Part shown: piece by piece, positions 1 through 64,000 of the stretch
Position numbering within the stretch: position 1 is the first letter of the stretch
Layout of the letters: each line of letters begins with the position of its first letter
Assembly (NCBI RefSeq): GCF_008087625.1
Contig: NZ_CP042997.1
Coordinates: 4,464,001-4,528,000 of the forward strand
Direction of reading: 5' to 3'
Source of the DNA: Aquisphaera giovannonii
GTDB lineage: Bacteria > Planctomycetota > Planctomycetia > Isosphaerales > Isosphaeraceae
Length of the DNA stretch: 64,000 bases
Made by a program: the position numbers and the translations under genes
Notes under the pieces: model-generated
What the model saw: the letters and a program-made list of their open reading frames with translations, nothing else
What the model was told of the DNA's origin: nothing
Database searches by the model: none

Positions 1-105
1 GAGGTCCGCGGTCCGGGGGCCCGGCCCGTCGCGCGGGCCCTCGCCGCGGCCGGGGCCGTCGTCATAGGTCAGGCAGAGCGTACCCGGGGGCAGACCGGCA
101 CAAAG
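1..105 (-). CDS. Polysaccharide deacetylase (NodB-like), N-terminal fragment cut by window edge
   Basis: Reading the minus strand leftwards, one frame gives LPPGTLCLTYDDGPG and ends in PGPRTADL at the edge. This matches the first conserved motif of NodB/CE4 polysaccharide deacetylases, (L)T(F/Y)DDGP, in which the second Asp helps bind the metal. The family removes acetyl groups from N-acetylglucosamine polymers at the cell surface. Only about 35 codons are visible. No convincing ATG, GTG or TTG lies in frame just upstream, and the stretch before it is AT-rich (TATATTTATATT), so the start is unresolved. A lost base near the start is possible, because the neighbouring glycosyltransferase shows several single-base gaps. 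The spacer between the motif and PGPRTADL (RGEGPRDGPG) is longer than usual. The motif is clear, but the fragment is very short. Confidence 0.5.
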
Positions 106-124
106 TATATTTATATTAGCGCTA

Positions 125-1000
125 CTATGATTGCATCTCCAGCAACCGAAGCCCCCGCTCGACGTCCGTCGGGACGGGCCGCCGCCGCCCAAATGCCCAG
201 GGCATGCCCGACATCGTCCCCGCGAGGCTGCGCGAGGATTCCCGGGAGAGCGGCCGGCGCCGGGCGGCCTCGATCGTCTTCTTTAGGGCCACCGGGACCG
301 GCCGTCGGAGCCAGGCGAACCAGAGGGCATTGCGGGTCATGGCGCCCCGGCGGCCGGAGGGGTCCCGGCTGCGGGACGGGTGGTGGTGGACGACGAACTC
401 GGGCGCATAACAGAGCTGCCAGCCCCGGGAGGCCAGGTCGACGGCCAGCAGCTCCTCCTCGCCGCCGATGAAGAAGCGGTCTCGAACCCCCCGGCCTCGA
501 GGTACGCCGAACGCCGGACCACGGAGGCCCCCGCGAGGAAGCCCAGCAGGAAAGGCCCGGGCATACCCGGCCCGCGGGGCAGGGGGCTCCGCTCCAGGAC
601 CGAGCAGATGGCATCCTCCCTGTCCTCGGGCCCGACGAGGACGCGGGCGGTGACCACCGCAAGCCGGGGCGACGCGTCCATCAGGTCGGCGGCCCTCCGC
701 AGGCATCCCGGCTCCCACCAGGTGTCGTCGTCGCAGAATGCGACGTAGGGCGAGTCGACGCGCCGCACCCCGAGCGTCCGGGCCGCCGCGCCGAGGTCCC
801 CCCCCGCTCGATGAGCTCCACGCCCGGGAAGCGGCCGGCCACGGCCGCGGCCGTGCCGTCGGTCGAGGCGTCATCACCACGACGACCCTGGGGTTTTCCG
901 GCAGCCCAGTCAGGCTTTCCAGATAACTTGAAATTTCGTTAATGCGATTGTGTGTAATCATGACCACGGTGATACGCCCTTCATTCGTTCCCGCTTGCAC
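125..1000 (-). pseudogene. GT2 family glycosyltransferase with three single-base gaps
   Basis: An inverting GT2 glycosyltransferase would move a sugar from a nucleotide-sugar donor onto a glycan. The start is GTG at 1000 with GGAGGGGG nine bases upstream, giving ITVVMITHNR. The reading then changes frame three times. After VVVV, near 875, a second frame gives DDASTDGTAAAVAGRFPG. After the run of eight C (plus strand) at 798-805, a third frame gives DLGAAARTLGVRRVDSPYV and the metal-binding CDDD. Near 480 the first frame returns with RFFIGGEEELL and continues to the stop at 125. Each change is repaired by adding one base, and together they restore the frame, so the protein is whole at family level but broken on paper. 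This is either a decayed gene or a patch of base-calling errors. Function is well supported; intactness is not. Confidence 0.75.
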
Positions 1001-1446
1001 GACACACCCCCTCCGCCAGCGTGCAACGTCCGTCCGAAGGTGCGCGGCGACGTTCTCATCGCGCGACGACTGGGCTTCTCAACGTACGTCCCAAAGACGC
1101 CCCGGACCGCGTACGGGGCGGCCTCCGCGTCGGGCCGCGGTGCCCTTGCGCCCTGCGGCGCCGCCGCTTGAGCATTCCCCGAACGGGCCCTCGCCGGGGC
1201 CCCTTCCCGGCGGGTGTCATCTATCGCGCAGTGGTATGAGAATTGCCCAGAAGCCACACCAAATCGTCGATGCCCCTCCCGCGTTGGTCGCTTCGCTAAG
1301 CCCGGTGCATCGCAGCCGGCCCGACCCCAACGGCCGCCCCGAGCGGCGAAATCCCGACAGCCATCCGAACCATCGCCGCCTCACATGTAGTCGTTCCGTC
1401 GCACCGAATGCATCCCGGAAAGGAATCCATTTTGGAGGAGTCGAGT
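1001..1446. other. Divergent intergenic region upstream of the glycan operon
   Basis: This is 446 bp between the outward-facing GT2 gene (minus) and the first GT9 gene (plus). It must hold promoters for both directions, but no hexamer pair stands out. At the right end, GGAGGAG at 1434-1440 is a strong ribosome binding site placing the GT9 start at ATG 1447. No conserved coding frame or RNA was recognised. Confidence 0.5.
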
Positions 1447-2514
1447 ATGCTGCACTCGCCGCCCGGGCGGATGGCCATCCTGCGCGCCTTGAAGCTGGGC
1501 GACATGCTCTGCGCCGTCCCGGCCTTGCGGGCGATCCGGTCGGCATTCCCCGCCGCCGAGGTGGTGCTCGTGGGCCTGCCCTGGGCGAGCGAGTTCGTCG
1601 CCCGCTATCCGGCCTACCTCGACGGGTTCCGGGAGTTTCCGGGCTACCCGGGCCTGCCGGAGCGGGAGCCCGACCTCGCCCGGCTCCCGGGCTTCCTCGG
1701 GGAGATGCGTGCCGAGCGATTCGACCTCGCCATCCAGATGCACGGATCGGGGCGGATCTCCAACGCGGTCGTCGCGGAGTTCGGCGCCCGAATCACCGCC
1801 GGATTCTATGAGCCGGGGATCATGTGTCCCGATCCCGCGACGTTCCTCCCCTTCCCCGAGCGGGGCCTCGAGCTGAGGCGGCTGCTGCAACTGACGGCCC
1901 ACCTGGGCATCCCGCCCGACGGCGAGGCACTGGAATTCCCGCTGTCCGAGGCGGAGCGATCGGGGGCGGCGGCCCTGGCCCATTCGATTGGCATCGGTTC
2001 ACGCGATTTCGTGTGCATCCACGGCGGGGCGAGCGTGCCCGAGCGGAGATGGCCGGTCGACCGCTTCGCCGAAGTCGCCGACGCGATGGCGGGGCGGGGC
2101 CTGGAGGTCGTGCTGACCGGGTCGGGGGCGGAGGTCGGGATCACCGGGGCCATCGCCCGGGCGATGCGGGCCCCCGCGATCGACCTGGCGGGCAGGACCC
2201 CGCTGGGGACGCTGGCGGCGATCCTCGAGCGGGCGCGGCTGCTCGTCTGCAACGACACGGGCGTCTCGCACCTGGCCGACGCGCTGGGGCTGCCCAGCGT
2301 CGTGATCTCCACGGGCGACAACCCCGACCGCTGGGCGCCGGCGGACCGGATTCGGCACCGGGTCCTCTGCCGCAACTCGGGCGTGCCCGCGGCGGAGGTG
2401 CTCCGCGAGGCGCTGGACCTCCTGTCCGAGCCAAGACGCCCGGCCTCCTCCCCCGGCCGCCCCCTCGCGTCCGAGGTGAGGGACGTCGGCCGATACGCAG
2501 GGAGCCTCCTATGA
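1447..2514 (+). CDS. GT9 family heptosyltransferase-like glycosyltransferase
   Basis: This GT9 enzyme probably transfers a heptose from an ADP-heptose donor onto a lipid-linked or LPS-core-like acceptor at the inner face of the membrane. The N-terminal Rossmann half has ALKLGDMLCAVPALRAIR (about residues 14-31), the GD-x-L/V-x-x-x-P-A motif of the WaaC/WaaF family. The C-terminal half has VCIHGGAS followed by RRWPVDRFAEVA, and then LLVCNDTGVSHLADALG (about residues 263-279), the donor-binding D-T/S-G region. Length (355 aa) is normal. ATG 1447 is preferred over the upstream in-frame ATG 1408 because GGAGGAG sits six bases before it. The gene overlaps the next by ATGA, so the two are likely translationally coupled. 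Acceptor and exact donor cannot be read from sequence. Confidence 0.9.
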   Translation: MLHSPPGRMAILRALKLGDMLCAVPALRAIRSAFPAAEVVLVGLPWASEFVARYPAYLDGFREFPGYPGLPEREPDLARLPGFLGEMRAERFDLAIQMHGSGRISNAVVAEFGARITAGFYEPGIMCPDPATFLPFPERGLELRRLLQLTAHLGIPPDGEALEFPLSEAERSGAAALAHSIGIGSRDFVCIHGGASVPERRWPVDRFAEVADAMAGRGLEVVLTGSGAEVGITGAIARAMRAPAIDLAGRTPLGTLAAILERARLLVCNDTGVSHLADALGLPSVVISTGDNPDRWAPADRIRHRVLCRNSGVPAAEVLREALDLLSEPRRPASSPGRPLASEVRDVGRYAGSLL

Positions 2515-3509
2515 CCGCGAGACCCCTTCGCGTCCTGACCTGGCACGTCCACGGCAATTACCTGCTGTACCTGTCCCAGGCGGAGGTGGAGTTCTATCTC
2601 CCCGTCGCCCCGGGGCGGCCGGGCTACGGCGGCCGGGGGGACTCGTTCCCCTTCCTGGCCCGGGTCCGGGACGTCCCCGCCGAGGCCGTCCGCGACCTGG
2701 AACTCGACTGCATCCTGTTCCAGAACTGGCGGAATTACCTCGAAGATCAGTACGAGATCCTCAGCGAGGAGCAGCGGGCCCTCCCCCGCATCTACCTCGA
2801 GCACGACCCGCCTCAGGAGCATCCCACCAACACGCGGCACCCGGTGGACGACCCGAACACGCTGCTCGTCCACGTCACGCCGTTCAACGAGCTGATGTGG
2901 GACAGCGGGCGGACGCCGACCCGCGTCATCGAGCACGGCGTCTTCGTGCCCGAGGGGGTGCGCCACACCGGGGAGGTCTCCCGGGGGATCGTCGTCGTCA
3001 ATCACCTGAAACGCCGGGGACGCCGCCTCGGCGCCGACGTCTTCGAGCGGGCACGCGGGGAGGTCCCCCTCGACCTCGTCGGGATGGACGCCGAGTCGCT
3101 CGGCGGCCTGGGCGAGGTCCGGCCCCTGGAGTTGGCGGCGTTCGAGGCGCGTTATCGCTTCTTCTTCAACCCGATCCGCTACACCAGCCTCGGGCTGGCC
3201 GTGATCGAGGCGATGATGGTCGGCATGCCCATCGTCGGCCTGGCGACGACCGAGATGGCCACGGCCGTGCGGGACGGCGTCTCCGGCTTCGTCTCCACCG
3301 ACGTCGGGCGGCTCATCGAGGGGATGAAGCACCTCGTGGCCGACCCCGCGGAGGCACGCCGCTTGGGAGAGGGCGCACGCCTCGCGGCCTCGGAGCGGTT
3401 TGCGATCCGCCGCTTCGCGGGGGAATGGGAAGGGACCTTCTCGGACGTGGCCGGGCGTCCCACGCGAGAACGATCGACGGTCGCCCCCGGCTTCGGAGCC
3501 ACGCCATGA
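2511..3509 (+). CDS. GT4-like glycosyltransferase (GT-B fold)
   Basis: The 332-residue protein has a GT-B layout. The N-terminal half (VLTWHVHGNYLLYL near the start) should bind the acceptor. The C-terminal half carries RYTSLGLAVIEAMMVGMPIVG (about residues 222-242), which resembles the GT4 donor-binding E-x7-E region and is followed by a DGVSGFV loop. It is shorter and more divergent than typical GT4 enzymes. The middle has a SRGIVVVNHLKRRGRRLG segment where phosphate-binding residues usually lie. It overlaps the upstream GT9 (ATGA at 2511) and the downstream GT4 (ATGA at 3506), so it belongs to the same transcript and probably the same glycan. Fold and enzyme class are well supported; sugar specificity is unknown. 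Confidence 0.82.
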   Translation: MTARPLRVLTWHVHGNYLLYLSQAEVEFYLPVAPGRPGYGGRGDSFPFLARVRDVPAEAVRDLELDCILFQNWRNYLEDQYEILSEEQRALPRIYLEHDPPQEHPTNTRHPVDDPNTLLVHVTPFNELMWDSGRTPTRVIEHGVFVPEGVRHTGEVSRGIVVVNHLKRRGRRLGADVFERARGEVPLDLVGMDAESLGGLGEVRPLELAAFEARYRFFFNPIRYTSLGLAVIEAMMVGMPIVGLATTEMATAVRDGVSGFVSTDVGRLIEGMKHLVADPAEARRLGEGARLAASERFAIRRFAGEWEGTFSDVAGRPTRERSTVAPGFGATP

Positions 3510-4813
3510 AGCGTCGCCTTCTCTGGATCAGCGAGCATGCCTCGCCCCTCGCCACCCTCGGCGGCGCGGACAGCGGTGGCCAGAACGTCTACGTCGCCCA
3601 GGTCGCCCGGCACCTCGCCGCGGCGGGGCATGAGGTGGACATCCTGACCCGGCGGGACGCCGCCGACCTCCCGTCCGCGGTCCTCTCCGCCGACGGCGTC
3701 CGCGTCGTCCACGTCCCGGCCGGCCCGCCGGAGCCGGTGCGGAAGGAAGACCTCCTCGGGTACATGGGGGAGTTCGCCGAGTTCGCGATCCGCCACGCCC
3801 GGCGACGCGGCGGCAAGTACGACCTCGTGCACGCGAATTTCTTCATGTCGGCGCTCGTGGCCTGCGAGATCAAGCGGGCGACGGGCGTCCCCTTCGTCGT
3901 GACGTTCCACGCCCTGGGCAAGGTCCGGCGGGTGCACCAGGGGGGCGCCGACTCGTTCCCTCAGGAGCGCCTGGCCATCGAGGAGCGGGCCGTGGCGGAG
4001 GCCGATCGGGTGATCGCCGAGTGCCCGCAGGACGAGCAGGACCTCCTGGAGCACTACCGCGCCGACCCGCGGAAGGTCGAGACGATCCCCTGCGGATTCG
4101 ACCACTCGGAATTCGGCCCCATCGATCGGGCCGAGGCCAGGCGGAGGCTGGGCCTCCCCGCCGACGGGCCGATCGTGCTCCAGCTCGGCCGCATGGTCCC
4201 CCGGAAGGGGGTGGACAACGTCATCCGCGGCCTCGCCCGACTGCGGTCGTCCCGAGGGGTGGCCGCGCGCCTGCTGGTGGTGGGGGGCGAGTCTCGCGAG
4301 CCCGACCCGGCGGCCACGCCGGAGATCGGCCGGCTGCTGGAGGTGGCGCGCGAGGAGGGCGTGGCGGACGCGGTCACCTTCGTCGGCAGCCGGGGCCGTC
4401 GGGAGCTCCGCGACTACTACGCCGCGGCCGACGTCTTCGCCTCGACCCCCTGGTACGAGCCGTTCGGGATCACGCCCCTGGAGGCGATGGCCTGCGGCAC
4501 GCCGGTGGTCGGGGCGGCGGTGGGCGGGATCAAGGCGACGGTCGTGGACGGGGAGACGGGCTACCTCGTCCCTCCGCATGACCCCGAGGCCCTCGCCGCA
4601 CGCCTCGCCGACCTGCTGGGCGACCCCGCCGGGGCCCGGGAGTTCGGCCGCAGGGCGATCCGCCACGTCAACGCCCGGTACACCTGGCGCTCGGTCGCCG
4701 GGTCCATCTCGGATCTCTACGAGGTCGTGCTCGGGACCCATCGGGGCACGCGAGCCGGGGCCGGTCGCCTGGCGCGGTCGACCGCGGCGAGGGTGCTCGC
4801 GCACCCGGGCTGA
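3506..4813 (+). CDS. GT4 family glycosyltransferase (MshA / sucrose-phosphate-synthase-like)
   Basis: A retaining GT4 enzyme of 435 aa. The N-terminal glycine-rich loop GGADSGGQNVYV (residues 19-30) is the hallmark of the subgroup including MshA, sucrose-phosphate synthase and many lipid-linked glycan GTs. FHALGKVRR and IAECPQDEQDLL follow in the acceptor domain. The donor domain begins around VLQLGRMVPRKGVDNVI and has the E-x7-E motif in EPFGITPLEAMACGTPVVG (from about residue 318), where the two Glu contact the nucleotide sugar. Sequence alone cannot separate UDP-GlcNAc, UDP-glucose or other donors. The start at ATG 3506 overlaps the upstream stop by four bases. The C-terminal tail after about residue 410 is Arg/Ala-rich and probably unstructured. 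Confidence 0.9.
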   Translation: MKRRLLWISEHASPLATLGGADSGGQNVYVAQVARHLAAAGHEVDILTRRDAADLPSAVLSADGVRVVHVPAGPPEPVRKEDLLGYMGEFAEFAIRHARRRGGKYDLVHANFFMSALVACEIKRATGVPFVVTFHALGKVRRVHQGGADSFPQERLAIEERAVAEADRVIAECPQDEQDLLEHYRADPRKVETIPCGFDHSEFGPIDRAEARRRLGLPADGPIVLQLGRMVPRKGVDNVIRGLARLRSSRGVAARLLVVGGESREPDPAATPEIGRLLEVAREEGVADAVTFVGSRGRRELRDYYAAADVFASTPWYEPFGITPLEAMACGTPVVGAAVGGIKATVVDGETGYLVPPHDPEALAARLADLLGDPAGAREFGRRAIRHVNARYTWRSVAGSISDLYEVVLGTHRGTRAGAGRLARSTAARVLAHPG

Positions 4814-4872
4814 TGAAAGACATCACCGCGCGGCCCGGAAGCTGGCCGCGCCACCTTGAGGAGGGTTGAAAC

Positions 4873-5598
4873 GTGGCGGAGTTGAACGGGAAGGTCGCGC
4901 TCGTGACGGGGGGAGGTCGGGGCCTCGGTGAGGCGATCTGCCGCAACCTCGCGGGCGCCGGGGCGGTGGTGCTCGCCGGGGACGTGCGAGACGACCTCGT
5001 CGAGCAGGTCGTCGGCTCGATCCGGGGCAACGGCGGCCGGGCCGAGTCCCTGCGGCTCGACGTCACCGACGAGGAAGGGGCCTCGGACGCGATCGAGCGC
5101 ATCGTCGGGCGGCACGGCCGCCTCGACGTCCTGGTCAACAACGCGGGGATCGACCTGACCGTCTCGGTCGACCAGCTCTCCGTGGCCGACTGGGACCGCA
5201 TCCTCGCCGTCAACCTGCGCGGGCCTTTCCTGATGTCCAAGCTCGCCCTGGCCAAGATGCGGGGGCAGGGGGGCGGGCAAATCGTGAACATCGTCTCGAC
5301 CGCCGCGAAGCGGGCGTGGGCCAACGCCTCGGCCTACCACGCCAGCAAGTGGGGCCTGCTCGGCCTGAGCCATGCCCTGCACGTCGAGGCCCGGCCGCTG
5401 AAGATCAAGGTCACCGCGGTCGTGGCCGGCGGCATGCGGACGCCGTTCCTGCTGGACCGGTTCCCGGACCTGGACCCGGGCGTCCTCCAGGACCCGGCGA
5501 ACGTGGCCGAGACCGTGCGATTCGTCCTCTCCCAGCCGGACGAGACCGTCATCCCCGAGGTGCTGGTCCTGCCGATGCGCGAGAGCTCGTGGCCCTGA
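4873..5598 (+). CDS. Short-chain dehydrogenase/reductase in the glycan operon
   Basis: A classical SDR of 241 aa, NAD(P)-dependent. It shows the cofactor loop TGGGRGLG (residues 12-19), NNAG (about 89-92), a catalytic Ser in IVSTAA (about 141) and Y-x3-K in AYHASKWG (Tyr about 155, Lys about 159). The GTG start follows GAGGAGG with suitable spacing. It sits between glycosyltransferases and gmhB/hldE, so a job in oxidising or epimerising a sugar is plausible. It is not an extended SDR and is not a normal HldD epimerase, so it should not be taken as the missing ADP-heptose epimerase without testing. The C-terminus is shorter than in FabG-type SDRs, ending in VLPMRESSWP. Substrate unknown. Confidence 0.85.
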   Translation: MAELNGKVALVTGGGRGLGEAICRNLAGAGAVVLAGDVRDDLVEQVVGSIRGNGGRAESLRLDVTDEEGASDAIERIVGRHGRLDVLVNNAGIDLTVSVDQLSVADWDRILAVNLRGPFLMSKLALAKMRGQGGGQIVNIVSTAAKRAWANASAYHASKWGLLGLSHALHVEARPLKIKVTAVVAGGMRTPFLLDRFPDLDPGVLQDPANVAETVRFVLSQPDETVIPEVLVLPMRESSWP

Positions 5599-5599
5599 G

Positions 5600-6208
5600 A
5601 TGGAAACCCACCGCGCGGCATTCCTGGACAAGGATGGGACCTTGGTCGTGGACGTCCCGTACAACGTCGATCCCGACCAGATCCGGCTGGCGCCGGGGGC
5701 CGCCGAGGGGCTCGTCCTCCTCCGCGACGCCGGGTTCCGGCTGATCGTGATCTCGAACCAGTCGGGCGTCGCGCGGGGCCTCTTCGCCGAGGCGGCCATC
5801 GCGGCGGTCCGCGGACGGCTCGGCGAGCTGCTCGGGGAGATCGGCGTGGCGCTCGACGGCTTCTACTACTGCCCGCACCATCCGCAAGGCGTCGTGCCGG
5901 AATATGCGGTGGCCTGCGAGTGCCGCAAGCCCCAGCCCGGCATGATCCTCGCGGCGGCCCGCGACCACGCGATCGACCTGGGCCGCTCCTGGTTCCTCGG
6001 CGACATCCTCGACGACGTCGAGGCGGGCCGCCGGGCCGGCTGCCGGACGGCGCTCATCGCCAACGGCAACGAGACCGAATGGGAACGCTCGCCCCTGCGG
6101 TGGCCGGACGTCGTGGCACGCGACCTCGCCGAGGCCGCCCGGCTGATCACGGCCGCCCCCGACGCGGGCCCTCGACCCGACGCGAACATCCACCCGACCG
6201 GAGAATGA
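5600..6208 (+). CDS. gmhB: D-glycero-D-manno-heptose 1,7-bisphosphate 7-phosphatase
   Basis: A HAD-family phosphatase that removes the 7-phosphate from heptose 1,7-bisphosphate between the two HldE reactions of ADP-heptose synthesis, in the cytoplasm. Seen here: the nucleophile motif FLDKDGTLV with Asp10 and Asp12, the second motif VISNQSGVARG, and the zinc loop CPHHPQG...CECRKP (Cys/His/Cys/Cys) typical of GmhB and histidinol-phosphatase. The last motif is GDILDDVEAG, where GmhB enzymes usually have GD-x-x-x-D. Length (202 aa) is normal with a short extra tail. It starts one base after the SDR stop and overlaps hldE by ATGA, which strongly supports the heptose role. The alpha or beta anomer preference cannot be read. 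Confidence 0.92.
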   Translation: METHRAAFLDKDGTLVVDVPYNVDPDQIRLAPGAAEGLVLLRDAGFRLIVISNQSGVARGLFAEAAIAAVRGRLGELLGEIGVALDGFYYCPHHPQGVVPEYAVACECRKPQPGMILAAARDHAIDLGRSWFLGDILDDVEAGRRAGCRTALIANGNETEWERSPLRWPDVVARDLAEAARLITAAPDAGPRPDANIHPTGE

Positions 6209-7773
6209 CCGTGAGCACCAGCCTGCCCCGGATCGTCGACGCCTTCGCCGGGCTGCACGTCCTCGTCATCGGCGAGTCGATGCTGGACTGCTACCTCCAG
6301 GGCTCGACCAGCCGGCTCTGCCCGGAGGCGCCGGTGCCGATCGTCGACTTCGGGGCAAGGTCCGAGCAGCCCGGTGGAGCCGCGAACTCGGCCTTCAACG
6401 CGCTCTGCCTCGGCGCCGAGGTCTCGTTCCTCTCGGTCGTCGGCGACGACCCCGAGGGCGAGTCCGTCGTGCGGCAGCTCGCGCGGCGGGGCATCGATCC
6501 GGCGGACGTCCTGTCCCAGCGCGGGCGGAGGACCCTGGCGAAGCAGCGAGTCCTCGCGGGATCGCAGCTCCTGCTCCGCCTTGATTCGGGGGACACCGGG
6601 CCGATCTCGCCCGAGGTCGAGGATCGCCTCGTCGATCGGCTCGTGGGCCTCTGGCGTCGCTGCGACGCGGCGGTGGTCTCGGATTACGGCTATGGCGTCC
6701 TTTCCCCCCGCGTGATCGGGAAGCTGGGGGAGCTGCAGTCCGACCTCCCGCGCATTTTGGTCGTCGATTCGAAGCGACTGGCCCTCTATCGCGACGCGAG
6801 TCCGACGGCCGTGAAGCCGAACTGCCGCGAGGCCCTGCGCCTGCTGGACGTGCCCGGGCCCTCTTCGGCCTCGGAGCGCGTCGACTGGATGGCCGCGCGG
6901 GGGGCGAGGATCCTGGACATCTCCGGCGCCCGCATCGCCTCGGTGACGCTCGACTCCGAGGGGGCCCTCGTCTTCGAGCGCGACCGGCCGGCGTACCGGA
7001 CCTTCGCCAAGGCCGACCGCGACTCGCGGGTCGCCGGCGCGGGGGACACCTTCGCGGCCACGATCGCCCTGGCCCTGGCGGCGGGTGCGGAGACGCCCGC
7101 GGCCGCCGACCTCGCCTCGGCCGCCTCGGCCGTGGTGATCGGCAAGGAAGGCACGGCGACCTGCTCCGCGGCCGAGCTCCGCGACAGGGTCTCGCCGGCC
7201 GGCAAGTCGCTCGCCGATCGGGCGGAGCTGGCCGATTGCGTCGCGGGCCATCGCCGCCTCGGCCGCCGAATCGTCTTCACGAACGGCTGCTTCGACATCC
7301 TCCACCGGGGCCACATCTCGTACCTCAGCCGGGCCAAGGCGCTCGGCGACGTGCTCATCGTCGGCGTCAACTCGGACGAGGGGATCCGCCGGCTCAAGGG
7401 GCCGACCCGCCCGATCAACGCCCTGGAGGACCGGCTCCAGGTCCTCTCGGCCCTGAGCTGCGTCGATCACGTAATCCCGTTCGACGAGCCCACCCCGCAC
7501 GAGCTGATCCGCGTCGTCCGCCCGGACACCTTCGTCAAGGGCGGGGACTACACGCGGGCCACACTCCCCGAGGCGTCGCTCGTGGAGGAATTCGGCGGCA
7601 CGGTGGAGATCCTGTCCTTCCTGGCCGACCGCTCGACCACCGACATCATCGCGAGGATCCGCCGCGCCTACGGCGAAGGGGCAGGGGGGGCGGACGGCCA
7701 CCCGCCCCTCGGCGCTGCGGCCGACACGTGGGCCGACCACGCGCCGGCCCTCGGCGGGGGGAACGGTGTCTGA
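6205..7773 (+). CDS. hldE: Bifunctional heptose 7-phosphate kinase / heptose 1-phosphate adenylyltransferase
   Basis: HldE carries out two steps of ADP-heptose synthesis. An N-terminal PfkB/ribokinase domain phosphorylates heptose 7-phosphate at C1, and a C-terminal nucleotidyltransferase joins the 1-phosphate to AMP. Seen: the kinase substrate motif EQPGGAANSAFN, the catalytic GAGDTFAATIA (about residue 277 on), the linker, then FTNGCFDILHRGHISYL (about 356-372) containing the H-x-G-H nucleotidyltransferase signature and FVKGGDYT. The 522-residue length fits the fused enzyme plus about 40 extra C-terminal residues rich in Ala and Gly. ATG 6205 overlaps the gmhB stop. With gmhB it supplies most of the ADP-heptose route; gmhA and hldD are not in the window. 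Confidence 0.95.
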   Translation: MTVSTSLPRIVDAFAGLHVLVIGESMLDCYLQGSTSRLCPEAPVPIVDFGARSEQPGGAANSAFNALCLGAEVSFLSVVGDDPEGESVVRQLARRGIDPADVLSQRGRRTLAKQRVLAGSQLLLRLDSGDTGPISPEVEDRLVDRLVGLWRRCDAAVVSDYGYGVLSPRVIGKLGELQSDLPRILVVDSKRLALYRDASPTAVKPNCREALRLLDVPGPSSASERVDWMAARGARILDISGARIASVTLDSEGALVFERDRPAYRTFAKADRDSRVAGAGDTFAATIALALAAGAETPAAADLASAASAVVIGKEGTATCSAAELRDRVSPAGKSLADRAELADCVAGHRRLGRRIVFTNGCFDILHRGHISYLSRAKALGDVLIVGVNSDEGIRRLKGPTRPINALEDRLQVLSALSCVDHVIPFDEPTPHELIRVVRPDTFVKGGDYTRATLPEASLVEEFGGTVEILSFLADRSTTDIIARIRRAYGEGAGGADGHPPLGAAADTWADHAPALGGGNGV

Positions 7774-8893
7774 CATGAGCACGAGCGACGCCTGGTGCCG
7801 AGCCCGCCACATCCTCTGCGTCCGCCTGGACGCGATGGGGGACCTGCTCATGACGGTCCCCGCGATCCGGGCGCTGCGCGAGGCGGTCCCCGGCCGCCGC
7901 GTGACGCTGCTGACGTCGCCCTCGGGGGCCGAGGCCGCCGCGCTCATCCCCTGCGTGGACGACGTGATCATCTACGACGCGCCCTGGATGAAGGCCGCGG
8001 CCCCACGCGCCGATCCCGGCCCGGACCTCGCGATCGTGGAGCGGCTCGCCCGGGCCGGCCTCGAGGCGGCGGCGATCTTCGCGGTATACAGCCAGAATCC
8101 CCTCCCGTCGGCCATGCTCTGCTACCTGGCCGGGATCCCGCTCCGCCTGGCCCACTGCCGGGAGAACCCGTATCAGTTGCTCACGGACTGGGTCCCCGAG
8201 CGCGAGCCGCAGCAGCTCATCCGCCACGAGGTTCGCCGGCAGCTCGACCTGGTCGCCGCGGTCGGCTGCCGCGCGGCCGATGAGCGGATGCAGATCCGGA
8301 TCCCCGAGGTCGCGAGAGGACGCGTCGATTCCTGGCTGGGGGACCAAGGCCTCGGGACGGGCACCCCCTGGGCCGTGGTCCACCCCGGCTCGACGGCCGC
8401 CTCGCGGCGCTATCCGCCGCAGTCGTACGCGGAGGCCGCGACGCGGCTCGTCCGCGACCACGGGGTCCGGCTGGTGTTCACGGGAGGCGCGTCGGAGCGG
8501 GAGACGATCCAGTCGATCCGCCTGGCGATGGGCGGCGTCGCGTCGCTCTCGCTGGCGGGCGAGCTGAGCCTCGCCGAGCTCGCGGCCCTGATCGGCCGCG
8601 CGCCTTTGCTGATCTCGAACAACACCGGCCCGGTCCACGTCGCCGCGTCGGTGGGTACGCCGGTGGTGGACCTGTACGCGCTGACCAACCCGCAGCACAC
8701 CCCCTGGGGAGTGCCGAGTCGGGTCCTCAATCACGACGTCCCCTGCAAGTACTGCTACAAGAGCGTCTGCCCGGAGGGGCACCACGACTGCCTCCGCCTC
8801 GTCACGCCCGGCCAGGTCGTCGCCGCGGCGATCGAGCTGCTGGGGCTGGCCGGCCCAATGGCGCGAGCCGAGACGACCGGATCCGTGGCCTGA
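7766..8893 (+). CDS. GT9 family heptosyltransferase-like glycosyltransferase (second copy)
   Basis: A second GT9 enzyme, probably adding another heptose. Seen: ILCVRLDAMGDLLMTVPAIR near the N-terminus (the GD-x-L-x-x-x-P motif), VVHPGSTAASRRYPPQSYAEAA in the C-terminal domain, and LLISNNTGPVHVAASVGTPVV as the donor-binding segment. After that come CKYCYK, CPEGHHDC and a short helix. This four-cysteine group occurs in a subset of GT9 proteins and may bind metal. Length 375 aa. GTG 7766 overlaps the end of hldE; ATG 7775 is an equally good start and would trim three residues. It follows hldE directly, so ADP-heptose is the most likely donor. It is clearly diverged from the 1447-2514 copy. Confidence 0.9.
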   Translation: MSDMSTSDAWCRARHILCVRLDAMGDLLMTVPAIRALREAVPGRRVTLLTSPSGAEAAALIPCVDDVIIYDAPWMKAAAPRADPGPDLAIVERLARAGLEAAAIFAVYSQNPLPSAMLCYLAGIPLRLAHCRENPYQLLTDWVPEREPQQLIRHEVRRQLDLVAAVGCRAADERMQIRIPEVARGRVDSWLGDQGLGTGTPWAVVHPGSTAASRRYPPQSYAEAATRLVRDHGVRLVFTGGASERETIQSIRLAMGGVASLSLAGELSLAELAALIGRAPLLISNNTGPVHVAASVGTPVVDLYALTNPQHTPWGVPSRVLNHDVPCKYCYKSVCPEGHHDCLRLVTPGQVVAAAIELLGLAGPMARAETTGSVA

Positions 8894-8917
8894 ACCGGAA
8901 CCCCTGGAGAACGCGTG

Positions 8918-10651
8918 ATGTATACCCTCGGGATCAACGCCGCCTACCACGACTCGTCCGCCTGCCTCGTCCGCGACGGCGTGGTGGTCGCCGCGTCGGA
9001 GGACGAGCGGTTCACGCACATCAAGCACGCCAAACGCCCTGTCCCCTTCTCGACGTGGGAGCTCCCGTTCCACGCGATCGACGACTGCCTGAAGCACGCG
9101 GGGATCACCCTGGCCGAGGTGGACCACGTCGCCTATTCGTACGACCCGCACCTGCTGCTAGGGAGGCACGCGAGAGACGCGACGATCACGCTGCCGCTCG
9201 AGCCCAGCGCGCATCCGAGGCCGGCGGAGTGGGAGGCGGCCTGGGATCCCCTCTTCCTCTCGTCGATCGTCAACGCGCCCCGGCAACTCGCCGACGGCGC
9301 CCCGCACCACCTGCGCGACCGGTTCCGGGGCGTCCGGCCCGATGGACCCTTCCGCTGGCACTTCGTCGCCCACCACCTGGCCCACGCGGCGAGCGCCTTC
9401 CACGTCTCGCCGTTCGAGGAGGCGGCGGTGATGACGCTCGACGGCCGCGGCGAGAAGGCGACCACGGGCTACGCCGTCGGCCGGGGGAGCGACCTCGAAT
9501 GGCTCGGCCAGGTCCACATGCCGCACTCGCTGGGCCTCCTGTATGAAGACGTGACCGACTACCTCGGCTTCCTCCGCTCGTCGGACGAGTACAAGGTGAT
9601 GGCGCTGGCCTCCTACGGGAAGCCGCGGTACGCGTCCGAGTTCCGCAAGATGATCCGGCTCGGCGACGGCGGGGACTACGCGATCGAGCCGACGCGACTG
9701 GAGGAGCGGTTCGGCCCGGCCCGCCGCCGCGGCGGCCCGCTCGAGGCCCGGCACTTCGACATCGCCCACTCGCTGCAGGCCGTCCTCGAGGAGACCGTCG
9801 TTGAGCTGTCGCGATGGCTGCACGCCGCCTCCGGCTGCGGGGATCTCTGCATGGCCGGCGGCGTCGCGCTGAACTGCGTGATGAACGCCCGCGTGCGCGA
9901 CCGCGGCCCGTTCCGGCGGGTCTGGATCCAGCCCGCGGCCGGCGACGCCGGTACTTCGCTGGGCGCGGCCGTCTGGGTGGACGCGAAGGAGCGGGGCGAC
10001 GGCACCCGGCCGTACACGATGGACCACGCCTACCTCGGCCCGAGCTACGGCGACGACGAGATCGAGGCCTTCCTCAAGTGGTCGAAGCTCCCCTATCGCC
10101 GCCTCCACGACGTCGCCGGGCAGACGGCGGAGATCCTCGCGCGAGACGAGGTCATCGGCTGGTTCCAGGGGCGCATGGAGTTCGGCCCCAGGGCCCTCGG
10201 CTCGCGGTCGATCCTGGCCTCCCCGATCCACCCGGAGATGCAGGCGAGGCTCAACGAGATCAAGGATCGCGAGGATTTCCGCCCGGTCGCCCCGGTCGTC
10301 CTGGAGGAGGCGGCGTCCGAGTGGTTCGACGGCGCCGGGGTCTCGCCCTTCATGCTGTTCATCCACGACGTGCGCCCGGACAAGGCCGACCGCATCCCGG
10401 CCGTCCGGCACACCGACGGCACGGCGCGGATCCAGACGGTGAACCGAGCCCAGCACCCGCTCTACTACGACCTGATCAAGGCCTTCGCCGCCCGCACGGG
10501 GGTCCCGGTGCTGGTCAACACGTCGTTCAACACCCGGGGCGAGCCGATCGTCTGCACCCCGAGGGACGCGGTCGAATCGTTCTGGACCTCGCCGCTGGAC
10601 GCGCTCGTGATCGGCTCGTTCCTGCTCGAGAAGCGGCGGACGGAGGCGTGA
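8918..10651 (+). CDS. NodU/CmcH-type carbamoyltransferase
   Basis: Transfers a carbamoyl group from carbamoyl phosphate, through carbamoyl-adenylate, to a hydroxyl group on a sugar or natural product. The N-terminal ASKHA-fold (Kae1-like) domain has LGINAAYHDSSACLV and ASEDERFTHIKH, then HHLAHAASAFHVSPF with the metal-binding His residues, and MAGGVALNC further on. The C-terminal YrdC-like-associated half has FQGRMEFGPRALGSRSIL and VLVNTSFNTRGEPIV, both diagnostic. Length 577 aa is normal. ATG 8918 with TGGAGA upstream is preferred; GTG 8915 is adjacent and would add one residue. Its place between a heptosyltransferase and a GT2 suggests that the glycan made by this operon is carbamoylated, as in NodU-modified Nod factors. 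The acceptor is inferred, not seen. Confidence 0.93.
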   Translation: MYTLGINAAYHDSSACLVRDGVVVAASEDERFTHIKHAKRPVPFSTWELPFHAIDDCLKHAGITLAEVDHVAYSYDPHLLLGRHARDATITLPLEPSAHPRPAEWEAAWDPLFLSSIVNAPRQLADGAPHHLRDRFRGVRPDGPFRWHFVAHHLAHAASAFHVSPFEEAAVMTLDGRGEKATTGYAVGRGSDLEWLGQVHMPHSLGLLYEDVTDYLGFLRSSDEYKVMALASYGKPRYASEFRKMIRLGDGGDYAIEPTRLEERFGPARRRGGPLEARHFDIAHSLQAVLEETVVELSRWLHAASGCGDLCMAGGVALNCVMNARVRDRGPFRRVWIQPAAGDAGTSLGAAVWVDAKERGDGTRPYTMDHAYLGPSYGDDEIEAFLKWSKLPYRRLHDVAGQTAEILARDEVIGWFQGRMEFGPRALGSRSILASPIHPEMQARLNEIKDREDFRPVAPVVLEEAASEWFDGAGVSPFMLFIHDVRPDKADRIPAVRHTDGTARIQTVNRAQHPLYYDLIKAFAARTGVPVLVNTSFNTRGEPIVCTPRDAVESFWTSPLDALVIGSFLLEKRRTEA

Positions 10652-10653
10652 TC

Positions 10654-11622
10654 ATGACCTTGCGAGCCACGATCGTGGTCCCCACCTACCGGAGGCCGGA
10701 CCTGCTGGACCGCTGCCTCCAGGCCCTCACCGCCCTGGACTTCGACCCGGCGGAGGGCGAGATCGTCGTGGCGGACGACGCCGGGAGCGAGGAGACGCGG
10801 ACGCAGGTCGAGGGGTGGGCACGCCGCTCGGCGATCCCGATCCGTTATGCGACGCCCGCCTCGGCCCACGGGCCTGCCGCGGCCCGGAACGCGGGATGGC
10901 GGGCGGGGCAGGGGGGCATCGTCGCCTTCACCGACGACGACTGCATCCCCGACCCGCGCTGGCTGGCGGAGGGCGTGGCCGCGATCGAAGCGGGCGCCGA
11001 CGCCGCCTCCGGTCGCGTCGTCGTCCCGCTCCCGGAGCGGCCGACGGACTACGAGCGCGACGCCGCCGGCCTCGCGCGGGCGGAGTTCGTGACCGCCAGC
11101 TGCTTCGTCCGGCGTGATGTCCTGGAGTCCGTGGGCGGCTTCGACGAACGGTACGCCCAGGCCTGGCGGGAGGACAGCGACCTCCAGTTCGCCCTCCTGG
11201 AGCGGGGGTGCCGCATCGACCGGGCCTCGCGGGCGGTCGTCGTCCATCCGGTCCGCCCGGCCCCGTGGGGGATCAGCCTCCGGCAGCAGCGCAAGAGCCT
11301 ATTCAACGCCCTCCTGTACAAGAAATTCCCGGATCGATACCGGCGGCAAATCCGGGCCTCGCCCCCCTGGGACTACTACGCGACCATCGGGGCGATGGCG
11401 ACGGCAGCAGCCGCGGCCTACTCCGGTTCCCCGCGGATCGCACTGGCGGCGGCCGCCATCTGGGCGGCACTCACCGTCCGGTTCTGCGCCCGCCGCCTGC
11501 GGCACGCGGCGACCGACCCTCGCCACGTGCTCGAGATGGCCGTGACCTCGGCCCTGATCCCGCCGCTCTCGGTGTTCTGGCGGCTGTACGGGGCGTTCAA
11601 GTTCCGCGTCCTCTTCCTGTGA
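10654..11622 (+). CDS. GT2 family glycosyltransferase with C-terminal membrane segments
   Basis: An inverting GT2 enzyme of 322 aa. Seen: IVVPTYRRPDLLDRCLQAL at the N-terminus, VADDAGSEE for nucleotide binding, AARNAGWRAGQGGIVAFTDDDCIPD with the metal-binding D-D-D, and the acceptor region GGFDERYAQAWREDSDLQFALL with E-D. After about residue 240 the protein has one or two hydrophobic stretches (AMATAAAAAYSG to AAAIWAALTV, and a C-terminal ALIPPLSVFW segment), suggesting membrane attachment. ATG 10654 lies three bases after the carbamoyltransferase stop; an in-frame GTG at 10648 is an alternative. Sugar donor unknown. It is related to the broken GT2 at the left edge only at family level. Confidence 0.88.
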   Translation: MTLRATIVVPTYRRPDLLDRCLQALTALDFDPAEGEIVVADDAGSEETRTQVEGWARRSAIPIRYATPASAHGPAAARNAGWRAGQGGIVAFTDDDCIPDPRWLAEGVAAIEAGADAASGRVVVPLPERPTDYERDAAGLARAEFVTASCFVRRDVLESVGGFDERYAQAWREDSDLQFALLERGCRIDRASRAVVVHPVRPAPWGISLRQQRKSLFNALLYKKFPDRYRRQIRASPPWDYYATIGAMATAAAAAYSGSPRIALAAAAIWAALTVRFCARRLRHAATDPRHVLEMAVTSALIPPLSVFWRLYGAFKFRVLFL

Positions 11623-11651
11623 TCGTGCCCTGCCCAGAAGGGAAGTGATCC

Positions 11652-12650
11652 ATGGACCTGCCGAGATTCCTCCAGGTCGAGCCCGTCGGCCAGTGCAACC
11701 TGCGCTGCCAGATGTGCTCGATCCAGTTCCGGCCGGACGGCCCGCCCCACGGCCCGCCGGCCTTCATGGATTTCGACGTGTTCACGCGGCTGCTCGACCA
11801 GTTCCCGGGCCTGGAGGAGCTCCAGCTCCAGGGCCTCGGGGAGCCGATGATGCACCCGCGGTTCTTCGACATGATCGAGCTCGCCGCCGGCCGGGGCATC
11901 CGGGTCAGCACCAACACCAACGCCACGTACCTGAACGAGAGTCGGGCCGAGCGGTGCGTCACGAGCGGGCTCGCGGAGATCCACATCTCGATCGACGGCG
12001 CCACCGCGGAGACCTACGAGGGCATCCGTGTCCGCGCCCACTTCGATCGGGTGATCGCCAACGTCGAGGAGCTGGTGGCGGCCCGCCGGCGGCTCCGCTC
12101 CGCGACGCCCCGCATCCGGATGGTGGTGGTGGCGATGCGGAAGAACCTCCGCGAGTTCCCCGACCTCGTCCGCCTGGCGCACCGGCTGGGGATCGACACG
12201 GTGTTCGTGCAACATCTCTGCCACGACTTCGGCGAGTCCAGCCTGCCGGCCTACTACCGCTCGATGAGAGACTTCGTCGACGCGGAGACGCTCACGCGAC
12301 TGACCCAGGACGAGGTCGGCCCGCACTTCGACGAGGCCCGTCGCGTGGCCGGCGAGCTGAGCGTGGACCTCCGCCTCCCCCGCACGCGGCCCCGCGCCCA
12401 CCCCCCGGGCACCCCGGGCCGTCGGCGTTGCGACTGGCCCTGGCGCGGGGCCTACGTCAGCTATCAGGGGCTCGCCATGCCCTGCTGCATGGTGTCCACG
12501 CCGGACCGGATCAACTTCGGCAGCATGGCCGAACGGGGAGTCGAGCCGATCTGGAACGGAGTCGAGTACGAGGCGTTCCGCGAGCAACTTTCTACCGAGA
12601 CACCGCCGGAAGTCTGCCGATCCTGCGCGATCTATTCCGGCACCTTCTGA
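11652..12650 (+). CDS. Radical SAM / SPASM-domain protein
   Basis: Radical SAM enzyme of 332 aa. The [4Fe-4S]-binding motif is C15-x3-C19-x2-C22 in GQCNLRCQMC, followed by GLGEPMMHPRFFDMI, the G-E motif that contacts SAM. A Cys-rich C-terminus (RRCDWPW, MPCCMV, EVCRSCAIY) looks like a SPASM or twitch domain able to hold an auxiliary cluster. Such proteins modify peptides, sugars or cofactors, and many sit in surface-polysaccharide operons. It is the last gene of the overlapping glycan run (29 bp after the GT2). A sugar-modifying step is the natural guess, but the target cannot be read. Radical SAM chemistry is certain from the motif; the substrate is open. Confidence 0.88.
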   Translation: MDLPRFLQVEPVGQCNLRCQMCSIQFRPDGPPHGPPAFMDFDVFTRLLDQFPGLEELQLQGLGEPMMHPRFFDMIELAAGRGIRVSTNTNATYLNESRAERCVTSGLAEIHISIDGATAETYEGIRVRAHFDRVIANVEELVAARRRLRSATPRIRMVVVAMRKNLREFPDLVRLAHRLGIDTVFVQHLCHDFGESSLPAYYRSMRDFVDAETLTRLTQDEVGPHFDEARRVAGELSVDLRLPRTRPRAHPPGTPGRRRCDWPWRGAYVSYQGLAMPCCMVSTPDRINFGSMAERGVEPIWNGVEYEAFREQLSTETPPEVCRSCAIYSGTF

Positions 12651-12738
12651 TCCGGGGTTCGTCCGGAGTCCCGGCTCGCCGCACGCCAGCTCCATCGCGC
12701 CAATCCCCCTGACAAGCACAGGACGCCGAGGAATCACC

Positions 12739-13125
12739 ATGACCTTCCGCGAGACTCTGGATCGTCACCTCCGAGCCATCCGCGATCGCGACCTCCCGGG
12801 CCTGCTGGAGACGGTCGCCCCGGATGAGCTGACTTTGATCACGTCCGACGGCCGGCTCGTCCGCTCGACGGGCGAGTTCGCCGAGATGCACCGGGGCTGG
12901 TTCGCGGAGAAGACCTGGACGCTCGACGCGGAGGTCGTGAGCGTGTTCGAGTCGCCCGAGCTCGCATCCGTGATCCTCCGCCTCGACTATCGAGACGACC
13001 CCGCGGGGCGCCCCCCGATCCGGGAGGCGAGCTACCTGTCCCTGGTCTTCGCCCTGCGCGAGGGGCGCTGGCTGATGGTCCAGGATCAGAACACGCCTAT
13101 CCGATCGCGGCCCGAGGCGGGCTGA
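12739..13125 (+). CDS. NTF2-like / SnoaL-type small protein
   Basis: A 128-residue protein with the cone-shaped NTF2-like pattern: an N-terminal helix pair (FRETLDRHLRAIRDRDLPGLLE), a short TSDGRLVRS hairpin, a conserved helix EFAEMHRGWFAEKTW, then alternating beta strands ending in REGRWLMVQDQNTP. DUF4440/SnoaL relatives include small enzymes, binding proteins and many with no known role. GAGGAA precedes the ATG. It lies 88 bp after the radical SAM gene and 254 bp before a stress-type SDR, so it could be the last gene of the glycan run or the first of the stress island. No catalytic residues can be assigned. Confidence 0.75.
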   Translation: MTFRETLDRHLRAIRDRDLPGLLETVAPDELTLITSDGRLVRSTGEFAEMHRGWFAEKTWTLDAEVVSVFESPELASVILRLDYRDDPAGRPPIREASYLSLVFALREGRWLMVQDQNTPIRSRPEAG

Positions 13126-13379
13126 AAAGGGTCGCCCGGGGCATCGGCTGAAAGATGAATTTTGCGAAGCATGCGACTCCAGGGATGCCCCGAACCCTCC
13201 GCGGACGGACGGCGGCATGCCCGTTGCGGACGTAGCCGGCCCTCTTCCGTCGATCGCGGCGCGGCTTCCGGGCGAGCACTTCGTCGCCGGGGATCGGTCC
13301 CATGCCCGCCGCGCCCCGCGTCCCGACGAGCCCCGCCACGTAACAGACCGCGTTCGCGAACAACAGCAGGGAGCCAGGC

Positions 13380-14252
13380 ATGCCGCAGGATCCGAGAGAA
13401 AAAGGCTCGAAGCCGCCCCATCCTTCCCAGCAGCAGGCGCCCCCGGGCCTGGAGTCCGAGATGGATCCGCCGCCGGATTACGGCGAGAAGAGCTACAAGG
13501 GCACGGGCAAGCTGGCGGGCAAGTCGGCGATCATCACCGGCGGCGACAGCGGCATCGGCCGGGCCGTGGCGCTGGCCTTCGCCCGCGAAGGGGCGGACGT
13601 CCTGATCTCCTACCTCAACGAGGAGTCGGACGCGAGGGAGACCGCCAGGATGGTGGAGGCCTCCGGCCGGAAGTGCATCGCGGTCGCCGGCGACATCCAG
13701 CAGGAAGGCCATTGTCGGGCCCTCGTCGAGCGGGCGGTGGAGGAGTTCGGCAAGGTCGACATCCTGGTCAACAACGCCGCCTACCAGATGACCCGCGAGT
13801 CCATCGAGGAGATCTCCACCGAGGAGTTCGATCGCACCCTCAAGACGAATCTCTACGCCATGTTCTGGCTGAGCAAGGCGGCAGTCCCGCACATGCCCGA
13901 GGGCGGGGCGATCATCAACACGACCTCGATCCAGGCCGACAACCCCAGCCCGCAGCTCCTGCCTTACGCGATGACGAAGGCGGGCATCCAGAACTTCACC
14001 GGCGGGTTGGCGCAGATGCTCGGTAAGAAGGGCATCCGGGTGAATTGCGTCGCGCCGGGCCCGATCTGGACGCCGCTGATCCCCGCGACCATGCCGGAGG
14101 AGAAGGTCAAGAACTTCGGCAAGGACGTGGCCCTGGGCCGACCCGGACAGCCGGCCGAGCTCGCCCCCGTCTACGTCCTGCTGGCGTCGGACGATTCCAG
14201 CTACATGGCCGGATCGACGATCGCCGTCACCGGCGGGAAGCCGCTGATCTGA
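13380..14252 (+). CDS. SDR family oxidoreductase, general stress protein 39 type
   Basis: A 290-residue classical SDR with the long N-terminal extension typical of the GSP39/YhxC/YdaD group: Pro/Gln-rich, then PPPDYGEKSYKGTGKL. The core shows IITGGDSGIGRAVAL for NAD(P), NNAAYQM, a catalytic Ser in NTTSIQA, and Y-x3-K in YAMTKAGI. It ends with the family tail GSTIAVTGGKPL. In Bacillus relatives are induced by general stress; substrates are unknown. GGGAG precedes the ATG. A zinc alcohol dehydrogenase follows 40 bp later on the same strand, an association often seen with Mn catalase and related stress genes. Confidence 0.9.
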   Translation: MPQDPREKGSKPPHPSQQQAPPGLESEMDPPPDYGEKSYKGTGKLAGKSAIITGGDSGIGRAVALAFAREGADVLISYLNEESDARETARMVEASGRKCIAVAGDIQQEGHCRALVERAVEEFGKVDILVNNAAYQMTRESIEEISTEEFDRTLKTNLYAMFWLSKAAVPHMPEGGAIINTTSIQADNPSPQLLPYAMTKAGIQNFTGGLAQMLGKKGIRVNCVAPGPIWTPLIPATMPEEKVKNFGKDVALGRPGQPAELAPVYVLLASDDSSYMAGSTIAVTGGKPLI

Positions 14253-14292
14253 ACCGGGCTCGACACTTCGACCCACCAGCCAGGAGCCGCGA

Positions 14293-15525
14293 ATGAAGGC
14301 CGTCGTCTTCCACGGGCTCGGGGACATCCGCCTCGATGATGTCCCCGAGCCGAAGATCGAGCAGCCCACCGACGCGATCGTGCGCCTCACTGCGAGCGCG
14401 ATCTGCGGCACGGACCTGCACATGATCCGCGGCACGATGCCGGGCATGGTCCCCGGCACGATCCTCGGGCACGAGGGCGTGGGCGTGGTCGAGGAGGTCG
14501 GCACCTCCGTCCTGGACATCAAGCCCGGCGACCGGGTGGTCGTGCCCTCGACCATCTGCTGCGGCCACTGCTCGTATTGCACCTCGGGATACCACTCCCA
14601 GTGCGACAATGCCAATCCCAACGGGAAGACCGCCGGGACCGCGTTCTTCGGCGGGCCGAGGACGACCGGCCCGATCGACGGGCTCCAGGCCGAGTACGCC
14701 CGCATCCCGCTCGCCGGTCCCTCGCTCGTCAAGCTCCCCGGCGGCCTGACCGACGACCAGGCCATCCTGATCTCCGACATCTTCCCGACCGGCTACTTCG
14801 GCGCGGACGTCGCCGAGATCAAGCCCGGGGACACGGTCTGCGTCTTCGGCTGCGGGCCGGTCGGACTGTTCGCCGTCGTCAGCGCCAGGATGCTCGGGGC
14901 GGGGCGGGTCTTCGCCGTCGACACGCTGCCCGACCGCCTGGCGAAGGCCCGCGAGCTCGGGGCGGAGACGATCGACTTCAACGCCGAGCATCCGGTCGAG
15001 AAGATGAAGGAGCTCACCGGCGGGGTCGGCGTGCTCCGCGCCATCGACGCGGTCGGCGTCGACGCCTATCGCCCCGAGGACGGCCCGGCCTACGCCGAGT
15101 CTCGGGCGATGAGGTCCCGCTTCAAGGAGGAGCAGAACGAGACCGAGATCGCCGGCTCCGGCGCGACCTGGGGGGGCCAGTGGGTGCCGGGCAATGCGCC
15201 ATCCCAGGTGACCACGTGGGCCGTCCAGGCGCTGGCCAAGGCCGGGACGCTCTCGATCATCGGGGGCTATCCCGAGACGATGACGCGCTTCCCCATCGGC
15301 AATGCCATGATGAAGAACCTGACGGTGCAGATGGGCAACTGCCCGCACCGGAAGTACATCCCGCGGCTCATCGAGGCGGTCGCCTCGGGCAAGGTCGATC
15401 CGCTGAAGGTGCTCACGGAGGTCGAGCCGATGACGGACGCCATCGAGGCGTACAAGGCATTCGACAGGCGGAAGTCCGGCTGGGTGAAGGTGGAGCTGAA
15501 GCCGGCGGCGACGGCGGCCCGCTGA
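14293..15525 (+). CDS. Zinc-dependent alcohol dehydrogenase (formaldehyde-dehydrogenase-like MDR)
   Basis: Medium-chain dehydrogenase of 410 aa that oxidises alcohols or aldehydes with NAD(P). Catalytic zinc ligands are visible: Cys38 in AICGTDLH, His60-Glu61 in LGHEGVG. The structural zinc loop is CCGHCSYCTSGYHSQC. The Rossmann domain has VCVFGCGPVGLFAVV. An insertion after DAVGVDAYRP, containing a charged stretch ending in NETEIAG, resembles glutathione-independent formaldehyde dehydrogenases and the larger threonine-dehydrogenase-like MDRs. AGGAG precedes the ATG. It lies in line with the GSP39-type SDR upstream and an MBL hydrolase downstream (42 bp), so one transcript is likely. Substrate unproven. 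Confidence 0.9.
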   Translation: MKAVVFHGLGDIRLDDVPEPKIEQPTDAIVRLTASAICGTDLHMIRGTMPGMVPGTILGHEGVGVVEEVGTSVLDIKPGDRVVVPSTICCGHCSYCTSGYHSQCDNANPNGKTAGTAFFGGPRTTGPIDGLQAEYARIPLAGPSLVKLPGGLTDDQAILISDIFPTGYFGADVAEIKPGDTVCVFGCGPVGLFAVVSARMLGAGRVFAVDTLPDRLAKARELGAETIDFNAEHPVEKMKELTGGVGVLRAIDAVGVDAYRPEDGPAYAESRAMRSRFKEEQNETEIAGSGATWGGQWVPGNAPSQVTTWAVQALAKAGTLSIIGGYPETMTRFPIGNAMMKNLTVQMGNCPHRKYIPRLIEAVASGKVDPLKVLTEVEPMTDAIEAYKAFDRRKSGWVKVELKPAATAAR

Positions 15526-15567
15526 TGGCCGCCCCGGCGATCGAGGGCCAGAACGGAGGGTTCATCC

Positions 15568-16539
15568 ATGGCGACGCATGCGAGGGCGATCGAGGCCGAG
15601 CCGACGCACGAGGGGGGCTGGCCGCGTGACGTCACCCGGGACGTGGCGTACCTGCGTACGGCCATCGTGAACGTGGTGTTCTTCGGCGCCGAGCGGGCCC
15701 GCGACTGGGTCCTGATCGACGCCGGCATCCCGGGATCGGCATGGACCATCCTGTCGGCGGCCGACCGTCGGTACGGGCCCGGGGCGAGGCCGTCGGCGAT
15801 CATCCTGACGCACGGGCATTTCGACCATGTCGGTGCACTCCACACCCTCGCGACCAGGTGGGATGTCCCGGTCTACGCGCACCCGCTGGAGCTCGCGTAC
15901 CTGACGGGGAGGTCCCCGTACCCGCCTCCCGACCCGTCCGTCGGCGGGGGCCTCATGGCCGCGGTCTCGTGGGCCTATCCCCGCGGCCCGATCGATCTCT
16001 CCGGCCGGGTCCGCCCGCTGCCGGAGGACGGCCTGGTCCCCGGGATGCCCGGCTGGCGATGGGTCGCCACGCCGGGGCACACGCCGGGTCATGTCTCCCT
16101 CTTCAGGGACGGCGACCGGACCCTCATCGCCGGGGACGCCTTCGTCACGGTCAAGCAGGAATCGGCGCTGGCGGTGATGAGCCAGGCGCCGGAGATCCAC
16201 GGCCCGCCGGCCTACTACACGCAGGACTGGCCCGCCGCGAGGCACTCGGTCCGGGTGCTGGACGGGCTGGCCCCGGAACGTGCGGTCACGGGCCATGGCG
16301 TCCCGCTCGGCGGACGACAACTCCGCGAGGGGCTCCACGCCCTGGCCGAGCACTTCGATGAGCTGGCGATCCCGCCTCGCGGGCGTTACGTCGGCTCCCC
16401 GGCGAGGGCCGATGCAAGGGGGACCGTCTCCGTCCCTCCCGACCCCACGAGCCCGTGGCCCCGCGTGATCGGCGGGTTCGCAATCGGGGCGGTCGTCGGG
16501 ACGATCCTCTCTTCGCCCCGGCTTCGCTCGCGTGGATGA
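15568..16539 (+). CDS. MBL-fold metallo-hydrolase with C-terminal membrane anchor
   Basis: Metallo-beta-lactamase-fold hydrolase of 323 aa. Seen: DAGIPGS, the metal-binding T-H-G-H-F-D-H motif at about residues 77-83, a second His in ATPGHTPGHVS, the bridging Asp in LIAGDAFV and a last His in VTGHGVPLGG. These complete a two-metal site. The C-terminus has a charged linker and then a hydrophobic stretch, VIGGFAIGAVVGTILSS (about residues 299-315), probably a tail anchor, ending in basic residues. GGAGGG precedes the ATG. The family covers hydrolases of thioesters, lactones and nucleic acids; nothing here points to one. It ends 42 bp before a convergent Tat-signal gene. Confidence 0.87.
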   Translation: MATHARAIEAEPTHEGGWPRDVTRDVAYLRTAIVNVVFFGAERARDWVLIDAGIPGSAWTILSAADRRYGPGARPSAIILTHGHFDHVGALHTLATRWDVPVYAHPLELAYLTGRSPYPPPDPSVGGGLMAAVSWAYPRGPIDLSGRVRPLPEDGLVPGMPGWRWVATPGHTPGHVSLFRDGDRTLIAGDAFVTVKQESALAVMSQAPEIHGPPAYYTQDWPAARHSVRVLDGLAPERAVTGHGVPLGGRQLREGLHALAEHFDELAIPPRGRYVGSPARADARGTVSVPPDPTSPWPRVIGGFAIGAVVGTILSSPRLRSRG

Positions 16540-16581
16540 TCGGCGCGCCGCGGGGCGACCCGCGGCGCGAATGGGCCCGGG

Positions 16582-16893
16582 CTACACTTCCGCGTAGAGG
16601 ATCGAGAACACGCCATCCGCGGAAGGTGCCAGCAAGACGCTCTTGCCCGCCCCGATGGCGTGCGCGGCCTCGTGGCGGACGAGGAGCCTCCGGCCGTCCA
16701 GAAGCTCGGCCTCGCCGAGGGACGGCCGGCCCTCGCGGCCGGGGCGGATCCCCCGCTCGCCGACCCGCCCGTAGACCGGGCCCGCGGGGAGCGGCCGAGC
16801 ATCGGCTTGCGCGACCCGGTGGGGGATGGCCACCCCCGACACCGCGACGGATGACGCGGTCAGGAAGGCGCGTCGGGTGATTGCGAAGCTCAT
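16582..16893 (-). CDS. Small Tat-exported protein of unknown function
   Basis: A 103-residue protein with a clear twin-arginine signal: ITRRAFLTASSVAVSG at residues 5-20, followed by a cleavage-like region near HRVAQADA. The mature part of about 70 residues has a basic, Gly/Arg-rich segment, then LGEAELLDGRRLLVRHE and a strand-rich end, KSVLLAPSADGVFSILYAEV. No known domain was recognised. Tat export implies folding or cofactor loading before export, so a small metal- or cofactor-binding protein is possible but unproven. It is transcribed away from the Mn catalase gene, the two starts being 177 bp apart. Confidence 0.65.
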   Translation of the reverse strand: MSFAITRRAFLTASSVAVSGVAIPHRVAQADARPLPAGPVYGRVGERGIRPGREGRPSLGEAELLDGRRLLVRHEAAHAIGAGKSVLLAPSADGVFSILYAEV

Positions 16894-17070
16894 CGTCGGG
16901 ATCTCCCGTGCTCGGGGTGCCGGGCGTCAGGCAATGCCCATGGACCATATAGAAATGCACATTCCTCGCCCCAAGCGGACAGCGAATGCCATGCCCGGTG
17001 CCGGATTTGCTACCCGCCAGGGTGCCATCGGTCCCGACGACGCAGGACATCAGTATCGAGGAACCAGCCC

Positions 17071-17802
17071 ATGTATCATCACATCAAGAAGCTCATGTAC
17101 ACGGTGCGGGTCGGCACCCCGGACCCCCGGTTTGGCCGGATGCTGCTGGAGCAGTTCGGCGGGGCCAACGGGGAGCTGGCGGCCGCCATGCAGTACTCGA
17201 TCCAGGGGATCAATTGCGATGACCCGGCGCGCAAGGACCTGCTGATGGACATCGGCACGGAGGAGCTGAGCCACCTGGAGGTGATCGGCACCCTCGCGCG
17301 GGCCCACCTCAGGCCGACGGGCTCCGCGCGAGAGGCCGCCGAGGCCGACCCGCTGATCGCCATCTGCGGGGGAGGGGGCGTGAACCTCTTCAACTCGCAA
17401 GGCAATCCCTGGACCGCCGATTATCTCAAGATCACCGGCGAGCTGGACGTGGACCTCCGGAGCAACATCGCCGCCGAGGCCCGCGCCAAGATCGTCTACG
17501 AGAGGCTCATCAACTTCACCGACGACGCGGGGACGAAGGAGGCGCTCCAGTTCCTGATGACCCGCGAGATCACCCACATGAAGGCGTTCATGGCCGCGCT
17601 CGACAGCATGGGCAAGCCGCCCCTGGAGGTGGGCAAGATCCCGCCGAGCCCGGGCGTGGTGGACCAGTTCTTCAACGATTCCACCGGCCAGGGGGACGCC
17701 GGCTCCGAATTCCGCGGCCCCTGGAACCAGGGCGGCAGCTGGCAGCTCGTCGAGTCCCCCGCCTTCAAGGAGCTCCGCGACAAGTCCGGGGCCAGGCAAT
17801 AG
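17071..17802 (+). CDS. Manganese catalase
   Basis: A non-haem catalase that converts hydrogen peroxide to water and oxygen at a dinuclear Mn centre in a four-helix bundle. Length 243 aa, of the shorter YjqC/CotJC type. Ligand candidates are Glu in the FGGANGELAAAMQYS helix, E-x2-H in GTEELSHLEVIG, Glu in AEARAKIVYERL, and E-x2-H in TREITHMKAF. The last lacks nothing expected for the family. GAGGAA precedes ATG 17071. It is convergent with the CBS-domain gene. The neighbours (GSP39-type SDR, Zn-ADH, CBS protein, molybdenum oxidoreductases) fit an oxidative or desiccation stress role, which is inference. Confidence 0.93.
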   Translation: MYHHIKKLMYTVRVGTPDPRFGRMLLEQFGGANGELAAAMQYSIQGINCDDPARKDLLMDIGTEELSHLEVIGTLARAHLRPTGSAREAAEADPLIAICGGGGVNLFNSQGNPWTADYLKITGELDVDLRSNIAAEARAKIVYERLINFTDDAGTKEALQFLMTREITHMKAFMAALDSMGKPPLEVGKIPPSPGVVDQFFNDSTGQGDAGSEFRGPWNQGGSWQLVESPAFKELRDKSGARQ

Positions 17803-17912
17803 CGGGCGGGGCGGGGCGTCACAACCGGCCACCACGGACCTTGGGGGGCCGTTGGAGCCTCCGGTCGACCTCGACGCGGCACGCATCCCGCGGCGAGGTC
17901 AGGCCCATGTCC

Positions 17913-18890
17913 CTAGGCCCCGCGGCGGGATTCAATCCCGGCCACGACGTGCCCCAGTCCGCGCTCGGAGACGTGGCCGATCAGGTCGGCCCAGCTCAGG
18001 ATGCCGGCCAGGACGCCTTCACCATGGACGACCAGCAGGCGCCGGACGCCGCGCGCGCGGAAGGCGACGATGGCGTCGGCGAGCGTCGCGTCGGGGGCGA
18101 TGGACGCGACGTCTCGCGTCATCAGGTCCCCGACGGTCGCGCCGACCGGGCCGCCGCCTCGCGCGGACGCCAACGCCACGTCGCGGTCGGTCAGGATGCC
18201 CACCGGCTTGCCGCCCTCGGTGACCGGCACGGCGCCGCAGCCGGCGTCGCGGAAGATCAGGACCGCCTCGAGGACGGTGCTCTCCGGGGAGCAGGTGCGC
18301 GGCGAGGCCATCATCACGTCGGCGACCGCGAGCATGGGGTTGACCATGTCCGCGGGGGTGACCAGCGGGACCGGCTCGGGGTGCGCCCCGGCGGGGGAAT
18401 CCCAGGGGTGCGGCTGGGCCTGCGACTTCGAGGCCTTGATCTCCGCGGCCGGATCGCCCGCGCGCGGGCCCGGGGCCGGACGGACCTCCTCCGGGGTCAC
18501 GACCCCCTTGAGCAATCCATCCTCGTCGACGGCGAGGAGCCCGCCGTCGGCCCCGGCGAGCCGGCCCGCCGCCTCCTCGGCCGACGCGTTCATCGGGATC
18601 GTGGGGGCGTCCTCGGCCATCACGTCCGCGGCGGTGAGGCCCGACAGGTCGCCCCCGCGGTCGGCCAGCGCCGACGCCAGGCCGCGCCCCGTGACGATGC
18701 CGATCGGGACCTGGGCGCGCGTGACCGCCAGGACCGGGCAGCGGGACTGGAGCAGGGCCGCGGCGACCTCCGGGATCGGCGTGGACGCATTGCACGACCG
18801 GAAGTCGGTCCGCATCAGCTCGGCGACGGTGCGCCCCCCGCCCGAGAGGCCGGCCCGCGCGGCCGGGTCCCGACGCCCTTCAGTTATCAT
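17913..18890 (-). CDS. Four-CBS-domain protein
   Basis: A 325-residue soluble protein made of two Bateman modules. CBS1 starts at VAELMRTDFRSC, CBS2 at TAADVMAEDAPTIP, CBS3 at AVADVMMASPRTCSPE and CBS4 at TVGDLMTRDVASIAPD. Each has the V-x-D/E-L/V-M opening and the G-I-V/L-T (D/G)R closing strand that forms the adenosyl-nucleotide pocket. A Pro/Ala-rich linker at about residues 143-190 joins the modules. No enzyme domain is attached, so it probably senses AMP, ATP or SAM and regulates a partner. GAGAGG lies upstream of the ATG. It diverges from the cytochrome b561-sulfite-oxidase fusion with 237 bp between. Confidence 0.88.
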   Translation of the reverse strand: MITEGRRDPAARAGLSGGGRTVAELMRTDFRSCNASTPIPEVAAALLQSRCPVLAVTRAQVPIGIVTGRGLASALADRGGDLSGLTAADVMAEDAPTIPMNASAEEAAGRLAGADGGLLAVDEDGLLKGVVTPEEVRPAPGPRAGDPAAEIKASKSQAQPHPWDSPAGAHPEPVPLVTPADMVNPMLAVADVMMASPRTCSPESTVLEAVLIFRDAGCGAVPVTEGGKPVGILTDRDVALASARGGGPVGATVGDLMTRDVASIAPDATLADAIVAFRARGVRRLLVVHGEGVLAGILSWADLIGHVSERGLGHVVAGIESRRGA

Positions 18891-19127
18891 GATGAACCTC
18901 TCATATCATCTTCCTGTAGGAATTTGCTTGTCCCCATGGCTACGGCATGTGCCGGTGCAAGTGGCGGGCCGTCGACGCCGCCTGCGGCACCGGGGTTGCT
19001 GACCAGACACGCCGTCCGGGTGCCGCCGGAGGGGCGGGATCGGGGTCGACCCGTGCGCCGGGCCAGCAGCCCCCAACGGGCCGCGCCGCGATCCCCGGGC
19101 GGCCGTGGACGCTCGCAAGGTGAAGCT

Positions 19128-20678
19128 ATGGATCCGTCCTACCTCGGCGGCTTCGGGCCGCTCGGCTTTCCGCTCTGGGTCCGGGTCACGCACTGGTTCA
19201 ACTTCCTCTTCCTCACGCTGCTGGCCCGCAGCGGCCTGGCGATCCTGGCGGCGCACCCGAAGCTCTACTGGAACATCCACAGCCGGCCGGGGAGCGAGTG
19301 GATCCGATTCACCCGCAAGGCGCTGCCCGCCGACCGGATGTGGTGCTCGACCGACGAGGAGGTGGAGGCCCCGTCCTGGCTCGCGTTGCCGGGCGGAAAG
19401 GGCCTGGGGCTGGGCCGCTACTGGCATTTCTTCAACGCGATGGCCTGGCCCCTGTGCGGCCTGGTCTACGTGACGCTGATGTTCGCCACGCCCCAGTGGA
19501 GACGGCTGGTGCCCACGTCGTGGGAAGTTCTGCCCGACGCCTGGCGGACCCTCGTGGCCTACCTCCAGTTCCAGCAACCGGGGCCGCACCCGCCGTATTC
19601 CTACGATCCCCGGCTGCCGTTCAACTCGCTCCAGCAGCTCACGTACTTCGGCCTGATCTTCGGATTGGTCCCGTTCGAGATCGCCACCGGCCTGGCGCAG
19701 TCGCCGTCGATCCTGGGCCGCCTGCCGTGGGTGGAGCGGGCGTTCGGCCGGGGGGGCAGGCAGGCGGCGCGGAGCATCCACTTCCTGGGCCTGGCCGCCT
19801 TCGCCGGATTCCTGGTGGTCCACGTCTTCATGGTCGCCTGGCACGGGTTCGCCGCGGAGATGGACAAGATGGTCCTGGGGCGGGAGGAGGCCACCGGATC
19901 GTGGCTGGGGGCCTGGCTCGGCCTGGGGATCGTCGCCGCGGTCGTGGCGATCCATGCGGCGGCGAACCACGCCTCGGCGAGGCACCGACGCGCCACGCAT
20001 CGGGCCCTGGCGGCGGTCGTCGATCCCGTGCGGCGGAACACGCTGCACAGGCTCGTGTCCGTGCAGGACTACCGGGAGTCGGAGGTATCCCCCTATTTCC
20101 GGCTCAACGGGTATCCTCCGATCGCGGCGTATCCCCAGGCGCAGGGAGGCGATCAGACCTACGAGCGGTTGCTGGGCGGGGGCTTCGCCGATTACCGGCT
20201 GGAGGTCGGCGGGCTGGTCAAGTGCCCGCTGAGTCTGTCCCTGGATGACCTCAGGGCAATGGCACGCCAGGACCAGACGACGCTGCACCACTGCATCCAG
20301 GGCTGGACGTCGATCGGCCGGTGGTCCGGCGTCCCGATCGGCGAGGTCCTCGACCGGTGTCGACCGAGCCCGGAGGCGAGGTACCTGGTCTTCCGCTCCT
20401 TCGGGATGCATGAATACACGGGCAAGCCTTACTACAAGTGCGTGGCGATGGAGATCGGACGCCATCCGCAGGCGATCCTGGCGTACGAGCTGAACGGCGA
20501 GCGGCTGCCGCTCCAGCACGGGGCGCCGCTCAGGGCGCGGTTCGAGACGAAGCTCGGCTTCAAGATGGTCAAGTTCCTGAGGTCGATCGAGGTGGTCGAC
20601 GACTATCGCAGGGTCGGCGACGGCCTGGGCGGGTCGCGCGAGGACGAGCAGCAATTCGACATGGGCGCCGAAATCTGA
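19128..20678 (+). CDS. Membrane cytochrome b561 fused to a sulfite-oxidase-type molybdopterin domain
   Basis: A 516-residue fusion. The N-terminal half (residues about 10-300) is a cytochrome b561/Ni-hydrogenase b-type bundle with about five membrane segments. Candidate haem ligands are His in RVTHWFNF, GRYWHFFN, RSIHFLG and VVHVFMVAWH. The C-terminal half (about 330-500) is a sulfite-oxidase/YedY-type Mo domain. The motif HHCIQGWTSIGRWSG holds the Cys that binds Mo, and FGMHEYTGKPYYKC, AILAYELNGERLPLQHGAPLR follow. With an odd number of helices and an inside N-terminus, the Mo domain would face the periplasm. The ATG at 19128 follows AAGGTGA. In E. coli the related MsrP and MsrQ are separate proteins; here both halves are in one chain. 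Substrate unknown. Confidence 0.9.
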   Translation: MDPSYLGGFGPLGFPLWVRVTHWFNFLFLTLLARSGLAILAAHPKLYWNIHSRPGSEWIRFTRKALPADRMWCSTDEEVEAPSWLALPGGKGLGLGRYWHFFNAMAWPLCGLVYVTLMFATPQWRRLVPTSWEVLPDAWRTLVAYLQFQQPGPHPPYSYDPRLPFNSLQQLTYFGLIFGLVPFEIATGLAQSPSILGRLPWVERAFGRGGRQAARSIHFLGLAAFAGFLVVHVFMVAWHGFAAEMDKMVLGREEATGSWLGAWLGLGIVAAVVAIHAAANHASARHRRATHRALAAVVDPVRRNTLHRLVSVQDYRESEVSPYFRLNGYPPIAAYPQAQGGDQTYERLLGGGFADYRLEVGGLVKCPLSLSLDDLRAMARQDQTTLHHCIQGWTSIGRWSGVPIGEVLDRCRPSPEARYLVFRSFGMHEYTGKPYYKCVAMEIGRHPQAILAYELNGERLPLQHGAPLRARFETKLGFKMVKFLRSIEVVDDYRRVGDGLGGSREDEQQFDMGAEI

Positions 20679-20688
20679 GGGGGGAGCC

Positions 20689-21237
20689 ATGGCCGAGGCG
20701 GCCGAGAATCCGGGGCCCGCCGCGAAGCGGGCCGTGACCCTGCCCGATCCGATCTGGGCGCCCCTGGCCGTGGGGGGCCTCCTGCTGGCCGTGGGGCTGA
20801 TCGGCCTGGCGGCGGGGCAGCCGTGGCTCTTCCCCAGCCTCGGGCCGACGGCCTTCCTCCAGGCCGAGGAGCCGGGCAAGCCGGGCTCCCGCTTCTACAA
20901 CACGGTCGCGGGCCACCTCATCGGCTTCGCGGCCGGCGCCCTGGCCGTCTGGGTGCTCGGCGCCTCGGGCGCGCCGTCGGTCCTCGCGGACAAGGAGCTG
21001 ACCGGGATCCGCGTCGGCGCCGCGGCGATCTCGGGCGTGCTGACGATGCTCGGCCTGACGCTGCTCCGGGCCTCGCACCCGCCGGCCGCCGCCACCATGC
21101 TCCTGGTCGCCCTCGGCGGCTTCGAGCCGAGCTGGCGGAGCGCGGCGATCGTCGGAGCCGGCGTTGTTATCCTCGCCGTCCTCGGCGAGGGCGTGCGGTA
21201 CGTCCGGCGCGAGATCGTCGTCCCGCCGGCCCGGTAG
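20689..21237 (+). CDS. HPP family integral membrane protein
   Basis: A 182-residue membrane protein with the HPP-family signature RASHPPAAATMLL and about four hydrophobic segments: WAPLAVGGLLLAVGLIGLAA, VAGHLIGFAAGALAVWVLG, AAAISGVLTMLGLTLL and AAIVGAGVVILAVLG. The N-terminal PWLFPSLGPTAFLQAEEPGKPGS block is also typical. Some HPP proteins of cyanobacteria and plants transport nitrite across membranes; others are uncharacterised. GGGGGGAG precedes the ATG, and it lies 10 bp after the b561-Mo fusion, so the two are almost certainly co-transcribed. A role moving a small anion linked to the Mo enzyme is a reasonable guess. Confidence 0.85.
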   Translation: MAEAAENPGPAAKRAVTLPDPIWAPLAVGGLLLAVGLIGLAAGQPWLFPSLGPTAFLQAEEPGKPGSRFYNTVAGHLIGFAAGALAVWVLGASGAPSVLADKELTGIRVGAAAISGVLTMLGLTLLRASHPPAAATMLLVALGGFEPSWRSAAIVGAGVVILAVLGEGVRYVRREIVVPPAR

Positions 21238-21274
21238 CGGGACGCCGCGGGGGGGCGTCCCGGCCGGGCGTGCC

Positions 21275-21679
21275 TCAATCCTTGACATGGACGCTCCCGT
21301 CGGCGATCCGCGCCTTCACGTCGGCCTTGATGGCCGACGCGACGCCCTGGTGGGCCCGGGCGACCGGATGCGGCTTCCCGACGACGATGTCCTGCTGCAT
21401 CCGCGCGAGGATCGCGTTGATGCGCTCGCCCAGGCCATCGACCTTGCCGAAGGGGATGCCGCCGGCCAGTTGCTGGAGCTGGGTCTTCAGCCTCGAGAGA
21501 TCCCCGCTGGCCGAGAACTCCTCGAAGTCGGCCCGCACCCGGCTGAGCGTCACGCCCAGGCCGATCCCCGAGAGGGCGACCGGGCCATGCGCCGCCCCCG
21601 CGGCTCCGGACAGTAGCGCCCGTCCTTCCAGACGCCCCGGGGGATCGGGGATGAAAGCTCTCCTCCGCATGTCGATCAC
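21275..21679 (-). CDS. Hypothetical protein with planctomycetal LEGRALLSG-type N-terminus
   Basis: A 134-residue protein. The N-terminus RRRAFIPDPPGRLEGRALLSG resembles a motif seen at the start of many Planctomycetes proteins (basic residues, F-P, then LE-x-R-x-LLS), often thought to mark exported or surface proteins. The rest is helical: VRADFEEFSASGDLSRLKTQLQQL, then LGERINAILARMQQDIV, ending in DVKARIADGSVHVKD. No known domain or catalytic motif was recognised. It lies 39 bp downstream of the outer-membrane barrel gene on the same strand, so the two may share a transcript. The motif meaning is from general knowledge and not proven here. Confidence 0.6.
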   Translation of the reverse strand: MIDMRRRAFIPDPPGRLEGRALLSGAAGAAHGPVALSGIGLGVTLSRVRADFEEFSASGDLSRLKTQLQQLAGGIPFGKVDGLGERINAILARMQQDIVVGKPHPVARAHQGVASAIKADVKARIADGSVHVKD

Positions 21680-21718
21680 CTCGCGTCGGTCGGTTTCGGG
21701 GGAAGGGTAGACACGGCG

Positions 21719-22945
21719 TCACCATTTCCATGTCAGGGAGAACTGCGGCTGCCAAACGTACGCCTGCGGGCCGCTGACGGGCACCTGTACGCCCGTCAGC
21801 ACGGCGAGCTTGTCCTTCTTGTCCAGGCTGAACCGCATGCCCGGGAAGAGGTAGATGTCGTCCACGAACCCGGCGCCGTCGGCGACGTCCGACAGGGCCG
21901 TCGCGGTGACGTGGACCTCCAGCTCCTTGAAGAGGGCCGCCTCCTTGGATGTCAGGTAGCGGCCCAGCGCCAACTGGTTGACGTAGACGCTCGTCGCCGA
22001 CTTGCGGCCGGTCAGGATGTTGATCGAGGTCCCGCCCCGGACGACCCACTTGGACGCGAAATTCCACCAGAACTCCAGCCCCGGGGTGATGTAGTTGATG
22101 CCGCTGCCGTTGACCGACTTGCCGGTGGGGATGCGCTCGCCGACGAACGCCACCATGCTGAAATTCCTCTGGTCGACCAGGTGGACGCGAGCCTGGACTC
22201 CCGTATCGCCCCAGTTGCCGACGTAATGCCCGCCAGGGCTCGTCTTGCGGGAGTCGATGTACACGGTCCCGAGCACGATCTGGAGGCGCGAGCTCAGGGG
22301 GAGTAAGAGCGTCGTGTAGCCGGCGTACTGATTCCCGGTCGTGAACGTGTGCACCGGCATGAACGGGGCGTTGGGGGTGAGGAACAGCCCCGGGACGTTG
22401 TTGATGTGGTTGGTGTAGAAGAAGTCGAACGTGGCGAACCGGCCGAAGACCCCGGCGGGCGCCCCGATCCAGTTCTGCTTCGGCGCGCCGTTCGTCCCCT
22501 CGGGCGAGTCGTGGAACGCCTCGTCCCAACCCTCGGAGAAGAGCGTCGCCAGGCTGAGCGGCTTCCAGCCCTCCTTGTCGGCCGGCCCGAAGATCGACTC
22601 AAACGCCGTGTCGAGCGGCCCGGTGACGACCCGAGGCGCGGCCGGCCAGGCCGGCATCGGCGCGTCGGCCGGGGCCTCTTCGAATACATCCTCGGCGAGC
22701 AGGGTGCGACGGGCCTCGCCATCCGCGACGGCCCGCGCCAGGGGCATCCCCGCGGAGGGCCTCGCCACGGGCGGGCCGCCCGCCGGAGCGTCCGGCGGTT
22801 GGGCGAGTGCAGAGGCAGCCATCAATGCCAGCAAGGAGACGGCGAGTCCATGGGACGCGTACCGCCCGAGGCGGGCGGCGTGCCTCGCGGGGCGCCCGGG
22901 CCCAGATGAGGGCCCTCGTTCCGTGTGCGGGCCAGAAGGTTTCAC
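21719..22945 (-). CDS. Putative outer-membrane beta-barrel protein
   Basis: Probable outer-membrane protein of 408 aa. I chose GTG 22945, preceded by GGAGG ten bases upstream, over a longer frame. This puts a signal peptide (SHGLAVSLLALMAASALA) after a basic leader. After a Pro/Ala-rich region the protein has repeated amphipathic strands with aromatic ends (FGRFATFDFFYTNHI, QYAGYTTLLLPLSSRLQIVLG, WNFASKWVVRGGTSINIL) and finishes with VWQPQFSLTWKW. A terminal aromatic residue is typical of barrels recognised by the BAM machinery. It resembles transporter/porin-like proteins of the phenol-degradation MetA type only loosely. It lies 305 bp downstream of the molybdopterin oxidoreductase stop. Confidence 0.7.
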   Translation of the reverse strand: MKPSGPHTERGPSSGPGRPARHAARLGRYASHGLAVSLLALMAASALAQPPDAPAGGPPVARPSAGMPLARAVADGEARRTLLAEDVFEEAPADAPMPAWPAAPRVVTGPLDTAFESIFGPADKEGWKPLSLATLFSEGWDEAFHDSPEGTNGAPKQNWIGAPAGVFGRFATFDFFYTNHINNVPGLFLTPNAPFMPVHTFTTGNQYAGYTTLLLPLSSRLQIVLGTVYIDSRKTSPGGHYVGNWGDTGVQARVHLVDQRNFSMVAFVGERIPTGKSVNGSGINYITPGLEFWWNFASKWVVRGGTSINILTGRKSATSVYVNQLALGRYLTSKEAALFKELEVHVTATALSDVADGAGFVDDIYLFPGMRFSLDKKDKLAVLTGVQVPVSGPQAYVWQPQFSLTWKW

Positions 22946-23250
22946 GGCCGGTGTGCCTCCTTGCACGAGAGGCCGAGGGCGGTGTGGGGGAAGGGAGCCG
23001 GGAGCCGCCCCGGAAGCCTGGTCGGCCCCGCTGCGACGTCCCGGCCTGTTACGGGGATTATCGGCGGGCGCGGGAGTAACTTGAGGCGTTCCGCATTCCC
23101 GTGCTTTGCTCCGCACCCCGCGACGGCAATCCCCGCCGCGGGGCCGGGGAAAACCCAGAAGGAACGTGATTCACGGTTCGTGAACGAGTGACGTGACCGG
23201 CAACATGAGAAATCAATCGCGCATCGGAGGCCTCCCGATGCGCATTCGGT
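22946..23250. other. Gap between oxidoreductase stop and barrel gene start
   Basis: 305 bp, both flanking genes on the minus strand. It holds the GGAGG site and GTG start of the barrel gene at its left end and a strong hairpin at 23219-23243 at its right end. The middle gives only short open frames without recognisable content. Confidence 0.5.
23219..23243 (-). terminator. Hairpin just after the molybdopterin oxidoreductase
   Basis: The arms GCGCATCGG (23219-23227) and CCGATGCGC (23235-23243) pair perfectly over nine bases around AGGCCTC. The hairpin begins eight bases past the oxidoreductase stop and is followed on the minus strand by GATTGATTTCTC. The short T-containing tail is not a clean T-run, so it may be an intrinsic terminator or a 3' end stabiliser. 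Confidence 0.55.
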
Positions 23251-26109
23251 TCACGAGGGGACGGTCAACGCCTGGGCGGCCGCATGGTCGGAACGCGTGC
23301 GGAGCCAGTCGGCCTGCCGGCGGTTCGTGGAGGACGCGTCGGACAGGATGGATTCCATTTCCTCGTCACGCAACGCCTGCCCGGCCATGATGAGCAGCTC
23401 ATAGGCGATCTGGAGCTCGTGGACCAGCAGGCGGAGGTCGTGGAGGTCGCGCACCAGCCCGAGGCCACCGCTCCTCGGCCCGTGGAAGAGGGCATTGTGC
23501 AAGGCCGCCGACTCATCCTCCTTCGCTTCGTGATAGCGTGCCACCAGCGGGGCCAACCTGCCCAGGTTCTCATCCGACCACGAGGCCAGGAGCCGAGTCA
23601 TCTGGTACACATCCGGCTCCCGGCGATGGTGCTCCGCCACGTCCCGGAGCGACTCGGCCAGGTGCCGCTCGCTCCGCTCGGCGAGCCCGAGATAGTTGGC
23701 GACGTGCGCCTTGCCGGTGACCTGCGTCTCCTCGGACTTGATCGCCGAGCCGATCCCGGAGACCACCGTGCCAATCCCGGACGCGACGGCGGAGGCGACG
23801 TCGCCGGCCCGGGTCGCCAGCGAGATTTTCGCCACGCTCACGGCCGCATACTTGAAGTGCGGCTGCTTGCTCACCGCGTCCCACTCCGTGATCGTGAGCT
23901 CGTTCGCGGCGCGGGGATGGTCCGGGTCATCCCAGGTGCCGTAGTGGAACGGGACGAAGACGTGCCCGGGCGCGATGTCACCGATCCGGGCGACGACCCG
24001 GATCCGCCCCCGTCGCGACGCGACCTCGACCATGTCCCCCTCCGCGATCCCGAGCCGGGCGGCGTCCTCCTCGGCGATCTGCGCGAAGGCGTCCGGGGCG
24101 GCGTCGTTGAGGGCCCGCGATCGCCCCGTCTTGGTCCTGGTGTGGAAGTGGTAGACGATCCTCCCGGTGGTCAGCCAGAGGGGGTAATCGTCGTCGGGAC
24201 GCTCGTGGGGCTCCTGGTAGTCCGCCGGCTTGAGGATCGCCTTCCCCCGCGGGTCGTTCGCCTTGTAGTGCTCGGGATCGACCATGCCCCCGGTGACGAG
24301 GTCGTGGCCGAAGGTCTCGCAGGAGCCGGCGTCGGTGGGGAAGACGCCGTCCGCGTAGAGCCGCTCGAGGCCGTCGGGGTGCTCCTCGTTGCAGGGCCAC
24401 TGGAGTGGCCCGCGCCCGAGGCGGGCGTAGGTCATGCCGGTGTAGTCGCAGGGCCGCCCGCGCGTGCATTCCTTCCAGCCCTCGAAGGCCCCTTCGGGGT
24501 CGGCCCACTTCACGAGCGGGGCGCCGTCCTTGTCTCGGAAGCCCATCCGCCGGGCGTAGTCGAGGAAGATGTCGAGGTCCGACCTCGCCTCGCCGGGCGG
24601 CTCGACGGCCTGTCGCGAGAGGTGTACCGTCCGATCCACGTTGGTGAAGCAGCCCGTCTTTTCGCCCCAGATCGCCGCCGGCAGGACGACGTCGGCCAGG
24701 GCGGCGGTCTCGGTGAGGAACGCATCCTGGACGACGACGAACAGGCCCGGCCTGCGGAGGATCTCGCGGACGCGGTGCAGCTCGGGCAGCGACACCGCCG
24801 GATTGGTGGCGCTGATCCAGAGGAGCTTGATGGACCCCGTCTCGGCGTAGCGGAAGATCTGCATCGCGTGCGTCGGCGGGGTCCAGTGCGGGATGACGCC
24901 CGGCTCGACGTTCCAGATCCTGGCGAGCTCGGCGATGTGCTCCGGGTTGTCCCAGTTGCGGAAGGCCGGCAGGTCCCCGTCGGCGCCGCACTCCCGGGTG
25001 TTCTGCGCGGTCGGCTGGCCGTTCATCTGGTAGAGCCCGCAGCCGGGCCGGCCGAGCATCCCGCGGATCAGGTGGAGGTTGTTCACCTGGCAGGCCGCGG
25101 CGGTCGCCTGCATCGACTGGTAGACGCCCTGCAGGACGGTCGAGACGAGGGATCTCGCCCCGCCGAGGATCGCCGCCGCGGCCCGGAGGCGGTCCTCCGG
25201 CACGCCAGTGACCTCCGCGACCCGCCCCGGCGGCCACCGCCGGGCGATGTCGGCGAGGTGGTCGAACCCGACGGTGTGCGCGGCGATGTAATCGCGGTCG
25301 ATGTGCCCCGCCTCGATGATGAGGTGGATGAGGCCGTTCAGGAGCGGGACGTTCGTCCCGACCCGCGGGGCGAGGTGGACGTCCGCCTCCTTGGCCGTCG
25401 CCGTGGCCCGCGGGTCGACGACGACGAGCTTCGGCGGGTTCGGCCCGCGGCGGCGATCGAGGATGCGGGCCCAGAGGACCGTCTGCTGCGAGGCGATGTT
25501 GTGGCCGACGTGGAAGATCGCCTCGGTCGTGTCCAGGTCGGTGTACGACCCAGGCTGGCCGTCCGCGCCGAAGGTCTCCTTGAGCGCGGTCGCGGCCGTC
25601 GCCGTGCACAGCCGCGTGTTGCCGTCCATGTGCGGCGTGCCCAGCCCCGCCTTGCCGATGATCCCGAGCGTGTAGTACTCCTCCAGGAAGAGCTGGCCCG
25701 ACGTGTAAAAGCCGATGGACCCGCCCGTGAAGCGATCGAGGAGCTCCCGGGACCTCTCGACGATCAGCCCCATGGCGTCATCCCAGCTCGCCTCCTTCAG
25801 GCCGCCGGCCCCGCGGATCAGCGGGCGGGTGAGCCGGTCGGGGCTGTGATTGGCCACCCAGCCGTGGAGCCCCTTGGGGCCCAGTCGGCCCCGGTTGACC
25901 CGGTCGCCGGCACTCCCGCGGACGCGCACGATCTTCCCGTCGCGGACGCCGATCTCCAGGCCGCATCCGTTGGAACAGAGGACGCAGGCCGACGGGACCC
26001 ACCGCTCCGGCTCCGCTTCGATCCGCACGTCCTGCCGGACGGGCCATGTCCCCTCGTACGGCGTCCGCTCGCCCCAGATGTCGGCGATGCTGTCGCGCGT
26101 TTCTTGCAT
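23251..26109 (-). CDS. Molybdopterin oxidoreductase (nitrate-reductase/FdhF-like) with helical C-terminal tail
   Basis: A 952-residue member of the DMSO-reductase superfamily, cytoplasmic, with no signal peptide. The N-terminal cluster has C42-x2-C45-x3-C49 in SACVLCSNGCG. The fourth cysteine, expected about 28 residues later, is replaced by Gly77 in NRGRLGPKG. The probable Mo-ligand is Cys168 in GNTRLCTATA, as in Nas/Nap-type enzymes. IFHVGHNIASQQ, LISATNPAVSLPE-like and EKTGCFTNVDRTVHLS blocks follow. The molybdopterin-binding C-terminal domain ends around VSVAKISLATRAG (about residue 750). A further 200 residues are helical (ERSERHLAESLRDVAEHHRR, LLVHELQIAYELLIMAGQA) and look ferritin-like. 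Substrate (formate, nitrate or other) is open. Confidence 0.85.
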   Translation of the reverse strand: MQETRDSIADIWGERTPYEGTWPVRQDVRIEAEPERWVPSACVLCSNGCGLEIGVRDGKIVRVRGSAGDRVNRGRLGPKGLHGWVANHSPDRLTRPLIRGAGGLKEASWDDAMGLIVERSRELLDRFTGGSIGFYTSGQLFLEEYYTLGIIGKAGLGTPHMDGNTRLCTATAATALKETFGADGQPGSYTDLDTTEAIFHVGHNIASQQTVLWARILDRRRGPNPPKLVVVDPRATATAKEADVHLAPRVGTNVPLLNGLIHLIIEAGHIDRDYIAAHTVGFDHLADIARRWPPGRVAEVTGVPEDRLRAAAAILGGARSLVSTVLQGVYQSMQATAAACQVNNLHLIRGMLGRPGCGLYQMNGQPTAQNTRECGADGDLPAFRNWDNPEHIAELARIWNVEPGVIPHWTPPTHAMQIFRYAETGSIKLLWISATNPAVSLPELHRVREILRRPGLFVVVQDAFLTETAALADVVLPAAIWGEKTGCFTNVDRTVHLSRQAVEPPGEARSDLDIFLDYARRMGFRDKDGAPLVKWADPEGAFEGWKECTRGRPCDYTGMTYARLGRGPLQWPCNEEHPDGLERLYADGVFPTDAGSCETFGHDLVTGGMVDPEHYKANDPRGKAILKPADYQEPHERPDDDYPLWLTTGRIVYHFHTRTKTGRSRALNDAAPDAFAQIAEEDAARLGIAEGDMVEVASRRGRIRVVARIGDIAPGHVFVPFHYGTWDDPDHPRAANELTITEWDAVSKQPHFKYAAVSVAKISLATRAGDVASAVASGIGTVVSGIGSAIKSEETQVTGKAHVANYLGLAERSERHLAESLRDVAEHHRREPDVYQMTRLLASWSDENLGRLAPLVARYHEAKEDESAALHNALFHGPRSGGLGLVRDLHDLRLLVHELQIAYELLIMAGQALRDEEMESILSDASSTNRRQADWLRTRSDHAAAQALTVPS

Positions 26110-26688
26110 CGGAAGCCTCTCCCGGGATTCGCCATCGCCCCGGGCGATGGGAGGGGCGGACCGGGTGCTCGCCGCCCTGCGATCCGTCCCCGCCTGAGCG
26201 ATCGACTCGGGTTGCCCGGAGGCGGCAAATCACGCGCCTCGCCATCGCGAATCGCCCACGCCGACGCCCGCATCGGCGCGTCGCCATCGCCGCGAGCCCT
26301 CGATCCATTTCGTCCCTCGGCCGCCTCGATCCGCGGAGGGCGAACTCCCGGATGCCCGCGGAGGCGCCGTCCATCGGCGGTGGTCCCGCCGGGGGAGACC
26401 TCCGGTCGGGCCGGCGTCGCACCGCGGAGGCGGATCGAGTCGCCACATCTTCGGATGAAGATCGAGCCGCGCGGCCCCATGGAGGTGCCGTGGAGGCCGA
26501 CCGACCGCGGGGAATTGAGGGCGGCCGCGGGAGTACCACGGGGCACCGGGGGGCCGTCCACGATAGAGTGGCTCGGTCCCGCCCCGCCCCGGCCTCCCGG
26601 ATGAGACGGGCGACGGGCACAGCCTCGGAGGCCCGGCCCGAGGCGGCCCATCCGGCGAGGAAACGCCCCGGACGATGGAGCCTGCTGC
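26110..26688. other. Divergent intergenic region, molybdopterin oxidoreductase / cation exchanger
   Basis: 579 bp between two outward-facing genes. It is as GC-rich as coding DNA and carries long open frames by chance on both strands, none with a recognisable motif or ribosome binding site. Promoters for both genes must lie here. No repeats or RNA genes were seen. Confidence 0.5.
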
Positions 26689-27771
26689 ATGAGGCTGAAC
26701 TGGCTGTTGATCTTCATACCCGCGGCCCTGGCCCTCTCCTGGCACGGCGCCAACTCGATCGTGATCTTCGCCGCGTCGGCCCTCGCGATCGTGCCGCTGG
26801 CCGCGCTGATGGGGGAGGCCACGGACGCCCTGGCCGAGTTCGTGGGCCCCGCCTGGGGCGGCCTCCTGAGTGCATCCCTGGGCAATGCGCCCGAGATCAT
26901 CATCGGCGTCTTCGCGCTGAGGCAGGGCCTGGTGTCGGTGGTCAAGTCCTCGATCGTCGGCTCGATCCTGGGCAACCTCCTCTTCGGCCTGGGCATGGCG
27001 ATGATCGCCGGGGGGATCCGCAACGGCACGCAGCAGTTCGACATGCTGGTTTCGAACATGAATGCCGGCCTGCTGATGCTGGCGGCCTCGGGCCTGATCA
27101 TTCCGGCGGTCTTCTATCACACCTCGGCCCGCGTCACCCACGCGATCAGCCTGGAGATCGCGGCCGTCCTGTGCCTCGTCTACATGGGGAGCCTGCTGTT
27201 CACCTTGCTCACCAGCCGGCCGGCACTTGGCAAGGAGAAGGTGGAGGCCGAAGTGCCCGGCGCGACGGAGCCCCCGGGCGCGGAGCCCCGATGGGGGAAG
27301 GGCAAGGCGATCGCGATCCTCGCCGTCGTCGCCGTCGCGCTGGCGGTCATGAGCGAGATCCTGACGGACGCCGTGGAGCCGGCTTCGAGGCACCTGGGCC
27401 TCACGCCCGTCTTCGCGGGGGTCTTCCTGCTGGCGCTCGTCGGCAACGTCGCCGAGCTCTTCAATGCGGTCCGCTTCGCGCGGATGGACAAGATGGACCT
27501 GACCCTCGGCGTGACGGTCGGCGCCTCCCTTCAAGTGGCCCTCTTCGTCGCGCCGGTGCTGGTCTTCGTCGCCGTGCTCATGCGGCAGCCCATGGATCTC
27601 GTCTTCACCCGGTTCGAGATCGTGGCCGTCGTCCTCTCGGTGGTCCTGGCCCGGCAGTTGATCGGCAACGGAAAATCGAACTGGCTGGAAGGCCTGATGC
27701 TGGTCGGCGTGTACGTCATGCTCGGGATCGGATTCTTCTACTTGCCGCTCGATCCGCCGCCGCTCCCGTGA
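26689..27771 (+). CDS. Calcium/proton exchanger (CaCA superfamily, CAX type)
   Basis: A 360-residue membrane antiporter that would expel Ca2+ or another divalent cation using the proton gradient. It has about ten to eleven hydrophobic segments and two inverted alpha repeats. The first is in SASLGNAPEIIIGVFALR (about residues 62-79), matching GNA-x-E. The second is LALVGNVAELFNAVRFAR (about 246-263), where relatives usually have GNAAE. An acidic linker between the two halves (about residues 180-205, KVEAEVPGATEPPGAEPR) is expected in CAX proteins. The first helix begins at residue 5 and may act as an uncleaved signal. It stands alone, divergent from the molybdopterin oxidoreductase. Confidence 0.92.
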   Translation: MRLNWLLIFIPAALALSWHGANSIVIFAASALAIVPLAALMGEATDALAEFVGPAWGGLLSASLGNAPEIIIGVFALRQGLVSVVKSSIVGSILGNLLFGLGMAMIAGGIRNGTQQFDMLVSNMNAGLLMLAASGLIIPAVFYHTSARVTHAISLEIAAVLCLVYMGSLLFTLLTSRPALGKEKVEAEVPGATEPPGAEPRWGKGKAIAILAVVAVALAVMSEILTDAVEPASRHLGLTPVFAGVFLLALVGNVAELFNAVRFARMDKMDLTLGVTVGASLQVALFVAPVLVFVAVLMRQPMDLVFTRFEIVAVVLSVVLARQLIGNGKSNWLEGLMLVGVYVMLGIGFFYLPLDPPPLP

Positions 27772-28380
27772 GCGATCCGGCGTGACTTCGCCGATCTGCT
27801 CCCGGGAGGCACGACCGCGACACGGCCGTATCGAGTCCTTGCCGTCCGCCGGCCGGGGCGTGCCCGGGGCCCATCCACCGAGCCCGGCGACCGAGCTTCC
27901 GGGCGTACGCCCCGGGACGCGATGGGCGGGCGAGGTTTCGGCATGAATCCGCCGTTGCGGCGACGAATCCCCGCCGCGAGTCCTCCCGGGGCGGTTGTCC
28001 GGTCAAGCGTCCTGGGTGGCGGACCGGCATCCCCCTACTCCCGCGGTCCGCCGCGTGGATCTCGTCCGCGTATGTGTCGATGGCCGAGAGGCAGCGGCCG
28101 TAATGCTCGGCCACGACGCGCGCGAACTTCCCGCCGCCCCGTGGACGGCATGGCGAAACGTCAACACCCGGCACAGGAAGTCGGCCCCGGATTGTGGCCC
28201 GCGGGCCAGGCGACGCCCCCGGGAAACGGCCGAAGGAATGGATCGCAGCTCCAGCCCGTCCCGATGTCGGCCGGTATCCATGCAGGTCCATGGACGGCTC
28301 GCCTGTTCTCCTCACCGAACCCAGCCTGCAACTTGCTTCGTCGCAAGTGCGTATCTGCGTGGGCTTGGGAAAGGTGAAAG
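27772..28380. other. Gap between exchanger gene and tRNA-Lys
   Basis: 609 bp. Open frames exist on both strands but none has a recognisable domain or start site. The longest minus-strand frame here simply runs through the tRNA gene and yields the familiar false peptide LAQLAEQLTLNQRVVGSSP. Nothing functional was identified. Confidence 0.5.
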
Positions 28381-28453
<73 letters not shown>

Positions 28454-28909
28454 AGGGTGGAAGGCATGTTCCACTTGGCAGATTCGTATTCTTGCAGGTC
28501 GGCGACGGGTTTTCAAGTGGTAGGCCCGGGATCGCGGCGTGGGCCGCCGGGATGCGTCCCGATCGGGCCGACGGTTTGCGGGGCAGGCTGGGCGATGCTG
28601 ATCAACTCCGGAGGAGGGGCACCGGGGGCGACATGTTGATTGCTCGGGACGGCATGATCGTTTTCCCGGCCGCGTCGCCGGCTGAGGTAGTCCCTGTCGG
28701 GACGGTGGATATAATCCTCTCAGCGGATCGCGATCGACGAAGGTTCGACACACCGCGGGTGTCCCGGCGTGAGTCGGGGCCGGAGCGGGACGCCACGGCG
28801 TCCACCCGGCCTCCCCGTCGACGGGCCTCGATGGGGCGGCCGGGTGGCCTTCCCAGCTCGGGCCCTACCGGTCCCTAGGTCTGTCTCAGGCGGCGGGCGA
28901 GGGTCTCCC
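28454..28909. other. Gap between tRNA-Lys and UVR-motif gene
   Basis: 456 bp between the 5' end of the minus-strand tRNA-Lys and the plus-strand UVR gene, so it should hold both promoters. GGATATAATCC with TATAAT at 28710-28715 is the best -10-like box on the plus strand, 195 bp before the UVR start, without a good -35. A short frame from 28634 (MLIARDGMIV) has GGAGG upstream but no recognisable content. Confidence 0.45.
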
Positions 28910-29692
28910 ATGCGGCGCGATTTGGATGACGTGATCCAGGGATGGCCCTACGATCCCGAGCCGGGCGAGGTGCTCGCCCGAGAGGTCCGGGCGCGGGACG
29001 GCCGCAGCGTCCTCCAGATCCGGGTCGAGCTCGGCGTCCTCCAGCTCGAGATCGCCGGCCGGCCCGACGGCACTCGGCCCCACGGGTTCGCCACCTACCT
29101 CGATTACCTCCGCTACTGCGCCGCCAGCCGCGGCCAGGCGCCCGGCGGCAAGGCCCCCCCCTGGACCATGGACCAGGAGCACTGCTCCGACGCCGACCGC
29201 GAGTTCCTCCAGTACTACCACCGGCGCATGGCCTGGCTCTCGCTCCGCCGCTACGACAAGGCCCTCCTCGACGCGGACCATACGCTCGCCCTCATGGACT
29301 TCGTCAAGCGCCATGGCAACGACGACGAGTACGTCGCCTCCCACGAGCAGTTCCGCGGCCTGGTGCAGTTCCACCGCAGCCAGGCCCAGGCCCTCATCGC
29401 CATCGAACGGCGGCACCCCGAGGAGGCCATCGACGCCCTCCGCGAGGGCATGGAGAAGATCGCCACCCACCAGCGCACGTGGTGGGAGGCCCGCGAGAAT
29501 GAGTCGGCCGAGTCCCCCAACCCGCCGCTCATCGACCAGCTCCGCCTCTTCGAACAGGAAATCCGCAAGAACTACGCCGTCGAGAAGACCCTCCGCGAGC
29601 AGCTCGACGAGGCCGTCGCCCGCGAGGACTACGAGCAGGCCGCCCGCATCCGAGACCTCATCCGCGCCCAGCAGACCCGCGCCCGCCGGTGA
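28910..29692 (+). CDS. UVR (UvrB/UvrC-motif) domain protein
   Basis: A 260-residue soluble protein. The C-terminal 35 residues contain the UVR helix pair LREQLDEAVAREDYEQAARIRDLI, found in UvrB, UvrC, ClpC and McsA, where it mediates protein contacts. The N-terminal part has LREVRARDGRSVLQIRVELGVLQLEIAGRPDG-like strands. The middle is helical with a TPR-like pattern (YHRRMAWLSLRRYDKALLDADHTLALMDF). No nuclease or helicase motif is present, so it is not UvrB or UvrC. It may act as an adaptor in repair or proteolysis. It ends in a convergent gap full of palindromic repeats. Confidence 0.85.
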   Translation: MRRDLDDVIQGWPYDPEPGEVLAREVRARDGRSVLQIRVELGVLQLEIAGRPDGTRPHGFATYLDYLRYCAASRGQAPGGKAPPWTMDQEHCSDADREFLQYYHRRMAWLSLRRYDKALLDADHTLALMDFVKRHGNDDEYVASHEQFRGLVQFHRSQAQALIAIERRHPEEAIDALREGMEKIATHQRTWWEARENESAESPNPPLIDQLRLFEQEIRKNYAVEKTLREQLDEAVAREDYEQAARIRDLIRAQQTRARR

Positions 29693-29732
29693 TCCACGGA
29701 CGGCGGGAATGAACGCAAACGCAAATTCGTTC

Positions 29733-29911
29733 AACCACGGAAAGCACGGATACCACGGAAAGGAAGAGAGGGATCGTTGAGGCCTCGCGAGGTGGGTCTT
29801 GCCACGGCAGGCTCCCAACCTGAGGGCCGTCTCGTCTCTCGACGGCCGTTGTTCCCCAGTCTCCCTCTAAATTTGCCCCTTTCCGTGGTTTCCGTGTTTT
29901 CCGTGGTTCAA
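29733..29911. repeat. ACCACGGAAA-type inverted repeat between convergent genes
   Basis: Left arm 29733-29766: AACCACGGAAAGCACGG, then ATACCACGGAAAGG. Right arm 29878-29911: CCTTTCCGTGGTTTCCG, then TGTTTTCCGTGGTT. The arms are near-complementary. Another TTCCGTGG unit follows at 29950. They lie between the UVR gene and pyrK, which point toward each other. The same family occurs at 45081-45270. Confidence 0.85.
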
Positions 29912-29966
29912 TGTATTTCGTATCTTGGCTTCTCTAAACTCTTTTCCCTTCCGTGGTCCGTACGTC

Positions 29967-30920
29967 TCATTGTCCGTGCATCCCCGACCAGTCCACGGCG
30001 TCGGCGGGGAAGATGGGGCCCTCGACGCAGACGCGGCGGAGGTCCGCGGAGCCGTTGGGCTGGCGGATCGGGGCGACGCAACTGAAGCAGGCGCCGAAGC
30101 CGCAGGCCATGTGGTTCTCCAGCGAGACCTCGCAGGGGACCTCGTACTTCGACGTCAGGCGAGACAGGGCTGCGAGCATCGGGGCCGGGCCGCAGCCGAT
30201 CACGCGGGCCGGGAGCGGCCCGCGTTCCAGGCGGGCGGCCAGCAGGTCGGTCACGTACCCGTGGTGCCCGGCGGAGCCGTCGTCGGTGGCGACCTCGACG
30301 GCGATCCCGGCCGACCGGAAATCGTCCAGGCCCGCGAGGAGGGGCTCGCTCCGCACGCCGTAGAGCATCAGGGGTGCGGCGGAGATCGGGCGGGCGATAC
30401 GCTCGCCGCCGTAGGCCATCCGGCCCATCCACCAGCGGCCCAGGGCGAGGAAGGGCGTCTGCCCGAGGCCGCCGGCCACGAACACGACGTCGCCCCGCGG
30501 CGGGGCCCCGAAGCCGTTGCCCAGCGGACCCCAGACCGAGAGCCGCTCCCCCGGCCTGCGGCCCGCGAGCGCCCCGGTGCCGCGGCCGACGACGAGGTAC
30601 ACGAGGTCTACCGCGGCGGGCTCGCCCGCCCCGTCGAGCACCACGTCGTAGAGCGCAAACGGGCGGCCGAGCAGGGGGTCGGACGCCCCCTCCGGCCCGG
30701 GCCGGACCATCGCGAACTGGCCGGGGCGGATGAACTTCGCCAGGCCCGGGGCGGCCAGGCGCAGGCGATAGGTGTCGCGGGCGATCGGGACGTTCTCCAG
30801 CACGGACGCCGACCACACCGCGGCGGACGCGGGCGCCACGGCCGGATCGCGGGCGTCGTGCGACGGCCCGCTCGCGGGATGCTCGTGCCGATGCGGCTCG
30901 GATTCGGGCGTCGCGGTCAT
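29967..30920 (-). CDS. pyrK: Dihydroorotate dehydrogenase electron-transfer subunit-like flavoprotein
   Basis: A 317-residue ferredoxin-reductase-type protein. PyrK passes electrons from dihydroorotate dehydrogenase B to NAD through FAD and a [2Fe-2S] cluster. Seen: the FAD segment RPFALYDV, glycine-rich GPLGNGFG, VAGGLGQTPFLALG for the nucleotide, and the cysteine loop ENHMACGFGACFSCVAP with a distal Cys in RRVCVEGPIF. Those are the four PyrK cluster ligands. An N-terminal 35-residue extension is His/Pro-rich. It overlaps the rluB-like gene by ATGA. pyrD is not in the window, so the partner is unknown and another NAD-dependent Fe-S flavoprotein role remains possible. Confidence 0.82.
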   Translation of the reverse strand: MTATPESEPHRHEHPASGPSHDARDPAVAPASAAVWSASVLENVPIARDTYRLRLAAPGLAKFIRPGQFAMVRPGPEGASDPLLGRPFALYDVVLDGAGEPAAVDLVYLVVGRGTGALAGRRPGERLSVWGPLGNGFGAPPRGDVVFVAGGLGQTPFLALGRWWMGRMAYGGERIARPISAAPLMLYGVRSEPLLAGLDDFRSAGIAVEVATDDGSAGHHGYVTDLLAARLERGPLPARVIGCGPAPMLAALSRLTSKYEVPCEVSLENHMACGFGACFSCVAPIRQPNGSADLRRVCVEGPIFPADAVDWSGMHGQ

Positions 30921-32611
30921 CCCTCACCCTCTCCGGGCCGGCGGATGCCCGATGCCCTCCTCGGCGGCTTCCGCTTCACGTTGGGGCGCTTCCGGGGCGG
31001 CTTCCCGGAGAGCCCCATGCCGGCCTCGGCGGCGACCTTCGGGTCCAGGCCGATGATCCGCCGGGCGGGCGGGCCCTCGCCGCCCGCATCGCCGGCCTTG
31101 CCGGGGGCGGGCTTGGGCGCCTTGGGCATGGGCCCGGGGACGGCCGCTCGCGGGGCGGGGGGCCTGGGGGCGCCCCCCGGCGGGCCGGGCTTCCGGGGCC
31201 GCCTCGGGCCCTCCGGGCCCCCCTCGGCGGCCGCCGGCGGGCGCCTCGGGCCCGTCGCGCCGGGCATCGGCCCGAGCCCCGGCATGGGCTTGGCACCGGG
31301 CATCCCGGGCTTGCTCGGCCTGGGTCCGGCCCCCGCGGGCTTGCCCGGCATGGGCTTGGCACCGGGCATCCCGGGCTTGCTCGGCCTGGGTCCGGCCCCC
31401 GCGGGCTTGCCCGGCATGGGCTTGCCGCCCGGGGCAGCGGGGCCTGGGCCGGGCCGACCCGGCCGGGCGGCAGGGGGACGCGGCGGTGCGGCGCCTTCGC
31501 GGCGAGGCCGGGGCCCTTCGAGTCGCTTGCCCCCGCGGCCGGGCCGATGGCCTCCCCCCGCGTCGGAGAACCGGGGCGGGGCGACCTCGATGCCGGCGGC
31601 GACCTTGCGGAGCAGGTCGATCTCGGTCCGCGACAGGGCGCGGTGCTCGCCGAGCGGCAGGCCCTTCAGCACGACCGGGCCGATCGCCACGCGGTTCAGC
31701 CGCATGACCTTGTGCCCGAGCTTCGCGAGCATCCGCCGGACCTCGCGGTTCTTGCCCTCGGCCAGGACCAGCTCCAGCAAGGTCGCCTCGCCCTGCGTGC
31801 CGACGAGCCGGGCACGCTTGGCTCGGACCTTGCCGTCGGACAGCCAGATGCCCTCGGTCAGCCGGTCCAGGAGCTCGCGGCCTGGCGTGCCGGCGATGAG
31901 GGCCCGGTACGTCTTCTCGACCCCATACTTGGGGTGGGCCAGTCGGTTGGCGAGCTCGCCGTCGTTGGTGAGGATCATCAGCCCGGTGCTGTCCTCGTCC
32001 AGCCGGCCGACCGAGTACACCCGCTCCAGGACCTCCGGCAGCAGGTCGATCACGCGGGGCCGCCCGGCCGGGTCGGAGTTCGTCGAGACGTAGCCCTTGG
32101 GCTTGTTCACGGCGAAGTAGACCATCCGCTCGCGCTTGATCCGCTCGCCGTCCACGGCGACGACCTGGGTCCGGAGGTCGACCTTCGTGCCGAGCTCCTT
32201 GGCGACCTGGCCGTCGATGGTGACGCGGCCCTGGACGATGTACTCCTCGCACTCGCGCCGCGAGCCGAGGCCCGCGTGCGCGAGCACCTTCTGGAGCCGC
32301 TCCGGCTTGCCGGAATCCGGGCCGTGGGCCTGGTGTTGGGCGGCGGCCCCGTCGTCCCGACGGGCGGGATGCGGCCTCGACGCCGGCCCGCCCGGGCCGG
32401 GCTTCCGGGGCCCGCCGGGGGCGCCCGGCCCGCCGGGCCTCCCCGGGGGACCGGGGCGCTTGCCCTCGAACTTCCGACGCGCGCCGCCGCCCGGCTTGCC
32501 GCCGGGCCCGGGGCCCCTCTTCGGCGGGCCGCCGCCCGGCTTGCCGCCGGGCCCGGGCCCCCGCTTGGAAGGGCCTCGGCCCCCGCCCCGGGAGGATGGA
32601 TGTTGAGCCAT
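30917..32611 (-). CDS. rluB: Pseudouridine synthase (RluB/RsuA family) with long low-complexity tails
   Basis: Converts a uridine of rRNA, probably 23S position 2605, to pseudouridine. The 564-residue protein is about twice the family length. The core has an S4 RNA-binding domain (RLQKVLAHAGLGSRRECEEYI, then GRVTIDG) and the catalytic motif GRLDEDSTGLMILTNDG, where the Asp attacks the base, then KTYRALI and NREVRRML. Both sides are Pro/Gly/Lys/Arg-rich: about 100 residues at the N-terminus (GPGPGGKPGGG repeats) and about 200 at the C-terminus, including a 66-bp tandem repeat. ATG 32611 has GGGGAG ten bases upstream. It overlaps pyrK. The tails are probably disordered and may bind RNA. Confidence 0.88.
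   Translation of the reverse strand: MAQHPSSRGGGRGPSKRGPGPGGKPGGGPPKRGPGPGGKPGGGARRKFEGKRPGPPGRPGGPGAPGGPRKPGPGGPASRPHPARRDDGAAAQHQAHGPDSGKPERLQKVLAHAGLGSRRECEEYIVQGRVTIDGQVAKELGTKVDLRTQVVAVDGERIKRERMVYFAVNKPKGYVSTNSDPAGRPRVIDLLPEVLERVYSVGRLDEDSTGLMILTNDGELANRLAHPKYGVEKTYRALIAGTPGRELLDRLTEGIWLSDGKVRAKRARLVGTQGEATLLELVLAEGKNREVRRMLAKLGHKVMRLNRVAIGPVVLKGLPLGEHRALSRTEIDLLRKVAAGIEVAPPRFSDAGGGHRPGRGGKRLEGPRPRREGAAPPRPPAARPGRPGPGPAAPGGKPMPGKPAGAGPRPSKPGMPGAKPMPGKPAGAGPRPSKPGMPGAKPMPGLGPMPGATGPRRPPAAAEGGPEGPRRPRKPGPPGGAPRPPAPRAAVPGPMPKAPKPAPGKAGDAGGEGPPARRIIGLDPKVAAEAGMGLSGKPPRKRPNVKRKPPRRASGIRRPGEGEG
31283..31414. repeat. Two exact 66-bp tandem copies inside the pseudouridine synthase gene
   Basis: Copies at 31283-31348 and 31349-31414 appear identical base for base, with the first bases of a third copy after 31415. 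Each encodes 22 residues of Pro/Gly/Lys-rich sequence (AKPMPGKPAGAGPRPSKPGM) on the minus strand. The perfect match suggests recent duplication by slippage or recombination. Confidence 0.9.
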
Positions 32612-32775
32612 GAGAATCTGCTCCCCGACAAAGCCCGGCAGCGGCCCGACCACCGCAGCCGGCACTTCGCCTCGCGCCCCCTTGTGACGCCTCCAGGACC
32701 CCACTCATCTTAGGCCCCCGCCCGCCCCTTGCCCAGGGGACTGCCCCGCGGGTGGAGCCCGCCCGCGCCGGCGTG

Positions 32776-32781
32776 ATAGAA
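32776..32781 (+). promoter_or_regulatory. Possible extended -10 element before the secreted esterase
   Basis: GTGATAGAATCC contains TAGAAT, 60 bp before the esterase ATG. No matching -35 box was seen, so support is only the motif and its place. Confidence 0.3.
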
Positions 32782-32841
32782 TCCCCGCCGATCTCCCACG
32801 GCCCGGCCGCTACCGGCAAAGGCACAAGGATCCGTTGCCCC

Positions 32842-34002
32842 ATGAAGTGCGCCCTGCTCCTGCCCGCCCTCGCGTCGATCGCCGCCCCCGCGAACGGCCA
32901 GACGAAGGCCCCGCTGCCGCCCCTTCCGCCGCCGCAATCGATCCCGAAGCCCGCGGCGGACACCGGCGGGCCGTACGCGCCCCAGGCGATCCTCCCCGGG
33001 GGCGTCGTCGTGCCGCTCTTCCCCCCGGGCTCGCCCCACCTGAAGGCCGACAAGGTCCACCTGCCCGAGGTCTACCGGATGAGCGGGTCTGTCCCCGGGC
33101 GGATCAGCAGCATCGTGTCGATCCACAACCCGTCCATCGAGGTCCACACGGTGGAGCAGGGGATCAACACGGGGACCGCGATCATCGTCATCGCCGGGGG
33201 AGGGCACCGGACCCTGAACGTCGGCGGCGAGGCGGCGGACTTCGTCCCCTTCTTCGCGAACTACGGGATCAACACGGTCATCCTCCGCAACCGCCTCCGC
33301 GCCGACGGATACGTCGCCGAGGTGGACGCCGTGCACGACGCCCAGCAGGCCGTGCGGATGGTCCGCGCCTATGCGAAGGAGTTCCGGATCGACCCGAAGC
33401 GGATCGGCGTGATGGGATTCTCCGCCGGGGCCGAGCTCGCCGCGCCGGCCGCGCTCCTCTACGAGGAATGGGACAAGGCCAACGACGACCCGGCGGACCC
33501 GTTCGCCGGCACGTCCTCGCGGCCGGACTTCGCCGGGATCATCTACCCGGGGCCGTCCCCGTTCGCCCGCGGCCGCACCGCGCCGGCGATCCCGAAGGAC
33601 GTCCCGCCGGCCTTCCTGGTCTGCGGCGGTGCGGGGGACCAGGTCCACGCCGTCTGGGCGCTGGACTATTACCAGGCCATGCTCCTGGCCGGCGTCCCCA
33701 ACGTCGAGATCCACCTCTACGGCAACGGCCGCCATCCCGGCGACCCCTTGCCCGACGGCTCGCGGATGTCCGGCGGCCTGACCGACCGCAACGGCATCCC
33801 CTTCGGCACCTGGCAGTACCGCTTCATCGACTGGGCGCGCGACCTGGGGTTCCTCCAGAAGCCCGGGATCGAGACCAAGGCGGCCAGGGACGTCGCGGCG
33901 TTCGTCGCCAGCCCGCCACGCCCGTTCGGCCAGGGCCGCGACGGGGCGGGACGACGCACACCGCCTCCCGCGGCCCCAGGCGGGTCGCCTGGCCCGCGGT
34001 GA
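32842..34002 (+). CDS. Secreted alpha/beta hydrolase (carbohydrate-esterase-like)
   Basis: A 386-residue exported serine hydrolase. ATG 32842 gives a signal peptide (CALLLPALASIAAPANGQ). The oxyanion region IVIAGGGHRTLNVGGEAADF and the nucleophile elbow GVMGFSAGAELA (Ser at about residue 196) are clear. AFLVCGGAGDQVH holds a probable acid, and HLYGNGRHPGDP near residue 295 the catalytic His. The layout matches BD-FAE/acetyl-xylan-esterase-like proteins common in polysaccharide-degrading Planctomycetes. The C-terminus is a Pro/Gly-rich tail after about residue 350. It is transcribed away from the pseudouridine synthase and toward hypB. Substrate (acetylated glycan or other ester) is inference. 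Confidence 0.85.
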   Translation: MKCALLLPALASIAAPANGQTKAPLPPLPPPQSIPKPAADTGGPYAPQAILPGGVVVPLFPPGSPHLKADKVHLPEVYRMSGSVPGRISSIVSIHNPSIEVHTVEQGINTGTAIIVIAGGGHRTLNVGGEAADFVPFFANYGINTVILRNRLRADGYVAEVDAVHDAQQAVRMVRAYAKEFRIDPKRIGVMGFSAGAELAAPAALLYEEWDKANDDPADPFAGTSSRPDFAGIIYPGPSPFARGRTAPAIPKDVPPAFLVCGGAGDQVHAVWALDYYQAMLLAGVPNVEIHLYGNGRHPGDPLPDGSRMSGGLTDRNGIPFGTWQYRFIDWARDLGFLQKPGIETKAARDVAAFVASPPRPFGQGRDGAGRRTPPPAAPGGSPGPR

Positions 34003-34031
34003 AGCCGCCGGCGACGGCCACGGGCGATTCA

Positions 34032-34721
34032 TCACCCGCCCGTGGTCCCCGGGCCGCCGGCCAGCCCCGCGCGGCCCTCCTCGAGGAACCGGAGCCACTC
34101 CTCCAGGCCCTCCCCCGTCCTGGCCGACGTCTCGAGGATCCTCATCCCGGGCCGCACCGAGAGGATATTCCGGCGGGCCGCCGCGCGGTCGAACTCGCAG
34201 GCGGCGGCCAGGTCCATCTTCGTGATCACGGCGACGTCCGCGGAGTTGAACAGCTTCGGGTACTTCAGCGGCTTGTCCTCCCCCTCCGTCGTCGACAGGA
34301 GCACGGCGCGGAGGGACTCGCCCAGGTCGTAGCTCGCCGTGCAGACCAGGTTGCCGACATTCTCGATGAAGAGGATGTCGATGCGGCCGGGCGACCATTC
34401 CGCCAGGTGACGGGCGACCATCGCCGCGTCCAGGTGGCAGCAGCCGTCGGTGTTGATCTGACGGGCCGGGGCGCCGCTCTCGGCCAGCCGCCGGGCGTCG
34501 TTGTCCGTGGCCAGGTCGCCCACCAGGGCCGCCACGGCCACCCCTCGAGACCGCAGCTCCGCGAGGGTCCGCCTCAGGAGCGTCGTCTTCCCCGCCCCGG
34601 GGCTGGAGACCAGGTTGACGGTCAGCGTCCCCTCGGACAGGAACCGGGCCCGAAGCTCGCGGGCGAGCTCGTCGTTCTTGTGCAGGACGTTCTTGCGGAC
34701 TTCCAGGATGCGCGGCTCCAA
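34032..34721 (-). CDS. hypB: Hydrogenase nickel incorporation GTPase
   Basis: HypB uses GTP to help insert nickel into [NiFe]-hydrogenase (and sometimes urease) with HypA. The 229-residue protein has the P-loop VSSPGAGKTTLLRRT, LVGDLATDNDARRL, NTDGCCHLDAAMV with the metal-site Cys-Cys-His, FIENVGNLVC and the base-recognition VITKMDLAA. TTG 34721 preceded by GGAGG is the best start; it gives LEPRILEVRKNVLHKND. The His-rich N-terminal tail of some HypB proteins is absent, so nickel storage is unlikely. It follows hypA by 13 bp and lies in line with mobA. Confidence 0.95.
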   Translation of the reverse strand: MEPRILEVRKNVLHKNDELARELRARFLSEGTLTVNLVSSPGAGKTTLLRRTLAELRSRGVAVAALVGDLATDNDARRLAESGAPARQINTDGCCHLDAAMVARHLAEWSPGRIDILFIENVGNLVCTASYDLGESLRAVLLSTTEGEDKPLKYPKLFNSADVAVITKMDLAAACEFDRAAARRNILSVRPGMRILETSARTGEGLEEWLRFLEEGRAGLAGGPGTTGG

Positions 34722-34734
34722 GGTCGGTCCTCCG

Positions 34735-35130
34735 CTATTCCGAAGGTGGGGCGGGCGGGCGGTCGACGAAGTGGATCGAGGCCAGCTCCAGCTCTCGGCC
34801 CTGCCGGATGTCGAGGCTCGGCCGGCCGCATCGGGGGCAGCGGAAGTCCTGGATGCCCGGCAAGGCGACCTCGCCCCCGCACGAATCGCAGGAGATGACG
34901 ACCGCCAGCTCCTCGATCGCCAGGCGCGAGCCGGCGAGCGGCGTGTCGGCGGTCGCGATATCGTAACAGAACAGGAGGGCCTCCCGCTCGACCCCCGCGA
35001 GCGCCCCCAGTCGCAGGTGCACCTCCGCGACCTCCAGGCCGGCGAGCTCCCCGGGGGCCGCGTCCGCCCGGCTCCGGATCGCCTCGACGGCGGTCGAGAC
35101 CAGGGCCTCGGCGATGGACAGCTCGTGCAC
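34735..35130 (-). CDS. hypA: Hydrogenase maturation nickel metallochaperone
   Basis: A 131-residue HypA. It begins MHELSIAEALV, where Met1-His2 forms part of the nickel site. The zinc ribbon is visible as VISCDSCGGEVALPG, then FRCPRCGRPSLD (C-x2-C and C-x2-C). The family delivers Ni to the hydrogenase large subunit together with HypB. The C-terminal extension after IRQGRELELASIHF is a little longer than usual. It lies between mobA (13 bp upstream) and hypB (13 bp downstream). Confidence 0.95.
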   Translation of the reverse strand: MHELSIAEALVSTAVEAIRSRADAAPGELAGLEVAEVHLRLGALAGVEREALLFCYDIATADTPLAGSRLAIEELAVVISCDSCGGEVALPGIQDFRCPRCGRPSLDIRQGRELELASIHFVDRPPAPPSE

Positions 35131-35143
35131 GGTCGCGCTCCCC

Positions 35144-35809
35144 TCAATCGGCGGGACCTCCCGTCGTCCCGGGATCGACGGCGGCCGTCGGCGGCGGCCC
35201 GGCCGCGTCGAATCCCGCCGCCGCGAGCGCCGCGAGGTAGTCCTCCGGCGTGTTGAGATTGCGGATCGTCCCGAGTCGCGGATCGACGGGGCGCAATTCG
35301 TCCTCGGACACCACGCGGGTCGGGATCGCGTCCATCAGGTCCAGCAGGCGTCGGCGATCTTCGCGGAGGAGGGCCTCGATCGCCGGCAAGGCCGTCGCGC
35401 GGCGGTAGAGGGCCGCCAGCGGGTGATGGTATCCCTCGCATCGCGGGATGGCCAGGTCATGGCCGCCGATGAGTTCGGCCAGGCGACGGATCCACCCGGC
35501 CTGGAGGAACGGGACGTCGGTCGAGGTGGCGTAGGCCAGGTCGACGCGATCCGGAAGCGCCGCGAGTCCGGCGGCCAGGCCCTGCAGGGGCCCTCGACCG
35601 GGCACGGCGTCGCGGGCCACGATCACCGAGGCAGGGAGCGGGGGCAGGTCCTGGCCGGGCGACGCGACGACGGCCACATCCTCAGCCACGTCGCCGACCT
35701 GCCGGACCAGGCGCTGGAGCAGCCGCTCGGGCCCGAAGTCCAGCCAGGCCTTCGGCCGTCCCATCCGCCGGCTTTCCCCCCCGCAGAGGATCACGGCTCC
35801 CAGCCCCAT
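35144..35809 (-). CDS. mobA: Molybdenum cofactor guanylyltransferase
   Basis: MobA joins GMP to molybdopterin to make the bis-guanine dinucleotide cofactor used by DMSO-reductase-family enzymes. The 221-residue protein has the nucleotide motif [21 protein letters not shown] at its N-terminus (L-x-G-G-x-S-x-R-M-G), the acidic [13 protein letters not shown], and [19 protein letters not shown] at the C-terminus, as in MobA. ATG 35809 with GGAGG five bases upstream defines the start. The molybdopterin oxidoreductase at 23251-26109 would need this cofactor. It heads the minus-strand mobA-hypA-hypB operon, an odd mix of Mo and Ni maturation genes. Confidence 0.9.
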
Positions 35810-36087
35810 CTCGCCTCCCCATCCCGCCGGGGTCCGGGCACCCACTCGGCCGGGCGCCTCCGCGCGTCGCCCTCGGCGAAGCGGCCCCGGGACGCGGCCC
35901 ACGCCGGCCGCCCCCGGCGTCCGCCCGGCATGGCGAGATCGTTCCGCCCGGCCCGGTGCCGCGGGAATCCCGGGCCGCGGGGCCCGGCCGCCGGATCGAG
36001 CCGGCCTTCCCTGCCGGTCCGCCCTCCGGGAGGCCCGGCCGGCGCGAGGAGGGCGTAGACATCATATTCGAGCCCCCTCCGATCCGA

Positions 36088-36093
36088 TACAAT
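36088..36093 (+). promoter_or_regulatory. Possible -10 element before hypC
   Basis: CCGATACAATGGC contains TACAAT 93 bp before the hypC ATG, in an AT-richer patch (ATCATATTCG). The gap 35810-36186 separates mobA and hypC, so a divergent promoter is expected. The -35 is weak. Confidence 0.35.
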
Positions 36094-36186
36094 GGCCCGA
36101 GGGGACGGGGGCAAGGCGGCCGAGCCCGTGCCCCCCGCGTGCGACGACCGCCGCGGACACGCCCAAGCGACGAGGAGGATCGCGCC

Positions 36187-36510
36187 ATGTGCCTGGCCGT
36201 CCCCGGTCGAGTTCGGGAGATCTACGAGCGCCACGGCGTGCGCACCGGCAGGGTGGACTTCGGCGGGGTCGTCAAGGAGGTCTGCCTCGCCTTCGTCCCC
36301 GAGGTCGAGGTGGGCGATTACGCGATCGTCCACGTCGGGGTCGCCATCGGCAAGGTCGACGAGGAGACCGCACGGGAAACCCTGGAGCTCCTCGCGGCGG
36401 CGGGGATGCTCGAGGACGAAATGGGGGCGGATCCGGCCCGAGGCCGGGTTGCGACGGGCGGCGAGGCGTCGCACCCTGCCGCGGCGTCGTCCGACGAGGG
36501 GGCGGGATGA
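36187..36510 (+). CDS. hypC: Hydrogenase maturation chaperone
   Basis: HypC holds iron with HypD while the cyanide and CO ligands are built, then binds the hydrogenase precursor. The N-terminus [14 protein letters not shown] has the essential Cys2. The rest fits the OB-like fold: [31 protein letters not shown], shown here only in part. At 107 aa it is longer than the 75-90 typical. The extra C-terminus ([20 protein letters not shown]) is low complexity and probably unstructured. GAGGAGGA precedes the ATG. It overlaps hypD by ATGA. Confidence 0.93.
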
Positions 36511-37622
36511 AATACCTCACCGAGTTCCGCGACGGAGAGGTGGCCCGCCGGATCGCCCGCGACATCCGCCGGGTCGCGAGCGGCCGTTGGCGGATCATGG
36601 AGGTCTGCGGCGGCCAGACCCATTCGATCCTGCGCAACGGCATCGACCAGCTGCTGCCGGAGGGCATCGAGCTCATCCACGGCCCGGGATGCCCGGTGTG
36701 CGTGACCCCCGTGGAGAAGATCGACAGGGCGCTGGCCATCGCATCCCTGCCGGGTGTCATCTTCTGCTCGTTCGGCGACATGCTTCGGGTTCCCGGCAGC
36801 CGGGAGGACCTGCTCGCGGTCGAGAGCCGGGGCGCCGACGTCCGGGTCGTCTACTCTCCGCTCGACGCCGTCGAGCTGGCGAGGCGGAATCCGGGCCGGC
36901 AGGTCGTCTTCTTCGCCGTCGGCTTCGAGACGACCGCCCCGGCCGACGCCATGGCGGTCCACCTGGCGAGCCGCGAGGGGCTCGCGAATTTCTCGATGCT
37001 CGTCTCCCACGTGCTCGTGCCCCCCGCCCTCGCGGCCATCATGGATTCGCCCGCGAGTCGGGTCCACGCCTTCCTCGCGGCCGGTCACGTCTGCAGCGTG
37101 ATGGGATACTGGCAGTACGCGCCGCTGGCCGAGAGGTACCGGGTCCCCATCGTCGTCACCGGCTTCGAGCCGCTGGACGTGCTGGACGGGATCCGCCGGG
37201 CCGTGCGGCAGCTCGAGGAGGGGCGGGCGTTCGTCGAGAACGCCTACGCCCGAGTGGTCACCCGCGAGGGGAACCGACACGCCCAGGCCCTGCTGGAGCG
37301 GGTCTTCGAGCCGACCGACCGCGCCTGGCGGGGCATCGGCGTGATCCCGGCCAGCGGCTGGCGGCTGTCCCCGGCGTACCGGGATTTCGACGCGGAGGCC
37401 CGGTTCGACGTGGGCGCGATCGAGGCCCGGGAGTCGGGCGTGTGCCGGGCGGGCGACGTGCTGCGGGGCATCATCAAGCCGAGCCAGTGCGAGGCCTTCG
37501 GCGGGGCCTGCACGCCGCGGACACCGCTGGGGGCGACGATGGTCTCGAGCGAGGGCGCCTGCGCCGCGTACTACCATTACGGCCGCCTGGCGGGCGCTCG
37601 GTCGTCGGGGGAAGATGGATGA
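36507..37622 (+). CDS. hypD: Hydrogenase maturation scaffold protein
   Basis: HypD is the Fe-S scaffold on which the Fe(CN)2CO group is assembled. The 371-residue protein has [40 protein letters not shown] and [10 protein letters not shown]. The C-terminal Cys groups that hold the [4Fe-4S] cluster appear as [20 protein letters not shown] and [15 protein letters not shown] 36507 overlaps the hypC stop. HypE and HypF, which make and deliver the cyanide ligand, are not found nearby; the next gene is a convergent membrane protein 15 bp away. Confidence 0.95.
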
Positions 37623-37637
37623 GCCGGGCCCGCTCGC

Positions 37638-38327
37638 TCACCGGCCCCGACCGGCCAGGACGTCCCAGGCCATCCGGAGGACGACCTCGTAGGCATTGCT
37701 CCAGCTGTCCTCGCGGAAGAATTGAACGGGGGCCCGCGGGTCGCCGATGAACGGGCGGAGCACCCACCCCATCTGGACGCCCACGAAGACGTAGATGACG
37801 ATCCAGGCCCGCAGCAGCCAGCGGTGCTTCGCGTCCTTGCGGATCAGCGGGGCGTATTCGCGGCGGAGCAGCCACTGGGCGCCCAGGCTCGCGACGGCGA
37901 ACATCAGGCCGTTGAAGAGGATCGCCGCCTGGTAGGCGCTGCCCGACGCGTACCAGAACGCCGTGAGCGGGGCCAGCGAGGTCAGGATCACGGTCAGGCC
38001 CGCCTGGGTCGTCAGGAGCGCCCGGAGCACCCCGGGGAAGTCGTCCCGCAGGCCGAGGAGCGTGTTCACGACGTAGAAGCTCGGCAGGCTGAGCGCGAAG
38101 GTCGTGGCGATCAGGAACGGGACCTTGATCGCCGAGTAGGCGAGCTGCCAGGGCCGGTCGCCCGCGAGGCCGCCGTACGTCCCCATGACCCCGCCGTAGG
38201 ACATGCCGAAGCCGAGGACCAGCAGCCCGAGCATCGCGCGAGACGCCGGCCGGCCCCCCCCGGCGGCGGACGCCTCGCCGCGGAGGACGGACTCGGCGAG
38301 CCGGAGCGGGCGAATCGGAGAATCCAT
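37638..38327 (-). CDS. Membrane protein of unknown function (QMGWVLRPFIG family), copy 2
   Basis: A 229-residue protein with about five membrane segments: AMLGLLVLGFGMSYGGVMG, SAIKVPFLIATTFALSLPSF, LLTTQAGLTVILTSLAPLTA, ILFNGLMFAVASLGA and AWIVIYVFVGVQMGW. The final QMGWVLRPFIGDP is shared with the upstream gene, as are YGG-x-MGT, IKVPFL and LPSFYVVNTLLG. No known domain was recognised. ATG 38327 lies 24 bp after the stop of its paralogue, so they form an operon. They are convergent with hypD. Any role as a transporter or sensor is unproven. Confidence 0.75.
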   Translation of the reverse strand: MDSPIRPLRLAESVLRGEASAAGGGRPASRAMLGLLVLGFGMSYGGVMGTYGGLAGDRPWQLAYSAIKVPFLIATTFALSLPSFYVVNTLLGLRDDFPGVLRALLTTQAGLTVILTSLAPLTAFWYASGSAYQAAILFNGLMFAVASLGAQWLLRREYAPLIRKDAKHRWLLRAWIVIYVFVGVQMGWVLRPFIGDPRAPVQFFREDSWSNAYEVVLRMAWDVLAGRGR

Positions 38328-38350
38328 GCGAACCGAGCCCCCGCGTCCGA

Positions 38351-39190
38351 TCAGCCGAACAGGTGAGAGAACGCCTGCAGGACCGCCAGGAAGAAGTTCG
38401 ACTCCCGGGCCCGGAACCAGGTGAACGGGATGTTCGGGTTGCCGATGAACGGCCGCAGGACCCAGCCCATCTGCGCCCCGACGAGCCCGAAGACGACCAC
38501 CCAGATCCGGAAGACCAGCCGGACGTGGTTGGCGATCGCGCGATCGGGCACCGCCTCGAGCGGCCCGGCCGGCTCGGCCTCGACCTCGACCCAGGCCTCG
38601 GCCGCCCCGGGCGGCGGGGGAGGCGACGGCGGGGCGGGCCGCGGCGAGGCCGCGAGGTTCAGGCGGTGGAGGGTCTGGAGCAGGAACCTCAGCCCGAAGG
38701 CACCGGCCGCGGCGAAGATCGCGACGTTGAACAGCACCATGAACGGGTAGCTCGTCGTGCAGACCGAGAAGAACGCCACGATCGGCCCCAGCGACGCCAG
38801 CACCGCCACGTTCACCCCGAGCGACGCGACCAGGAGCCGCAGCACCGCCGCGAGCGACAGCCGCGACCCTACGAGCGCATTGAAGACATAGAGCGACGGC
38901 AGCGTCACGAGCAAGGTCAGGTAGAACAGGAGCGGCACCTTGATCATGCTCGCCACGACCTGCATCAGGTTCGGCCCCTTCGAGCCGAACGCCGCGAAGG
39001 TCCCCATGCAGGCGCCGTACACCATCGACAGGATCACGACGCAGGCCGACAGACGCCGGGCGGAGATCCCCAGCCCCCGCTCGCGGAGCGTCGTGAGCCC
39101 CGTCAGGTCCCCGCCCAGGATCCGGTCCAGGTCCCGGAACCAGGCCCGGAGCCCGCGCTCGCCCTTCACCCCATCCTCGCCCAGCACCAT
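38351..39190 (-). CDS. Membrane protein of unknown function (QMGWVLRPFIG family), copy 1
   Basis: A 279-residue paralogue of the following gene. It has an extra N-terminal cytoplasmic part (LGEDGVKGERGLRAWFRDLD) and a Pro/Ala/Glu-rich cytoplasmic loop (SPRPAPPSPPPPPGAAEAW) before the last helix. Five membrane segments start at VVILSMVYGACMGTFAA, and the end reads QMGWVLRPFIGNPNIPF. The Q-M-G-W-V-L-R-P-F-I-G sequence follows the last helix in both copies and is probably the functional part. I do not recognise the family. It heads the two-gene minus operon. Confidence 0.75.
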   Translation of the reverse strand: MVLGEDGVKGERGLRAWFRDLDRILGGDLTGLTTLRERGLGISARRLSACVVILSMVYGACMGTFAAFGSKGPNLMQVVASMIKVPLLFYLTLLVTLPSLYVFNALVGSRLSLAAVLRLLVASLGVNVAVLASLGPIVAFFSVCTTSYPFMVLFNVAIFAAAGAFGLRFLLQTLHRLNLAASPRPAPPSPPPPPGAAEAWVEVEAEPAGPLEAVPDRAIANHVRLVFRIWVVVFGLVGAQMGWVLRPFIGNPNIPFTWFRARESNFFLAVLQAFSHLFG

Positions 39191-39306
39191 CGCTCAGCCC
39201 CCCTCGTACGCCGGAATCCGCCCGGCCCTTCACTTTGCACGGCAAAGCTAACCCCGTCAAGGGGGCCGTCCCGGATTTCGCGGCGGGCTGCATCGCCTCC
39301 GACCGA

Positions 39307-40239
39307 TCAGGACTTCGACGGGGTCGGGAGCAGGTCGACCGGGCGCCGTTCGAGGAGGGCCTGATAGAACGGCCCTGCATCGGCGTCCGTGGGCAGGCCG
39401 GAGACCTGGCCGTCGCCGAGCTCGAGGATCGTCCATCTTCCGTCGCGGCGGCGGGCCACATCCATGGTGAAGAAGCGGCTGCGGACGGCGCCGGCGACCC
39501 CGGCGAAACGCTCCCAGGGAGGGTCCGGCCGATCGTACCGGCCCTCCGGCCAGTAGGCGGACCAGGACAGGAGCCGGCCGTCGAGCCAGAAGGCCCGGTA
39601 CTCCTCCGCGAGGGGCATGCCGCTCCCGGGATGCGTGCCGACCGGCTCGAGCTCGACGAACTCGCGGAAGACCAGGCCGACGTTCAGGTCATCCCCCTGG
39701 AGTTCGAGGAAACGCCCGACGACCCGCTCGACCGCAGCGCGGTCCGAGGCCGACGGGATGAAGCAGGCTTCGGCCCACTCGTGCTTCCGGGACTTGACGA
39801 AGTCCTTGACGATCACCGGGGCGTCCCCGAAGGGCAACAACGCCTCGAGGACGCGGTCCATGCCCAGGTCGCCCGCCAGCCAGACGGTCCGGGGCGTGTA
39901 CCCCCGGAGGACCGGCTCATTCTCCGGGAGAAGATGGGCATGCCGATACTGGCCCGGGTCGTTGATGAGCCGGATCGCGCGGGCCGAGAGTGCCTCGTAC
40001 AGCAGCCGGTACTGGTCCAGCGTCACCATCCAGCCCCGGTATATGGCCAGGATTGGCGTCGCGGCCGCCTCGATCCGCCGGGCGAAGCGATCGGCGCCCT
40101 CGCCTCGCACCAGGGCGTCGTGATCGACGAGGAGGGTCGGCAGGCCGAGCGTCTCGACGGCCGCGACCTCGGCCTCGAAGGCCCGGTCCGGACGCGAAGG
40201 CTCCAGCGGATCGCGGCAGAAGACGATCGTCGGCGTCAT
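39307..40239 (-). CDS. ATP-grasp-fold protein (DUF4343-like)
   Basis: A 310-residue protein. TPTIVFCRDPLEP opens an N-terminal alpha/beta domain, with VDHDALVRGEG and a NDPGQYRHAHLLPE block in the middle. The C-terminal half has ATP-grasp features: VIVKDFVKSRKHEW for the ATP-binding Lys, EFVELEPVGTH, EYRAFWLDGRLL and RRDGRWTILELGDGQVSGLPTD, where Glu and Asp would bind Mg. It is probably a ligase that joins a carboxylate to an amine. Members of this group often occur as single genes; none has a clear known substrate to my knowledge. It lies 19 bp upstream of the next gene in transcription order. Confidence 0.75.
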   Translation of the reverse strand: MTPTIVFCRDPLEPSRPDRAFEAEVAAVETLGLPTLLVDHDALVRGEGADRFARRIEAAATPILAIYRGWMVTLDQYRLLYEALSARAIRLINDPGQYRHAHLLPENEPVLRGYTPRTVWLAGDLGMDRVLEALLPFGDAPVIVKDFVKSRKHEWAEACFIPSASDRAAVERVVGRFLELQGDDLNVGLVFREFVELEPVGTHPGSGMPLAEEYRAFWLDGRLLSWSAYWPEGRYDRPDPPWERFAGVAGAVRSRFFTMDVARRRDGRWTILELGDGQVSGLPTDADAGPFYQALLERRPVDLLPTPSKS

Positions 40240-40258
40240 GGGCGTACCGCGTTTCTCG

Positions 40259-42388
40259 TCAATTCCCGGCGGTTTTCACGGCGAGGTCGAGCACCTTCGC
40301 GGGTCCGCCGGAGGCCCCAATGCGGAGCCGGCCCCTGGGGTAATCGTAGGCCCGGCAACTGAAGGAGTAGGCGTCGTCGATGAAGCACTCGATGATCGTC
40401 CCCTGGACGAAGGCCGTGACCGCGATCGGCCGCGAGGCATCCAGGCGGATGCGACGGGCGTAGCGAAACCCGGGGCCGCGGATCTCGGCCTCCTGCGAGG
40501 CCGGGCGGAGGACCAGATGGTAGCCCCCGGACTCCTGGGGCTGGGCCCGGAAGGTCAGGGCGAGCTCGGCATGCGGATCGACCTGGACGGTCGCCCGCAG
40601 CAGGTAATGATCGGGGGCCTCGGAATCGATCGTCGCGTGTCGTCCCGCGGCGGGATCGGCGACGAGCGCAGGGCCGGAATAGGACCAGCCCTCACCGGCC
40701 CCGGGCGGCCGATCGAGGAGGGAGAGGGCCGTCTTGCCGTACCGCTCGAGCGCCTCGGGGACAGGCCTGGAGTGCAGCTGGCCCTCGGGCCCGGCCGAGA
40801 GCTCCCGGGGCACGCACATGGTCCCGCCCCACTGCTCGGCGCCGTCGTCCCGGCCGCCGGCCAGGTCGCGGAGCCAGCCGACGAGGACGTGCCGCCGGCC
40901 GTCGAACATCCGCTTTGCGGCGTAAAGAATCCGCGTATCCAGGGCGGGCGAGACCGGGTCGAGATAAGGGCCCCGGAGGGCCCCGGAGGAGCGAGCGTGG
41001 GTGCTCGCCGTCCCGGTCGGCGACATGATCAGATAGTAACGGTCGCCGATCCGGAAGAGGTCCGGGCATTCGGGCGTGCCCATGTCCTTGTAGTCGGAGA
41101 CCAGCGGCGGCCGGAGCGTCCACGCCGCCAGGTCCGGCGAGGTGGCCACGCCGGTCTTGCCGGTCGAGCAGAAGACCATCCAGAACGCCTTGTCCTCGTC
41201 GTTCCACCAGACGTAGGGGTCGCGGAAGTCCCGCCGGCGGCCATTGGGGTAGAGCACGCCATCGGGCCCGAAGACGAACTTCGGATCCTTGGTCCAACGG
41301 ATCAGGTCGGTGCTCGTGGCGTGGCGGAGGAACTCCTGGCCGGCCGGATTGCGATCGTTCCAGCCCGTGTAGAAGATGTGGAACTTCCCCCCGCCCTGCA
41401 CGACGCTCCCCGTGAACATGTGCAGACCGTCCGGCCCGTCGGCGGGGCCGTCGGACTTCAGGGCGGTGGGGAGCACCGTCCAGTGGACGAGGTCGGTTGA
41501 GACGATGTGCTCCCAGGGCACCTTGCTCAGGGCCCGCAGGTAGAAAACGTGGTACTTGCCGTCGTGATAGAAGGGGATCGTGTCGGCCAGCCGGCCGACC
41601 TCGGGGCGGAAGTGGATCGGCGAGGCGACCGGCGTAGGGGGCCGCCGCCGGCGGCCGACCAGCGAGGCGTCCTCGCCGTTGAGCACGAGCCGATCGCCCT
41701 CGACGCGGGCGCCGCCGTGTAGCTTGACGTACGGGAAGCGGCCCGTCGTCTCGACCGCCCTGCCGTCGCGGAAGACCCATCGCCCCAGCGGGGGTGGTCC
41801 GCCGTCGCGGTCGCCGCCGGGCTCCAGCCGCGCGATCGTCGCGGCGTCGAGCGGGCGGTCGTACAGCCTGGCCTCCGTGACGGTGCCGTGGAAGAAGCCC
41901 GCGCCCTCGCCGTCGGCCGCGCTACTGAGGATCCGCAGGCCGATCGTCACGGCCACGTCCTCGCCGTAGGTTTGCTCGTCCTTGAAGTCGTACGACGCGA
42001 GCAGCGCCCCGTTGCGGTAGAGCCGGGACTGATGCCCCTGGTGGACGATCGCGAGCTGGAGCCGCTCGTCGGGCCCCGCCGTCTCCTCCGGCCAGCCCGA
42101 CTGGTCCTGCGGGGTCCTGCGGAAGAAGTCGCTCCCGGGCATCCACTTGCCGGGCGTGATCTCGCCGAAGGTGATCGAGTCGAACCGCTCCGACGGGTCG
42201 GTGAGGCCGAACACGCCGCCCCCCCGCTGCTGCCTGTCCCCCAGCGTGGCCCACGCGACCAGCGTCCTGTCCTTCAGGAGCGGGGGCGCGTCGTCGGCCC
42301 TGGAGATCGTCGCGAAGGCGACCGCCATCAGGCCCACGCCCATCGCCGCCACCGCGCCTCGCCGCGCGACCTGCCGATGCCCGCTCAT
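40259..42388 (-). CDS. Secreted GH32-like glycoside hydrolase with an N-terminal LamG-type domain
   Basis: A 709-residue exported protein. ATG 42388 gives a signal peptide (AAMGVGLMAVAFATISRADD). Residues about 30-200 look like a concanavalin/LamG-type beta-sandwich ending in EARLYDRPLDAATIARL. From about 235 a five-bladed propeller follows: IPFYHDGKYHVFYLRAL, then FHIFYTGWNDRN, FRDPYVWWNDEDK and MGTPECPDLFRIGDRY. The R-D-P and E-C-P-D motifs match the transition-state stabiliser and acid/base of GH32. The usual WMNDPNG nucleophile motif is replaced by RLADTIPFYHDG. A C-terminal beta-sandwich completes the GH32 layout. It probably cleaves fructans or related sugars. Confidence 0.8.
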   Translation of the reverse strand: MSGHRQVARRGAVAAMGVGLMAVAFATISRADDAPPLLKDRTLVAWATLGDRQQRGGGVFGLTDPSERFDSITFGEITPGKWMPGSDFFRRTPQDQSGWPEETAGPDERLQLAIVHQGHQSRLYRNGALLASYDFKDEQTYGEDVAVTIGLRILSSAADGEGAGFFHGTVTEARLYDRPLDAATIARLEPGGDRDGGPPPLGRWVFRDGRAVETTGRFPYVKLHGGARVEGDRLVLNGEDASLVGRRRRPPTPVASPIHFRPEVGRLADTIPFYHDGKYHVFYLRALSKVPWEHIVSTDLVHWTVLPTALKSDGPADGPDGLHMFTGSVVQGGGKFHIFYTGWNDRNPAGQEFLRHATSTDLIRWTKDPKFVFGPDGVLYPNGRRRDFRDPYVWWNDEDKAFWMVFCSTGKTGVATSPDLAAWTLRPPLVSDYKDMGTPECPDLFRIGDRYYLIMSPTGTASTHARSSGALRGPYLDPVSPALDTRILYAAKRMFDGRRHVLVGWLRDLAGGRDDGAEQWGGTMCVPRELSAGPEGQLHSRPVPEALERYGKTALSLLDRPPGAGEGWSYSGPALVADPAAGRHATIDSEAPDHYLLRATVQVDPHAELALTFRAQPQESGGYHLVLRPASQEAEIRGPGFRYARRIRLDASRPIAVTAFVQGTIIECFIDDAYSFSCRAYDYPRGRLRIGASGGPAKVLDLAVKTAGN

Positions 42389-42627
42389 GCCGCCTGCCCC
42401 TCCCGCCGATGACCGATCCCTGCCCGGCCCGAGACCCGGTGCCTGCCTCGCCGCCCGCCAGTATAGACGGCGGGGCGAGGGGAAAGCTCCAAGCCCCCGC
42501 GGCACCCTGGCGGCGCAAGGTGTGTTCCCCCCTTGCGCATCATCAGGCTCCATGCCGAACGCCGGAGGAGTGGCGGAGCATCATCGGCCGACTCCGCGAG
42601 CGGGAGCAGCCGTCCGGGAAGACGTCG

Positions 42628-43281
42628 CTAGCCCGCGCGGTCGGCCAGGCCCATCTGCCCGATGACCGGCTCGACTTGCCAGTCCTGGAGGTGGACGCTC
42701 GCCCCTTGGGAGAGGAACTCCACCGTCGCGACGAAATGATCGCAATTCCCGCGTCGGATGACCGTCCCTTGGAGGCCGGTGAGCGGGCCGGACTTGATCC
42801 GCACGATCATCCCGGGCTGGACGCTCGGCTCCGAAACCAGGGGGAGCCCGGACGTGAGGAGCTTCCGGAGCCGACGCAGATCGTTCTCCAGGGTGTCCTG
42901 ATCGAAGACCTCCAGCACGTTGGCCAACCGATTCCCGCGGAGTGCCTCCAGCCGGGCATTCTCGTCGCCCTTCAGGAAGACGTAGCCCGTAAACACCGGG
43001 ATCACCGACTGGAGCTTACGCCCTCGCGGCGTCCGGCTCTCGCTCACCATGAGGGGCAGGTAAAAGCCCACTTTCGCGCTTCTTAGGTCGCGGGCGACGG
43101 CCTTCTCTTGCCTCGGCTTGGTGTGCAGGCACCACCACCGGCTCCCGCCGGATTTTGACCCATCCTCCGGAGCCTGATCCCATAAATTATCGGGATAGAA
43201 ATCTGGCTCGGCAGCCAAGATAGTCAACGCAATGCCCCCATCCTGCCCATCCTTCGGATGGATGAAGAGATCTGACGGCAA
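42628..43281 (-). CDS. NusG-family transcription antitermination protein (paralogue)
   Basis: A 217-residue NusG/RfaH-type protein. The NGN domain starts at RWWCLHTKPRQEKAVARDL (about residue 47) and includes VFTGYVFLKGD. The C-terminal KOW domain is VQPGMIVRIKSGPLTGLQGTVIRR. A 45-residue N-terminal extension precedes it. It is not next to the ribosomal secE-rplK genes, so it is not housekeeping NusG. Such specialised copies often control long polysaccharide operons. The start, TTG 43281, is a guess: no ATG is in frame before the NGN domain. Below it, 239 bp separate it from the GH32-like gene. Confidence 0.85.
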   Translation of the reverse strand: MPSDLFIHPKDGQDGGIALTILAAEPDFYPDNLWDQAPEDGSKSGGSRWWCLHTKPRQEKAVARDLRSAKVGFYLPLMVSESRTPRGRKLQSVIPVFTGYVFLKGDENARLEALRGNRLANVLEVFDQDTLENDLRRLRKLLTSGLPLVSEPSVQPGMIVRIKSGPLTGLQGTVIRRGNCDHFVATVEFLSQGASVHLQDWQVEPVIGQMGLADRAG

Positions 43282-43891
43282 GGCCCCCCCTCTGATGCAG
43301 CGAGGGATAATAGGAAATTTATCCGTGGCGATCTCGATTTCAACTCCCCGAGCCCCGGGCGACCAGCCGTCTCATTCGGCATGCCTCACGTCTTGCCACG
43401 GTTGCGGGGTCCAGGAAAGCGTTTCCCCAGCTATACCAGGCACCTCCGAGCGGAAGGTTTAGGCTGAGGTTGCGATGGCCGTCAAATCCCTGGCGACGAG
43501 ACGCGAATTCCGGCAACGAGACGACCCACCGCATGCACGGCGCCCCGTTCGTGACGGTAGAAACGCGATCGCAGCGGAAATTCCTCCCAGCAGACACGTT
43601 GGCGTTCAGATCGTCCCCGGCTGCGGGAGCCGACAGGCTACGACCACCGAAATGCCACTCAGCCCGGAGTCGATCGGAATCGGCTCTCCAGAGGATTGAA
43701 CCGCCCGGCTCGAAGTCTCGGCTGGCAGGCGAGCGACGGCTTATTTGGACAGACTTTGCCGTCCGTGCAGCAGGGTGGGCACGGGCCGGACTGCAAGTCC
43801 GGGAGGCCGGCGAAGTTCCCGCAGCTTCTCGGCCCCTCGCGGGGAGGCCAGCGACGATTCTGAGTGAGAATCCATCGAGAGTTAGGTGGAA
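43282..43891. other. Gap between tRNA-Ala and the NusG paralogue
   Basis: 610 bp. It is somewhat less GC-rich than the neighbours. No open frame has a known domain, and no direct repeat of the tRNA 3' end was noticed, so there is no sign of an integration site. It must hold the promoter and leader of the NusG paralogue. Confidence 0.5.
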
Positions 43892-43964
43892 TGGAGCGGA
43901 AGGGGATCGAACCCTCAACCTCAGCATTGCGAACGCTGCGCTCTCCCAATTGAGCTACCGCCCC
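43892..43964 (-). tRNA. tRNA-Ala (anticodon CGC)
   Basis: A complete 73-nt cloverleaf. The acceptor GGGGCGG pairs with CCGCTCC with one G-T wobble and discriminator A. The anticodon arm CAGCG-TTCGCAA-TGCTG gives CGC at positions 34-36, with T33. The T-arm GAGGG-TTCGATC-CCCTT has one wobble. It reads GCG. CCA is not encoded. Confidence 0.95.
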
Positions 43965-44111
43965 GACGCGTCGGGTCATTCCCCAGTAGATTACCCTCCC
44001 GGGGCCGGCCTTGCAAGGTATGATGAGGCGGCTGCGAGGGCGGCCGGGGAAGGGGGGCTTCGAGGGCCCGGGGCCGCATGCCGGACCGCCTCGCGGCGGG
44101 ATGCTCATCGC

Positions 44112-45044
44112 ATGATCAGACTTCGTCGTACGGCTCGCCTGCTCGTCGTCGCCTCCATCGCCGCGCTTTCGACGGCGCTCGTGCCGGGCCGTGCGGCCGC
44201 GCAGGAGGCGCCCTGGGCGTTCGCATCCTGGAAGCCCCTGGGCGACGGGCCGGTCTTCGCGGGGACGGGCGGCGGGACGTGGGACAGCCGCATCCGCGAG
44301 CGGGGCTTCATCCTCGTCGGCGACGACGGCGTCTTCCACCTCTGGTACACCGGATACGACGGCCCGAAGCCCGCCACCATGTCCCTCGGGCATGCGACGT
44401 CCCGGGACGGATTGAGCTGGACCCGCGACCCGGCCAACCCGGTCTTCTCCGGCTCGTGGACCGAGGACGTCTGCGTCGTCCGCCACGACGGCGGGTACCA
44501 GATGTTCGCCGAGGGGAAGGGGGACGTCGCCCACCGGCTGAGCTCGCCGGACGGGATCAAGTGGACCGACCACGGGCCGCTCGACATCCGCAAGGTCGAC
44601 GGCACCCCGATCCCGCCGGGACCGTACGGCACGCCCACGGGCTGGTTCGAGGACGGCACGTGGTTCCTCCTCTACGAGCGCGGGGATGCCGGCGTCTGGC
44701 TGGCCACCTCGGCCGACCTGAAGACCTGGACCAATCGCAAGGACGACCCCGTCCTGGCCTGCGGCCCCGAACCCTACGACCGCGGCGCCGTCGCCGTGAA
44801 CCAGGTCGTCAAGCGCGACGGCTACTACTACGCCTTCTACCACGCCGCCGACCGCCGGCCCTGGAAGGACTGGACCTCGAACGTCGCCCGCTCCCGCGAC
44901 CTCATCCATTGGGAGAAGTCCCCGGCCAACCCCATCGTCGAGGACAACTGCTCCAGCCCCGTCCTCGTCTCCACCCCCCGCGGCGACCGGCTCTACACCA
45001 TGCACCCGGCCGTCCGGGCCTTCGAACCGGCCGGGGACCGTTGA
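44112..45044 (+). CDS. Secreted five-bladed beta-propeller protein (GH43/GH130-like)
   Basis: A 310-residue exported protein. ATG 44112 gives a signal peptide, LLVVASIAALSTALVPGRAAAQ. The mature part repeats propeller-blade patterns: GDDGVFHLWYTGYDG, GHATSRDGLSWTRDPANPV, RHDGGYQMFAEGKG, RLSSPDGIKWTDHG, WFEDGTWFLLYERGD and KRDGYYYAFYHAAD. These are the aromatic-rich S/T-x-D-x-x-x-W motifs of GH43, GH32 and GH130 folds. Possible catalytic acids (Asp in WDSRIRERG, Glu in SWTEDVCVV) fit the fold, but the family cannot be fixed. It ends in a convergent gap with an inverted repeat. Confidence 0.78.
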   Translation: MIRLRRTARLLVVASIAALSTALVPGRAAAQEAPWAFASWKPLGDGPVFAGTGGGTWDSRIRERGFILVGDDGVFHLWYTGYDGPKPATMSLGHATSRDGLSWTRDPANPVFSGSWTEDVCVVRHDGGYQMFAEGKGDVAHRLSSPDGIKWTDHGPLDIRKVDGTPIPPGPYGTPTGWFEDGTWFLLYERGDAGVWLATSADLKTWTNRKDDPVLACGPEPYDRGAVAVNQVVKRDGYYYAFYHAADRRPWKDWTSNVARSRDLIHWEKSPANPIVEDNCSSPVLVSTPRGDRLYTMHPAVRAFEPAGDR

Positions 45045-45080
45045 CCGTGGGGACCACGGACGGGGGAACGGGGGGAATTT

Positions 45081-45270
45081 AACCACGGAAAGCACGGAAA
45101 ACACGGAAGGGGACCGGGAGAGGGACGGCCGCGAGGGGCGGCGCAACCCCACACCAACAAGTCAATTGCATTATTTATTATGACATAAAATGCAATGCAA
45201 TTATGTTTATTGTATTTGTTGGTTTTAACGATTCTCTTCTTCCGTGTTTTCCGTGCTTTCCGTGGTTGAA
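45081..45270. repeat. Long nested palindrome with an AT-rich core between convergent genes
   Basis: Outer arms: AACCACGGAAAGCACGGAAA from 45081 and TTTCCGTGCTTTCCGTGGTT ending at 45268, fully complementary over at least 20 bases. Inside, ACCAACAA (45153-45160) pairs with TTGTTGGT (45216-45223), and AATTGCATT (45164-45172) with AATGCAATT (45194-45202). The core is strikingly AT-rich in a very GC-rich genome. It belongs to the same repeat family as 29733-29911. Confidence 0.9.
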
Positions 45271-45300
45271 CTCCCCCCGTCCGTGGTCCCTTTCATGTGG

Positions 45301-46203
45301 TCATTTGTAGAGCACGCCCACGCGGCGGCGGTAGTCGTCGTAGGTCTCCTCGAAGAGCGTGCGGGCGCGGTCGGGGCCGAGGTGGCAGGCGGCGGTGAGG
45401 ACCTTGGGGGGGCTGCCGGCGGCGGTGAGGAGGCGGGCGACCTCGGCCTTGATCAGGTTGATGATCGTGCAGCCGGTGATCGTGGAGAGGGGCGAGACGG
45501 GGGTCTCGAGGTCGGGGACCCGCACGGCCGAGTCGCCGGCCGGAGCCTTGTGGTCGAGCACGAGGTCGGCGACCTCGTGGAGCTTCTTGCCCGAGGCGTG
45601 CTTCGACGACGAGGCCTCGGCGCCGGCGAGCGAGGTCAGGGCGACGACATACATGCCCTTCGCCCTGGCCTCCAGCGCGACGTCGATCGTGACGGCGTTG
45701 CAGCCGCTGCTGGAGATGGCCAGGAGGCAGTCGTCCGCGGTGACGGCGAAGTTCCGCCAGAGGACCGGGCCGAAGCCCTGGACGTTCTCCAGGAACATGG
45801 CCTGGCGCTGGCCGTTGGCGCCGACGACGGGGTTGTGGAAGGTCATCGACAGCTCGACGATCGGGTGGAAGCCGGGGAACGACCCGTAGCGCGGGAACGT
45901 CTCCTCGACGGCCATCCGCGAGTGGCCCGTGCCGAAGACGTGCACGAGCCGGTCCCGGCGGATGGCCGCCGCGAACCGGCCGGCGGCCTCGCGGATCGCC
46001 GGGAGCTGCGTGGACTCGATCGCCTGGAGGGCACCGCGGACGGCCGCGAAGTACTGGTCGAACACGCCGACGGCCTCGCGCTGGGCGGGCGCGGGGATCT
46101 TCTCGGCGGGGGGCTCCGCCGGCGCCCGGGGCGGGGGCGGCGGCAGGACGGGCGCGGGCCCGGTCGGTGGCGTCTCGGGGTCGGGCGCGTCGCCGTCGCT
46201 CAT
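45301..46203 (-). CDS. SIS-domain sugar-phosphate-binding protein (UPF0309-like)
   Basis: A 300-residue SIS-fold protein. Seen: LVHVFGTGHSRMAVEE with the phosphate-binding G-T-G-H-S loop, LLAISSSGCNAVTIDVAL with the S-S-S-G motif, and GMYVVALTSLAG. It binds a phosphosugar and probably isomerises, cleaves or senses it. A Pro-rich N-terminal segment (residues about 10-40) is low complexity. It is the third gene of the RidA-SDR-SIS operon, overlapping the SDR by ATGA. It lacks the features of GmhA, so it should not be read as the missing heptose isomerase. Confidence 0.82.
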   Translation of the reverse strand: MSDGDAPDPETPPTGPAPVLPPPPPRAPAEPPAEKIPAPAQREAVGVFDQYFAAVRGALQAIESTQLPAIREAAGRFAAAIRRDRLVHVFGTGHSRMAVEETFPRYGSFPGFHPIVELSMTFHNPVVGANGQRQAMFLENVQGFGPVLWRNFAVTADDCLLAISSSGCNAVTIDVALEARAKGMYVVALTSLAGAEASSSKHASGKKLHEVADLVLDHKAPAGDSAVRVPDLETPVSPLSTITGCTIINLIKAEVARLLTAAGSPPKVLTAACHLGPDRARTLFEETYDDYRRRVGVLYK

Positions 46204-47048
46204 GATCGATCCTGGGTCGTGGGTGGGACCTGGCCCTCGGAGACGCACCAGCCGCCGTCCACGGCGAGGGCCACGCCGGTGACGAACCGCGAGGAGGGCT
46301 CGCAGAGGAACAGCGCGGCCTCGGCGCAATCCTCGGCGGAGCCGGGGCCGCCGGCCATGGGCTGCTTGGTCTCCAGGTAGGCGCGGATGGCCGGGTCGCC
46401 GACCGCGCGGCCGGCCATCGGGGTCTCGATCAGGCCCGGCTCGATGACGTTCACGCGGATCCGGTCGCGGGCGTACCGCGCGGCCGCGTTCAGCGTCATC
46501 GAGCGGATGGCCCCCTTGCTGGCGGCGTAGGCATACGTGCCGAAGAAGTCGGGCGCCGGCGACGAGCCCAGCACCGAGCCCATGTTGAGGACCGCGCCGC
46601 GGACGCCCCGGTCGTCGGGCGGCTGGCCGAGCATCCGCCGGACGGCGGCGCGGTTGGTGAGGAAGACGCTCCGCGCGTTGGCCTCCAGGACCGCGGCCCA
46701 GCCGTCGTCGGTACACTCGTGGAGCGGCCCGTCGCCGAACCGCCGGCCGCTGATGCCCGCCACGTGGAAGAGGACGTCGAGCCGGCCGCCGAGGAGATCG
46801 AGGGCCTCGTCGAACAGCCGCTCCACCTGCGAGGAGTCGGCCGCGTCGCAGGCGACCGCATGGCCCCTGCCGGACGCGGCGGCGAGGGTCGCGCGGGCCT
46901 CGCCCAAGGTCTTCGCGGACCGGCCGCAGACGACGACGCGGGCGCCCTCGGCGAGGAACCGCCGGGCGGTCGCCAGGCCGATGCCGCTGGTCCCGCCGAC
47001 GATCAGGCAGGAGCGGCCTTCCATGCGCGGGGGGCGGCGGTCGCTCAC
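46200..47048 (-). CDS. SDR family oxidoreductase (SIS-RidA operon)
   Basis: A classical SDR of 282 aa from GTG 47048, or 274 from ATG 47024. GTG is preferred because AAGGA lies just upstream and the start overlaps the RidA stop by GTGA. Seen: LIVGGTSGIGLATARRFL for the cofactor, FHVAGISGRR at the NNAG position, a catalytic Ser in LNMGSVLGSS, and Y-x3-K in YAYAASKGAIR. The ending, VALAVDGGWCVSEG, is typical of the FabG-like branch. NNAG is replaced by HVAG, which is tolerated in many SDRs. Probable substrate: a sugar or keto acid. Confidence 0.85.
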   Translation of the reverse strand: MSDRRPPRMEGRSCLIVGGTSGIGLATARRFLAEGARVVVCGRSAKTLGEARATLAAASGRGHAVACDAADSSQVERLFDEALDLLGGRLDVLFHVAGISGRRFGDGPLHECTDDGWAAVLEANARSVFLTNRAAVRRMLGQPPDDRGVRGAVLNMGSVLGSSPAPDFFGTYAYAASKGAIRSMTLNAAARYARDRIRVNVIEPGLIETPMAGRAVGDPAIRAYLETKQPMAGGPGSAEDCAEAALFLCEPSSRFVTGVALAVDGGWCVSEGQVPPTTQDRS

Positions 47049-47509
47049 GCGTCCTTGACCTGGAAGATCGCCTCGATCTCGACCGCGATGCCGCCGGGGA
47101 GGGAGTTGGTCCCCACGGCGCTGCGGGTCCCCACGCCGGCGTCGCCGAAGACGTCCTTCATGAGGTCGGAATAGCCGTTGATGACCTTGGGCTGGTCGGC
47201 GAACTCGGGCGTGCAGTTGACCAGGCCCAGCGACTTCACCAGGTGCGTGACGGTGTCCAGCGAGCCGAGCGTGGCCCGCAGCGTGGACAGGATGGCCAGG
47301 CCCACCTGCCTGGCGGCGGCGGCGCCGGCGGCCAGGTCCATGTCCTGGCCGAGTCGGCCCTTGATGAGCGTCCCGTCGGGCTTGAGCGGGCCGTGGCCGG
47401 AGACGTACACGAGGTCGCCGATCCGCAGGGCCGTCACGTAGGTCGCCACGGGCTTGGGGGCGGGGGGGAGTTCCAGCTTGAGCTCGGCGACGCGGGCTTC
47501 GGCACCCAT
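47045..47509 (-). CDS. RidA / YjgF family protein
   Basis: A 154-residue Rid-family protein. RidA proteins form trimers and hydrolyse reactive imines, or act in pathways handling enamines. Seen: YVTALRIGDLVYVSGHGPLK, then LAAGAAAARQVGLAIL and LVNCTPEFADQPKVINGYSD. The arginine that binds the substrate carboxylate in true RidA (in the C-P-E/R motif) may correspond to VGTRSAVGTNSLPGG. The sequence around NCTPEF differs from the classic form, so it may belong to the Rid3/Rid6-like groups. It is the first gene of the three-gene operon. Confidence 0.85.
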   Translation of the reverse strand: MGAEARVAELKLELPPAPKPVATYVTALRIGDLVYVSGHGPLKPDGTLIKGRLGQDMDLAAGAAAARQVGLAILSTLRATLGSLDTVTHLVKSLGLVNCTPEFADQPKVINGYSDLMKDVFGDAGVGTRSAVGTNSLPGGIAVEIEAIFQVKDA

Positions 47510-47832
47510 CGGGGCCTTCCTTTCGGTTCCATTCCTGGCCGGCCCGGCCGGTCGCGGCGGCGACGGCGGGCCAGCTCCTCCGGGGGTCTCCGCGGCGCAC
47601 CGAGGCCGCCGATGTCGATGGCGCCAAAGCTACCGGGTGACGCCCGGCAAATCAATCTCCGGCCCGGGGCCGGCGGGGCCGGCAAGCGGCGAGCTTGCCA
47701 CTCCCTCGCCCCGGCGGCGGGGGATATACTGTCCCCCGTGCGATCCGGCGGCGTGCCCCCCGGGCCCGCGGCGTCCGCCGGGCCGCGGGGCCGCCGGATT
47801 CCCGGCACATCCCACCCGGCGAGCCCGGACCG
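47510..47832. other. Divergent intergenic region, RidA operon / CheB-CheR gene
   Basis: 323 bp. GGATATACTGTCC with TATACT at 47725-47730 is the best promoter-like -10, 102 bp before the CheB-CheR start. TTGCCA at 47695 is 24 bases upstream, too far for a normal spacer. No other content was recognised. Confidence 0.4.
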
Positions 47833-50503
47833 ATGGCAGAAGGCGACAAGCAACCGGACACCGCGACGCCGAGCTTCCAGCCCGACGGCGAGCCCGCGCT
47901 GCCCTTCCTGGTGGCGGGCGTGGGAGCCTCGGCCGGGGGGCTCGAGGCGTACACCGAGCTCCTGGCCGAGCTGCCGGGGGACGCGGGGCTGGCGCTAATC
48001 CTCGTCAGCCACCTGGATCCGACGCACAAGAGCGAGCTGGTCCCGCTCCTCTCCCGGGTCAGCCGGATGCCGGTCCACGAGGTGACCGAGGGGATGGCGG
48101 TCCGGGTCAACAACGTCTACGTGATCCCGCCGGGTGCAGGGATGACGATGGTGGACGGCCACCTGACCCTCTCGGCGCGGCCGCCCCGCCCGGCGCCGCA
48201 CATGCCGATCGACCAGTTCTTCCGGTCGCTGGCCGCCATCCAGAAGGACCGCTCGATCGCCATCCTCCTGTCGGGCAACGGGTCCGACGGCGTCATCGCC
48301 CTGCAGGCGATCAAGGCCGTGGGGGGGGGTGACCTTCGCCCAGGACGAGGAGAGCGCCAAGTACCAGGGGCTGCCGCGGGCCGCGTCCATGGATGGCAAC
48401 GTGGACCACGTCCTGCGGCCGCGGGACATCGCCATCCAGCTCCGCAGGCTCGCCGCGCATCCGTACGCCCAGCAGCCGGAGGCGCCCGCCCCGCCCGTCG
48501 TCCCGGAACCGGACGGGGACCCGGTCGCGGAGATCATCGCCCTCCTGCGGCAGCGTACGGCCGTCGACTTCGCCCACTACAAGCAGACGACGATACGACG
48601 CCGCGTCTTCCGCCGGATGGCGCTGCGGAACCTCCAGGACCTGAGGGAATATGCGGCCCTGCTCCGGGCGGACGACGCGGAGGCCCATCTCCTCTACCAG
48701 GACCTCCTGATCCGCGTCACCCAGTTCTTCCGCGACCCGGAGGCGTTCGAGGCCCTCAAGGACAAGGTCTTCCCGGCGATCGTGGACGACCGGCCCCCCT
48801 CCAGGGCCGTGCGGCTCTGGGTGGCTGGGTGCGCCACCGGCGAGGAGGTGTACTCGCTGGCGATCAGCCTGATGGAATACCTCGAGGGCCGGCGCGAGAA
48901 CCTGGCGGTCAAAATCCTGGCCACCGACCTGAACGAGACGGCGCTGGAGCGGGCGCGGGCCGGGGTCTACCTGGACAACATCGAGGTCGACGTCACCCCG
49001 ACGCGGCTGCGGCGGTTCTTCGTCCGCAGCGAGGGGCACTACCAGATCAGCAAGATGATCCGCGAGATGTGCATCTTCTCGCGGCACAACATGAGCAGCG
49101 ACCCGCCATTCAGCCGGGTGGACCTGGTGAGCTGCCGGAACGTGCTGATCTACATGGACGCCGCGCTCCAGAAGCGGGTCTTCCCGCTGCTGCACTACGC
49201 GCTCAACCCGGGCGGCTTCCTCTTCCTGGGCTCGTCGGAGAACGTGAGCACCTACAGCGACCTGTTCGAGCCGGTGGACGCCCGCCATCGGATCTTCGCC
49301 CGCCGCCAGACCGCCGCCGCCCTGCCGATGGACTTCAACGCCCCGTTCGCCGCCGGGACGCTGGTCCGACTCCCGGAGCGGAATGAGCTGGGCCAGATCT
49401 GGAACGCGCTGGACGTCCAGCGGGAGGCCGACCGGGTCCTCCTGAGCCGCTACGCCCCGGTGGGCGTGGTGGTGGACGAGGCGATGACGGTGATCCAGTT
49501 CCGGGGGAGGACGGCCCCGTACCTGGAGCCGGCGCCGGGGATCGCCAGCCTGGACCTCTTCCGGATGCTCCGCGAGGGCCTGCTGGCGGACGTCCGCGCG
49601 GCGACCGCCCAGGCGAAGGCCGAGAACTCCGTGGTCGCCCGGGAAGGGCTGCGCATCACCGAGGGGGGCGCGGATCGCAACGTCCGCGTCGAGGTCGTGC
49701 CCTTCAAGGTCCCCCCCGCGGGCGTCCGCTTCTTCCTCGTGCTGTTCCAGGAGAATGACGCGGGGGCCCGGCCGGCCCCGCCGCCGGCGGCCGCCCAGGC
49801 GACGGACGAGCAGGTGGCCCGGCTCCAGCAGGAGATCGCGGCCCTCCGCGAATACCTGCAGTCGGTCATCGAGGAGCAGGAGAGCACCAACGAGGAGCTG
49901 AAGTCGGCCAACGAGGAGATCCTCTCCGCCAACGAGGAGCTCCAGTCCACCAACGAGGAGCTGCAGACGGCCAAGGAGGAGGCCCAGTCGGCCAACGAGG
50001 AGCTGGCGACGGTCAACGAGGAGCTGCGCAGCCGCAACGTCGAGCTCGCGCGGGTGAACGCCGACGTGCTCAACCTGCTCTCCGGGGTGAATATCCCGAT
50101 CGTGATGGTCGGCCGCGACCTGCGGCTGCGTCGATTCACGCCCATGGCCGAGAAGCTGTTCAACCTCATCCCCTTCGACGTCGGCCGGCCGATGAGCGAC
50201 ATCCGGCCGAACCTGCTCGGCGTCGATCTCCCCGCGCGGGTGGCCGGGGTCATCGACTCCCTCGTCCCTTACGAGGGGGAGGTGCAGGGGAAGGACGGCC
50301 GCTGGTACTCGCTGCGAGTCCGGCCGTACGTCACGCTGGACAGCAAGATCGACGGCGCGTCGATCGTCCTGGTGGACATCGACTCCATCCGACGCTCGCC
50401 CGGCACGCCGAATCCGCCCGCGACGCCGGCCGGGCCGGCCGCGGAAGGAGAGGGGACGCCGATTGGGGGGCAGGCCGAGGCCGACGATCGGGCCGGCCCC
50501 TAG
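47833..50503 (+). CDS. CheB-CheR-coiled-coil-PAS protein, interrupted by a G9 frameshift
   Basis: One gene read in two frames, about 889 residues if joined. Residues about 25-175: CheB methylesterase with the catalytic triad in GVGASAGGLEAY, SHLDPTHKS and LLSGNGSDG. At 48321-48329 nine G follow GCCGT, whereas eight G would continue AVGGVTFAQDEESA in the second frame. The second part (from about 230) is CheR methyltransferase with WVAGCATGEEVYSLAI (SAM-binding) and ATDLNETALERARAGVY. A heptad coiled coil (TNEELKSANEEILSANEE) spans about 658-750. A PAS domain closes the protein. No receiver or kinase domain is attached. The break is either an error or slippage-based switching. Confidence 0.88.
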
Positions 50504-50592
50504 CCGCCCTGGGCGCGGGGCGGATGGCCGCCGCGCGGACACGGCATGCGATCTGCTCCAACAATCCCGGGGGAGAAAGGGGCGCGAGCACG

Positions 50593-51633
50593 ATGGCGAG
50601 GCGGGATATCATCGTGGTCGGCGCCTCCGCGGGGGGCGTGGAGGCGCTCAAGGAGCTCGTCGCCGGGTTGCCGGCGGGGTTCCCGGCCAGCCTCTTCGTC
50701 GTCTGCCACTTCCCGGCGGGGGCCCGCAGCGTGCTGCCGCGAATCCTCAGCCGTTCCGGGTCGCTGCTCGCCACCCACGCGGCGGACGGCGAGGAGTTCA
50801 ACCCGGGGCAGGTCTACGTCGCCCCGCCGAACTTCCACATGCTGCTCGCCCCGGGAAGCCGCATCCGGCTGAGCCGCGGCGCCCGCGAAAACCACCACCG
50901 GCCGGCCATCGATCCCCTCTTCCGCTCGGCGGCGCGTCACTACGGGGCCCGGGTCATCGCGCTCGTCCTGTCCGGCGCTCTCCATGACGGCACCGCCGGG
51001 CTCATGGCGGTCCGCGCGGCGGGCGGAGTCTCCCTGGTCCAGGACCCCGCGGACGCCGTGATCGCCTCCATGCCCGAGAACGCGATACGGCTCGCCAGGG
51101 TCGATCACGTGATCAAGCTGGCGGAGCTGGCGCCCCGGCTGGTGGAGCTCGTCCAACGAAACGACGCCCCGGATCAGGTTGCGAAGGCCATGGACCCCAT
51201 CGAACGGATGAACGAGATCGCCGCGCGAGACATGCTCCGGCAGGCCAACGACGGCAGGCGCGGCGAGGTCTCGGTGCTGACGTGCCCGGAGTGCGGCGGG
51301 ACGCTCTGGCAGGTGGACGAGGCGGGCATCCTGCGCTTCCGCTGCCACGTCGGCCACGCGTACAACGGGGAGCTGCTGCTGTCGGAGCAGTCCGAGGCCC
51401 TGGAGGCCGCCCTCTGGACGGCCGTCCGGACCTTCAAGGAGAAGTGGGTCCTGGCCAGCCAGTTCGCCAACCACCAGCGGGCCGGGGGGGATTTCGAGGT
51501 GGCCGCCCGTTACGACGAGCAGGCCAAGCAAGCGGCCGAGTTCGGCGACCTGATCGAACGCCACCTGCTCGTCGGCTCGCCGACGGGCGGCGTGCCTCCG
51601 GACGGCTCGCCTGGCACGAGGGCCAAGGGCTAG
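50593..51633 (+). CDS. Stand-alone CheB-type methylesterase with C-terminal Cys motif
   Basis: A 346-residue protein with an intact CheB catalytic domain: VVGASAGGVEAL, VVCHFPAGARS and LSGALHDGTAGL give the Ser, His and Asp triad. There is no N-terminal receiver domain, so it is not regulated like enteric CheB. The C-terminal third has a zinc-ribbon-like TCPECGGTLWQVD...FRCHVGHAY group with two C-x2-C/H pairs, and two helices. Some related proteins hydrolyse esters on non-chemotaxis targets. GGGAGAAAGG precedes ATG 50593. It follows the CheB-CheR gene by 89 bp. Confidence 0.87.
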   Translation: MARRDIIVVGASAGGVEALKELVAGLPAGFPASLFVVCHFPAGARSVLPRILSRSGSLLATHAADGEEFNPGQVYVAPPNFHMLLAPGSRIRLSRGARENHHRPAIDPLFRSAARHYGARVIALVLSGALHDGTAGLMAVRAAGGVSLVQDPADAVIASMPENAIRLARVDHVIKLAELAPRLVELVQRNDAPDQVAKAMDPIERMNEIAARDMLRQANDGRRGEVSVLTCPECGGTLWQVDEAGILRFRCHVGHAYNGELLLSEQSEALEAALWTAVRTFKEKWVLASQFANHQRAGGDFEVAARYDEQAKQAAEFGDLIERHLLVGSPTGGVPPDGSPGTRAKG

Positions 51634-51653
51634 GCGGCCCGGCGGAGGCGGCC

Positions 51654-52739
51654 ATGGACGCGGAACCAGGGGATCGGCTTGACGAGAGCCCGGGGGATGC
51701 GGGGGAAGGGCCGCACGGGGTCCGCCGCCGGCGGCTCGTGGAGTTCGCCTCCGAAGGCCATCTGAGGACCGACGGCCAGGGGATCGTCCTCGAGGCCAAC
51801 CAGGTGGCCTGCATGATCCTCGATTGCCCCAAGGAGTTTCTCCTGGGCAAGCCGCTGGGCCTCTTCGTGGCCCAAAGCCACCGCAGCCGCTTCTACCAGG
51901 GCCTCGCCGGCCTCCACAGGAACGCCGATTGGGATGAATTCGAAGTCCTCCTGGGGAAGGGGCCACGGCTCGCGATCGTGCGGGCGATGAGCCTGCCGCC
52001 GGAGGAGGGCGAGCCGGGGGATTTCCAGTGGGTCCTCAAGGACGTCACCGAACGACGGCAGGCGGAGGCGATCCGGGGAGACCTGATGCGGCGGCTCGTG
52101 CGGGCGCAGGAGGACGAGCGCCGGCGGATCGCCCGCGAGTTGCACGACTCCCTGGGCCAGCTCCTCACCGCCTTGCTCCTGGAGGTCCGGGCGGTCCGCG
52201 ACGCCGGGCCCCTGACGGACGGCGCGGCCGAGCGGCTGGACAGGGTGCGGGGGCTCGCCGAGGAGATCAACCGGGCGGCCCACGAACTGGCCGTGCGGCT
52301 GAGGCCCACGGCCCTCGACGACCTGGGCCTCCAGGCCGCGTCCCGCGCGCACCTGGAAGAGTGGTCGGCCCGCACCGGCGTCCCGGCCCAGTTCCAGGCG
52401 TTCGGGATGGAAGGATGCCGCTTCCCGCCGGATGTGGAGACGGCCCTCTATCGGGTGCTCCAGGAGGCCCTGACCAACGTGGCCAAGTACGCCGAGGCCC
52501 GCCGGGTCGCCGTCGTGATCGAGCACCAGGGGGGCCGGGTGATCCTGGCCGTCGAGGATGACGGGGCGGGATTCGACACGGACGAGGCTTCCGCCAGGGG
52601 GCGGCTCGGCCTGCTCGGGATGCGCGAGCGGATGGCCCTGCTGGGCGGCACCCTGGAGCTCGAATCCAGGCCCGGGGCCGGGACCACCGTGATCGCCCGT
52701 GTCTCCACCAATCCCGTCGTCGCGGCGGCCCAGGCCTAG
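51654..52739 (+). CDS. PAS-domain sensor histidine kinase (HisKA_3 type)
   Basis: A 361-residue soluble kinase. A PAS domain covers about residues 25-140 (GHLRTDGQGIVLEANQVACMIL, then VLKDVTERRQAEA). The phosphoacceptor helix is RRRIARELHDSLGQLLTALL, with His at about 163, the NarX/DegS-type HisKA_3. The ATPase has the N-box LQEALTNVAKYAEA, G1 box VEDDGAGFD, and GRLGLLGMRERMALLGG. No membrane segment is visible, so it senses something in the cytoplasm. GGAGG precedes ATG 51654. It lies 20 bp after the CheB gene; the response regulator that may be its partner is 254 bp downstream. Confidence 0.9.
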   Translation: MDAEPGDRLDESPGDAGEGPHGVRRRRLVEFASEGHLRTDGQGIVLEANQVACMILDCPKEFLLGKPLGLFVAQSHRSRFYQGLAGLHRNADWDEFEVLLGKGPRLAIVRAMSLPPEEGEPGDFQWVLKDVTERRQAEAIRGDLMRRLVRAQEDERRRIARELHDSLGQLLTALLLEVRAVRDAGPLTDGAAERLDRVRGLAEEINRAAHELAVRLRPTALDDLGLQAASRAHLEEWSARTGVPAQFQAFGMEGCRFPPDVETALYRVLQEALTNVAKYAEARRVAVVIEHQGGRVILAVEDDGAGFDTDEASARGRLGLLGMRERMALLGGTLELESRPGAGTTVIARVSTNPVVAAAQA

Positions 52740-52992
52740 GGAGGAAATCCGCGGCCCCGGAACCCGGCCGAGATGCGACCGAGAAAGCAAAGCGCCGGGA
52801 TCATGCAACCCGCCCCATGGGGCGTCCCTTCCGCAGCTCCCATACCGGCCGCCCGCTCGCCAGTCGCGGGACACATCCCATGCTTCCCGGTCGGGGAAAC
52901 CCGCCGCCATTTCTCCACGTCTCCCGATACCGGCCAGTTCGCCAGCCCGTGATACTGATCCCATCAATTCGTTTCACCTTGGGGGAAAGGTG

Positions 52993-53526
52993 ATGCATGG
53001 ATCAGCGAATCGGTCGCCCGGTGAGCCACGCGTGCTCGTCGTGGATGACGACAGGGATACGGCCGAGACCACGGCCTGGCTGCTGCGGCTCCGCGGCTTC
53101 GAGGCCCACATCGCGCTCAGCGGCCACGACGCCATCGAGTCGGCGAGGGGACGCGCGTTCGATTACGTGCTGCTGGACCTGGCGATGCCCGGCATGGACG
53201 GCTACCAGGTGGCGTCGCAGCTCAGGGAGATGCCCTCGTGCCGGCGGGCGTCGATCCTCGCCGTTTCGGGCTACGCCCCGCCCGAAGATCCCCGGCACGA
53301 GCGGGCCATGGGGATCGCCGCCCACCTGCTGAAGCCGATCGACTGGGACCAGCTCGTGTCGATCCTCTCGACGCCCGGGGGGCATGCGGACGGGCCCGCC
53401 GCCCCGGCCCCCCGCGGGCTCGGGATGACGCACGAGGCCCTGCCCTCGAACCGCTTCCCCTCCGCCATGAGCACGCTCGGGGACGGGCAGCGGCCTCCCA
53501 TGCCGGCCGACGGGCTCCCGAACTGA
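52993..53526 (+). CDS. Response regulator receiver protein
   Basis: A 177-residue CheY-like receiver. Phosphorylation site: Asp in YVLLDLAMPGMDGYQV (about residue 62); the acidic pair is VVDDDRDTA near residue 17; the conserved Ser in ILAVSGYAPP and Lys in AHLLKPIDW are present. A C-terminal tail of about 45 residues (PAAPAPRGLGMTHEALPSN) is Pro-rich, with no DNA-binding domain. It probably signals by protein contact. ATG 52993 has AAAGG just upstream. The upstream gap 52740-52992 has no other gene. Pairing with the neighbouring kinase is likely but not shown. Confidence 0.88.
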   Translation: MHGSANRSPGEPRVLVVDDDRDTAETTAWLLRLRGFEAHIALSGHDAIESARGRAFDYVLLDLAMPGMDGYQVASQLREMPSCRRASILAVSGYAPPEDPRHERAMGIAAHLLKPIDWDQLVSILSTPGGHADGPAAPAPRGLGMTHEALPSNRFPSAMSTLGDGQRPPMPADGLPN

Positions 53527-53570
53527 GGGCGACCGCCCCCAATGCCCTCGTCGCCCGGCCGGCCCGCGTG

Positions 53571-53576
53571 TACGAT
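53571..53576 (+). promoter_or_regulatory. Possible extended -10 element before aguB
   Basis: GTGTACGATGGGC holds TACGAT, 46 bp before the aguB ATG. No -35 match was found. Confidence 0.3.
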
Positions 53577-53622
53577 GGGCTCGGCGCGCCTGCGGGTGCA
53601 TGCGGCCGGGGGATGATCGACG

Positions 53623-54519
53623 ATGGGCGGACGGTCTGGCAGGTTCCGGGTGGCGCTCGTGCAGATGCGGTGCTCCACGGACGCCGACGAGAATCTGGAT
53701 CGCGCCTGCGGCATGCTCCGCGAGGCGGCGAAGGAAGGGGCCCAGGTGGCCTGCCTGCCGGAGCTCTTCCGGACGCAGTACTTCTGCCAGTCCGAAGACG
53801 CCGCGACGTTCGACCTGGCCGAGCCGATCCCCGGGCCCTCGAGCGAGGCCCTGGCGGCCGTGGCGAAGGAGGCCGGCATGGCCGTGGTCGGCTCGCTCTT
53901 CGAGCGGCGGGCCCCCGGCGTGTACCACAACACGGCCGTCGTCCTGGACGCCGACGGCACGCTCGTCGGCCGGTACCGCAAGATGCACATCCCGGACGAC
54001 CCCCTCTACTACGAGAAGTATTACTTCACCCCCGGCGACCTCGGCTTCAAGACCTTCCCCACGAAGTTCGGCCGGGTCGGGACGCTCGTCTGCTGGGACC
54101 AGTGGTACCCCGAGGCCGCGCGGCTCACCGCCATGCAGGGCGCGGAGGTCCTATTCTACCCGACGGCCATCGGCTGGCACCCGGCCGAGAAGGCCGAGTA
54201 CGGCGAGGCCCAGGCGAGCGCCTGGGAGACGATCCAGCGCTCGCACGCGATCGCCAACGGCGTGTACGTCGGGGCGGTGAACCGGATCGGCCACGAGGGG
54301 GCGAAGGACGGGGGCCTCGAGTTCTGGGGCGGCTCGTTCCTCGCGGACCCCTTCGGCCGGATCCTCGCGAAGGCCGGGCGCGACGCGGAGGAGGTCCTCG
54401 TCGCCGAGGTCGATCCGAGGCTCCAGGAGGAGACGCGCCGGAACTGGCCGTTCCTCCGCGACCGCCGGATCGACGCCTACGCGCCAATCACCCGCCGGTT
54501 CCTCGACCCCGAATCGTGA
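53623..54519 (+). CDS. aguB: N-carbamoylputrescine amidase
   Basis: A 298-residue nitrilase-family hydrolase that splits N-carbamoylputrescine into putrescine, CO2 and ammonia. The Glu-Lys-Cys catalytic set is visible: Glu in ACLPELFRTQYF, Lys in RYRKMHIPDDPLYYEKYYF and Cys in TLVCWDQWYPEAARL. The segment PDDPLYYEKYYFTPGDLGF is diagnostic for AguB against other nitrilases. Length fits. It lies 19 bp before aguA and together they complete the agmatine-to-putrescine route used in many plants and bacteria. Arginine decarboxylase is not in the window. Confidence 0.94.
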   Translation: MGGRSGRFRVALVQMRCSTDADENLDRACGMLREAAKEGAQVACLPELFRTQYFCQSEDAATFDLAEPIPGPSSEALAAVAKEAGMAVVGSLFERRAPGVYHNTAVVLDADGTLVGRYRKMHIPDDPLYYEKYYFTPGDLGFKTFPTKFGRVGTLVCWDQWYPEAARLTAMQGAEVLFYPTAIGWHPAEKAEYGEAQASAWETIQRSHAIANGVYVGAVNRIGHEGAKDGGLEFWGGSFLADPFGRILAKAGRDAEEVLVAEVDPRLQEETRRNWPFLRDRRIDAYAPITRRFLDPES

Positions 54520-54538
54520 CCCCGAGCCCGACCCCGCC

Positions 54539-55678
54539 ATGACCGACTCCTCCCCGCCCGATCCGCCCGCCCCGACCCCCGCCGCGCTCGGATTCCGGAT
54601 GCCCGCCGAGTGGGAGCCGCACGAGGCGACCTGGATCGCCTGGCCCCACAACCGCGAGGACTGGCCCGGCAAGTTCGCGCCGGTGCCGTGGGTCTACGCG
54701 GAGATCGTCCGGCACCTCGCCCGCGTCGAGATGGTCCACCTCGTCGTCGCCGGCGGCCACATGGAGAAGAAGGCCGCGGACCACCTGGACAGGGCGGGCG
54801 TGGACCTGTCCCGCGTCAGGTTCTTCCGGGCGCGCACGGACCGCGTCTGGCTGCGGGATTCCGGCCCCACGTTCGTCGTCCGCGACGGCGAGCCGCCGGC
54901 GGGAGGCGAGGCGGGCCGGGGAGAGTCGATCGGCCTGGTCCACTGGAAGTTCAACGCCTGGGCCAAGTACGACAACCACAAGCGGGACGCGAAGCTCCCC
55001 CGGCGGATCGCCGACGAGCTCGGCCTGCGGCGCTGGGTCCCGCGGGCCGAGGTGGACGGGGGGTCGCGTCGCGTGGTCCTCGAAGGGGGCGCGATCGACG
55101 TCAACGGCAGGGGGACGCTGCTGACGACCGAGGAGTGCCTGCTGAGCGAGGTCCAGTGCCGCAACCCCCGCATGGACCGCGCGGGGGTCGAGCGCGTGCT
55201 GGCCGATTACCTGGGCGCCCGCAACGTCGTCTGGCTGGGCCGGGGGATCGCCGGCGACGACACGCACGGCCACGTGGACGACATCGCCCGATTCGTGGAC
55301 GATCGCACCGTGGTGGCCGTCGTCGAGCCGAACGCCGACGACCCGAACCACGAGCCGCTGGCGGACAACGTCCGCCGGCTCGAGGCCGCGCGCGACCAGG
55401 ACGGCCAGCCGCTCCGCGTCGTCACCCTGCCGATGCCCGCGCCTCTGTACTTCGAGGGCCTGCGACTGCCGGCGAGCTACGCCAACTTCTACATCGCCAA
55501 CGGCCTGGTCCTGGTCCCCACGTTCAACGACCCGGCCGACCGCCTGGCGCTGAACACCCTGGCCGAGGTCTTCCCCTCCCGCCAGATCGTCGGCATCCAC
55601 GCCGTGGACCTGGTCCTCGGCCTGGGGACGCTCCACTGCCTCTCGCAGCAGCAGCCCAAGGCGCCGGGCAACGCCTGA
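54539..55678 (+). CDS. aguA: Agmatine deiminase
   Basis: A 379-residue guanidino-group enzyme that converts agmatine to N-carbamoylputrescine and ammonia. Seen: RMPAEWEPHEATWIAWPHN at the N-terminus, the substrate motif VWLRDSGPTFVV, GGAIDVNGRGTLLTTEECLL, GDDTHGHVDDIARFVDD with the catalytic His, and the nucleophile Cys in GLGTLHCLSQQQP near the C-terminus. A 15-residue Pro/Asp-rich N-terminal extension precedes the usual start. It is directly downstream of aguB, so the two reactions run in one operon. It ends close to a convergent palindrome. Confidence 0.95.
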   Translation: MTDSSPPDPPAPTPAALGFRMPAEWEPHEATWIAWPHNREDWPGKFAPVPWVYAEIVRHLARVEMVHLVVAGGHMEKKAADHLDRAGVDLSRVRFFRARTDRVWLRDSGPTFVVRDGEPPAGGEAGRGESIGLVHWKFNAWAKYDNHKRDAKLPRRIADELGLRRWVPRAEVDGGSRRVVLEGGAIDVNGRGTLLTTEECLLSEVQCRNPRMDRAGVERVLADYLGARNVVWLGRGIAGDDTHGHVDDIARFVDDRTVVAVVEPNADDPNHEPLADNVRRLEAARDQDGQPLRVVTLPMPAPLYFEGLRLPASYANFYIANGLVLVPTFNDPADRLALNTLAEVFPSRQIVGIHAVDLVLGLGTLHCLSQQQPKAPGNA

Positions 55679-55794
55679 TCAACGAGCCGCGATATCGGCA
55701 ATGTTGTGCAGGATGCGTCCGCGCCGGTGCTTGACGCATATGCATCAGACCAAGACGAATCTCCGCCGAGCGCGGGACACGGGGACGGCCCCCT

Positions 55795-55863
55795 GGGAGC
55801 CGGCTCCGGCCCGCGACCGGTTGAGCCGAGGTCGACCCCGGTCGCCGGCCGGAGCCGGCTCCC
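55795..55863. repeat. Perfect palindrome between convergent aguA and FG-GAP genes
   Basis: GGGAGCCGGCTCCGGC (55795-55810) and GCCGGAGCCGGCTCCC (55848-55863) are exact reverse complements. CGACCGG (55814-55820) and CCGGTCG (55838-55844) extend the stem inward. It fits the 203-bp gap of two convergent genes, as a terminator or mobile palindrome. Confidence 0.85.
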
Positions 55864-55881
55864 ACGGGCCGAGGAATCCCC

Positions 55882-57891
55882 CTACTCCGCGTGCTTCAGA
55901 TAATAGAGCCGGCCGTCCTCGGCGCCGATGACCAGGTCGGGGACGCCGTCGCGATCCCAGTCCACGACCGCGGGGCAGGTCGAGTGGCCGGCGAGGAGCC
56001 GGGAGGAGAGCGGCGGGCCGTCGCGGAACGTGGCGACGCAGGTGGCGGCGTCGGCGTCCACGTTCCGCATCAGGGTGGCGTTGCGGCTGTCCACGATCAG
56101 GTCGAGGGCGCCGTCGCCGTCCCAGTCGGCGAGCGTGAGCGTCCGGCGGCCGCTCGCGCCGGCCTCGCCGACGTTCAGCCGCAGCGGGCCGGCGAGGAGG
56201 CCCCGCGGCGTGTGCCTGGAGTCGAACGCCGAGGCCGGCTCCGAGCGGAAGATCCGCCGGCCCGGCTTCAGGAGGGCAGGGGAGCCGGCCGCGTCCCGCC
56301 TCCGCTCGTAGAACGCCAGGTAGCCCTCGTGGTCGAGCATGACGAGGTCGAGGAGCCCGTCGCGGTTCCAGTCGATCGCGGCCGGCGTGGTCCGCCACTC
56401 GGTCGCCAGCTCCCTCGGCCCGGGCGTCCACCACGTCCAGGCGGGCTTAGGCGGCGGGCCCGGCCAGTCCACCTCGACGGATCGCGCGGGCTCGAGCCTC
56501 GGTGCGGTGCGAGAGCCGGCGTTGCGATACCAGGCGACCTTGCCCCAGATCGAGTTGACCACGACGTCGAGGTCTCCGTCGCCGTCCCAGTCGGCGACGC
56601 AAGGCTGGGTGTATCCCCACTTCGCCTCGCAGGGGCCCTGGATCGACCCGTTCGGCCCGGCCATGATCCGGATCGGCGAGCCGCCGGCCTCGAGCAGCCG
56701 CGGCGCGGCCCATCGCGGGAGATGACCCGGCTCTCCGCCGAGGTTCTCGAACCAGCCGAGGTTCCCCGCCGAATCGCCGCAGACCAGGTCGGTGTCGCCG
56801 TCGCCGTCCCAGTCCGCCGCGCTCGGCGTGACCAGGGCGCCGAACTTGAGGTCATCGGCCTGCTGCTGGAAGTAGACCGGGGCCCTGAAGCGCGGGGTGC
56901 CGCCGAGCACGCGGCCGGTGTGCTCGATCAGGGCGACGCGGCCGTCCTCGTCGCCGCAGATCAGGTCGGTGTCGCCGTCGCCGTCCCAGTCGATGGCGAC
57001 CGGGACGATCATCTGGAGGTGCATCCTCACGGCCTCGCCCGACTCGTCCGCCAGCCGGCGGCCGGCCGCGAACGACGGCGCCCGCCGCGTGCCGACGTTC
57101 TCGAAGTAGGTGAAGCCGTCGAGGAACTCGCCGCAGATCAGGTCCAGGTCCCCGTCGCCGTCGTAGTCCGCCAGGCACGGCGAGGGCATGCCGAAGACGT
57201 CGATCGGCCTGCCGCCGGCCTCCAGCCGCCTCGGCGGGTCATAGGCCGGCGCCCCGGTCGAGCCGCGGTTGCGGATCAGGAAGACCAGTCCATGCAGCGG
57301 CCCGCGGGTCCATCTGCCCGTCGCGTCGAAGGCGTTGTCCCAGCCGTAGTCTGACCAGTCCTCCACGCCGACGAGGAGGTCGAGCGCCCCGTCGCCGTCG
57401 TAATCCGCATACTGCCACTGGTTGGCCCGCAGCCGCGACCCGGGGCCGACGAGGTTCGCCTCCGGGTAGATCGCCCTCGGCCGGTCGAGCCGATTCGCGC
57501 GGAAGCCCGCGAACTCCTTCGCCGGGGCGAGCACGCGGACCTCGCCGCCGACGTACGACGGCCGGATGTTCGTCACGCCCTCCGCGATCCGGACCGCCGC
57601 CTTGAACACCGGGAGCCTGCGGTCGCCGCCGGGGTTCTCGAAGACGTAGATCCCCCGGGACGGGACGTCGGGGCACGAGACGACCAGGTCCAGGTCGCCG
57701 TCCCCGTCGTAGTCCATCGGCAGCGGCCAGGCCCAGAGGCCGACGCCCAGGTCCACGACGAGCCCGGGCCGGTCGTACCTCAGCCGCTCGAGCGCCGGCT
57801 CCCCGGCGAGGGCCGTCGCGGCGGCCAGGGGCAGGAGGAGGCAGGCGGCGATCCGCCGCGCGAGCGATAGGTCCCCGGGAAGCCGCGTCAT
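55882..57891 (-). CDS. Secreted FG-GAP/VCBS repeat protein
   Basis: A 669-residue exported protein. ATG 57891 with GGAG nine bases upstream gives a signal peptide (RIAACLLLPLAAATALAGEP); GTG 57909 is an alternative. Nine calcium-binding loops of the D-x-D-x-D-G-x-x-D type are visible, such as DYDGDGDLDLVV, DWDGDGDTDLICG and DWDRDGVPDLVIG, each followed by a phrase on values or ENVG-like strands. Together they form a seven- to nine-bladed propeller like FG-GAP proteins. These bind surfaces or partner proteins in the envelope; no catalytic motif is present. It faces the aguA palindrome and is divergent from the Ser/Thr kinase. Confidence 0.87.
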   Translation of the reverse strand: MTRLPGDLSLARRIAACLLLPLAAATALAGEPALERLRYDRPGLVVDLGVGLWAWPLPMDYDGDGDLDLVVSCPDVPSRGIYVFENPGGDRRLPVFKAAVRIAEGVTNIRPSYVGGEVRVLAPAKEFAGFRANRLDRPRAIYPEANLVGPGSRLRANQWQYADYDGDGALDLLVGVEDWSDYGWDNAFDATGRWTRGPLHGLVFLIRNRGSTGAPAYDPPRRLEAGGRPIDVFGMPSPCLADYDGDGDLDLICGEFLDGFTYFENVGTRRAPSFAAGRRLADESGEAVRMHLQMIVPVAIDWDGDGDTDLICGDEDGRVALIEHTGRVLGGTPRFRAPVYFQQQADDLKFGALVTPSAADWDGDGDTDLVCGDSAGNLGWFENLGGEPGHLPRWAAPRLLEAGGSPIRIMAGPNGSIQGPCEAKWGYTQPCVADWDGDGDLDVVVNSIWGKVAWYRNAGSRTAPRLEPARSVEVDWPGPPPKPAWTWWTPGPRELATEWRTTPAAIDWNRDGLLDLVMLDHEGYLAFYERRRDAAGSPALLKPGRRIFRSEPASAFDSRHTPRGLLAGPLRLNVGEAGASGRRTLTLADWDGDGALDLIVDSRNATLMRNVDADAATCVATFRDGPPLSSRLLAGHSTCPAVVDWDRDGVPDLVIGAEDGRLYYLKHAE

Positions 57892-58267
57892 GTTCGCCCA
57901 CTCCGGCACCTCGATCGTGGTCGGCGACGTCTCCGGCTATCCTGCATGGCCGCGCGGCCCCCGTCCAGTACCCGGCCCGTCCGGAGGCGAGATGGGGCGG
58001 GGCCCATCGGAGTGGCCTGGTGGGGTCCGCTCGACGAGTGCTATGCTGGATCGTGGGCGCGGAGCCCCCTCCGGGATTCGCCCGGGGGGCGGGAGTCATC
58101 GCCGACGGCGCATCGCCCCGACCCGTCCCACGATCACCTGGCCGCCCGGCGCTCTCCTCCGGGCCGTCCGGGACGCCCGTCGTCGCGTCCGAGCCGATCG
58201 CGCCGGGCGGGCCGCGGGCACGACCCTCTCCGCATCCGCGAGCGACGGCGCAGGTTGGGGAGCCCTC
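57892..58267. other. Divergent intergenic region, FG-GAP protein / Ser-Thr kinase
   Basis: 376 bp between two outward-facing genes. TATGCT at 58042 is the only promoter-like element noticed. GGGGAG at 58254-58262 serves as the kinase ribosome binding site. Long frames that cross this gap have no recognisable domain. Confidence 0.45.
58042..58047 (+). promoter_or_regulatory. Possible extended -10 element before the TPR kinase
   Basis: GAGTGCTATGCTGGATC holds TATGCT after a TGC step, 221 bp before the kinase start. The distance is long and the -35 unclear. Confidence 0.3.
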
Positions 58268-60880
58268 ATGCCGGAACGCGAGCAACACGACGACGGCTCG
58301 CCCTCCGGGGCGGCGGGGCGGCCCCGGGCCGGCGCGATGCTCTCCGGGTCGCATTCCGGGCTCGACGGCCAGGCGCCTGCCCTCGTCGAGCTCGTGGAGG
58401 AGACGACCCGCCGGCTCCTCGAGGGCGAGGAGGTGGACCTGGACCGGCTCGCCGCCGAGCATCCGGACTGGGCCGATCTGCTCCGCGGCCTGATGCCGGC
58501 CATGCAGGGGCTGGCCGACCTCCGCGACGGCGACGGGGCGGTCCTCCCGGGCGACGGCCCGGCGACGGACGAGGACGCGACCTTCGCCGGCTTCCGGATC
58601 GTCCGCGAGGTCGGCCGGGGCGGCGTGGGGGTCGTGTATGAGGCGGAGCAGGTCGCGCTGCGGCGTCGGGTCGCCCTGAAGATCCTGCCGCAGTCCTCGG
58701 CCCTCGACCCGCGGGCCCTCCGGCGGTTCCAGCTCGAGGCCCAGGTCGCCGGCTGGCTCCAGCACCCGAGGATCGTGCCGGTGCACGACGTGGGCCTCGT
58801 CCGCGGGGTCCCCTACTACGCGATGCCGCTCATCGAGGGGGGGAGCCTGGCCGACCTCCTGGCCGAGCTCCGCGAGCTCGAGGCCATGCCGGGGCAGCCC
58901 GACGGCGAGCCATCGGCCGGCCGGGGCCCCGGCGGCCTGCTCGCGGGCCTGCTCGCGAGCCGATCCTCCGCGGAAGGCGGGGCGGGCGCCGCGCCCTCGC
59001 CCGGAGCCCCGGCCTCCCCGCTGCGGAGCCCGGCGTACTTCCGCGCGGTCGCCGAGCTGGGGATGCAGGCCGCGGAGGCGCTCGGCTACGCGCACGACCG
59101 CGGGGTCATCCACCGCGACATCAAGCCGGCCAACCTCCTCATCGACCGGCGGGGCGAGCTGTGGATCGCCGACTTCGGGATGGCCGACGTGCAGGGCGAG
59201 GCCGGCGTGACGATCACCGGCGACCTGCCCGGCACGCTCCGCTACATGAGCCCGGAGCAGGCGCTGGGCAAGCGGGCCCTCATCGACCGGCGCACGGACA
59301 TCTACTCGCTGGGCGTCACGCTCTTCGAGATGCTGACCCTGCGGCCGGCCGTGTCCGGGGAGGACCGCCAGGAGATCCTCCGGCGCGTCGCCGAGGAGGA
59401 GACCCCGTCCCCCCGGCGGCTGAACCCGGCCGTCCCCCCCGACCTGGTCACCATCGTCGCCCGGGCGACGGCGAAGGATCCCTCGAATCGCTACGAGACG
59501 GCCTGGCGCCTGGCCGAGGACCTCGACCGCTTCCTCGGCGGCCGCCCGATCCTCGCCCGACCGGTCGGCCCGATCGCGAGGGCGTGGCGATGGTGCCGCC
59601 GCAAGCCCGCGCTCGCGGGGCTGGCCGGCTCGCTGGCCGCCAGCGTGGTCGTCGTCCTCGTCGCCGTCACCTGGAGCTGGCGCGAGGCCCTGCGGCAGAG
59701 GGACCTCGTGGTCGCCGCCGAGCTCGAGGCGAGGGGCCAGGCCGCGAAGGCCGCGGCGATCAACCGCTTCCTGATCGAGGGGCTGCTCGAGCGGGCCGAG
59801 CCCGCGAGCAACCCCGCCGCCAGCCGCGTCACGCTCTCCGAGGCCCTCGACCGCGCGGCCCGGACCGTCGGCACGAGCTTCCTGGACCAGCCCGACGTCG
59901 AGGCGGCCATCCAGCTCGCGATCGGCCGCGCCTACCACGGGCTGGGCGAGTACTTCAAGAGCGAGGCCCACTACCGCGCCGCGCACAACCTGCTCCAGGG
60001 CATCTACGGCCCCGGGCCGGCGGAGCGGCTGGAGGCGGCCTCGGGGCTCGGGCATGTGCTCTCCCACCTGGGCCGATGGGAGGAGGCGGAGCGGCTCCTC
60101 CGCCCGACGCTGGACGACGCCCGCCGGCTCCTTGGCCGCCCCCACGGGACCTCGCTGGCCGCCGCGGAGAACCTCGCGGAGGTCCTCCGCGCCACGGGGC
60201 GCCTGGACGAGGCCGAGGCGCTGTACCGCGACTCGCTGGACGACGCGAGGCTCGCCCCGGGCCTGGATCCGGAGATCCGCTTCTCCGCGCGCTTCAACCT
60301 GGGCGACGTCTACCTCCGCCAGCGCCGATTCGCCGAGGCCGAGGCCCTCTATCGCGACCTCCTCGAGGAGCAGTCCAGGGAGAAGGGGCCGGAGCACCCC
60401 GACACGCTGACGACGCGGAACAACCTGGGGACCACGCTCGAGAAGCTCGACCGGCTCGAGGAGGCGGAGCGGATCTTCCGCGACTGCCTGGGCGTCGACC
60501 GCCGGGTCCTCGGCGACCACCATCCCGACACGGCGACGGCGATGTACAACCTCGGGCACGTGCTGCGTCGCGAGGGCCGGCTCGAGGAGGCGGAGCCCCT
60601 GATGCGCCGGAGCGTCGCCGAGCGCCGGCAGTCCTACGGCGCGGAGCACCCCGCCACGCTCTACATCACCAGCGGCCTCGCCGAGCTCCTCATGGCCCGC
60701 GGCGAGGCGGACGAGGCCGTGGCCCTGCTCCGGCCCTGCCTGGACGCCCAGGCCCGGGTCCTCGGCCGGGGCCACCGGGACACGATGCTCACCGCCGGCC
60801 GGCTCGAGGCCCTGACGCAGATCCGGGCACGCCTCGCCCCTCGGGACGCCGACCACTCCGGCGGGATGGCCGATCGCTGA
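58268..60880 (+). CDS. Ser/Thr protein kinase with membrane segment and TPR repeats
   Basis: An 870-residue PknB-like kinase. The N-terminal region (about residues 35-95) has the ALVELVEETTRRLLEGE-type segment that precedes many planctomycetal kinases. Kinase motifs: VGRGGVGVVYEAEQ (G-loop), RRVALKILP (Lys), HRDIKPANLLID (about 280-291), DFGMADV, GTLRYMSPEQ and RTDIYSLGVTLFEM. A stretch of about 55 residues, rich in Gly/Ala/Pro, is inserted before the catalytic loop. One membrane helix at about 447-465 (LAGSLAASVVVVLVAVT) is followed by at least six TPR units (LGRWEEAERLL, TGRLDEAEALYRDSL, LDRLEEAERIFRD). The TPR part would lie outside the membrane. It likely responds to envelope partners. 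Confidence 0.92.
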   Translation: MPEREQHDDGSPSGAAGRPRAGAMLSGSHSGLDGQAPALVELVEETTRRLLEGEEVDLDRLAAEHPDWADLLRGLMPAMQGLADLRDGDGAVLPGDGPATDEDATFAGFRIVREVGRGGVGVVYEAEQVALRRRVALKILPQSSALDPRALRRFQLEAQVAGWLQHPRIVPVHDVGLVRGVPYYAMPLIEGGSLADLLAELRELEAMPGQPDGEPSAGRGPGGLLAGLLASRSSAEGGAGAAPSPGAPASPLRSPAYFRAVAELGMQAAEALGYAHDRGVIHRDIKPANLLIDRRGELWIADFGMADVQGEAGVTITGDLPGTLRYMSPEQALGKRALIDRRTDIYSLGVTLFEMLTLRPAVSGEDRQEILRRVAEEETPSPRRLNPAVPPDLVTIVARATAKDPSNRYETAWRLAEDLDRFLGGRPILARPVGPIARAWRWCRRKPALAGLAGSLAASVVVVLVAVTWSWREALRQRDLVVAAELEARGQAAKAAAINRFLIEGLLERAEPASNPAASRVTLSEALDRAARTVGTSFLDQPDVEAAIQLAIGRAYHGLGEYFKSEAHYRAAHNLLQGIYGPGPAERLEAASGLGHVLSHLGRWEEAERLLRPTLDDARRLLGRPHGTSLAAAENLAEVLRATGRLDEAEALYRDSLDDARLAPGLDPEIRFSARFNLGDVYLRQRRFAEAEALYRDLLEEQSREKGPEHPDTLTTRNNLGTTLEKLDRLEEAERIFRDCLGVDRRVLGDHHPDTATAMYNLGHVLRREGRLEEAEPLMRRSVAERRQSYGAEHPATLYITSGLAELLMARGEADEAVALLRPCLDAQARVLGRGHRDTMLTAGRLEALTQIRARLAPRDADHSGGMADR

Positions 60881-61064
60881 TCCTCACGCCGCGAGCCCGG
60901 CCCCGGCCTCGCCCCCCCCCGGTGGGCCCCGGCCCTCTCCGCGCCCGGAATCCCACCCGCCACGAAGCGACAAATCATTGCCCCATAGCAACTTAAGAAA
61001 ATGCGTCGGCCCCCGCGTATCTTTTTCGAAGGGATCGCGGAACTAGGGCTTAGGAGGATCGAGG

Positions 61065-61679
61065 ATGACGGAGACCGCGAGCATCGTCCAGGGGCTGGTC
61101 GAGCGTGCCCTCCGGGGCGACCCGGCGGCGCGCCAGCAGCTGCTGGAGCACTACCGCGGCAGCCTGACGCGGATGGTCGCCTCCCGCCTCGACCGCCGGC
61201 TCGCCTCCCGCGTGGATCCGTCGGACGTCGTGCAGGACACCCTGGCCGACGCCTCCACGCGGATGGACGACTACCTGAGGGAGCGCCCCGTCCCGTTCCT
61301 CGCGTGGCTGCGGCGGCTCGCCGGCGAGCGCGTCATCGACGTGCACCGGCGGCACATCGCCTCGCAGCGGCGGAGCATCATGCGGGAGGACCGCGACGCG
61401 GACCGCCTCGGCGAGGAGTGGGGCCGGCTGGCGAACCGATTCCTGGCCAACGACACCAGCCCCAGCAACCGGCTGGCCCGCGAGGAGCGTCGGCAGCAGG
61501 TCACCGCGGCGTTGGCCGCCCTGCCGCCCCGCGACCGGGAGGTCCTGGTGATGCGGTACCTGGAGCAGCTCTCCGCCGCCGAGATGGCCGAGGCCCTCGA
61601 CGTCACCGAGGGCGCCGTCAAGGCCCGCCTGCTCCGCGCCCTGATCCGCATGCGGGGCCTCCTGGAGGACCGGCCATGA
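61065..61679 (+). CDS. ECF-type RNA polymerase sigma factor
   Basis: A 204-residue sigma-70 family ECF factor. Region 2: LLEHYRGSLTRMVASRLDRR, SRVDPSDVVQDTLADAS and FLAWLRRLAGERVIDVHRRH. Region 4: LPPRDREVLVMRYLEQLSAAEMAEALDVTEGAVKARL has the helix-turn-helix for -35 recognition. It is close to the ECF groups abundant in Planctomycetes that are linked to Ser/Thr kinases rather than classic anti-sigma factors. AGGAGG (61052-61057) gives a strong start at ATG 61065. It overlaps the following small gene by ATGA. Confidence 0.93.
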   Translation: MTETASIVQGLVERALRGDPAARQQLLEHYRGSLTRMVASRLDRRLASRVDPSDVVQDTLADASTRMDDYLRERPVPFLAWLRRLAGERVIDVHRRHIASQRRSIMREDRDADRLGEEWGRLANRFLANDTSPSNRLAREERRQQVTAALAALPPRDREVLVMRYLEQLSAAEMAEALDVTEGAVKARLLRALIRMRGLLEDRP

Positions 61680-61939
61680 TCGACCCCGGCCCCCTCCACC
61701 CGCAGGGCGAGGCCCGCCTGGCCGAGCTGACCGAGGAGATCACCGGCCGCCTGCTGGCCGGCGAGTCGTTCGACGCCGAATCGTACCTCGCCCGGCACCC
61801 GTCCTGCGCCGGGCCGATCCTCGACCTCTTGCCCACGATCCATGACCTCGCCGACCTCGGCCGGACCCTGGCGTCCGGGCGCAGGCGTCCCGCCCCGAGG
61901 CCGGCCCAGCCACCGAGGAGGGAAGGTCCACTCCCATGA
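61676..61939 (+). CDS. Mini-protein resembling the N-terminal segment of Planctomycetes kinases
   Basis: An 87-residue protein. Its LAELTEEITGRLLAGESFDAESYLARHP closely parallels the N-terminal segment of the kinase at 58268 (LVELVEETTRRLLEGE, then AAEHPDWADLL), including the RLL-x-GE and HP-positions and LLPTIHDLADL. No kinase core follows. The end is basic and Pro-rich (RRRPAPRPAQPPRRE). It overlaps the ECF sigma gene at its start and the lipoprotein gene at its end, each by ATGA. I infer a small regulator of the sigma factor or a binding partner of kinases, not shown. Confidence 0.6.
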   Translation: MIDPGPLHPQGEARLAELTEEITGRLLAGESFDAESYLARHPSCAGPILDLLPTIHDLADLGRTLASGRRRPAPRPAQPPRREGPLP

Positions 61940-62145
61940 AGTCTCCATCCGCATGGCCGCTCATCCCCCTGGCCCTGCCGCTGGGCGCCGCCCTGCTGCT
62001 CCTGCCCGCGTCCGGCTGCGGCGACGGGACGGTCAACGGTGCCGGCTCCATCGACGTGCCGAAGCCGGCCCCCTTCGAGGCGCCCACCCGCTCGTCCAAG
62101 GGGGGCAAGGCCGCCGGCACCGCGAAGCCGCAGCCCTCCCGCTGA
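61936..62145 (+). CDS. Small lipoprotein
   Basis: A 69-residue protein with a signal ending in a lipobox: [15 protein letters not shown], where the Cys would be lipid-modified. The mature part of about 40 residues is Gly/Ser/Lys/Pro-rich ([20 protein letters not shown], then [15 protein letters not shown]) with no domain. It overlaps the preceding mini-protein by ATGA and is followed 67 bp later by the DUF1559 gene. Short lipoproteins beside DUF1559 genes are common in Planctomycetes; role unknown. Confidence 0.7.
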
Positions 62146-62212
62146 AGACCACCCCTCTCCCACCTTTCCCGACTCGCCATTCTTCCCATCCCGTCCCACT
62201 GAGGATCGTCCT

Positions 62213-63271
62213 ATGTCCACGCCTTGCCCTCGCACCGCCGGCCGACGACGCCCGGGCTTCACGCTGATCGAGCTGCTGGTGGTGATCGCGATCATCGCGG
62301 TCCTCATCGCGCTGCTGCTGCCCGCCGTGCAGTCGGCCCGCGAGGCCGCCCGCCGCGCCCAGTGCACGAACAACCTCAAGCAGATCGGCCTGGCCGCCGC
62401 CAACTACGAGGCGGCGACCAGTTCGTATCCCCCGGCCATGCTCTTCACGTTCCCGAGCATCGGGTTCCAGTCGATGGTCCACCTCTGCCCGTACCTGGAG
62501 CAGGGGGCGATCTACAACGCGACGAACTTCTCGCTCGCCTACTTCTTCCCCGCCAATTACACGATCGCCGGCACCGGCTTCTCGACGCTCTTCTGCCCGA
62601 GCGACCCCTCGGCCTTCGCGACCAACCCCCTCCAGTACGGGCCGCCGACCTACATGCAGTTCCACAGCCACTACTCGGGCGTCGTGGGGCCGTGGAACGC
62701 CTGGGGCGCGGTGGCCGGCCCGACGGGCCTGCCGATCACGGATCCGGCCCTGCCCACCTACGCCAAGGGCACGATCATCGCCGGCGGCAACATCCGGGTC
62801 TCCTCCGTGACCGACGGGACGAGCAACACGATGATGTACACCGAGAACGGCCACGGCGTCTTCACCCAATCCTCGCAGGGCTACCTGCACCAGTGGAACG
62901 TCGGCCAGCCGACCGACTGGTGCCTGGAGACGCGGTTCCCGCCCAACTGGGGCCGGCACTACTCCGACCCCGCGAACGACCCGAGCAACACGGCGCTGGC
63001 CCAGTGGGCCGCGTACGACGCGATGAGCTTCCACCCCGGCGGCGTGAACGCAGCCTTCTGCGACGGCTCGGTCCGCTTCCTCAAGGACACCATCGACTCC
63101 TGGACGATCCCCGCGCCCCAGATCAACGGGCTGCCGACCGGCACCTCCAGGGCCTCGGCCCCGGGCGGCGAGGACTACGGCCTGACCGTCGCGACCGGGG
63201 CCAAGGTCGGTGTCTACCAGGCCCTCTCGACCCGCGCCGGCGGCGAGGTCCTGAGCGCGGATCAGTATTGA
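62213..63271 (+). CDS. DUF1559 protein with prepilin-type N-terminus and H-x9-DG box
   Basis: A 352-residue protein typical of Planctomycetes. The N-terminus [20 protein letters not shown] (from about residue 12) is a type IV prepilin signal with cleavage after Gly15 and Glu at +5, then [19 protein letters not shown]. The globular DUF1559 part follows ([16 protein letters not shown]). Near the end is the family box [19 protein letters not shown], His then nine residues then Asp-Gly. The family is thought to form pseudopilin-like filaments or a secretion system component; dozens of copies occur per genome. ATG 62213 was chosen over a longer frame. Confidence 0.93.
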
Positions 63272-63357
63272 ATGCTCACACGGCGGGTTCATGAAGCGGA
63301 TGCAAGCCGTGAGGCGTAGGTTCCGGCGACTTCCGTGACACGGCCGCCCCTCCCCAT

Positions 63358-63530
63358 CTCTCCCTCTCCCGCTCGGCGGGAGAGGGCTGGGGTGAGGGTC
63401 TTCGGCCACCTCGAACACCGCAAACCTGCCTGGACCTCCGTCTCGCCGCGACCGCGTTGGCTCGGGGCCCGCGAGCGAAGCTCCGAGCCGCCCTCACCCC
63501 GCCCCTCTCCCGCCGAGCGGGAGAGGGAGA
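63358..63530. repeat. 40-bp inverted repeat flanking a 93-bp spacer
   Basis: TCTCCCTCTCCCGCTCGGCG (from 63358) and its partner ending in CGCCGAGCGGGAGAGGGAGA (to 63530) are reverse complements over 40 bases, with two mismatches in the middle (AGCCC against GCCCC). Each arm is itself partly palindromic (CTCTCCCGC and GCGGGAGAG). The spacer 63398-63490 has no gene. The surrounding 404-bp gap (63272-63675) holds nothing else recognised. Confidence 0.85.
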
Positions 63531-63675
63531 GTGTCATCCTGGCCGGCTCCGTCCCGCGCGACGCCTCGACCATCGAGGTCGTTCACTGGCCCCCCGAAGA
63601 ATCCGCCGCTTCCATCAGTGCTCCGCAGGTAGCGCCTCGCCCCGCACCCTCCTTGAAGACGAACGAGCCAATCCC

Positions 63676-64000
63676 ATGCACCACGCCCTGATCACCCTGG
63701 CCCTGGCCGCCCTCCTCCCGGCCGACGCGCCCGACCAGGCCAAGGCCCCGGCCCCGCCCTCGGCCGGGTTCGCCGCGCTCGAGAAGGAATACCAGGCCGC
63801 CGAGGCCGCCTTCCTCAAGGTCAGCCGCGAGCGGTATGCGAAGGCGACCGCGGAGAAGAAGCGGTTCTACATCCCGTTCTCGGAGACCCCGCCCGCCCGC
63901 CTCGCCGCGCGGTACCTGGAGTTCGCCGAGAAGAACCCCGCCGACCCGTCCGCCTTCGACGCCCTCGCGCGGGCGATCTCCGGCTCGTACGAGAACCACG
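63676..64000 (+). CDS. Exported protein, start only (runs off the right edge)
   Basis: 108 codons are visible from ATG 63676 without a stop. A short hydrophobic start (HHALITLALAALLPADAP) looks like a signal peptide. Then comes a helical part, SAGFAALEKEYQAAEAAFLKVS, and FSETPPARLAARYLEFAEKNPADPSAFDALARAI. In Planctomycetes this kind of N-terminal segment often precedes a thioredoxin-like (TlpA/redoxin) domain, but that part is outside the window. The start is 404 bp after the DUF1559 stop with no strong ribosome binding site. Confidence 0.6.
   Translation, partial: MHHALITLALAALLPADAPDQAKAPAPPSAGFAALEKEYQAAEAAFLKVSRERYAKATAEKKRFYIPFSETPPARLAARYLEFAEKNPADPSAFDALARAISGSYENH

Follow-up and report, generated by a model that had tools for sequence, protein, structure and literature searches.

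Results

The window, a stretch of 64,000 nucleotides from Aquisphaera giovannonii, carries on its minus strand a molybdopterin oxidoreductase gene (23251..26109) whose open reading frame has exactly the bounds given in the initial annotation and translates to 952 amino acids, with a NapA/NasA-like core and a ferritin-like tail according to the translation, Pfam, and AlphaFold. The domains PF00384, PF01568, and PF04879 all score above their cut-offs, the last as the Molybdop_Fe4S4 domain at residues 36 to 84 (25858..26004, minus strand; 47.2 bits against a cut-off of 22.7), which holds C42, C45, and C49. In the AlphaFold model (pLDDT 88), residues 33 to 762 match the NapA structure 2NAP with a Z score of 51.1 and an rmsd of 1.6 Å over 691 residues at 36% identity, and this match together with the three Pfam domains places the core in the NapA-type Mo-bisPGD fold. 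An abnormal molybdopterin-dinucleotide domain is ruled out, as PF01568 is complete (residues 644 to 755); contrary to the initial impression that the C-terminal end departs from the usual form of this domain, the tail is an extra domain placed after it. No export signal was seen when the N-terminus of the protein was inspected by eye, and the enzyme is apparently cytoplasmic. Scores for the NCBIfam models NasC (408.9 bits against 1100), NasA (377.5 against 1000), and NapA (352.9 against 904) are all below their cut-offs, as is that for AioA (TIGR02693; 138.4 against 359.05). Many close relatives in public records, among them many plasmid records, are annotated "nitrate reductase."

On the opposite strand, with two genes in between, lies the gene for an HPP-family membrane protein, a putative nitrite transporter (20689..21237, plus strand; PF04982, 57 bits); it is the single HPP match found in the whole genome and sits 2 kb from the molybdoenzyme gene. 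HPP is a recurrent third gene of these loci, with homologues found at 21 of 93 relatives' loci and not found near the other 72, and it was the commonest Pfam family in a neighbor tally that is itself biased. The HPP family has been linked to the transport of nitrite (Maeda et al. 2014, cited in PMC7438415). A further plus-strand gene (19128..20678) encodes a membrane protein with a cytochrome b561-like and a sulfite-oxidase-type molybdopterin domain (PF01292, PF00174). Only in Curtobacterium was a homologue (38%, 508 amino acids) found directly upstream of the family gene, and a partnership of this neighbor with the molybdoenzyme is possible but weakly supported. Besides the tail and HPP, no further recurrent partner stood out among the relatives' loci, where neighbor clustering was disturbed by spurious frames in GC-rich DNA, and no reductase partner, ferredoxin, flavin, Rieske, or nitrite reductase family was among the 25 commonest neighbor families.

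As first described, the cluster motif of the window protein is C42-x2-C45-x3-C49, followed by GRLGPKG with Gly77 (codon 25879..25881, minus strand) at the place where alignment to NapA puts the fourth cysteine. The equivalent segment is GLLCLKG in Desulfovibrio desulfuricans NapA; relatives that score lower, found in other genomes, have G..CPKG or a similar form. Homologues, a search for which the initial annotation had proposed, revealed a replacement wider than claimed: the four-cysteine cluster motif of the NapA/NasA type is missing from all 92 aligned family rows, the window protein among them. Fifty-five rows, the window included, read C-C-C-G (class I; 50 remain after rows 90% alike are merged), and 37 have no cluster cysteine (class II). 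All 55 class I rows have Gly at position 77; their record titles and classes include Bacteroidota, Deinococcota, Pseudomonadota, Nitrospira, Ktedonobacteria, Gemmataceae, Actinomycetota, Staphylococcus, and others; because Gly is conserved across class I, chance and a sequencing or frame error at Gly77 are excluded.

All class II rows are titled Actinomycetota. Their cluster site has Ser, Thr, or Ala at position 42, His45, Asp49, Gly or Asp at position 77, and Asp in place of Gly80, with C42 replaced in 37 of 37 rows and H45, D49, and D80 each present in 37 of 37. A tree of 66 family rows and 12 four-cysteine outgroup rows, built without the cluster columns, put the outgroups on one side (support 100) and grouped class II with 15 actinobacterial class I rows (support 97). 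Class II is nested among three-cysteine rows and the four-cysteine enzymes stand outside; the cysteines were therefore lost stepwise, first one, then all in actinobacteria. The genome of S. werraensis carries both a class II gene and an ordinary four-cysteine relative, so the class II enzyme may not be required for nitrate assimilation. In viral contigs, 96 pattern matches included no relative.

Between the 55 class I and 37 class II rows, no ligand-type residue was found that is invariant in class I and lost together with the cysteines, and a hidden fourth ligand of this kind is not supported. Eleven positions passed the class-contrast test; three are the cysteines, and His602 is the sole ligand-type residue among the other eight that clearly loosens: its position holds His in 47 of the 55 rows of class I and in 7 of the 37 of class II. 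As it loosens along with the cysteines, His602 could be the fourth ligand, and judged by conservation both it and Asp69 (present in 65 of the 66 family rows used for the tree and in none of the 12 outgroups) are candidates for an unusual ligand in class I. Class I might then retain an ordinary [4Fe-4S] cluster bound by His602, Asp69, water, or backbone, with Gly77 harmless and the enzyme simply an assimilatory-type nitrate reductase, as the public annotation of many close relatives has it. Non-cysteine ligation is known, with His in NarG and ethylbenzene dehydrogenase (PMC8840923). We find this account possible but doubtful: the eight class I rows without His602 have Q, Y, K, E, or R there and keep all three cysteines, Asp69 is still conserved in class II, where a cluster is not expected, and Thr replaces Met beside the Mo-Cys in all 92 rows. 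Since the fourth cysteine is replaced throughout the family and no invariant substitute ligand was found, the original reading of a [3Fe-4S] cluster or a different electron entry was a fair one.

Other hallmark residues are held throughout. Lys79, Cys168, Gln365, and Arg372 are each present in 92 of 92 family rows. Cys168 (25606..25608, minus strand), the predicted Mo ligand, lies in RLCTATA, which aligns with RLCMAS of D. desulfuricans NapA, and Arg372 (24994..24996, minus strand), behind the GQ motif, is also Arg in the printed segments of 12 of 12 four-cysteine outgroup rows. In relatives, the equivalent of Lys79 serves as a relay from cluster to pterin. After the Mo-Cys, every family row has Thr where 12 of 12 four-cysteine outgroups have Met, so the pairing of Mo-Cys and Met typical of NapA/NasA enzymes is broken although the Cys itself is kept. 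The pocket also differs from the outgroups at H203, N363, and N370, and together with the Thr these differences mean that the substrate may not be nitrate.

The helical nature of the last 200 residues, noted from the outset, is borne out by five helices predicted between residues 800 and 947 (800 to 827, 832 to 859, 866 to 874, 881 to 913, and 916 to 947). They form a domain of about 150 residues (23269..23712, minus strand), joined to the core by a low-confidence linker (residues 772 to 800, pLDDT below 50). Modeled alone, the tail reaches a pLDDT of 90 and has the predicted fold of a ferritin-like four-helix bundle, matching bacterioferritin 4cvs (Z 18.1) and YciF 2gs4 (Z 18.0, rmsd 2.5 over 151 residues), although the best Foldseek E value is only 7e-3 and helical bundles in general reach Z scores of 13 to 14. 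A profile search of the tail against solved proteins returned 10 chains at E values up to 10, the best at 0.0011 and the top ones designed proteins, which leaves sequence-level kinship to a solved protein unsupported. Among 64 tails, weak matches at E up to 1 were found to DUF2383 (10 tails, best 2e-5) and DUF892 (7 tails, best 0.0038); the window's own tail matched neither at that threshold.

The suggestion that the tail is ferritin-like thus stands for its fold, while a conserved ferritin diiron motif was not found. In a motif test, the diiron signature, with an ExxH motif in each of helices B and D, was absent, and the window tail lacks any [ED]xxH. Across 92 tails, the commonest E/D-x-x-H column pairs reach 35 (position 833) and 28 (position 868); at least one ExxH occurs in 53 tails and two or more in 14, at positions that are not shared. 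A role as an iron store or diiron enzyme is unsupported, since no ExxH pair is conserved, despite those 14 tails. The fusion, which had been taken as unusual, proved to be one form of a regular pairing: among 93 relatives, the tail is fused in 16, encoded by a separate adjacent gene in 76, and absent in 1. With the core alone as query, 19 members were found in evenly drawn Actinomycetota genomes; 17 of them had the tail, one was without it, and one was cut by a contig end.

Discussion

Combining the family membership, order of cysteine loss, tail fold, and gene pairing computed here, we infer a location, cluster type, substrate, electron donor, and role for the tail that would describe a cytoplasmic NapA/NasA-like Mo-bisPGD enzyme of the nitrate/nitrite type, with a degraded electron entry and a dedicated ferritin-like subunit, a reading to which we give about even confidence. 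The N-terminal cluster connects molybdenum to the outside in the branch that contains nitrate reductases and formate dehydrogenases. This usual [4Fe-4S] relay would be undergoing dismantling in one NapA/NasA-like branch. The three cysteines left in class I would most likely bind a [3Fe-4S] cluster or else a [4Fe-4S] cluster in which one iron is open, and its potential would probably be raised, as is the case for arsenite oxidase. Class II has none of the usual ligands, and its electrons would have to pass to molybdenum directly or via a partner. The ferritin-like bundle, which by its sequence is not a canonical iron store, would be a permanent subunit, probably docked near the electron-entry side or stabilizing the enzyme. 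As cysteines of the cluster site were lost while the ferritin-shaped partner was kept, electrons may enter the active site in an unfamiliar way. The HPP gene, together with the conservation of the Mo-Cys, of Arg372, and of the GQP motif, points to nitrate/nitrite chemistry; in the simplest case the enzyme would reduce nitrate to nitrite, which HPP would then transport.

Electron uptake could instead be free of any cluster, as in BisC, a cytoplasmic biotin sulfoxide reductase that receives electrons directly from NAD(P)H or from a small thiol protein, with the class I cysteines being structural and the tail tuning or protecting the Mo site. The class II site has no cysteine while the other hallmark residues are invariant, and redox-partner families are missing from the commonest neighbors, both in keeping with such uptake; we nevertheless consider it unlikely, as all 55 class I rows preserve the three cysteines, a sign that something is still bound there, and Lys79 is kept in all 92 rows. 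A formate dehydrogenase-like enzyme whose substrate is formate or some other small acid, and not nitrate, seems very unlikely: Fdh-alpha (TIGR01591) is the top-scoring NCBIfam model and matches 39 of 39 members scanned, a formate/nitrite transporter gene adjoins the family gene in Deinococcus, and a formate dehydrogenase gene lies nearby in Halomonas, yet its 493 bits fall short of the curated cut-off, 666.25, Thr-Ala follows the Mo-Cys where formate dehydrogenases have His after the Mo-ligand residue, the GQ..R motif with Arg372 is common to the nitrate-reductase-like outgroups, and the best structure match is NapA.

The family resembles monomeric NapA of the D. desulfuricans type in its fold, Mo-ligand Cys, post-cluster Lys, and the Arg and Gln behind the GQ motif, but it has Gly for the fourth cluster cysteine or has lost all four, carries Thr rather than Met after the Mo-Cys, shows no export signal, and has the extra ferritin-like domain or partner. 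Like NasA, NasC, and NarB, it is apparently cytoplasmic, with a single catalytic chain and the same three Pfam domains; unlike them, it scores far under the NasC and NasA cut-offs, and flavin, ferredoxin-type, and nitrite reductase families are not among its 25 commonest neighbors. In AioA, Mo is without a protein ligand and the enzyme works with a Rieske partner, whereas the family keeps Cys168, has Gly77 rather than Ser at the fourth position, and has no Rieske family among those neighbors; the structural match is also weaker (Z 38 against 51 for NapA). What AioA and class I share is three cysteines and a non-cysteine fourth position in the same domain, arsenite oxidase (C-x2-C-x3-C-x70-S) being a three-cysteine [3Fe-4S] precedent (PMC3758308). 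The tail has the four-helix fold of YciF/YciE, DUF892/DUF2383, and bacterioferritin and weak sequence matches among them, but unlike these it lacks a conserved ExxH pair and is fused to or encoded beside a molybdoenzyme.

Three nitrate reductases of Mycobacterium smegmatis, NasN (1351 amino acids), MSMEG_6816 (720), and MSMEG_2237 (760), listed in PMC7816997, are set apart from this family by size alone. The GlnR targets of that organism include an HPP gene and MSMEG_6816, which lie far apart on the chromosome (PMC3662644). Among the open-access papers that the searches brought up, judged by titles and the beginnings of abstracts, no publication was recognized as describing the family, which is widespread and apparently undescribed.

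Two visible loss steps with the other hallmark residues held amount to a natural experiment on cluster-free electron delivery, and the nearly constant ferritin-like partner, present already in three-cysteine forms, is an obvious candidate for compensating the loss of the cluster. In the most far-reaching version, which we regard as decidedly improbable, the Fe-S cluster of the Actinomycetota enzymes would have been wholly replaced, with the H45/D49/D80 pocket turned into a new site for a mononuclear metal or for hydrogen bonds and the delivery of electrons to Mo taken over by the ferritin-like partner; if true, the family's living intermediates would record the swap of one electron-entry device for another. 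Because many plasmid records label these genes simply "nitrate reductase," nitrogen-cycle inventories may count these enzymes as nitrate reductases, an activity that is putative.

The enzyme and its nearest known relatives

The molybdopterin oxidoreductase gene (23251-26109, minus strand) is a single open reading frame of 952 residues. Pfam assigns an Fe4S4 domain (residues 36-84), a catalytic domain (92-516) and a dinucleotide-binding domain (644-755), a complete oxidoreductase, and residues past about 790 have no Pfam match. All of the listed specific NCBIfam models (25 of 27) fall below their curated cut-offs, including those for formate dehydrogenase alpha (493 of 666 bits), NasC (409 of 1100), haloarchaeal NasA (377.5 of 1000) and NapA (353 of 904 bits). 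By sequence and by predicted structure, the nearest solved protein is NapA of D. desulfuricans; the model (pLDDT 88) superposes on 2NAP with Z 51.1 and an rmsd of 1.6 Å over 691 residues at 36% identity. No twin-arginine or hydrophobic signal was seen by eye at the N-terminus, so a cytoplasmic location is assumed. Such genes are rare in the phylum to which the window belongs, with matches above 1000 bits in 2 of 294 sampled genomes, the window's genome included.

Cluster cysteines are lost in two classes

Relatives were drawn from plasmid records (annotation was read for 12 loci), from sampled genomes of that phylum, and from named bacterial and archaeal genomes (the best 80 of at least 580 confirmed). 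The alignment holds 94 sequences (the window protein and loci L007 and L036-L127), and omission of the truncated L036 and L097 leaves 92 rows for residue counts. The window motif is C42-x2-C45-x3-C49, with the fourth position in GRLGPKG rather than the G..CPKG type of relatives. The loss of the fourth cysteine (Gly77) reported in the initial annotation is real, but more general than described there: the alignment shows C-C-C-G throughout what we call class I (55 of 92 rows, the window among them), plus a class II of 37 rows lacking every cluster cysteine. Once rows 90% alike are merged, 50 and 31 remain, respectively.

In class II, position 42 is Ser in 29 rows, Thr in 6 and Ala in 2; His45 and Asp49 are invariant (37/37 each), PKD replaces PKG with Asp at the Gly80 position (37/37), and position 77 is Gly in 23 and Asp in 14. 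Lys79, the predicted molybdenum ligand Cys168, Gln365 and Arg372 are kept in all 92 rows. By record titles, every zero-cysteine row is from Actinomycetota (for example, L041, L042, L047, L065, L112 and L118), and each additional family member with a full N-terminus that a core-only query found in that phylum belonged to class I or class II.

The order of loss was approached with a 78-row tree (60 rows from the 94-sequence alignment, 6 later core-query members and 12 four-cysteine relatives hand-picked from L008-L035, L133 and L152), from which positions 42, 45, 49, 77 and 80 were deleted beforehand. This was a quick IQ-TREE run with SH-aLRT as its sole support measure; 26 of the 75 inner branches are weak and some branches are long. 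The 12 four-cysteine enzymes separate from the 66 family rows (support 100). A 42-row group (97) contains the 27 zero-cysteine rows together with 15 three-cysteine rows, all Actinomycetota; the zero-cysteine state needs two changes, one of them forced by well-supported branches. Because enzymes outside the family normally have four cysteines, our reading of these sequences is that four cysteines gave way to three plus Gly, and then to none.

A ligand substituting for the fourth cysteine in class I might be expected to relax where the cluster is gone. Eleven positions are conserved in at least 85% of class I and at most 60% of class II: the three cysteines, K56, S120, S137, K153, T592, H602, Y642 and S698, and none of the eight non-cysteine positions is invariant across the 55 class I rows. 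Among the eight, His602 (codon 24304-24306, minus strand) stands out as a candidate cluster ligand or partner: the His is present in 47 of 55 class I sequences (22/23 actinobacterial, 25/32 others) versus 7 of 37 in class II, and sits in a short stretch missing from the four-cysteine outgroups in the alignment. On these counts it could be a ligand that is lacking from eight class I enzymes, or a bystander. Asp69, present in 65 of 66 family rows of the tree set and 0 of 12 outgroups, is retained in class II.

A ferritin-like tail as a regular partner

Modelled by itself, the tail forms a four-helix bundle (pLDDT 90). Foldseek gives ferritin-like proteins as best matches, with weak E-values (7e-3), and VIA-align scores for bacterioferritin 4cvs (Z 18.1, rmsd 2.9, 146 residues) and YciF 2gs4 (Z 18.0, rmsd 2.5, 151 residues) both exceed the warning level for helical bundles, Z 13-14. 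Among 64 single tails, Pfam at E up to 1 finds DUF2383 in 10 (best 2e-5), DUF892 in 7 (best 0.0038) and Ferritin in 1. On these matches the predicted fold is ferritin-like. At the same permissive E the window tail matches no Pfam family, and a sequence-profile search of solved structures with the tail gave no meaningful match.

No conserved ExxH pair exists across the 92 tails, and [ED]xxH does not occur in that of the window. ExxH occurs somewhere in 53 of 92 tails and at least twice in 14; the commonest E/D-x-x-H column pairs reach 35/92 and 28/92. Residues conserved in the tails are H828 (89 of 92), D888 (91), Q932 (87), W935 (88), Q946 (89) and E814 (67). From helix order we guess that Q932xxW935 occupies the helix D position expected for ExxH. 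Class II tails have extra histidines aligned to 811, 836 and 848 (35, 29 and 34 of 37), less common in class I (19, 6 and 32 of 54); these possibly reflect shared ancestry only, or a metal site.

The tail is fused in 16 of 93 relatives, encoded by its own frame immediately downstream in 76, and missing in one (Staphylococcus L043); L046 was scored as fused (frame open) though its record annotates the tail separately. From enzyme stop to match, separate tails lie 6 to 149 bases away (median 9). Because the query that ranked this set contained the tail, the search was repeated with residues 1-765 only (match E 1e-150), giving matches in 18 of 296 Actinomycetota genomes, evenly drawn, and in 2 of 299 genomes of Microvirga's phylum (centres included). 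The tail accompanies 17 of the 19 Actinomycetota members so found; it is missing from L149, and a contig end truncates L148. In Microvirga's phylum, both members are fused. Outgroups L152 (40%, four cysteines) and L133 have no tail. Pairing with the tail thus characterises the family, and the window fusion is one form of it. The earlier suggestion of a helical, possibly ferritin-like tail thus stands at fold level (Z about 18), while the claim that its fusion is unusual does not, the tail being fused or adjoining in 92 of 93 relatives.

Separately, in the Gloeothece verrucosa plasmid locus L036 the family gene (6001-8777) is broken into several frames, with fragments alone annotated and an HPP gene behind it. 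Nitrospira moscoviensis, a nitrite oxidiser, has the fused form (L051, 7300-10874) with an HPP gene directly upstream.

Gene neighbourhood

In the 10.5-Mb genome, the window gene at 20689-21237 (PF04982) is the sole match to HPP. Because it and the enzyme gene are on opposite strands and two predicted genes separate them, the two are neighbours and not partners in an operon. Cyanobacterial and chloroplast HPP proteins have been described as transporting nitrite (Maeda et al. 2014, as cited in a passage of PMC7438415). Homologues at E 1e-6 occur in 21 of 93 relatives' loci, 20 on the same strand beside the enzyme or tail gene (with one formate/nitrite transporter gene between in Deinococcus L037, where that gene adjoins the family gene); the L086 homologue is far off on the other strand. 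In 12 of the 93 loci one flank is shorter than 2.5 kb, so the lack of a homologue there means little.

When 129 neighbours were tallied by Pfam family, HPP came first with 10, or at least 8 without two hand-added genes (L039, L051) chosen for their HPP-like look, and the next family had 5. The remaining 127 are from 131 plus-strand neighbours in 68 loci, omitting two pieces of the broken L036 gene, L040:2393-2773 and L057:2201-3298; the neighbour filter also dropped genes immediately behind fused enzymes. Ferredoxin, flavoprotein and nitrite reductase families were absent from the 25 commonest of 137 neighbour families.

Also near the enzyme gene is a membrane protein with a cytochrome b561-like part and a sulfite-oxidase-type molybdopterin domain (19128-20678, plus strand). 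Such a neighbour was found in 1 of 93 relatives, directly upstream of the family gene in Curtobacterium (L040, 3933-5609, plus strand; 38% over 508 aa). Adjoining the b561 and HPP genes, 17913-18890 (minus strand) encodes a protein of 325 aa in which Pfam identifies four CBS-domain stretches and nothing else. An ORF at 30917-32704 (minus strand) resembles pseudouridine synthase by eye and has a long Gly/Pro-rich repetitive tail.

Proposed chemistry and electron entry

The shared Mo-Cys, Gln365, Arg372 and NapA fold would suit small-oxyanion chemistry, and because of HPP nitrate would be the likeliest substrate. In NapA the Arg is important, as is the Met next to the Mo-Cys, and the Lys acts as a relay. 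That Met is Thr in 92 of 92 family rows, and this and other pocket changes count against a plain nitrate reductase. For electron entry in class I, three cysteines could hold a [3Fe-4S] or an open [4Fe-4S] cluster; in NarG and ethylbenzene dehydrogenase a His ligates the cluster, according to a section of PMC8840923. In class II, where the usual ligands are gone, electrons may pass straight to molybdenum, or a pocket of H45, D49 and D80 together with the tail may serve. Within the open-access literature searched, we recognised no published account of this family. The family is a variant within the NapA-like molybdenum enzymes and not a separate kind of system.
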